A stretch of DNA of 32,544 nucleotides. Source: Gammaproteobacteria bacterium. GTDB taxonomy: Bacteria > Pseudomonadota > Gammaproteobacteria > GCF-002020875. The notes beneath the pieces were generated by a model. That model saw only the letters and a list, made by a program, of their open reading frames with translations, did no database searches and was not told where the DNA came from. Shown in pieces: positions 1 to 32,544 of this stretch. The translations under genes and the position numbers were made by a program. Numbering within the stretch: position 1 is the stretch's first letter; each line of letters begins with the position of its first letter. Location: assembly GCA_018648825.1 (NCBI GenBank), contig JABGQL010000103.1, positions 1 through 32,544 on the forward strand. Reading direction: 5' to 3'.

Positions 1-223
1 TACGCACATCATCTAAGTGAAAGCTCCCCTCATGCTGCATCAGAATCAGTGTCTCGATGAACACCGATGGTTTGAAACCACGATTACTCCCCGGTAGCGG
101 GAACTGCTGGTCGATATGCTCTCCAAGCTCCATCGATTGCATTAGCTGGGCTATCGTCAGCAATCCCGCACGGGAGGTCAATTGGTCATTTGTGGTGGTG
201 AGTTTGTAGGGTAGTATCTTCAT
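1..223 (-). CDS. IS1380-like family transposase, N-terminal part (truncated by window edge)
   Basis: Own translation of the - strand from ATG at 223: MKILPYKLTTTNDQLTSRAGLLTIAQLMQSMELGEHIDQQFPLPGSNRGFKPSVFIETLILMQHEGSFHLDDVR. The 'LTSRAGL...PGSNRG(F/Y)KPS' pattern resembles IS1380 transposase N-termini. The ORF is open to the window edge. Confidence 0.75.
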   Translation of the reverse strand, partial: MKILPYKLTTTNDQLTSRAGLLTIAQLMQSMELGEHIDQQFPLPGSNRGFKPSVFIETLILMQHEGSFHLDDVR

Positions 224-225
224 CA

Positions 226-294
226 GAAAACCTTGGTTTCACCTGTTGGGTGATAGGGTGTTTAGTCGCAACCTATTTTACAACCAAGGTTTTC
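226..294. repeat. 13-bp perfect inverted repeat GAAAACCTTGGTT...AACCAAGGTTTTC upstream of the transposase (probable IS end/regulatory region)
   Basis: 226-238 gaaaaccttggtt is the reverse complement of 282-294 aaccaaggttttc. Confidence 0.6.
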
Positions 295-346
295 TCCTTT
301 TTACGGTTTTCTATCTGGGGATTGGGGTAAGTTCTTTCAGTTGAAG

Positions 347-373
347 CTCCCTCCCCAAAGCAGGGGGAGGGAG
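347..373. repeat. GC-rich hairpin ctccctccccaaagcagggggagggag, a dispersed repeat with a related copy at 30981-31003
   Basis: Self-complementary sequence. A similar ~40-bp sequence (ttctt.cagt.gaag.tccct.cccca.agcagggggaggg) is found at 30965-31003. Confidence 0.5.
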
Positions 374-402
374 CAGAGACATGAAAGGACTTATGAAACT
401 AT

Positions 403-804
403 TCATACTAACAGCCCATCCAGCTCCTCATAGCGAGAAAACAGCCGGTCCATACTCACTAACTGTGACCTATGCTCGATTGCTGTTGCAATAATTGCTC
501 GGTCCATTGGGTCCCCGTGATGCTGTGGCAACAGCGCTGCACGAACTGCAATTGCTTTGTCTGTTGGTAATACCTCAATACCAGAATCTTCAGTTGCCAG
601 AGTAATCCACTCCATGAGGGGCAGGCTTACCTCAATGCGTCCACTACGGATCAGCCATAGCGATTCATAGAGTGATGCGGATGAGATTGCCAATGCCCCG
701 GAAAATTGCTCAATCTGCTGGCGCAGGGCGACGGGTAGTTGTGGATTTTGTTGTAACCACCAGACCCAGATATGGGTATCCAACAGAAGATAATGAGAAC
801 TCAC
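403..804 (-). CDS. PIN-domain toxin, VapC-type
   Basis: N-terminal LLLDTHIWVWW, later GDPMDRAIIATA and LVSMDRLFSRY, typical of PIN nucleases. ATGA overlap with the upstream small ORF. Confidence 0.85.
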   Translation of the reverse strand: MSSHYLLLDTHIWVWWLQQNPQLPVALRQQIEQFSGALAISSASLYESLWLIRSGRIEVSLPLMEWITLATEDSGIEVLPTDKAIAVRAALLPQHHGDPMDRAIIATAIEHRSQLVSMDRLFSRYEELDGLLV

Positions 805-1073
805 TTAAACGCCTCTGGGTCTCCGGCCAATTGGTCTGCACTGCGTTCAACCATTCCATTTAGTTCATTTTCAGAGAAGGGAGAAGAGGTGATGTCTCCG
901 GTAATAGTCATAGCCTCTTTCAACGCTTCAGCTGGAGTGTGGTTTCTTGCGCTCCTCTTATGCTGATCTTGAATCAGAAAAATGGCCTCAATGGTTGCGT
1001 TGGGGGCCAGAACAGGGTGTTCAATCAGGCTACCTTGGTCGTCGGTGTGTAGTACTACTCTTTCTGCGTGCAT
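801..1073 (-). CDS. Putative antitoxin partner of the PIN toxin
   Basis: 90-aa ORF immediately upstream of the PIN toxin with a 4-nt overlap; family not recognised with certainty. Confidence 0.65.
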   Translation of the reverse strand: MHAERVVLHTDDQGSLIEHPVLAPNATIEAIFLIQDQHKRSARNHTPAEALKEAMTITGDITSSPFSENELNGMVERSADQLAGDPEAFK

Positions 1074-1279
1074 GTCAGGTACCTATTAAATTAATCTCTA
1101 AATAATTTTATTCACCTGAATTTCAAGTGATTAAGTGCATAACCCAGTAAATATATCCATTATATGGATAGTGTATTCATTTCTGAATATAGGTCAATCT
1201 CAAGAGATGCTTGAAGCGGTAACCCTGTTCGACTTCAAGGTACCTCTAAAAATAGTAATTTTTCTGTGAGTGTATAGAT

Positions 1280-1735
1280 TCAGGTCGTCGCAAGATAGCG
1301 GGTCACCAGTTTATCCAGCAAATTGGCAAAGGCCTGTCGGTCATTCTGATTGAGTGCAGCAGGCCCTCCGGTATCCACACCACTGGAGCGCAAGGTGTCC
1401 ATAAAGTCCCGCATACTCAGTCGCGCCTTGATATTGCTCTTGGTGTAGTGCTCGCCGCGTGGGCTGATCGCTTGACCGCCCTTCTCGATGGCATCAGCAG
1501 CCAAGGGGATGTCGGCAGTCACCACCAGATCACCTGCTGCCATTCGTTTTACAATCTCATTATCGGCCACATCAAATCCGGCGGAGACCTGCAGAAAAGA
1601 GATGTGGGGGGAGCGAGGGATACGGATCGGTTGGTTGGCAACCAAGGTCACAGGGACCTCGGTGCGTTTTGCAACACGAAACAGAATCTCTTTGACCACT
1701 ACGGGACAGGCATCGGCATCGACCCAAATCTGCAT
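1280..1735 (-). CDS. DUF188 / YaiI-YqxD family protein
   Basis: [35 protein letters not shown]... is characteristic of this family. Confidence 0.92.
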
Positions 1736-1736
1736 C

Positions 1737-2168
1737 TTAATTCTCCAAAGTCTCTTCTGGGTGGTTATCTGAGGAAGCGTTATCTGAAGTGGCGTGTAGT
1801 GCCTGTTGTGCCAGCAGTAACCAGCCGATTAGAAAGCAGATGCCGCCGATAGGGGTGATGATCCCCACCATTTTTATGTCGCTTAGAGCCAGCAGATAGA
1901 GGCTGCCCGAGAAGAGGAGAGTGCCTCCCAGTAGCCACCAACCCGCTTTGATTGCGGTTGGAATGGCGGTGGAGAGTAGTCCGATAAGAATCAACCCCAG
2001 TGCATGAAAGCCGTGATAATCCACACCCGTATGCCAAGTCTGTAACGCCTTTGGGGTGAGCAGCTCTTGTAGTCCATGCGCCCCGAAGGCCCCCAGTGCA
2101 ACCGCAAGAAATGCGTTGATGGCACCGAGAGCAATCAGCTTTCTTGCGTTGGGGGAGAGACTGTTCAC
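1737..2168 (-). CDS. DUF423 family membrane protein (YgdD-like)
   Basis: [23 protein letters not shown]...; four hydrophobic segments. Confidence 0.85.
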
Positions 2169-2620
2169 TCTTTGATCTGCTTGATGTCAACCATCCGGGT
2201 CTCAGAGAACTTATCGTGTAGTGCTAGGTTGTCTTTATCCAGTAGCATATAGAGCAGCCCCGCTCCACCCAAACCAACTGCTGGAATGGCGCTGATGAAA
2301 CGTAGCAAAACATGCCACAGAGTAAGTGGCTTGCCATCGATACGCTCCAGTCGAATGCGCCATGTCTTCATCCCCAAGGTCTGTCCCGTGTTCATCCACG
2401 GCCAGGCGAAGTAGAAGAAGCTGACAAAGAAGAGCCAGGTGGTCATCAGTGGGTTGCCGGGGTCAGTCGCCTCACCTTCGGTAAATATAGTCCCCACTGC
2501 AGCAGCGCAGAGGAGCAGGGCGAGTAGTAGCAGGCTGTCGTAGAACATTGCAAACAGACGGCGGGATAGCCCTACGTTGGGGAGGACACTAGAGGGGGGG
2601 GAGATCGGTTTTCGGTTCAT
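2165..2620 (-). CDS. RDD family membrane protein
   Basis: LSRRLFAMFYDSLLLLALL...NTGQTLGMKTWRIRLERIDGKPLT...LHDKFSETRMV, RDD-domain hallmarks. Confidence 0.88.
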   Translation of the reverse strand: MNRKPISPPSSVLPNVGLSRRLFAMFYDSLLLLALLLCAAAVGTIFTEGEATDPGNPLMTTWLFFVSFFYFAWPWMNTGQTLGMKTWRIRLERIDGKPLTLWHVLLRFISAIPAVGLGGAGLLYMLLDKDNLALHDKFSETRMVDIKQIKE

Positions 2621-2715
2621 TTGTCTATTCTCTGGGCTGTCTTCACCAGAGTGGGAGGGTATACTCTTCGGTTTAATTCAACCCATTTTAGCAGACAATC
2701 ACCGGAGTCCCACAG

Positions 2716-4563
2716 ATGCCTGAATATCGTTCCAGAACCACCACCCACGGTAGAAATATGGCCGGAGCCCGCTCGTTGTGGCGTGCCACCGGAATGAAGA
2801 ATGAGGATTTTGAGAAACCGATCATTGCGGTGGTCAACTCTTTTACCCAATTTGTGCCGGGTCATGTCCACCTTAAGGATATGGGGCAGCTGGTCGCGCG
2901 TGAGATTGAGAAGGCGGGTGGTGTTGCAAAAGAGTTCAACACCATCGCTGTGGATGACGGTATTGCGATGGGGCATGGGGGTATGCTCTATAGCTTGCCA
3001 TCACGTGAGATTATTGCTGACTCGGTGGAGTATATGGTCAATGCCCACTGTGCCGATGCCATGGTCTGTATCTCCAACTGTGACAAAATTACCCCGGGAA
3101 TGCTCAACGCCTCGTTGCGTTTGAATATCCCTGTAATCTTTGTCTCGGGTGGACCGATGGAGTCCGGTAAAACCAAGCTGCAAGGCAAAGAGGTGCATCT
3201 CGATCTGGTGGATGCGATGGTCTCTGCAGCGGATGATAAGGTCTCTGATGAAGATGTGGATGAGATGGAGCGCTCCGCCTGCCCGACCTGTGGCTCTTGC
3301 TCTGGGATGTTTACCGCCAACTCCATGAACTGTCTCACCGAGGCGCTGGGGCTATCCCTACCCGGTAACGGTTCACTGCTGGCAACCCATGCAGACCGTA
3401 AAGAGCTGTTCCTCGAAGCGGGTCGCCGTATTGTCGGTCTGGCTAAACGCTACTATGAAGAGGATGATGCATCGGTGCTGCCGCGCTCAATTGCCACCTT
3501 CAAATCCTTTGAGAATGCGATGGCGCTGGATATCGCCATGGGTGGTTCTACCAATACCGTACTGCACCTATTGGCCGCAGCGGAAGAGGGGGAGGTCAAC
3601 TTCACCATGGAAGATATGGATCGCATGTCACGCAAGGTGCCGCACCTCTGTAAGGTGGCCCCTTCCATTCCCGATTACCACATGGAAGATGTGCACCGTG
3701 CTGGTGGGGTGATGGCGATTTTGGGAGAGTTGGAGCGTCAAGGTCTGCTCCACCCACTACAGGGGACGGTCCACGCCAAAACCCTCGGTGAGGCACTGAA
3801 CCAGTGGGATGTGTTGCACACACAAGACCCTGCAGTAGAGCAGTTCTACAAGGCGGCACCGGGAAATATCCCGACACAGACCGCCTTCAGTCAGGAGAAA
3901 CGTTTTGATGAGCTAGACCGAGATCGCCACAATGGCTGTATCCGTGACGGTGCCCACGCCTATAGTCAGGATGGGGGGTTGGCGGTACTCTACGGCAATA
4001 TCGCTGAGGATGGCTGTATCGTCAAGACTGCGGGAGTGGATGAGTCGATTCTCGACTTCACGGGTCCGGCGCGTATCTTCGAGAGTCAGGATGATGCGGT
4101 CGATGCGATTCTAAGTGACAACATCAATGAAGGGGATGTGCTTATTATCCGCTACGAAGGACCACGTGGTGGCCCCGGTATGCAGGAGATGCTCTACCCC
4201 ACCAGCTACCTCAAATCGAGGGGGCTGGGTAAGGCGTGTGCACTGATTACTGATGGACGGTTCTCTGGGGGGACCTCTGGGTTATCGATTGGTCATGCCT
4301 CTCCAGAGGCCGCAGAGGGGGGAGCCATTGGTCTGGTAGAAGAGGGGGATAGTATTGAGATCAGTATCCCCAACCGTACCATCAATGTGGCAATACCAGA
4401 TGAGATGTTGGCAGAGCGTCGTGCGCTGATGGATGAAAAAGGTGCGAAGGCATGGAAGCCAGTAGACCGTGATCGCCCTGTATCGGCAGCGCTACGTGCC
4501 TATGCGGCGATGACCACCAGTGCCGCGCGTGGTGCGGTGCGTGATGTGGATCAGTTGAAGTGA
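2716..4563 (+). CDS. ilvD: Dihydroxy-acid dehydratase
   Basis: 615 aa; [79 protein letters not shown]. Confidence 0.98.
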
Positions 4564-4568
4564 AAGTA

Positions 4569-4599
4569 AGCCACAAGCCTTTACTTGAGGCTTGTGGCT
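4569..4599. terminator. Hairpin between convergent ilvD and the SH3 gene
   Basis: AGCCACAAGCCT-ttacttg-AGGCTTGTGGCT, perfect 12-bp stem; no clear T-tract. Confidence 0.5.
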
Positions 4600-4600
4600 G

Positions 4601-5263
4601 CTAAATCCGATTGCTATTCCGTCCACCACCACTACGCAGTCGCGCCAGAAAGAACCCACTAAATAGCGAAAATAGCACCACCAGTGCGCCCACCATAAAT
4701 GAGTCGCGTCCCTTGCGATCTTGTAGTGCTTGGTTAGCCTGTTCTAAAACATCCAGCTCCCGTTTCTGGGTGCGGATCTGGTTACGCAACAGTGCATTCT
4801 GCTGCTCCAACTCCAGTGCACTCGAATTTACATCACGAATGGTATCCACCTCTAGGTTGGCGCGGTGGACATTCTCCTTTAGTTTCTGAGACTCAGCCTC
4901 AATGATCTGCTTCTCCTGTTGCATACTGCTAATGGTGCTCTTGAGACGGTTGATCTCTAGTGTGTACTGCACCTGTTTCTGTGCGCCTCCCTTAGTTGCA
5001 GAAACGGGAGACTTCTCGGTCAGGTAGCGGGTTGGTATCCAGCCGCTAATGCCCGACTGCGTGGTCACTTGGGTGAAGCTGTTTTTCTTCTTCTTACCCA
5101 GTTTGACGGACTCCCCCACCGGTAGCAGTTGCAGAATTTGGCGGTTGGCCGTGTCTGGTTCTGCTCGCAGTGGAATAGGAATACCGGAGACGTAGCGCTC
5201 AGCGGCCTCAGCCACGGAGAGCGTCAGTAGCAGTGTGATCAGTAGAGGAAGTAACCGTTTCAC
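4601..5263 (-). CDS. TIGR04211-like SH3-domain membrane protein (YgiM-like)
   Basis: Signal peptide, SH3b-like region ([33 protein letters not shown]...GWIPTRYLT), coiled coil and C-terminal TM helix. Confidence 0.82.
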
Positions 5264-8052
5264 AGCGCGGCTATCTTCTCTTTCTGTTCGATCAGCTGCT
5301 GCTGGCGGGTCTGCATCTCTTCCAGCTTCTCACGCTCCTTGGCGACCACCGCTTCAGGGGCGCGTTCAACAAATTTAGGGTTGTTGAGCTTACCGCCCAG
5401 ACGTTTGATTTCACCTTCGACCTTACCGATCTCCTTCTCCAGACGCTGTAGCTCTGCCTCTTTGTCGATCAGTCCCGCCATGGGGATCAGGATCTTCATG
5501 CTGCCCACGAGTGCCGTGGCAGATTCTGGTGCTTCAGCACCTTCGGCTAACAGTTCAACAGACTCCAGGCGGGCCAGTGAGTGGAGTGTGGTTTGATGGT
5601 CGTTGAGTCGACGCTGGTCTTCGCTGGAGGCATCCTGTACTAAAATTGCCAGTGGCTTGCCGGGGGCGATATCCATCTCACCACGAATGCTGCGGATACC
5701 CAGTACGAAGGCCTTAACCCACTCCATCTCACTGCTGGCATGGGTGTCAATTTTGCTCTCGTCTGCTGTTGGGAATGGCTCTAGCATCAGGCTGCTCTCA
5801 CCTTCGACCAGGGTTTTCCCTGCCAGTGGTGCAACTCGTTGCCAGATCTCCTCGGTGAGGAAGGGCATAATGGGGTGGGTTAGGCGCAGTAGGGTCTCCA
5901 GTACGCGCACCAGTGTGCGGCGGGTGCCACGTAGCGCAGCCTCGCTGCTATCATCGTTATAGAGTACGGGTTTGGAGAGTTCCAGATACCAGTCACAGTA
6001 CTCATTCCAGGTGAACTCGTAGATGGCATTGGCTGCACGGTCGAGACGATACTGGTCCAGTCCACGCTCTACGGCAGTCTCCGTCTCTTGCAGGCGGCTG
6101 ATGATCCAGCGGTCAGCGGTAGAGAGTTCAATCTCGCCCCCCTCCTGTCCACAGTCCTTCTCTTCTGTGTTCATCAACACATAGCGGGCCGCATTCCAGA
6201 TCTTGTTACAGAAGTTGCGGTAGCCCTCGGTACGTCCCAGGTCGAAGTTGATATCACGTCCGGTGGAGGCAAGCGCGGCAAAGGTGAAGCGCAGTGCATC
6301 GGTACCGTAGGATGGGATGCCGTCAGGAAAATCCTTGCGAGTCTGCTTCTCGATCTTTGCCCGCATCTGCGGCTGCATCAGCCCGGTGGCACGTTTGGCG
6401 ACCAGCGTCTCCAGATCAATGCCGTCGATCAGATCAATCGGGTCGAGTACGTTCCCCTTGGATTTGGACATCTTCTGTCCGTGGGAGTCCCGTACCAGCC
6501 CGTGGATGTAGATCTCCTTGAAGGGGACGTCATCCATAAACTTCAGCCCCATCATCACCATCCGTGCGACCCAGAAGAAGATGATGTCAAAGCCGGTGAT
6601 CAGCACGCTGGTGGGGTAGAAGGTCTCCAGCTCCGGTGTTTTTTGCGGCCAGCCCAGTGTAGAGAAGGGCCAGAGTGCAGAGGAGAACCAGGTGTCGAGT
6701 ACGTCTTCATCCTGGCGTAGTTTAAGGTCATCTGCGAGCTTGTACTTCTCGCGTACAGTGGCCTCATCGGCGGCGACATAGATGTTGCCCGCCTCATCGT
6801 ACCAAGCGGGAATGCGGTGGCCCCACCAGATCTGGCGACTGATGCACCAATCCTCAATGTTGTTCATCCACTCGAAATAGGTCTTCTCCCAGTTCTGTGG
6901 TACAAATTTGATCTTGCCGCTTTTGACGGCATCAATCGCAGGCTCGGCCAGTGGAGCAGTCTTCACATACCACTGGTCGGTGAGAAACGGCTCAATCACG
7001 GTGTGAGAGCGGTCGCCACGTGGCACCATGAGCTTGTGCGGCTCAACCTTGTCCAGCAAGCCCAGTGCGTCTAGGTCAGCAACAATCGCCTTACGGGCAT
7101 CGTAGCGATCCATGCCACGGTACTTCTCCGGCATCTCTTCATTGATTTTTGCATCGATGGTGAAGACATTGATCAGTGGCAGGTCGTGGCGTTTGCCGAC
7201 CTCGTTATCGTTAAAGTCGTGGGCTGGGGTGATCTTGACGCAACCCGTGCCCTTCTCGGGGTCAGCGTGTTCATCGCCAACAATAGGGATGGTGCGCTCA
7301 CAGAGAGGCAGTACCACTCGTTTCCCAATTAGTTTTGCCAGTGTAGGGTGTTCCGGGTGGATGGCAACGGCGCTATCACCCAGTAGGGTCTCGGGACGGG
7401 TGGTGGCGACGGTGAGGTATGCCTCGGTTGCCACGCCCTTGTCGTCGGCAATCGGATAGTGGATGTACCACATGTGACCGTTCTCCTCTTCCGAGACGAC
7501 CTCAAGATCAGAGACGGCGGTGTGCAAGACAGGGTCCCAGTTGACCAGCCGCTTGCCACGATAGATCAGCCCCTCATCATAGAGGCGTACAAATACCTCA
7601 TGCACGGAATCAGATAACCCCTCATCCATGGTGAAGCGCTCACGCTTCCAGTCCAGTGAAGAGCCCATGCGGCGAAGCTGACGGGTGATGGTGCCGCCGG
7701 AGTGCTCTTTCCACTCCCATACTTTGTCGATAAATTTATCACGCCCTAAGTCGTGGCGTGTCTTCCCCTCTGCATTCAGTTGGCGTTCTACTACCATCTG
7801 CGTGGCGATTCCGGCATGGTCGGTACCTGGCTGCCACAGAGTGTTGTGCCCCTTCATCCGGTGGTAGCGGGTGAGGGTGTCCATTAAGGTGTCCTGAAAG
7901 GCGTGGCCCATATGCAGGGTGCCGGTCACATTGGGAGGCGGGATCATGATGCAGTAAGGCTCGCCTTCGCCGCTGGGGGCAAAGTGGCCCTGCTTTTCCC
8001 AGGTTTCGTACCAGTGTTGCTCAATGGCGTGGGGGTCGTATCGCTTTTCCAT
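5260..8052 (-). CDS. valS: Valyl-tRNA synthetase
   Basis: 930 aa; [28 protein letters not shown]-terminal coiled-coil arm. Confidence 0.98.
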
Positions 8053-8103
8053 GTGGTGTGCTTTCAGATGTAGGGGTTAAAAAAGGGGGGGTTATTCTAC
8101 CAG

Positions 8104-8541
8104 CTAGAGTTTGTGGGTAGAGAGCTCATAGCCCCGGTCTTTGTAAAATTTATAGCGCTCTCGCCCAGCAGCTTTGCCGTTACCATCAATGATCTCGGCC
8201 AGTCGGTTGTGGCGACTGAAGAAGAGAGGAACGGCATCCGCCAGATTGATTACCACCTCAATCGGATGGTGCTGTGGTTCTTGACTGCCGATGGTGATCG
8301 GTGGGTATGCAACTCCGCTGGGTACTGGGCTCGATTTCCCATCACTCAACTCATGTGGAATAAAGCTTTCACTGCGGAAACTCCAGAGCAGCTGGTCTAC
8401 GGTTTCGGCCTGTTCTGAGGTGCTGGTGTGGATATGTGTCGCCAGTTTCTGACGGTACGCCTTCTCTGCAATGCGGCAGGCAACCCGCATCGCACTATCG
8501 GCTTGCGCTTCATCGGTAACGTAGAAGTCGATGCGGGTCAT
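8104..8541 (-). CDS. holC: DNA polymerase III chi subunit
   Basis: MTRIDFYV...ACRIAEKAYRQ...DQLLWSFRSESFIPHEL...NLADAVPLFFSRHNRLAEII; located between pepA and valS as is common in gammaproteobacteria. Confidence 0.9.
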   Translation of the reverse strand: MTRIDFYVTDEAQADSAMRVACRIAEKAYRQKLATHIHTSTSEQAETVDQLLWSFRSESFIPHELSDGKSSPVPSGVAYPPITIGSQEPQHHPIEVVINLADAVPLFFSRHNRLAEIIDGNGKAAGRERYKFYKDRGYELSTHKL

Positions 8542-8590
8542 AGAGCAGTCACAAACATTACAAACATCACAAAAATTGCGTCTAGCACTT

Positions 8591-10072
8591 CTAGCATTTG
8601 TTAATCAGGTGTTGCACCAGCAGCGAGACGGGGCGACCAGTGGCCCCTTTCTCTTTGCCTTGATTCCATGCCGCACCGGCGATATCCAGATGCGCCCATC
8701 TCTGCTTTTCTGCAAAACGAGAGAGGAAACAGGCGGCGGTGATGGTGCCTGCCTCGGGGCCGCCAATGTTGCCCATGTCGGCAAAATTGGAGTCGAGCTG
8801 AGGCTGGTACTCGTCCCATAGTGGTAGTCTCCAGCAGCGGTCACTGCTCTGCTCACCCGCCTCTAGCAGGCTGTTGGCGAGCTGATCATCATTACTCAGT
8901 AGCCCAGCGGCATGTTTACCCAGTGCCACTACACAAGCGCCAGTGAGGGTGGCGATATCGATAATCTCCTCTGGTTTGAAGCGCTCGGCGTAGGTGAGGG
9001 CATCACAGAGAATCAGTCGTCCCTCTGCATCGGTGTTGAGGATCTCAATGGTTTGACCCGAGAGGCTGGTAACCACATCGCCCGGTTTGGTGGCCTTCCC
9101 ACTGGGGAGGTTCTCGGTGGCGGGTACAATGGCAACCAGATTAATGGGGAGTTGCAGGTCACGTACCGCCTGTAGGGTGCCGATCACTGAGGCGGCACCA
9201 CACATGTCGAAACGCATCTCATCCATACGTGCACCCGGTTTGAGTGAGATACCGCCAGAGTCAAAGGTGACCCCTTTGCCGACCAGTACGGTAGGCGCCT
9301 GACTCTTTGCGGCACCTTTATACTCGGCAATAATCAATTTGGCGGGCTGCTCGCTACCGTGAGAGACGGAGAGCAGTGCACCCATTCCCAGCTTCTCCAT
9401 CTCTTTCTCGTTGAGTACCTTGATGGCGATGTTCTTCTGGTTACGGCCAATCTTGCGGGTTTCGCGGGCTAGATAGTCCGGGGTGCAGATATTGGCGGGG
9501 AGGTCTCCCAGCGTGCGTGCTAGTGAGACCCCATCGGCAATCGCCTTGCCTTCAGTGATCGCCTGTTTGATGAGGTTGCTTTGCTTACGGTTGCCGGTAG
9601 CGAAGCTGATCTTCTTCAGCTCTGGGCGTTCGGCCTTCTTCTTTTTGCTATGAGGGAGGTGGTAGCTGTAGCTGGTGGATTCGATTGTCTCCACCATCAA
9701 ACGGCTGACGCGGTGTAGTGAATCCGTTTCGGTTGTAACAGGCAGGAGTGCGCTGCGGCAACCGCTGTTTTGTAGGGCTTGAGTGGCCGCAGTGATCGCC
9801 TTTTTTAGATCACGATCATTGGGGGTGGTGGTTTTGCCAAGCCCCAGCAGTAGAAGGCGTTGTGCCTGAATGCCGGTAGGGTTGTGGAGCCACTGGATCT
9901 CACCCGCCTTGCCTTGAAGGTCGCCACGATCAATAAGCTGTTGGATCTGGTTTTCTGTGATCTGATTAAGCGAAGCAACTGCCTCTGCAAGTGGTTCACC
10001 CTCAACAATCGGGCAGATGATGCAGTCTGTTTTGGTTCGTTCCAGTGCGCTACCGATGACAGAAAAGTCCAT
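8591..10072 (-). CDS. pepA: Leucyl aminopeptidase
   Basis: VGKGVTFDSGGISLKPGARMDEMRFDMCGAA and NTDAEGRLILCDALTYAE (M17 signature). Confidence 0.97.
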   Translation of the reverse strand: MDFSVIGSALERTKTDCIICPIVEGEPLAEAVASLNQITENQIQQLIDRGDLQGKAGEIQWLHNPTGIQAQRLLLLGLGKTTTPNDRDLKKAITAATQALQNSGCRSALLPVTTETDSLHRVSRLMVETIESTSYSYHLPHSKKKKAERPELKKISFATGNRKQSNLIKQAITEGKAIADGVSLARTLGDLPANICTPDYLARETRKIGRNQKNIAIKVLNEKEMEKLGMGALLSVSHGSEQPAKLIIAEYKGAAKSQAPTVLVGKGVTFDSGGISLKPGARMDEMRFDMCGAASVIGTLQAVRDLQLPINLVAIVPATENLPSGKATKPGDVVTSLSGQTIEILNTDAEGRLILCDALTYAERFKPEEIIDIATLTGACVVALGKHAAGLLSNDDQLANSLLEAGEQSSDRCWRLPLWDEYQPQLDSNFADMGNIGGPEAGTITAACFLSRFAEKQRWAHLDIAGAAWNQGKEKGATGRPVSLLVQHLINKC

Positions 10073-10123
10073 AAATTAAAAACTCCGCTTATGTATAAAA
10101 AGTAAAACGGATATTATTAGCCA

Positions 10124-11257
10124 ATGGAGAGTCAGGTACCAGAGAAAAAAAGGAAGAACAGGGCATTCACCACCTTGGAGCGCTATCTTGTGCTGCAGGT
10201 GATGTGGTCGTGGTTGGTGGCGACCCCGATTCTGCTGGTGCTATTAATGACGCTGCGGGTGAGCAAGATCATGGCGCAGGCGGCTGCAGGACAGATTCCG
10301 GTTGAGTTTCTTTGGTCGCTGATCTGGCTGAAGGTGCCCGCCTATTTAGGTATGGTGGTGCCGATGACCCTGTTTTTTGCGGTGCTATTGGCATTTGGTC
10401 GTCTCTATCAAACCAGTGAAGTGACCGCCTTTCGGGCGGGAGGGATCGATATTTTTGAGGCGGCGCGTGGGGTGCGTTGGTTTTCGGCGGTGGTGGCTGT
10501 ACTGGTGCTGTTATTGGTGCTGTTTGTGACTCCGTGGGCTCAGACCGAGATTAACCGTATCCATGATGAGATCAACGCCAACGCCAATCTGGTGGGGTTA
10601 ACGGCGGGGCGCTTTAAACCGATCTCCGGTCCTAATGAACGTATCTTCTATGCCGAAGAGATCTCGGTCGATCAGCGTGAGCTACAAGGGGTCTTCTTCT
10701 ATGAGGCGCTGCCACCAGACCGTTTTCGTCTAATCACGGCCAAGAGTGGAGAGATGTTCCCGGACAAGAGTGGGGATGGTAAGTGGTTGGTGATGCAGAA
10801 TGGACGACAGTACAGTGGCCGCCCCGGTGATGCCGATATGGAGATCGTCAACTTCAAGGAGTATGGCTTCCTGATGAACCTCTCCAAAACCAGCAGTGGT
10901 GAGCCGAAGGGGCGGGCGATCCCACTGCGCGACCTGTGGGATTCAGATCGACTGCAGTACCAGGCTGAACTGCAGTGGCGCCTGTCGTTACCGATCATGA
11001 CGGTGTTGCTGGTGCTGCTGGCAGTACCGCTGAGCAGCACCTCTCCACGCGGGGGAAAGTATGCGGGGATGATACCGGGGGTACTGCTCTATCTACTGTT
11101 CAGTAACCTCTTCAATATTGCCTACGGCTGGATTGAGCGAGGGCAGATTGCCAGCTGGTTGGGGATGAGTTGGATCTATGGGGTGATTCTGCTGCTGGCC
11201 TTTCTGCTCTACTGGCGTGAAGGGGTTGTGCTGTTGAGTCGGAGGCGGCGCGAATGA
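10124..11257 (+). CDS. lptF: LPS export ABC transporter permease LptF
   Basis: YjgP/YjgQ-type topology; divergent from pepA and followed by lptG. Confidence 0.93.
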   Translation: MESQVPEKKRKNRAFTTLERYLVLQVMWSWLVATPILLVLLMTLRVSKIMAQAAAGQIPVEFLWSLIWLKVPAYLGMVVPMTLFFAVLLAFGRLYQTSEVTAFRAGGIDIFEAARGVRWFSAVVAVLVLLLVLFVTPWAQTEINRIHDEINANANLVGLTAGRFKPISGPNERIFYAEEISVDQRELQGVFFYEALPPDRFRLITAKSGEMFPDKSGDGKWLVMQNGRQYSGRPGDADMEIVNFKEYGFLMNLSKTSSGEPKGRAIPLRDLWDSDRLQYQAELQWRLSLPIMTVLLVLLAVPLSSTSPRGGKYAGMIPGVLLYLLFSNLFNIAYGWIERGQIASWLGMSWIYGVILLLAFLLYWREGVVLLSRRRRE

Positions 11258-12318
11258 ATATTCTGGGACACTATCTGGGGCGTGAACTGCTCTGGGGCGT
11301 TGGAATGACGTTGGCGAGCCTGGTCGCTATCGCCTACTTTGTCACCTTTGCGGGAGAGATGGACCATATCGGTACCCATGATTTCACTGCAGAGACAGCG
11401 GTACTCTATGTGATGTTGAAGATGCCGAAGATTGTGCATGAGATGTTCCCGGTATCGATCTTGATTGGTGGGCTGTTCTCCTTTGGTGGGCTGGCCGCCA
11501 CGAATGAGTTGACTATTATGCGAGCGACTGGGGCCTCAATGCTGGGGCTGTTGTGGCAGCTGCGTAAGGTGGGGCTGCTGTTGATTGTGGTTGCGGTGGT
11601 CAATATGGAGTGGGCGGTGCCGCTGGCCGAACGTGGCGCTAAGGTGGTGAAGACCACGGCGCTGCATCAGTCCCTTGTAGAGTACAGTGATGCATTCTGG
11701 CTGCGTGATGGCGACCATTTTGTGCGTATGGAGCATGTAGAGAGTGATGGCTCTGTAGCTGGGGTGCAGTGGATGAAGATTCTGCAGCATGGGGAGTTGT
11801 CCGAGGTTAGCTTTGCTGATCGAGCCACCCATAAGGATGGGGTGTGGAATATGGAGCAGATTCGGGTGAGCCGTATTGGGCGGCAGCAGGTGACTGCTGA
11901 ACAGCATCAGCAGTTGGATCACCAGTCGACCATCTCACGGGACTTTGTGCGCCTTGCCTCACGCGATCCAGAGGACCTCTCTACCGGAGATCTGCTGCAG
12001 TACAGCCGTTTTTTGGAGAAGAGTGGATTGGACTCGAACCGTTATTGGCACACCTTCTGGTCCCGTATTGCTGCTCCGTTTGGTCTGGTGGTGATGATGG
12101 TGATGGCGTTACCGTTTTCGGTAAGTGAGGGGCGTTCGCTATCAGCGGGACGACGGATAGTGACTGGTGTCTTTATCGGTGTTGGTTTTTACCTAATCAA
12201 CAAGGTGCTGATGAATACGGGGGAGATCTATCAATTTAACCCAGTGGTTACGGTATTTATTGTGCCCATCCTGTTCTTCTTGTCGGCGCTGTGGATGATA
12301 CGGCGGCGTGGCTTATGA
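11254..12318 (+). CDS. lptG: LPS export ABC transporter permease LptG
   Basis: 354 aa YjgQ-type protein, 4-nt overlap with lptF. Confidence 0.93.
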   Translation: MNILGHYLGRELLWGVGMTLASLVAIAYFVTFAGEMDHIGTHDFTAETAVLYVMLKMPKIVHEMFPVSILIGGLFSFGGLAATNELTIMRATGASMLGLLWQLRKVGLLLIVVAVVNMEWAVPLAERGAKVVKTTALHQSLVEYSDAFWLRDGDHFVRMEHVESDGSVAGVQWMKILQHGELSEVSFADRATHKDGVWNMEQIRVSRIGRQQVTAEQHQQLDHQSTISRDFVRLASRDPEDLSTGDLLQYSRFLEKSGLDSNRYWHTFWSRIAAPFGLVVMMVMALPFSVSEGRSLSAGRRIVTGVFIGVGFYLINKVLMNTGEIYQFNPVVTVFIVPILFFLSALWMIRRRGL

Positions 12319-12795
12319 GGCGTGTGGCTTCATCTGCTCTGCTGTAGGTCCGGCACTGAAGTACTCATCCGCCTCATCAATATCCATCGGTTTACCCTCT
12401 TCACAGCAGTCGCCGCAGATCATCTCCTGCTCGTAGTCATTCCAGCCTCGTAGCCCCGTACGTAGTGAACTGACGTTTTTATACCCCATCAACTGCATGG
12501 TGTGGGCGGCAAAGATGCTGCGGTTTCCTGAACGGCAGACCACCACCACCTCACGCTCTCGCGCCTGCACCAGCTCGGGTACCGTCTCTTCATAGTTCCA
12601 TTCACAGGCGGTCTCGAGAATGCCACGAGGGACATTAACGGAGTTGCGGATATGCATCTTGGCGTACTCATAGGGTTCGCGTATGTCGAGGATGAGGATG
12701 TTGTTCTCCTCCTCCAGTTTCTCAGTAAAATCCCAAGGGAAGATCTCGGTGATCTGTGGGGTCAGCTCCTTGACCAGTTCGGTGAACAGTTTCAT
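12313..12795 (-). CDS. Rhodanese-domain protein with C-terminal Cys-rich tail
   Basis: NILILDIREPYEYAKMHIRNSVNVPRGILE and active-site loop VVVCRSGNRS; tail contains CGDCCEEG. Confidence 0.88.
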   Translation of the reverse strand: MKLFTELVKELTPQITEIFPWDFTEKLEEENNILILDIREPYEYAKMHIRNSVNVPRGILETACEWNYEETVPELVQAREREVVVVCRSGNRSIFAAHTMQLMGYKNVSSLRTGLRGWNDYEQEMICGDCCEEGKPMDIDEADEYFSAGPTAEQMKPHAS

Positions 12796-12807
12796 CGGGT
12801 TTTCCTT

Positions 12808-13458
12808 TTATCTATCTTGTTTGGTGATGCCGCGCTCTACTGCGATTACAGCAGCCTCTACGCGAGAGTGAACGTCTAACTTTTTCAAAATAGATTTCAC
12901 ATGTAATTTTACGGTGCCATCGGAGATATCCAGTTCACGTCCAATCACCTTATTGCTCTGCCCCTCGGCAAGGTGAGAGAGAATCTGATACTCGCGTGGG
13001 GTGAGTAGCGCCTGAAGATCATCGCGCTGGTGGGTCTTGAGGATCTCCCCCTGAGCTACACGTGCCAGCAGTGGGGTCATGGAGGGGGCAACCACCACCT
13101 CGCCCTTGAGAGCCCGCTCTAGTGAACTGATCAGCTCTTCGGTCTCCATATCCTTGAGTAGATAACCCTGAGCGCCCCCCCGCAGTGCAGCCAGTAGGTC
13201 CTGCTCCTCTTCGCTGGTGGTGAGCATGACGACGGGAAGGGTGGGGGTTCTCTTCTTGAGTGCGGCCAGCACTTGCAGTCCATCCATCTCTGGCATGCGC
13301 AGGTCGAGTAGTACGATATCGGGTTCCAGCTCTGTGGCGAGGCGAATACCCTCTTCCCCTGTGCCAACTGCGGCGGCGATCTGAATATCATGCCCCTGTA
13401 GCAGAGCACCGATTCCGGTACGAAACAGGGTGTGGTCGTCGATTAGCAGGACTTTCAT
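12808..13458 (-). CDS. NarL/FixJ (LuxR-type HTH) response regulator
   Basis: MKVLLIDDHTLFRTGIGALLQ, VLLDLRMPEMDGLQVL, C-terminal LTPREYQILSHLAEGQSNKVIGRELDISDGTVKLHVKSILKKL. Confidence 0.95.
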   Translation of the reverse strand: MKVLLIDDHTLFRTGIGALLQGHDIQIAAAVGTGEEGIRLATELEPDIVLLDLRMPEMDGLQVLAALKKRTPTLPVVMLTTSEEEQDLLAALRGGAQGYLLKDMETEELISSLERALKGEVVVAPSMTPLLARVAQGEILKTHQRDDLQALLTPREYQILSHLAEGQSNKVIGRELDISDGTVKLHVKSILKKLDVHSRVEAAVIAVERGITKQDR

Positions 13459-14789
13459 AGGAGTGCGAAAATATCTTCTTCGTTTTGCTCTTTGACGGCA
13501 CCCGTGATGGAGATACGGGTCCCTTCACCGGGTTCACTTTCGATCTCCAGTGTACCACCGATCGCCTCCATTCGTTGCTGCATCGCAGAGAGGCCGATGT
13601 GTTCGCCCTCAATCGGGAGTATGTTCTGTTCGGTATCAAAACCGATGCCGTCATCTTCAATCAAAACCCAGAATCGTTGATTCTCTAGGCAGTTGGTGAG
13701 GATGCGTACGTTCTGTGCTTGACTGTGTTTGCGGATATTGACCAATGACTCTTGAATGACTCGCAGCAGGTGTCCCTCGGTCTCTGGGGGGAGCTGGATG
13801 GTGTCGCATTGATGTTGGAAATAGGTGTTGATACCGGTCTCTTTGCGGAAGGTGTCACTGATGGTGGTGATCGACTCAATCAACCCCTGTTGATGGATGG
13901 GGGCACGGAAGTTGGCGATCAGGCTGCGCAGCTCGCGGTTGGCACGGTAGAGCCCCTGTTGTAGATGGAGAATCTCGTAGTGGTGGTGGCTCTCCTGTGC
14001 CGCGTGTTTATCAGCGCGTTTCTGGTTCTCTTCCATAATCTGGGTGCGGATTTTCAGGCTGGCAAGGGTCTGTGCCAGTGAGTCATGCAGCTCATGGGCG
14101 ATATGGGCGCGCTCTTGATCCAGTTTGCTCTTGTGTGCCTCCTGCTCCAGCCGAAACTTTTCAATCGCCATCCCTAGGTTTTGGCCGATATTGAGTAGCA
14201 GTTTGTCCATTTCCTGGCTGATCTCTTGCCGCTCTGGAGAGACAAACAGGGTGTAGACACCGAGCGTCTTCTCCTGATGCTGTAGGGGGACAATAATTAC
14301 TCCGCTATCGGTACAGGATAGCTCTACCCCTTGTTCATTAGGGCAGCCGCAGACGTTCTCTTGGTGAAGGATTTGTTTACCAGAGAGCGCCTGCCCGCAG
14401 AGTGTGTTGTTGACGGGGATGACCCCCTTGAGCTGCTCCTGCTTCTCCTCAATACCGATGCTGGAGAGTAGTTTCATCTGGTTGTCGCGGGTCAGTAGAC
14501 GAACCGTAGCGGCATTGGCACCCACCATCTCTTTCAAAAAAGAGAGGAAGCGCAGCAGCAGCTCACGTACATTTTCTGAGCTGTTGAGGCTGGCAACGAC
14601 ATCGTAGAGGATGCGTAGTGACGCGGCCTGTTGCGCCAGATGACGGGTCTTGGCGCGAATCTGTAGCTCTGTCTCCTGCTCGTTCTGTAGCAGGCGCTGC
14701 TCCAGCTGGTCGAGCTCAGGCACCACGGCTCCATCGGGGAAGCGGCTGCGCAGGGTTTCAATCAGGGTTGTGGTAGAGGGGGCGGGCAT
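13455..14789 (-). CDS. NarX-type (HisKA_3) sensor histidine kinase with GAF domain, no evident TM helices
   Basis: GAF-like N-terminal half; ERAHIAHELHDSLAQTLASLKI H-box; VIQESLVNIRKHSQA, DDGIGF and GTRISIT ATPase boxes. ATGA overlap with the response regulator. Confidence 0.92.
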   Translation of the reverse strand: MPAPSTTTLIETLRSRFPDGAVVPELDQLEQRLLQNEQETELQIRAKTRHLAQQAASLRILYDVVASLNSSENVRELLLRFLSFLKEMVGANAATVRLLTRDNQMKLLSSIGIEEKQEQLKGVIPVNNTLCGQALSGKQILHQENVCGCPNEQGVELSCTDSGVIIVPLQHQEKTLGVYTLFVSPERQEISQEMDKLLLNIGQNLGMAIEKFRLEQEAHKSKLDQERAHIAHELHDSLAQTLASLKIRTQIMEENQKRADKHAAQESHHHYEILHLQQGLYRANRELRSLIANFRAPIHQQGLIESITTISDTFRKETGINTYFQHQCDTIQLPPETEGHLLRVIQESLVNIRKHSQAQNVRILTNCLENQRFWVLIEDDGIGFDTEQNILPIEGEHIGLSAMQQRMEAIGGTLEIESEPGEGTRISITGAVKEQNEEDIFALL

Positions 14790-14821
14790 AGAGATCCTGA
14801 GTTATTCGTTGCCACTCAAAA

Positions 14822-14857
14822 GTAAAAAAGCCACAGACACAAGGTCTGTAGCTTTTC
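14822..14857 (-). terminator. Rho-independent terminator downstream of the DsrC-like gene
   Basis: On the - strand: aaaagctacagac-cttgt-gtctgtggctttttt followed by actttt; stem plus T-tract. Confidence 0.8.
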
Positions 14858-14889
14858 GTTGGCAGCGTGTAGCTTTCAACGGGTAGTGA

Positions 14890-15228
14890 TCAGTACCCAC
14901 CTTTACGGCGTGACTCTGGCAGTCCAGCAATCTTACCCGCTTGCTTAGAGGGCTGCTTAGGGAACAGAGTGTAGAGATCTTTGGAGTTGATCTTCTCGCC
15001 CCAAGCTGCAGACATCGCCTTAACCAGGTTGCGGTCGTTAGGCTGGCTGCCACCATTGTTAAAGAACTCATCACGTAGGTGGTTAACCAGGTCCCAGTGC
15101 TTGTCGCTCATCTCAACACCTTCAGCTTCTGCGATTACCTTGCCTACCTCTTCGTTCCAGTCATCCTGGTTCTCAAGGTAACCGTTGGGATTGGTCTCGA
15201 TGGTCTGTCCGTTGACTTCATAACTCAT
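14890..15228 (-). CDS. DsrC/TusE-family protein lacking both C-terminal cysteines (RspA-type)
   Basis: MSYEVNGQTIETNPNGYLENQDDWNEEVGKVIAEAEGVEMSDKHWDLVNHLRDEFFNN..., DsrC fold; C-terminus KQAGKIAGLPESRRKGGY has no Cys (compare KQACKIGGLPKPTGCI in the DsrC at 21025-21360). Confidence 0.93.
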   Translation of the reverse strand: MSYEVNGQTIETNPNGYLENQDDWNEEVGKVIAEAEGVEMSDKHWDLVNHLRDEFFNNGGSQPNDRNLVKAMSAAWGEKINSKDLYTLFPKQPSKQAGKIAGLPESRRKGGY

Positions 15229-15303
15229 GTTTCAGTTCTCCTTGTTGTACATACTATAAAAATCTACCATTAAAACGGTAACTACTAAAAAATTGAGGAG
15301 TGG

Positions 15304-16005
15304 TTACTCCTGTTCCTGAAGCTGATTCTCCACTGTTTTGTGGGGTAAAAACAACCCGCATCCAAAATCTTTCCCTTGATCCAACCCTTTTTGTTGCAAT
15401 TGTAGCGCCTCTGAGGGGGTAAGGTCAGCCATCATCAGGCTCTGTGTGGTGATGGTTTGATGGCCAGCTTGGAGTAGGTTTTTGCGTCCACATACCATCT
15501 TCCGAGGGTAGATATCTCGCGCGGCCAGCTGCTGGCGAATTCGCTTGAGAAACTGCTCTTCACTCTCATCGGCCTCAAAGATGGCAAAGCGAGTATAGAG
15601 GGTTGTGAGCTTGCTTAGCAACTGTGTGTCTGGGTGGCTCAGGGTTATGCTGGCTGGCTCTATCTCTAGCGTAGTGCCATTCAGGGTGTTGATGGCTTCG
15701 TCAACACGGGATTTGGGCAGGCGCAACGTCAAGCGGGTTCTGCGAGAGGGGTAGAGTAGGGCCTCACCACGCTCGGAGTTGTTCTCCGGTGAGAGCCAGC
15801 CATTACCGGATGTGGCCACTAGAATCTGGTGTAGTGCCGCATAGGGTTCCTCTTGGAGCCAAGGAAGGTGAGCCAGCACTGCGCGGCTCAATGCCCAGCC
15901 GTGGTCGGCTGATAGCGCTTTGCACTGAATACGGAAGCTGAGGTCGACCACCTCATCTGATATGACGATGGTCTGCTCTCTAGCATCCTCTTCCCAGAAT
16001 GACAT
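15304..16005 (-). CDS. Cas6/Cmx6-like (type I-MYXAN family) RAMP protein
   Basis: LSFRIQCKALSADHGWALSRAVLAHLPWL...ATSGNGWLSPE...SRRTRLTLRLPKS...KMVCGRKNLLQAGHQTITTQSLMMADLTPSEALQLQQKGLDQGKDFGCGLFLPHKTVE. The DHGWALS N-terminal motif and the C-terminal SLM-L-P-S--LQ--GL--G---GCGLF-PHK match my recollection of Cas6/Cmx6 proteins. Confidence 0.78.
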   Translation of the reverse strand: MSFWEEDAREQTIVISDEVVDLSFRIQCKALSADHGWALSRAVLAHLPWLQEEPYAALHQILVATSGNGWLSPENNSERGEALLYPSRRTRLTLRLPKSRVDEAINTLNGTTLEIEPASITLSHPDTQLLSKLTTLYTRFAIFEADESEEQFLKRIRQQLAARDIYPRKMVCGRKNLLQAGHQTITTQSLMMADLTPSEALQLQQKGLDQGKDFGCGLFLPHKTVENQLQEQE

Positions 16006-16023
16006 AGTGGTTAGCTTACCTTT

Positions 16024-16704
16024 CTAACCCGGCAGCTTAGCGCGTAGTGCATCACGATCAATCCACCAGTTTTCCCCTGCGAGCGCATCTACTGCGGCAG
16101 AGAGTTTGGGGAGGAACGAGTCGGGGTTATCAAACTCATTGCCGAGCATCCAGATATCAAACTCCTCTTGGTTTTTGATATTGCGATGCTGAGCTGCGAC
16201 TTCGGCCAGCCGTTGGCTGGTAAAGAAGCGGATGTTCTCACCAGCTTGTCCCTCAGCGCCGCGCTTGTCGGCAATGAAGTGGGCGCTGACGGCCGCCACT
16301 GCAGCAGTATCAGAGCCTACAGGGGACTCTTCTACCATATGTTGGAGGATGGCGACGGTGGTCTCTGGGTTGATAGGGTAGGTGATTCCCAGCCAGATGC
16401 CGTGAGCCAGTGCAATGAGTGAATCCTTTTGATCGGCTGTAACCAGGATATCGGTAGATGTGACCGCCAGCTCCCAGTTCTCGACAGTTTTGAAGTGTTC
16501 AAAGGCCTCCCAAGCGGCATCCCAGGCATCCTCTTTGCGCTGGAAGTCGAGTAGCAGGGTGCCGTAATCGAGTAGTAGTTCAGCGCGCTCATCGGATGCA
16601 GCAAGCCCTTGCAGGCGTAGCTCCAGATCGGCCATGCGAGACTCTTTAGATTCTGCGCTCTCACCCTCGTCGGCGAGTAGGTCCAGTGGTGCTGTTGCGG
16701 TCAT
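16024..16704 (-). CDS. Uncharacterised probable helical-repeat (TPR-like) protein
   Basis: 226-aa acidic, Ala/Leu-rich predicted helical ORF (ERAELLLDYGTLLLDFQRKEDAWDAAWEAFEHFKTVENWELAV); ggagatcacc RBS upstream; same-strand tight spacing with neighbours. Confidence 0.7.
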   Translation of the reverse strand: MTATAPLDLLADEGESAESKESRMADLELRLQGLAASDERAELLLDYGTLLLDFQRKEDAWDAAWEAFEHFKTVENWELAVTSTDILVTADQKDSLIALAHGIWLGITYPINPETTVAILQHMVEESPVGSDTAAVAAVSAHFIADKRGAEGQAGENIRFFTSQRLAEVAAQHRNIKNQEEFDIWMLGNEFDNPDSFLPKLSAAVDALAGENWWIDRDALRAKLPG

Positions 16705-16740
16705 GGTGATCTCCTGAGTGTAGGCTCTGTTCTATCTATT

Positions 16741-16926
16741 CTAAGAGAAGGCGGCTTCAAGCCGATCTTCCCAGTTATCTGGGGTATCTGTAAAAGGGGG
16801 GCGCACATCAATGCGGAAAAAACGTTTACGTCTAGCGCGTGCCATATCATGTACGGCGCGTTCCAGATCTTCAAAGGTTTCCATCTCGTGCTGCTTTTCC
16901 ATCAACACTTCGCTTAAATTTAGCAT
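16741..16926 (-). CDS. Uncharacterised 61-aa protein
   Basis: First ORF of the - strand gene set divergent from dsrA; MLNLSEVLMEKQHEMETFEDLERAVHDMARARRKRFFRIDVRPPFTDTPDNWEDRLEAAFS. Start could be the internal Met at MEKQ. Confidence 0.55.
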   Translation of the reverse strand: MLNLSEVLMEKQHEMETFEDLERAVHDMARARRKRFFRIDVRPPFTDTPDNWEDRLEAAFS

Positions 16927-17096
16927 GGAGTTCTCAAGGCCTCTCTCAAAAATGTGTAGAAAAAATGTGTGGGGAAATAACCGACTTGTTTAGTATAGAT
17001 TAAGGGTATTTGCGCCGAAGACAAGGGGTAATTAAAGCACCTATTCGGAGGGGGTATATTGTAATTTAATGATTTTATTATAAACGGGCTGTTTTA

Positions 17097-17125
17097 TATC
17101 CCATTGGGGATAGATGGGGTATCCC
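17097..17125. promoter_or_regulatory. Candidate operator: TATCCC-N4-GGGATA-N7-TATCCC in the divergent intergenic region upstream of dsrA
   Basis: 17097-17102 tatccc, 17107-17112 gggata, 17120-17125 tatccc; direct copies 23 bp apart. Confidence 0.4.
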
Positions 17126-17260
17126 TATTGACTGCAATAAGGGCATTGAACCCCCTCAGCTGCTCTGACATACTTCGATCCTCAATTTAAGAAGAACCTG
17201 ATGTATGCGCTAAGTTTGATTGGTGCGAAAGTTATGAGTTCTGAATTGAGAAAGAATATC

Positions 17261-17307
17261 TCTTTTCTGGTGAATCCCTTCGGGGGGTCTTGAAGGTCCA
17301 GAAAAGA
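17261..17307 (+). promoter_or_regulatory. Structured leader hairpin in the dsrA 5' region
   Basis: Outer perfect 10-bp stem TCTTTTCTGG (17261-17270)/CCAGAAAAGA (17298-17307); inner CCC-TTCG-GGG (UUCG tetraloop) hairpin. Confidence 0.6.
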
Positions 17308-17357
17308 ACCACTGAAAAATGAGAATGACTGGTTAAACGTTAAGGAGCACCTTACAG

Positions 17358-18677
17358 ATGTCAGAGAAAACCAAGCTAAACGCAGTCAGCCCTGAGCTGG
17401 ATATCGCAACCCCAAATTTGGATGAGCTGGAAACAGGTCCTTGGCCGAGTTATGTGTCAGGCCTAAAGCGCCTTGCAGCGAGTGATGCGGCCCATACTCC
17501 GATGATGCGTGGCGTTATCGGAACACTGGAGCAGTCTTTCATTAACCGTCGCGGTTACTGGAAGGGCGGCACCGTCGGTGTAATTGGTTACGGTGGTGGT
17601 GTTATCCCCCGTTTCTCTGAGCTGAAGGATGACAAGGGCGAGACCATGTATCCAGCGGCGCTGGAGTTCCATACTATTCGCATCATGCCAGCTTGGGGTA
17701 ACCACTATAACTCCAAACTGCTGAGAGATATGTGTGACGTTTGGGAGGCGACAGGTACAGGTCTTGTTGCGATGCACGGACAGTCTGGCGATATCATGTT
17801 CCAGGGTACTGACACAACCGGTGTACAGGTTGCTTTCGATAAGTTTAACGAGATGGGTTTTGATATGGGTGGAGCCGGTCCTGCGGTTCGTACCTCCGTC
17901 TCTTGTGTGGGTGCGGCCCGTTGTGAGCAGTCTTGCTACGATGAGGGTGACCTGATGCGTGCCACCATCAATGAGTTCCTTGATGATCTGCACCGTCCAG
18001 CGCTGCCATACAAGATGAAGTGGAAGTTCTCTGGTTGCCCTAACGACTGCACTAATGCGATTCAGCGTGCAGATATGGCGGTAATCGGTACTTGGCGCGA
18101 TGAGATCAAGATCAACCAAGACGGCTGGAAGGCATTTGTAGCGGATAAGGGTATGAAGCATGTGGTGGATAACATCACTAGCCGCTGCCCAGGCCAGTGC
18201 ATGGATGTTGCTGAAGACAGTACTTTGACAATTGATAATAAGCAGTGTGTTCGCTGTATGCATTGCATCAATGTGGTCTCTTCAGTAAGCCAGCAGTATG
18301 TAGGTAAGGATGGCGATGCGATCCTTGCACAGGGTGATGATAAAGGGCTGAGCATCCTTATGGGTGGTAAGCGTACGCTGAAGGTTGGCGATATGTTCGG
18401 TACCGTTATTGTTCCATTCATGAAGCTGGAAGACGAAGATGATAAGGAACGTTTCCTTGAGATCTGTGGCGACCACGTAGACTTCTTTGCTGAGAATGCG
18501 CTGGAGCATGAGCGTTCTGGTGAGATGATCGAGCGTATCGGTCTGCCTGCTTATCTGGAAGGGATGGATCTGGAAGTGGATCCTCAGATGATCAGTGAGC
18601 CACGTCAGTCCTCTTATGTCCGTATGGACGGATGGGAAGATGAAGTTGCTAAATGGGAAGAGCGTAAGAGCGCGTAA
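17358..18677 (+). CDS. dsrA: Dissimilatory sulfite reductase alpha subunit (reverse/oxidative type by operon context)
   Basis: SCVGAARCEQSCYDEG, KWKFSGCPNDCTNAIQRADMAVIGTW (siroheme/4Fe-4S) and ferredoxin domain CVRCMHCINV. Confidence 0.98.
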   Translation: MSEKTKLNAVSPELDIATPNLDELETGPWPSYVSGLKRLAASDAAHTPMMRGVIGTLEQSFINRRGYWKGGTVGVIGYGGGVIPRFSELKDDKGETMYPAALEFHTIRIMPAWGNHYNSKLLRDMCDVWEATGTGLVAMHGQSGDIMFQGTDTTGVQVAFDKFNEMGFDMGGAGPAVRTSVSCVGAARCEQSCYDEGDLMRATINEFLDDLHRPALPYKMKWKFSGCPNDCTNAIQRADMAVIGTWRDEIKINQDGWKAFVADKGMKHVVDNITSRCPGQCMDVAEDSTLTIDNKQCVRCMHCINVVSSVSQQYVGKDGDAILAQGDDKGLSILMGGKRTLKVGDMFGTVIVPFMKLEDEDDKERFLEICGDHVDFFAENALEHERSGEMIERIGLPAYLEGMDLEVDPQMISEPRQSSYVRMDGWEDEVAKWEERKSA

Positions 18678-18737
18678 GCGGTCTTTATTCACTTAAGCAA
18701 TTAAATTCAAACAAATTAGAGTCATTGGAGAATAGTT

Positions 18738-19811
18738 ATGGCAGAAGCACCACGTATGCCTGAGGAGAGCGGAGTACCCGACGCGTTCCCATTTATGCAC
18801 CCAACCATGAAGGACAACTACGGAAAATGGAAGTTCCATGACCGTCCTCGTCCGGGTGTACTGCACCACGTTGCCAAGTCTGGTGATGAGATCTGGAGTG
18901 TTCGTTGCGGTACGCAGCGTCAGCTTGACCTCTACACTATCCGTTTGCTGGCTGATATTGCTGACGAGTTCAGTGATGGCTTCCTGCGCTTCACTACACG
19001 TAACAATGTAGAGTATCTGTGTAAAGATGAGAGCCGCGTGGCTCCACTGATTGAGCGCCTAACCGAAGAGGGTTTCCCTGTCGGTGGTACCGGTCCTTCG
19101 GTCACTAACATCTCCCATACACAGGGTTGGATGCACTGTGATATTCCTGGTACCGATGCATCGGGTGCAGTAAAAGCACTGATGGATGAGCTGCACGAAG
19201 AGTTTATCCGTGAAGAGATGCCTAACCGTGTGAAGATCACCTCCTCTTGCTGCCAGATTAACTGTGGTGGTCAGGGTGATATCGCAATTAATATTCAGCA
19301 CACTAAGCCACCTAAGATCAACCATGATCTGGTTTCTGGTGTCTGTGAGCGCCCAACAGTAGTTGCACGTTGCCCAGTTGCTGCGATTCGTCCTGCGATT
19401 GTGAACGGTAAGCCTTCACTGGAGATTGATGAGAAGAAATGTGTCTGTTGTGGCGCCTGTTTCCCACCTTGTCCTCCAATGCTGATCAATGATCCTGAAC
19501 ACTCTAAGCTGGCGATCTGGGTTGGTGGTAAGCACTCTAATGCACGTAGCAAGCCTAGCTTCCATAAGCTGGTTGCTGCTGGTATCCCTAATAACCCACC
19601 TCGCTGGCCTGAAGTTTCTGAAGTCGTACTGAAGATCCTCAAGGTTTATAAAGAAGATGCGAAGGATTGGGAGCGTATGGGTGAGTGGGCTGAGCGTATC
19701 GGCTGGCCTACATTCTTTGAGAAGACTGGTCTGCCATTCACTAAGTATCACATCGATACTTGGCGCGGTTCCCGTGCAAGCCTGAACAACTCTGCTCATA
19801 TCCGCTTCTAA
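18738..19811 (+). CDS. dsrB: Dissimilatory sulfite reductase beta subunit
   Basis: TRNNVEYLC, SHTQGWMHCDIPGTDASGAVKA, SSCCQINCGGQGDIAI, CVCCGACFPPCPPM. Confidence 0.98.
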   Translation: MAEAPRMPEESGVPDAFPFMHPTMKDNYGKWKFHDRPRPGVLHHVAKSGDEIWSVRCGTQRQLDLYTIRLLADIADEFSDGFLRFTTRNNVEYLCKDESRVAPLIERLTEEGFPVGGTGPSVTNISHTQGWMHCDIPGTDASGAVKALMDELHEEFIREEMPNRVKITSSCCQINCGGQGDIAINIQHTKPPKINHDLVSGVCERPTVVARCPVAAIRPAIVNGKPSLEIDEKKCVCCGACFPPCPPMLINDPEHSKLAIWVGGKHSNARSKPSFHKLVAAGIPNNPPRWPEVSEVVLKILKVYKEDAKDWERMGEWAERIGWPTFFEKTGLPFTKYHIDTWRGSRASLNNSAHIRF

Positions 19812-19822
19812 GGAGTGTCGAG

Positions 19823-20215
19823 ATGAAATTTTCAATTCAGGTAAATGAAGGCCCTTATCAGCATCAGTCTGCGGATAGTGCTTACAACTTTGTAAAGGCC
19901 GCACTGGAGAAGGGGCATGAGATCTTTCGTGTCTTCTTCTACCATGATGGTGTCAATAACGGCACTCGTCTAGCGAGTCCACCACAGGATGATCGTAATG
20001 TTCAGCAGCGTTGGAGTGATCTGGCGAAAGAGCATGAGCTTGATCTGGTGATCTGTGTGGCTGCTGCGCAGCGTCGCGGAATCGTGGATGACGGCGAGGC
20101 AGAGCGGAACGGTAAGGATGCTACCAATATTATGGATGGCTTCCGTATCTCCGGTCTGGGACAGCTGATTGAGGCGGGCATTCAGGCGGATCGCTTGGTT
20201 GTCTTTGGCGATTAA
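19823..20215 (+). CDS. dsrE: Sulfurtransferase DsrE (start revised from 19760)
   Basis: Aaggag RBS just upstream of ATG at 19823; MKFSIQVNEGPYQHQSADSAYNFVKAALEKGHEIFRVFFYHDGV...LDLVICVAAAQRRGIVDD with conserved Cys. Confidence 0.95.
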   Translation: MKFSIQVNEGPYQHQSADSAYNFVKAALEKGHEIFRVFFYHDGVNNGTRLASPPQDDRNVQQRWSDLAKEHELDLVICVAAAQRRGIVDDGEAERNGKDATNIMDGFRISGLGQLIEAGIQADRLVVFGD

Positions 20216-20240
20216 CTAGAAAATTTTTTAGGAGAAGAAA

Positions 20241-20648
20241 ATGTCTGAGATTAAAAAGTTTGTCTACGTCAATCGTAAGGCACCGTACGGTACGGTCTAC
20301 GCACTGGAGTCACTGGAAGTGGTTCTGATTGGTGCAGCCTTTGATCAGGACGTACGTTTGATCTTTATGGATGATGGTGTATTCCAGATCAAGAAAGATC
20401 AAAATACTGAAGGTTCCGGTCTGAAGAATTTCTCGCCAACCTACAACGCATTGGGCGACTACGATGTCAATAAGATCTATGTTGAGAAAGAGTCTCTGGA
20501 AGCGCGTGGGCTGACCTTGGATGATCTGATGGATCTGACCTACGAGGATGAGGATGATGACTGGGCTGAGAAGTCCTCTATCAGTCTGGTCTCTGCCGAT
20601 GAGATCCGTGATCTCATGGAAGACAGCGATGTCGTTCTCAGTTTCTAG
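20241..20648 (+). CDS. dsrF: DsrF (DsrEFH sulfurtransferase complex)
   Basis: KFVYVNRKAPYGTVYALESLEVVLIGAAFDQDVRLIFMDDGVFQIKKDQ; position between dsrE and dsrH. Confidence 0.95.
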   Translation: MSEIKKFVYVNRKAPYGTVYALESLEVVLIGAAFDQDVRLIFMDDGVFQIKKDQNTEGSGLKNFSPTYNALGDYDVNKIYVEKESLEARGLTLDDLMDLTYEDEDDDWAEKSSISLVSADEIRDLMEDSDVVLSF

Positions 20649-20665
20649 GATACAGGAGATTAAAC

Positions 20666-20953
20666 ATGCTACATATTGTAAATAAGTCACCTTTCCAGAA
20701 CGACTCTTTCATCTCTTGCATGGCTCACGCCGCTGAGAGCAGCACGGTGTTGCTGATTGAAGATGGCGTCTTTGCAGCACTGAAAGGCAGCAACGTCGCC
20801 GACCACCTCTCTAAGGCTAAGGTTATTGCCCTACAGAGTGATGTCTCAGCGCGTGGCATCGATGCCAATTTGGCAGAGGGTGTAGAGCTGGTGGACTATG
20901 CGGGTTTTGTGGATCTGGTTGCGGATAATGAAAGCGTTCAATCTTGGGTTTAA
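20666..20953 (+). CDS. dsrH: DsrH (DsrEFH sulfurtransferase complex)
   Basis: MLHIVNKSPFQNDSFISCMAHAAESSTVLLIEDGVFAAL; conserved Cys. Confidence 0.94.
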   Translation: MLHIVNKSPFQNDSFISCMAHAAESSTVLLIEDGVFAALKGSNVADHLSKAKVIALQSDVSARGIDANLAEGVELVDYAGFVDLVADNESVQSWV

Positions 20954-21024
20954 GTAGACCTGGGTTTTAATAACGCGTTTTGAATTTTTTTAAATTTTAA
21001 TTTTTTCTGATTAGGAGAAATGTT

Positions 21025-21360
21025 ATGCCAAGTATGGACGTAAATGGTAGTGCAGTAGAAGTTGACGAAGAGGGTTACCTCAGTGATATCAACGACTGGA
21101 ACAGAGACATCGCTTCAGCCTTGGCTGAGACCGAAGAGGTTGAGCTGACTGATTCTCATTGGGAAGTGATCGACTTCCTGCGTGAGTATTATGACGAGTA
21201 TCAGATCGCTCCAGCAGTACGTGTACTGACTAAGGCGATCGGCAAGAAGTTGGGTAAGGATAAGGGCAACAGCAAGTACTTGTACGAGTTGTTCCCATAT
21301 GGCCCAGCAAAGCAGGCTTGTAAGATTGGTGGCCTGCCTAAGCCAACTGGCTGTATCTAA
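21025..21360 (+). CDS. dsrC: DsrC sulfur carrier with both C-terminal cysteines
   Basis: C-terminus YLYELFPYGPAKQACKIGGLPKPTGCI: both redox Cys present. Confidence 0.98.
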   Translation: MPSMDVNGSAVEVDEEGYLSDINDWNRDIASALAETEEVELTDSHWEVIDFLREYYDEYQIAPAVRVLTKAIGKKLGKDKGNSKYLYELFPYGPAKQACKIGGLPKPTGCI

Positions 21361-21369
21361 GTGTAACGT

Positions 21370-21392
21370 CCCAGCTGTTGTATAGGCTGGGA
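21370..21392 (+). promoter_or_regulatory. Hairpin cccagc-N-gctggg after dsrC
   Basis: cccagctgttgtataggctggg, 6-bp stem; immediately upstream of a stronger hairpin. Confidence 0.35.
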
Positions 21393-21405
21393 ATTAGACT
21401 TTGAA

Positions 21406-21431
21406 TCTGGGGGGTGTACGCACCCCCCAGA
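21406..21431 (+). promoter_or_regulatory. Very stable hairpin in the dsrC-dsrM intercistronic gap
   Basis: TCTGGGGGGTG-TACG-CACCCCCCAGA, perfect 11-bp GC-rich stem with UNCG-type loop; not followed by a T-tract. Confidence 0.65.
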
Positions 21432-21548
21432 CTCTAAACCAAGAATTTCTGGTATTGGCTATACCCAAAGTATGCTGTACGTATACTCCAAAGGGATAGC
21501 GGATACTGCAACGGACTGATCTGAGATGACCGCGGAGGCGAACGGCAT

Positions 21549-22271
21549 ATGTTAACTGGACTATTTGCCATACTATTTTACGCAGCGACCGCCATTCTGG
21601 TGGTGGGTGTTGCCAATCGAATTGCTGCCTATTGGCGCACACCGGCTCCGCTTAAGATCCCAACCATGCCTGCACCTCGCACACAGGGTGGGATGGTCTA
21701 CCGTATGGGCCGCGAGGTCGTACTATTTGAGAGCCTGTTCCGTTCCAATAAGTGGATCTGGATCTTTGGCTGGATGTTCCATATGGCACTGTTTCTGGTG
21801 CTGCTACGTCACGGTCGCTACTTCCAAGAGAGCCCATGGTTCCTCACTGAGGTGGTGCAACCTTTCGGTAAATATGGTGGTTTTGCAATGATTGCTGGAT
21901 TGGCAGGGCTCTGGGGACGTCGTTTCCTGGTCGAGCGAATCCGCTACATCAGCACCCCTTCTGACCACTTGATGTTGATACTGCTGCTCGGTATCGGTAT
22001 CAGCGGAATGATGATGACCATGGTTGCCCATACTGATATTGTTGCACTGAAGCATTTCATGATTGGCCTGATGGTGTTTGATTGGAAGCCTCTGCCTGCG
22101 GATCCTGTGCTGATTGCCCACCTCTCACTGGTGATTATACTGATGGTGATCTTCCCGATCAGTAAGCTGATGCATGCCCCAGGCATCTTCTTCAGCCCAA
22201 CACGTAACCAGATTGATGATTCACGTGAGAAGCGTCACATCGCCCCCTGGGCTGCTGAGATGGAGAAATAA
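21549..22271 (+). CDS. dsrM: DsrM membrane cytochrome b subunit (NarI-like)
   Basis: 240 aa, multiple TM helices, conserved His residues, directly upstream of dsrK. Confidence 0.94.
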   Translation: MLTGLFAILFYAATAILVVGVANRIAAYWRTPAPLKIPTMPAPRTQGGMVYRMGREVVLFESLFRSNKWIWIFGWMFHMALFLVLLRHGRYFQESPWFLTEVVQPFGKYGGFAMIAGLAGLWGRRFLVERIRYISTPSDHLMLILLLGIGISGMMMTMVAHTDIVALKHFMIGLMVFDWKPLPADPVLIAHLSLVIILMVIFPISKLMHAPGIFFSPTRNQIDDSREKRHIAPWAAEMEK

Positions 22272-22274
22272 GAC

Positions 22275-23816
22275 GTGGCCAAGAAAGTAGATTTTGATAC
22301 CCCTGCACTGAGCGAATATCTGCAGATTCCGGTACTGCAAGAGGGGGCGATGGCCCACTCTTCCCCCTTCGTGGCTAAGCCTGCCCATCAGGAGCCACTG
22401 AACTTCCCGGGTGAGTTGGTCGAAGACTGGCACGATCAGGCTATCGCCAAGATGGAGGATCTGAGCAAGACTTCACGTAGCTTCAGCCTCTTTCTCGATA
22501 TCTGCGTGCATTGTGGCTCCTGTACCGATAAGTGCCACTACTTTATTGGTACCGCAGATCCGAAAAATATGCCGGTTGCTCGACAAGAGCTACTGCGCAG
22601 TGTCTACCGTCGTTACTTCACCTTTGCCGGTAAGTATTTCCCCAACTTGGTGGGCGCAAAAGATCTAACCCGTGAGACCTTGGATGAGTGGCACAGCTAC
22701 TTCCACCAGTGCTCTGAGTGTCGTCGCTGCTCCGTATTCTGCCCCTACGGCATCGATACTGCAGAGATCACCATGGCCGCGCGCGATATTCTCGACGCTG
22801 TCGGTTATGGTCAGAAATATGATAATGAGATTCTTACCAAGGTATTGAAGATCGGTAACAATCTTGGGCTGCCTGGCCCTGCATTGGCCGCTACACTAGA
22901 GGATTGTGAAGAGGATCTGGAAGAGGAGACCGGTCTGCCAGTGCGCATGCCACTGAATGAGAAGGGTGCCGACGTATTGTTGATCACCCCTTCCGCAGAT
23001 TTCTTCGCAGAACCGCATATTGATGGGCTGATGGGGTATGCCAAGGTGTTCCACCAAGCAGGCATCAGCTGGACCATGAGTGATTACGCCTCTGAGGGTG
23101 CCAACTTCGGCATGTTCATCGGTAACTACCCAACCATGAAGAAGGTGGCTGAGCGTATTCGTACCGCTGCTTTGGAGCTGGGTGTGAAACGCGTTATCGT
23201 CGGTGAGTGTGGTCATGCATGGCGTGTGGCTTACAGCTTCTGGAATACCTTGGCTGGAACCGGTCACGGTGCTGCAGCGGATGATAAGTATGCGCAGATG
23301 CTACAGAAGCAGCTGGATCCACGCTATCCAGCGCCGCAACATATTATCGAATTTACCTATGACCTGTTGCAGCGCAATGCGCTGAAGATCGACAAGTCTG
23401 CCAATGATCACCGCACCGTAACCTTCCACGACTCCTGTAATGTGGCGCGTGGTACCGGTATGGGTGGTATCGAGCGTGGTCAGTTTATCCTACCGCGTGA
23501 AGTGATTAAGGCCGTAGTGAATAACTATGTAGAGATGGACAGCTCTACCATGTTTGAAGAGACCTTCTGCTGCGGTGGTGGTGGTGGTCTGCTAACAGAC
23601 GACCTGATGGAGTTGCGTGTGAAGGGAGCCTTGCCGCGTATGAACGCCTTGAAGAAGGTGTTTGATGACGAGGGTGTTGATACATTGGCGGCGATCTGTG
23701 CAATTTGTAAGAGCCAGTTCACCAAGGTACTGCCGTTCTATGACATGCCCATGCACATGATTACCAGCGTTCACCAATTGGTGGGTGACGCACTAGTATT
23801 TGAGAATAACGATTAA
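22275..23816 (+). CDS. dsrK: DsrK, HdrD-like Fe-S protein (GTG start)
   Basis: CVHCGSCTDKCHYF, CSECRRCSVFCPYGID, CCG-type motifs (HDSCNVARGTGM, CCGGGGGLL). Confidence 0.96.
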   Translation: MAKKVDFDTPALSEYLQIPVLQEGAMAHSSPFVAKPAHQEPLNFPGELVEDWHDQAIAKMEDLSKTSRSFSLFLDICVHCGSCTDKCHYFIGTADPKNMPVARQELLRSVYRRYFTFAGKYFPNLVGAKDLTRETLDEWHSYFHQCSECRRCSVFCPYGIDTAEITMAARDILDAVGYGQKYDNEILTKVLKIGNNLGLPGPALAATLEDCEEDLEEETGLPVRMPLNEKGADVLLITPSADFFAEPHIDGLMGYAKVFHQAGISWTMSDYASEGANFGMFIGNYPTMKKVAERIRTAALELGVKRVIVGECGHAWRVAYSFWNTLAGTGHGAAADDKYAQMLQKQLDPRYPAPQHIIEFTYDLLQRNALKIDKSANDHRTVTFHDSCNVARGTGMGGIERGQFILPREVIKAVVNNYVEMDSSTMFEETFCCGGGGGLLTDDLMELRVKGALPRMNALKKVFDDEGVDTLAAICAICKSQFTKVLPFYDMPMHMITSVHQLVGDALVFENND

Positions 23817-23850
23817 CTACGGAAATCCGTAGTTGTAGTTTTAGTTTTAT
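23815..23850 (+). terminator. Terminator-like hairpin between dsrK and dsrL
   Basis: AACTACGGA-aa-TCCGTAGTT followed by gtagttttagttttatt; overlaps the dsrK stop codon. Confidence 0.45.
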
Positions 23851-23892
23851 TAATAGTTTTAATTTGAGCGATTTAGATAGGAGCATCTGATA

Positions 23893-25872
23893 ATGGCCAC
23901 GCCAAGTGATGAGATGAATACAGAGTTAAACTACCGTCGTTATGAGGATTACCCTCGTGAAGATGGTGAACAGACTTATGATAATGACGAGATGATCTGG
24001 CAGGCAAGCTGGAGTCACAAGTGCCCAACCTATGTACATCAGACTCCGCCATGTCAGGCGAGCTGCCCATCCGGACACGATGTACGTGGTTGGTTGGATA
24101 TCGTTCGTGGCCTAGATACACCGCCGGAAGGCAAGACCATGGAAGATTACGCCTTTGAGTGTTACACCCAGGCTAATCCATTCCCCTCTACGATGGGACG
24201 CGTCTGCCCAGCCCCTTGTCAGGATGGCTGTAACCGTAACGAAGTAGAAGACTTTGTCGGTATCAACTCCATTGATCAGTTTATCGGTGATAATGCGCTG
24301 GAGAATGGCCTCGGTTTTGAGTCCGGTGCTGATACGGGTAAGAAGATCGCGATTGTAGGTGGTGGACCTGCTGGACTGGCTGCGGCCTTCCAACTGCGTA
24401 AGATGGGGCATGGCGCTACCGTATTTGATGATCATGATACCTTGGGTGGAATGATGGTCTACGGTATCCCAGGCTACCGTACTCCGCGTGAGATGCTGGC
24501 AGGTGAGATCAAACGTATCACTGATATGGGCGTTGAGCTGAAGTTGAGCACCCGCATTGGTACTGATGTGACCGTAGCTGATCTAGAGAAAGATTACGAT
24601 GCGATCTTCTGGGCCATTGGCGCACAGTCGGGTCGTCCACTGCCAATCCCTGGTGGTGATGCAGAGAACTGCGTGAGTGGTGTAGCCTTCTTGAGCGCAT
24701 TCAACTCCGGTTCACTGAAGCATATCTCCGGTAAAATTGTAGTGGTGGGTGGTGGTGATACCTCAATCGACGTCGCTTCTGTTGCTCGTCGTATCGGTAA
24801 CATCTCTAATGTCAGTGATAAGGATCGTCCAGAGCGTGTCATCCTGGGTGATACCGCCCATGATGTGGCTGAGACCGCTGCCCGTGAGGGTGCAGAAGTA
24901 GTACTGATCTCTCGCCAGCCTGTTGAAAATATGAATGCAGCACAGCACGAGATTGATGATGCACTGCGTGAAGGTGTTGAGATTCGTGGCTCATTGACTC
25001 CGGTAGAGGTGGTGCTGGATGAGAATGGTCGTGCGACTGGTCTCAAGGTGGCTCAGCTGAGCTATGAGACAGGTAAGGCCGAGGTGATCGAAGGTACAGA
25101 AGAGGTGATTGAGTGTACGCTGATCGCCTCTGCAATTGGTCAGACAGGTGACTTTACCGGCTTTGAGGATCTCGACAATGGTCGTGGCCTGATCGATGCT
25201 ACCAAGAACTATGAAGTGAAAGGTAAAGAGGGGCACTTTGTTGCGGGTGATATCATCCGTCCACATCTGCTGACTACAGCAATTGGCCAGGCCTCTGTTG
25301 CGGTTGAGTCCATTAATACCTATCTCAATAAGAAAGAGATCAAGCCACGTCCAAAAGTTGACGTACACCACTTCCAGCTGATGGATCAGCTGAAGAAGGC
25401 GAGCCTTGAGCCAGAGCAGTTTGAGGCAGAGGGTGAGGGTAAAGAGAAAGAGGACGGTCATCGCGGCACTGCGGATAGTAAGTTTGCCATCCACAACTAT
25501 GAAGATCGCTCTTTTGCATCGGTCATTACCCATGACAAGCTATTCTTGGGCCATTTTGAGTTCACTCCACGTAACCACCGCTCTTTTGTAGAGGTGGATT
25601 CGAATGCAGTACTACAGAACTTTGACGAGCGTATGCAGGGTCTCGATAAAGAGACTGCACAGGCGGAAGCAGGTCGCTGCATGAGCTGTGGTATGTGTTT
25701 CGAGTGTGATAACTGTGTGGTCTTCTGCCCTCAGGATGCGGTGATCAAGGTTCGCAAGAATGAGAGCACACTGGGCCGTTATGTAGATACGGACTACAGC
25801 AAGTGTGTGGGTTGTCATGTCTGTGCTGATGTTTGCCCAACCGGTTACATTCAGATGGGCTTAGGCGAGTAG
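23893..25872 (+). CDS. dsrL: DsrL, GltD-like FAD/NAD(P) Fe-S oxidoreductase
   Basis: IAIVGGGPAGLAAAFQLRKMGH, IVVVGGGDTSIDVASVA, C-terminal 2x[4Fe-4S] CMSCGMCFECDNCVVFCP...CVGCHVCADVCPTGYI. Confidence 0.96.
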   Translation: MATPSDEMNTELNYRRYEDYPREDGEQTYDNDEMIWQASWSHKCPTYVHQTPPCQASCPSGHDVRGWLDIVRGLDTPPEGKTMEDYAFECYTQANPFPSTMGRVCPAPCQDGCNRNEVEDFVGINSIDQFIGDNALENGLGFESGADTGKKIAIVGGGPAGLAAAFQLRKMGHGATVFDDHDTLGGMMVYGIPGYRTPREMLAGEIKRITDMGVELKLSTRIGTDVTVADLEKDYDAIFWAIGAQSGRPLPIPGGDAENCVSGVAFLSAFNSGSLKHISGKIVVVGGGDTSIDVASVARRIGNISNVSDKDRPERVILGDTAHDVAETAAREGAEVVLISRQPVENMNAAQHEIDDALREGVEIRGSLTPVEVVLDENGRATGLKVAQLSYETGKAEVIEGTEEVIECTLIASAIGQTGDFTGFEDLDNGRGLIDATKNYEVKGKEGHFVAGDIIRPHLLTTAIGQASVAVESINTYLNKKEIKPRPKVDVHHFQLMDQLKKASLEPEQFEAEGEGKEKEDGHRGTADSKFAIHNYEDRSFASVITHDKLFLGHFEFTPRNHRSFVEVDSNAVLQNFDERMQGLDKETAQAEAGRCMSCGMCFECDNCVVFCPQDAVIKVRKNESTLGRYVDTDYSKCVGCHVCADVCPTGYIQMGLGE

Positions 25873-25886
25873 GTAATCTTCTGGAG

Positions 25887-25917
25887 ATCGGGTGGCTCAT
25901 GGAGTGAGCGACCCGAT
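25887..25917 (+). promoter_or_regulatory. Hairpin in the dsrL-dsrJ intercistronic gap
   Basis: ATCGGGT-g-GCTCA-tggag-TGAGC-g-ACCCGAT, symmetrical stem with a single G-G mismatch; outer aatctt/aagatt (25875-25880/25924-25929). Confidence 0.55.
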
Positions 25918-25962
25918 TACCGAAAGATTGTATTCAAGTAAAACAAGTACCAGAGGCTGAAA

Positions 25963-26385
25963 ATGGTGTTGTCTAAAAAGTTGAAACAGCGAGTTGGCAT
26001 CCTGGCAGTGGTCTTCACTGCACTGATGGGCTTTGGTTCTGCCGCATTGAGCGACAACCATGGTGGCAAGCATGAGCGCGCGATTGGCGCTAATGCGGGT
26101 GATGCTTGTGTGAAAGAGACATCGTGGATGCGACGCAACCACATGGAGCTGTTGAAGCACGACCGTGATCGTACCCTGCGTCAGGGGATTCGTCCGGTTG
26201 AGGGTAGCATCAAGGGGTGTGTCGATTGTCACGCCAACAAAAATGACCAAGGTGCCTTTATTCCGGTCGATGCCGAAGGGGAGTTCTGTAGTGGTTGTCA
26301 CACCTACACTGCAGTCAGTCTCGACTGTTTTGAGTGCCATGCAACCAAGCCGGATGTTAGCCGTGTGAAGAGGGCTGGAAAATGA
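25963..26385 (+). CDS. dsrJ: DsrJ periplasmic triheme cytochrome c
   Basis: Signal/anchor and three CxxCH motifs: CVDCH, CSGCH, CFECH. Confidence 0.95.
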   Translation: MVLSKKLKQRVGILAVVFTALMGFGSAALSDNHGGKHERAIGANAGDACVKETSWMRRNHMELLKHDRDRTLRQGIRPVEGSIKGCVDCHANKNDQGAFIPVDAEGEFCSGCHTYTAVSLDCFECHATKPDVSRVKRAGK

Positions 26386-27170
26386 GCAAGGATGAGAATA
26401 GATCAGAGCAGCAGGCTCATGAGGCTCAGGTAGTCGACGCAGCACGTCGTCGCTTCCTTGGTCAAGCCGCAGGCGCTACGGCGATTATTGCACCGGGGGT
26501 TACCCTGATGACCATTGCACAGGCCGACAGTGGCGCTGCTGCAGAGGGTGCGAGCAGTGCCAAGCGCTGGGGTATGCTGGTTGATACTAATAAATGTGAA
26601 ACAGGCTGTAATGATTGTGTGGATGCCTGTCAGCAGGAAAATGGCTGGGGCGCAGGCTCTAGCGATGAAGGTCTTTCTGACTCACGCCAGAAGGCGCAGT
26701 GGATTCGCACCGTAACTGTTCGTGACAAAGAGACGAAGCACACTACGCAGTTGCCAATGATGTGTCAGCACTGTGAAGAGCCACCTTGTGTCAATGTCTG
26801 CCCAACAGGCGCATCGATGAAGCGAGCGGATGGTATTGTCTTGGTCGACAAGCATATCTGTATTGGTTGCCGTTACTGCATGATGGCGTGCCCCTATAAG
26901 GCCCGCTCCTTTATTCATGAGTCACTGCACGATCAGAAGAGCCATGCACCTCGTGGTAAAGGTACGGTTGAATCTTGCACAATGTGTGTACACCGCGTAG
27001 ACCGTGGTGATCAACCTGCATGTGTTGAGCGCTGTGACAAGGGTGCAATGATGTTTGGTGATCTGAATGATCCCAACAGTCAAATTTCTAGGAAGCTGGC
27101 ACGCGTCAGCTCCACACAGATTCGTGCTGATTTGGGTACAAAGCCTAGCATTCGCTACAGCGGTATCTAA
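26382..27170 (+). CDS. dsrO: DsrO periplasmic ferredoxin-like protein (Tat substrate)
   Basis: RRRFLGQAAGATAIIAPG twin-arginine signal; multiple 4Fe-4S motifs (CQHCEEPPCVNVCPTGA, CIGCRYCMMACPYKA). Confidence 0.95.
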   Translation: MSKDENRSEQQAHEAQVVDAARRRFLGQAAGATAIIAPGVTLMTIAQADSGAAAEGASSAKRWGMLVDTNKCETGCNDCVDACQQENGWGAGSSDEGLSDSRQKAQWIRTVTVRDKETKHTTQLPMMCQHCEEPPCVNVCPTGASMKRADGIVLVDKHICIGCRYCMMACPYKARSFIHESLHDQKSHAPRGKGTVESCTMCVHRVDRGDQPACVERCDKGAMMFGDLNDPNSQISRKLARVSSTQIRADLGTKPSIRYSGI

Positions 27171-27231
27171 GCGGAAGCAGAACGGAATCTAACGCACAGT
27201 TATTTAGCGAACCTAATTAGGGAAGAGCAAA

Positions 27232-28449
27232 ATGAAAAGAGTGGTCTATAGCGGAATAGAAGGTCGTAGTCTCGGTTATTGGGGATTGATGGCCGTTTTG
27301 GGATTCTTTATCCTGATGGCAGCGGGAGCGTTCCTGTTTATGGAGCATAGTGGACACCATGCCAGTGGAATGAATAACCAGATCGTCTGGGGTATGCCGC
27401 ATGTATTTGCGATCTTCTTGATTGTTGCGGCATCCGGTGCTCTTAATGTGGCCTCTATCTCTTCGGTTTTTAACCAGAAGATCTACAAACCATTGGCAAG
27501 AATGTCTGCGATTTTGGCATTGACCTTGTTGGCGGGTGGATTGGCCGTGCTGGTGCTGGATCTGGGCCGTGCAGATCGGCTGATTGTTGCAATGACCGAG
27601 TACAACTTCAAATCGATCTTCGCTTGGAATATCTACCTCTACACCGGTTTCTTTGTCATCGTATTGACCTATCTCTGGACGATGTTTGACCCAGCGATGC
27701 ATAAATTTACCCGTACCGCAGGCACCGCAGCGTTCCTCTGGCGCCTTGCACTGACCACAGGTACTGGTTCCATCTTTGGTTTCCTCTCGGCGCGTCAAGG
27801 CTATGATGCTTCGATTATGGCTCCTATGTTTATCATCATGTCCTTTGCTTTTGGTAAGGCGATCTTCCTGATTCTGCTGATTGGTACCTATCGCTACTCT
27901 GAGCGCTCGATCAGTGCTGATTTGATCACTCGTCTGAAGAACCTGTTTGGTGTGTTTGTAGCCGCAGTACTCTACTTCACCGTAGTGTTCCATCTGACCA
28001 ACCTCTATGCTGCAGAGCATGGCGACTATGAGCGCTTTATTCTGGTTGATGGTGGCATCTTCACCTTCCTCTTCTGGGGAGTACAAGTGTTGATGGGAGG
28101 GATCATTCCTCTGGTACTGATCTATCACAGCGCATTTAGCCACAACTATCGTGCGCTGATTACTGCAGCGGTACTGGTTATTATTGGTGGATTCGCACAG
28201 GTCTACGGTATCGTGATCGGTGGTCAGGCCTTCCCTCTGGTGCTGTTCCCTGGTAAAGAGGTGAGTAGCAGCTTTAATGATGGAGTTGTCAGTAGTTATG
28301 CTCCAACACTGCCAGAAGTCTTGTTGGGACTGGGAGGCGTTGCACTAGCTATCGCACTGTTCCTGTTCGCTATCAAGGTGCTGCGTCTGGTTCCAGAGAG
28401 CATGAATCTTGAAAATGTAGACAGACGTGATAACGGAGTGCCTTGCTAA
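27232..28449 (+). CDS. dsrP: DsrP membrane protein (NrfD-like)
   Basis: 405 aa, ~10 hydrophobic segments, NrfD/PsrC-like, downstream of dsrO. Confidence 0.95.
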   Translation: MKRVVYSGIEGRSLGYWGLMAVLGFFILMAAGAFLFMEHSGHHASGMNNQIVWGMPHVFAIFLIVAASGALNVASISSVFNQKIYKPLARMSAILALTLLAGGLAVLVLDLGRADRLIVAMTEYNFKSIFAWNIYLYTGFFVIVLTYLWTMFDPAMHKFTRTAGTAAFLWRLALTTGTGSIFGFLSARQGYDASIMAPMFIIMSFAFGKAIFLILLIGTYRYSERSISADLITRLKNLFGVFVAAVLYFTVVFHLTNLYAAEHGDYERFILVDGGIFTFLFWGVQVLMGGIIPLVLIYHSAFSHNYRALITAAVLVIIGGFAQVYGIVIGGQAFPLVLFPGKEVSSSFNDGVVSSYAPTLPEVLLGLGGVALAIALFLFAIKVLRLVPESMNLENVDRRDNGVPC

Positions 28450-28487
28450 TAAGTCAGGCACTCAGGTAGGTAGTTGGAGACGCTGTT

Positions 28488-29852
28488 TTGAAAGCGCTAT
28501 ATCTCTCCGCTGCACATAAATCCTCTGGAAAAACCACGGTAACACTAGGGCTCTGTGCGGCATATGCTGCACGGGGCCTTTCTGTCTCCCCCTTTAAAAA
28601 GGGGCCGGACTACATTGACCCCATGTGGCTCTCAATGGCTGCGGGCCTACCGTGCCATACCCTCGACTTCTATACCATGGAGCAGCAGGAGATTCTCGGT
28701 CTCTACCAGCAAGAGCGGCGAGGGAGTGATCTGCTTCTGGTCGAGGGAAACAAGGGGCTCTATGATGGGCTTTCGCTGGATGGGAGTGACAGTAACGGGG
28801 CAATGACCAAACTGCTGGGGCTACCGGTGGTATTGGTGATCAATACCAATGGCATTACCCGAGGCATAGCACCGCTGTTACAGGGGTATCAGCAGTTTGA
28901 CTCCGATATTGAGTTTGCGGGAGTGATCCTCAATCAGACAGGAAATAGTCGTCATGAGCAGAAGCTGCAACAGGTAGTCGAGCACTACACCGATTTCCCA
29001 GTGTTGGGGACCATCCGTCGTCACCCTGATCTTGAGATTGTAGAGCGCCATCTGGGGCTAGTCCCCAGCAATGAGGCAGATGCGGCACGCAATAAGATTG
29101 AGTCGATCCGTAGAGCCATCGAGTCACAAGTCGATTTAGAGCGTATTTTAGAACTCTCTAAGGAGCTGGATGAGGATGAAGCGCCTACATCGTCTACACC
29201 TCTAGAGATTCATCCAGACCCTGTGCGTATCGGCATTGCACGAGATGAGGCCTTTGGTTTCTACTATACAGCCGACCTTGATGCCTTCCGTCAGCAGGGG
29301 GCAGAGTTGGTTCCATTCAGCCCTATCCATGATAAACAGCTACCGGAGGTGGATGGTTTATTGATAGGTGGCGGCTTTCCAGAGACCCATATGGTGGAGC
29401 TGGAGCAGAATGGGGAGATGCGTAGGGCGATTCATGAAGCCATTGATGCGGGGCTTCCCTCCTATGCAGAGTGTGGTGGCCTGATGTATCTCTCTCGTAA
29501 GATCAAGTGGGGAGATTGTGCTGCAGAGATGGTCGGAGTCATTGAGGGGGAGTGTCAGATGCACAAACGGCCCCAAGGGCGTGGTTATGCCCGTTTCAGC
29601 CGTAACGGTGTGGATGAGATCCCAGCCCATGAGTTCCATTACTCCTCACTGGAGGGGTTACCAGAGCAGACAGAGTATGCCCATACCATCCATCGAGGTT
29701 ATGGCATTGATGGGAAAAATGACGGAGTAGTTTACAAAAATCTGCTGGCAGGGTATGTTCATCAGCGAAATACCCGACAGAATCCCTGGGTTAAAAGCTT
29801 TGTCGATCGAGTTCGACAGGCGAAACAGAAACGAGACAAGGAAGTATCATGA
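28488..29852 (+). CDS. dsrN: DsrN, CbiA/CobB-like (siroheme) amidase; TTG start
   Basis: SAAHKSSGKTTVTLGLCAAYAARGLSVSPFKKGPDYIDP; glutamine amidotransferase part with SYAECGGLMYLS. Confidence 0.95.
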   Translation: MKALYLSAAHKSSGKTTVTLGLCAAYAARGLSVSPFKKGPDYIDPMWLSMAAGLPCHTLDFYTMEQQEILGLYQQERRGSDLLLVEGNKGLYDGLSLDGSDSNGAMTKLLGLPVVLVINTNGITRGIAPLLQGYQQFDSDIEFAGVILNQTGNSRHEQKLQQVVEHYTDFPVLGTIRRHPDLEIVERHLGLVPSNEADAARNKIESIRRAIESQVDLERILELSKELDEDEAPTSSTPLEIHPDPVRIGIARDEAFGFYYTADLDAFRQQGAELVPFSPIHDKQLPEVDGLLIGGGFPETHMVELEQNGEMRRAIHEAIDAGLPSYAECGGLMYLSRKIKWGDCAAEMVGVIEGECQMHKRPQGRGYARFSRNGVDEIPAHEFHYSSLEGLPEQTEYAHTIHRGYGIDGKNDGVVYKNLLAGYVHQRNTRQNPWVKSFVDRVRQAKQKRDKEVS

Positions 29853-30175
29853 TTACAGTAACGGAAAATGCACTCAATTTTATTCGTCACTCTGCTGAGA
29901 GTGGGGCCATTGAGGCCGAAATGGGGCTCAGAGTTGCCATCAAAGAGGCGGGTGATGGTGGTTATGATTATGGTATCGGTTTTGATGAAGAGCGTGAAAA
30001 AGACCTAGAGTTCGATTTTGATGGGGTTAAGATTTTTATCAATGAAGAGCTTCGGGAGTATCTAGAGGATGCGACGCTCGATTATGTGGAGCTGGAAGAT
30101 GGCAGTATGAGCCTCATTGTCCTCAATCCAAATGACCCTACTTATATACCTCCTACGAAGAAAAAGAAGCAGTAA
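29849..30175 (+). CDS. dsrR: DsrR, IscA-like protein without cysteines
   Basis: MITVTENALNFIRHSAES...LRVAIKEAGDGGYDYGIGF; A-type scaffold fold but no Cys in the sequence; 4-nt overlap with dsrN. Confidence 0.9.
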   Translation: MITVTENALNFIRHSAESGAIEAEMGLRVAIKEAGDGGYDYGIGFDEEREKDLEFDFDGVKIFINEELREYLEDATLDYVELEDGSMSLIVLNPNDPTYIPPTKKKKQ

Positions 30176-30187
30176 GGGTACGGTTCA

Positions 30188-30748
30188 ATGAGAGTTGTAC
30201 ACAAATGGCATAAGAGTAGTGATCGAGACCTGAAGCAGATCGCCGAATCACTCGCCTATAACTGCTGGAAATTTACCCTCACCAGTGTGCGTGGGCTGCA
30301 GGATGAGAATTTCCACTTTACCTCTAAGGTGCAGGGGATGGAGGTGATGACAGAGATGCTCATCTTTCTGATGCAGGTGACTGATCGGTTGATTTATGAA
30401 GCGATGGAGCCCGAGGACCGCGCGCAATTTATCGGTGCAATGGCCTATCGTTTTCTCGATATTATTCTGGATAACTACAATGATCTTGCGGGTAAGGATG
30501 GCCCAGATCGCACGGATTTAGTGGGCTTGATCAATGAACGTTCAACCGAATATGCCGAGTTCAGTTATGCAGAAGATGGCCCCAGTTACCACTTTCTACG
30601 CTATTTTGGTGAGCGTGTGGGTGCGATTATGGGAGATGACCAAGATAACAAGTGGGTCATTGATCAGATGATGGAGATCGAAGCCCCAGATGTGATCGCT
30701 TCACTGAAGAAGTCGATTGGTGGCATTGTCGGGATCGACTTGGATTAG
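30188..30748 (+). CDS. Uncharacterised protein following dsrR
   Basis: 186-aa ORF 12 nt after the dsrR stop, same strand; not recognised as DsrS. Confidence 0.75.
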   Translation: MRVVHKWHKSSDRDLKQIAESLAYNCWKFTLTSVRGLQDENFHFTSKVQGMEVMTEMLIFLMQVTDRLIYEAMEPEDRAQFIGAMAYRFLDIILDNYNDLAGKDGPDRTDLVGLINERSTEYAEFSYAEDGPSYHFLRYFGERVGAIMGDDQDNKWVIDQMMEIEAPDVIASLKKSIGGIVGIDLD

Positions 30749-30954
30749 CTACTAAGCGGGATCACCCAGCTGCAGAAGTGGCGTGTATCGCGTTCTAGGC
30801 CATCCTCAAAGCCCGTAGAGTACTCTGGGGTGATCTCATGCTCCTCACGCCGTGGGTTGCGTAGATAGCCGCCCATCCACCCCTCCATATAGTCTGGGTC
30901 AACATTTAGCTCAATCATGCGGCAGACCGCATCGTAGTAACTCATCTCAGCCAT
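30745..30954 (-). CDS. Uncharacterised 69-aa protein
   Basis: MAEMSYYDAVCRMIELNVDPDYMEGWMGGYLRNPRREEHEITPEYSTGFEDGLERDTRHFCSWVIPLSS; well-formed small ORF, convergent with the preceding gene. Confidence 0.6.
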   Translation of the reverse strand: MAEMSYYDAVCRMIELNVDPDYMEGWMGGYLRNPRREEHEITPEYSTGFEDGLERDTRHFCSWVIPLSS

Positions 30955-30964
30955 GTTTCTATGT

Positions 30965-31003
30965 TCTTGCAGTGAAAGTTCCCTACCCCAAGCAGGGGGA
31001 GGG
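30965..31003. repeat. Second copy of the dispersed ~40-bp repeat (see 347-373)
   Basis: ttcttgcagtgaaagttccctaccccaagcagggggaggg closely resembles 333-370. Confidence 0.5.
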
Positions 31004-31073
31004 TTAGGGTGGGGGTTGAGTCTACCAATACTTATGCAACGATTAATAGTGTTTGATTATCTCTCAAAACAAA

Positions 31074-31095
31074 AACGCCCTCAACTGAGGGCGTT
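31074..31095 (-). terminator. Rho-independent terminator of the BI-1/YccA gene
   Basis: AACGCCCTCA-ac-TGAGGGCGTT perfect stem; on the - strand followed by TTTGTTTTG. Confidence 0.85.
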
Positions 31096-31121
31096 CTACT
31101 ATTCAGATAAAGTGGACTGAA

Positions 31122-31823
31122 TTAGTCATCACCACCGGAAAAAGCGCCCAAGATATGCAGCAGGCTGGTGAAGAGGTTATAGAGTGCAACGTACAGGGTA
31201 ACGGTTGCAGCAATGTAGTTGGTCTGTCCACCGTGGATGATATTGCTGGTCTCCCATAAAATCAGCCCACTGGAGAGCAGAGCAAACATTCCTGAGATAA
31301 CCAACATCCCCATTGGGAAGTGGAAACCAAACATCGAAGCGCCCACCAGAATCAGTGAACCAAAGAAGGCGATCATCATTCCTGACATCAGGAAGCCGGT
31401 GATAAAGGAGAAATCCTTCTTAGTGGTCAACACATAGCCAGATAAGCTAAGGAAGATCAGCCCAGTTAAACCAAATGCGGTAGTGATAATCTGCTCACCG
31501 CCCTGGATGCCAGCATAGTAGCTCAGGGTTGGGCCTAGGCCATAACCAAGCAGGGCAGTGAAGAGGAAAACTACACCGATACCACTGGCCTTGTTCTCAT
31601 GTTTAGGCATTACAAACCAGAGTACGGCTAGCGCAGCAAAAGAGCTGATCATACCGCCCATAGGGGAGGCATTGGTGGTCATAGCAAAACCGGCAACCAG
31701 TGCGGTCCAGATCAAAGAGGCGGAGAGCAACATATAGGTATTCTTCAATACCTTATTGGTTGCCAGAATTGATGATTCGCTACGGGGTAGTGCTTGTTCC
31801 ATTGGGTTCATGATATTCCTCAA
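31122..31823 (-). CDS. Bax inhibitor-1 / YccA family membrane protein
   Basis: VLKNTYMLLSASLIWTALVAGFAM, seven hydrophobic segments, TLYVALYNLFTSLLHILGAFSGGDD C-terminus. Confidence 0.93.
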   Translation of the reverse strand: MRNIMNPMEQALPRSESSILATNKVLKNTYMLLSASLIWTALVAGFAMTTNASPMGGMISSFAALAVLWFVMPKHENKASGIGVVFLFTALLGYGLGPTLSYYAGIQGGEQIITTAFGLTGLIFLSLSGYVLTTKKDFSFITGFLMSGMMIAFFGSLILVGASMFGFHFPMGMLVISGMFALLSSGLILWETSNIIHGGQTNYIAATVTLYVALYNLFTSLLHILGAFSGGDD

Positions 31824-32000
31824 TAAATTTAATCTACGATGGTCCTATTAGAACATAAAAACGGAGAATTGTTCCGTTCAAATGTTTCATTTTTTACAGG
31901 GTAGGGTACTTGATCCTATTCTGTTTTCAAGGGTTGATATGGGGATCTAATACAGAGATTCAAGCTGTTAGTGAATCTTTGTGGCTCAAGGGCGCATTAA

Positions 32001-32034
32001 AAAACCCCGTAAAACATGGTTTTGCGGGGTTTTA
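32001..32034. terminator. Bidirectional intrinsic terminator
   Basis: aaaaccccgtaaaac-atg-gttttgcggggtttt hairpin with A/T flanks. Confidence 0.75.
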
Positions 32035-32181
32035 TTGTGCCTTATCAAGGCTCTTGTTTGGCGGAGAGGCAGTCCGCTAATCTGGTGTATTTTGACTGCA
32101 TTGACATCTACTAATTGGCTGATATCTAAGGATCTGTGTCTTTATTTGTCTAGTGATGTACGCTATAATCCAGTTATGAAC

Positions 32182-32202
32182 TGTACCCCAATTTGTACCC
32201 CA
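32182..32202. repeat. Two direct copies of TGTACCCCA immediately upstream of the integrase
   Basis: 32182-32190 and 32194-32202, 12-bp periodicity, ~18 bp before the integrase ATG. Confidence 0.55.
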
Positions 32203-32219
32203 TTTAACTGGAGGATGTT

Positions 32220-32544
32220 ATGGCTAAAAGCATTGAACGACTAACGGACAGGCAGGTTAAGAATGCCAAGAAGAACCTCAATGATGGAGGTAATCTCTGG
32301 TTGCTACTCAGAAGAAACACCAAGGTATGGGCGTTCAGATACACGCTAAACGGTAAGGCTCGTAAAGCAGGGTTAGGCAGTTACCCAACTATTTCACTTG
32401 CAGAGGCAAGAGATACTGCAGTCCAGTACCGCAAATGGCTCAAGAGTGGAATTGATCCTTTGGATGAGGTCAGGCGTATAGAGGCTGAATCTAAGAGAGT
32501 CATCCCCACCTTTACCTCTGCTGCAGCAAGATTCATCCTTACCA
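32220..32544 (+). CDS. P4-like tyrosine recombinase/integrase, N-terminal part (truncated by window edge)
   Basis: Own translation: MAKSIERLTDRQVKNAKKNLNDGGNLWLLLRRNTKVWAFRYTLNGKARKAGLGSYPTISLAEARDTAVQYRKWLKSGIDPLDEVRR..., the DUF4102 (Arm-DNA-binding) integrase N-terminus; ggagg RBS. Confidence 0.92.
   Translation, partial: MAKSIERLTDRQVKNAKKNLNDGGNLWLLLRRNTKVWAFRYTLNGKARKAGLGSYPTISLAEARDTAVQYRKWLKSGIDPLDEVRRIEAESKRVIPTFTSAAARFILT

Follow-up and report, generated by a model that had tools for sequence, protein, structure and literature searches.

RspA, a cysteine-less DsrC paralogue with an invariant RKGGY tail, is linked to dsrA in Gammaproteobacteria

The window, the stretch of DNA analysed here (32,544 nucleotides), is one entire contig of a 2.65-Mb draft genome that is 88.5% complete. 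It carries rspA, a DsrC paralogue gene that is a conserved accessory dedicated to oxidative (reverse) Dsr metabolism in Gammaproteobacteria. Sequence comparison indicates that rspA represents an ancient orthologous cysteine-less DsrC subfamily rather than a broken copy. One of the main routes of sulfur oxidation, the Dsr pathway operates in settings that range from vent symbionts to oxygen-minimum zones; its regulation is poorly known. rspA and a neighbouring Cas6-like gene follow the distribution of gammaproteobacterial dsrA almost as tightly as would be expected of a pathway component, a link that is hidden because family models name the two products TusE/DsrC and CRISPR Cas6. The relevant features of the window are the following.

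14825..14857, minus strand: intrinsic terminator 3' of rspA (14-bp stem and T tract), which parts rspA from a kinase gene
14890..15228, minus strand: rspA, DsrC paralogue without Cys, ending in RKGGY (ORF, profile, tail, tree and AlphaFold2 model)
15304..16005, minus strand: Cas6-like RAMP protein (PF09559, TIGR02807), immediate upstream neighbour of rspA
16024..16704, minus strand: TPR-like protein, 226 residues, all-helical, with no Pfam family, conserved module member
16741..16926, minus strand: small conserved protein, 61 residues, unannotated ORF, first gene of the divergent module
17358..18677, plus strand: dsrA, first gene of the divergent dsrABEFHCMKLJOPNRS cluster (to 30748)
21025..21360, plus strand: canonical dsrC with both Cys, the comparison paralogue of rspA

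The cysteine-less protein and its family

The rspA reading frame begins with ATG just downstream of an AAGGAG motif, and its translation yields 112 residues without any Cys. The product matches PF04358 with an E value of 1.2e-32 and scores 102.6 bits against TIGR03342 (cut-off 53.5). The C-terminal tails of RspA, KQAGKIAGLPESRRKGGY, and of the canonical DsrC, KQACKIGGLPKPTGCI, are exactly those quoted in the earlier note, whose description of a cysteine-less DsrC paralogue beside a canonical DsrC is borne out, as is its point that a DsrC/TusE-family protein without Cys cannot carry a persulfide on the usual residue. The two proteins, from the same dsr cluster, share 44% identity over a full-length alignment, and they are the only DsrC-family members in the window's genome at the search threshold. 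The AlphaFold2 model of RspA has a pLDDT of 88.9, with values below 50 only at the final three residues (GGY), and its best PDB match is DsrC from A. vinosum (1yx3) with a TM score of 0.87. The protein is acidic (pI 5.0, charge -5.7), and the median across copies is a pI of 5.1 with a charge of about -5.

Profile match and fold place the protein in the DsrC/TusE superfamily (PF04358). It lacks the two C-terminal Cys of DsrC, located at the penultimate position and about 11 residues before, and also the penultimate Cys of TusE, which is replaced by Gly in all KGGY rows. It corresponds instead to the definition of RspA, a DsrC-superfamily protein without both conserved Cys; the name was reportedly given by Venceslau et al. 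in 2014 to the cysteine-less group of the superfamily in sulfur oxidisers. In terms of this definition, the window gene is RspA-type. A sequence-only search of named genomes retrieved 17 further orthologues with 57-91% identity, all of them with the RKGGY tail, from Thiohalomonas denitrificans, Sedimenticola, Thiotrichaceae and further Gammaproteobacteria, and from Magnetospirillum. The rspA of Candidatus Thiothrix singaporensis (L035, 7998-8339, plus strand) has one in-frame stop, either a true lesion or a sequencing error.

RKGGY ends the paralogue in 51 of 51 dsr-linked loci, and DsrC keeps its penultimate Cys in all 51. Residues that are invariant in both the KGGY and the DsrC clades include R52, P63, R66, K70, F89, P90, P93, K95, Q96, G102 and P104. 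Among KGGY proteins the first Cys position accepts G, L, R, S or other residues. Only Gly occupies the second, preceded by an invariant two-residue insertion, R108 and K109, and followed by an equally invariant Y112. The RKGGY tail is in this respect a specific replacement of the second Cys and not decay. Standing in place of the redox Cys, it is a precise and testable feature. The DsrC-specific stretch of residues 58-69 (EYQIAPAVRVLT) is not retained in RspA.

The KGGY relatives, 44 of 44 rows, group as a single clade in a tree built from 102 rows, with a branch support of 96, or 97 after removal of the C-terminal arm; DsrC, TusE, the DsrC of sulfate reducers and a KGEH-tailed cysteine-less paralogue lie on the other side of the branch. 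These are quick trees of about 100 columns, with the deep order unresolved. Within the genus, rspA has a pN/pS of 0.125, indicative of purifying selection (dsrC, 0.088), a soft value, as substitutions at synonymous sites approach saturation (mean pS 0.79). The loss of both Cys, and the absence of rspA from 15 of 119 genomes with dsrA, could suggest a degenerate or recently duplicated DsrC heading for loss. This reading is extremely improbable and was rejected, given a separate clade, the low pN/pS, an invariant tail and the retention of rspA in reduced genomes. The family phylogeny proposed in the earlier note reveals an ancient single clade, which, with strong purifying selection and the invariant tail, runs against the recent degenerate copy that would have undermined it. 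A second cysteine-less DsrC paralogue with the tail GGPQKQGNRIAGIRKTKGEH occurs in the same genus (L012, L016, L017, L020), distant from the dsr cluster; it was not detected in the window's genome.

Linkage to dsrA and the divergent module

The distribution of rspA was surveyed in 369 gammaproteobacterial genomes from well over 100 families. dsrA was counted in 119 of them, 112 above the curated cut-off and the rest as strong fragments, and rspA was found in 110. Both genes are present in 104 genomes, rspA alone in 6, dsrA alone in 15 and neither in 244. rspA thus occurs in 104 of the 119 genomes with dsrA versus 6 of the 250 without it (Fisher p 7e-67, a value that overstates independence, as the genomes are related). 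At least three of the six rspA-only genomes (G072, G131, G321) have the gene at a contig end. Several of the 15 dsrA genomes that lack rspA are 95-100% complete, and rspA is therefore not essential for the Dsr pathway. Where rspA and dsrA share a contig, they lie less than 10 kb apart in 73 of 75 cases and on opposite strands, in a divergent arrangement, in 70. The KGGY clade is rare outside Gammaproteobacteria, nearly all other proteobacteria sampled being without it, and the three non-gammaproteobacterial genomes with rspA (two Magnetospirillum and one other) all have dsrA. Both rspA and the Cas6-like gene persist in 1.0-1.1 Mb genomes, which match those of streamlined or symbiotic sulfur oxidisers in size. 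In locus L174, rspA is located inside the operon, in the order dsrM-dsrK-rspA-dsrL.

Two further observations concern dsr genes. A second dsrA, 80-82% identical, is present in L212 (259-1611, minus strand; contig C81 of the window's own genome) and in L213 (7225-8685, plus strand); no other dsr genes were detected beside either copy, the downstream side of L212 ending at the contig end. In nine loci (L100, L108, L112, L116, L127, L128, L133, L135, L166), rspA has a distant dsrS homologue nearby, unlike the window, where dsrS is the end of the dsr operon.

Going away from dsrA, the divergent module consists of the small protein, the TPR-like protein, the Cas6-like protein, rspA and the terminator. 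The Cas6-like protein matches PF09559 (E 1.5e-53) and scores above the TIGR02807 cut-off, and is thus a Cas6 protein by profile. Its gene is found in 118 of the 369 genomes, with dsrA in 111 and alone in 7, and 8 genomes have dsrA alone; it is therefore present in 111 of 119 genomes with dsrA versus 7 of 250 without. It is single-copy everywhere except in one genome, where it is split. Among 95 genomes with both genes on one contig, the Cas6-like gene is less than 2 kb from rspA in 93 and on the same strand in 89, with a median gap of 136 bp, so that the suggestion of a Cas6-like partner gene, made from the window, proves to be general. Twelve genomes carry the Cas6-like gene without rspA. Judged by Cas1, the gene does not regularly accompany CRISPR adaptation genes: Cas1 is missing from 41 of 80 genomes tested that have the Cas6-like gene and, within the window's genus, from 4 of 6 (the window's genome and three others). 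Conservation of one His and of the G-x-G loop reaches at least 98% across 50 Cas6-like proteins. The Cas6-like gene, which may encode an RNA nuclease that serves sulfur oxidisers outside CRISPR, merits a study of its own.

A PDB fold search with the 226-residue protein gave weak TPR-like matches only, none with an E value below 0.001. In 45 of about 50 loci, the gap that precedes dsrA holds a relative of the 61-residue protein in the same orientation, and the members read end in DTP(D/E)NWEDRLEAAF. The gap also contains a TauD-family dioxygenase gene in many other genomes.

On the other side of rspA, the terminator region has a z-score of -4.9 over 14800-14892. The NarX/NarQ-like kinase beyond it, which the earlier note had listed as a candidate partner, adjoins rspA only in the window's genus and in 1 of 40 distant loci. 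Since it is not conserved beside rspA and a strong terminator parts the two genes, the kinase and its response regulator were rejected as core partners. Elsewhere in the window, a PIN-domain protein (403-804, minus strand; PF01850) overlaps a small upstream ORF (801-1073, minus strand) in a toxin-antitoxin-like pair.

rspA is also found in viral contigs. In the 219-kb viral contig L187, canonical dsrC and rspA are adjacent, about 10 bp apart (12450-13140, minus strand); the pair lies near a peroxiredoxin-like gene. rspA in its RKGGY form is also found in two more viral contigs, L095 and L188, and the L095 copy, surrounded by phage-type genes, groups in the tree with a 1.1-Mb sulfur oxidiser. 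Neither the L174 operon nor the viral arrangement places a Cas6-like gene beside rspA, which suggests that RspA acts on the Dsr machinery itself.

Possible modes of action

Beyond the observed association with dsr, we infer docking and regulation: RspA would mimic DsrC without carrying sulfur, dock on a Dsr partner and regulate sulfur oxidation by the reverse Dsr pathway, an explanation that we give an even chance of being right. Since P93, K95, Q96 and the xGLP motif of the DsrC arm are kept in RspA, docking in a DsrC-binding site is feasible, with rDsrAB-DsrL, DsrK or DsrEFH as candidate partners. Once docked, RspA would neither take up nor hand on sulfur; by filling the DsrC site, it would set the sulfur flux into sulfite, or signal the occupancy of DsrC. 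The penultimate Cys of DsrC accepts the sulfur delivered by DsrEFH, and a change of this Cys strongly lowers binding between the two proteins (PMC3397948). Strong binding of RspA to DsrEFH in the same manner would therefore be less probable than an interaction with DsrAB, DsrL or DsrK. Because the DsrC-specific surface around residues 58-69 is not kept, the partner of RspA may also differ from that of DsrC. Against the mimic stands the usual gene neighbour of rspA, which is the Cas6-like gene and no Dsr gene. A mirror-tree analysis singled out no partner for rspA (partial r <= 0.2; control dsrA-dsrB, 0.78).

This neighbourhood is the basis of a different explanation, in which RspA and the Cas6-like protein, perhaps with the TPR-like and small proteins, would bind or cut dsr mRNA or other RNA and so set dsr expression post-transcriptionally. 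On this view the dsr locus would have co-opted a CRISPR nuclease, the Cas6-like protein, with RspA as its sulfur-state adaptor, comparable to TusE in its docking on the tRNA thiolase MnmA. The close, same-strand pairing of the two genes, the distribution of the Cas6-like gene along with dsrA, the frequent lack of Cas1 and the conserved His and G-x-G loop all argue for it. We nevertheless regard it as rather unlikely, because rspA stands apart from the Cas6-like gene in the L174 operon, the viral contigs, Magnetospirillum and the G458 loci, the Cas6-like gene occurs without rspA in a dozen genomes, and the rspA-Cas6-like mirror-tree partial r is 0.03. An Rfam scan of the window gave no match at the gathering threshold. 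The spacer between dsrC and dsrM (21361-21548, plus strand) contains a strong GC-rich hairpin that recurs in nearly all loci; its absence from reduced genomes that keep both genes weakens it as a universal Cas6-like substrate. This hairpin is possibly a partial terminator or an mRNA stabiliser for an abundant dsrC message. A broader version, equally doubtful, is that the dsr-linked module (small, TPR-like and Cas6-like proteins and cysteine-less DsrC) controls reverse-Dsr at the RNA level, and that some phages tap into it via rspA, once with dsrC.

A DNA-binding transcription regulator of dsr genes is a role already proposed for RspA in the literature. The DsrC fold has a reported helix-turn-helix-like part, and rspA is divergently positioned beside the dsrA promoter region. 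One passage of PMC7787665 cites the 2014 review for a putative DsrC function in transcription regulation. Given the acidity of the protein, Foldseek matches of the model to DNA-binding proteins only at E values above 0.5, far from significant, and the location of rspA away from the dsrA promoter in L174 and the viral contigs, this role is improbable. Direct binding of RspA to a Dsr protein, as in the mimic explanation, is thought more likely than binding to DNA.

Relation to known systems

Cysteine-less DsrC homologues as such are already known, for example in the Solemya velum symbiont, where dsrC homologues located away from the operon are without the two conserved Cys (PMC4287430). None of the papers searched describes RspA or a Cas6-like gene beside dsrA, and the RKGGY clade, its near-universal gammaproteobacterial tie to dsrA and the Cas6-like companion were not found in them either. 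Phage-encoded DsrC/TusE-like proteins have been reported (PMC4164917, PMC8190135), and five of these copies have neither Cys (PMC8190135). The copies in L095, L187 and L188 resemble them in being cysteine-free but have the RKGGY form, and rspA of L187 differs in adjoining canonical dsrC; these contigs possibly overlap the published ones.

RspA is similar to A. vinosum DsrC (PDB 1yx3) in fold, identity (about 38-44%) and the arm residues P, K, Q and GLP. It differs by the absence of CysA and CysB, the loss of the 58-69 stretch and a tail that is two residues longer. With TusE from E. coli and others it shares family, fold and the lack of CysA, but TusE retains the penultimate Cys and RspA forms a separate clade. 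The second cysteine-less paralogue (tail GIRKTKGEH) likewise belongs to the DsrC family and has neither CysA nor CysB, but it has another tail, falls in a separate clade and is located away from dsr. The published cysteine-less RspA group likewise consists of DsrC-family proteins of sulfur oxidisers without either conserved Cys. What is added here to that definition is a single clade that invariably ends in RKGGY, is linked to dsrA nearly throughout the Gammaproteobacteria and constantly has a Cas6-like gene next to it.
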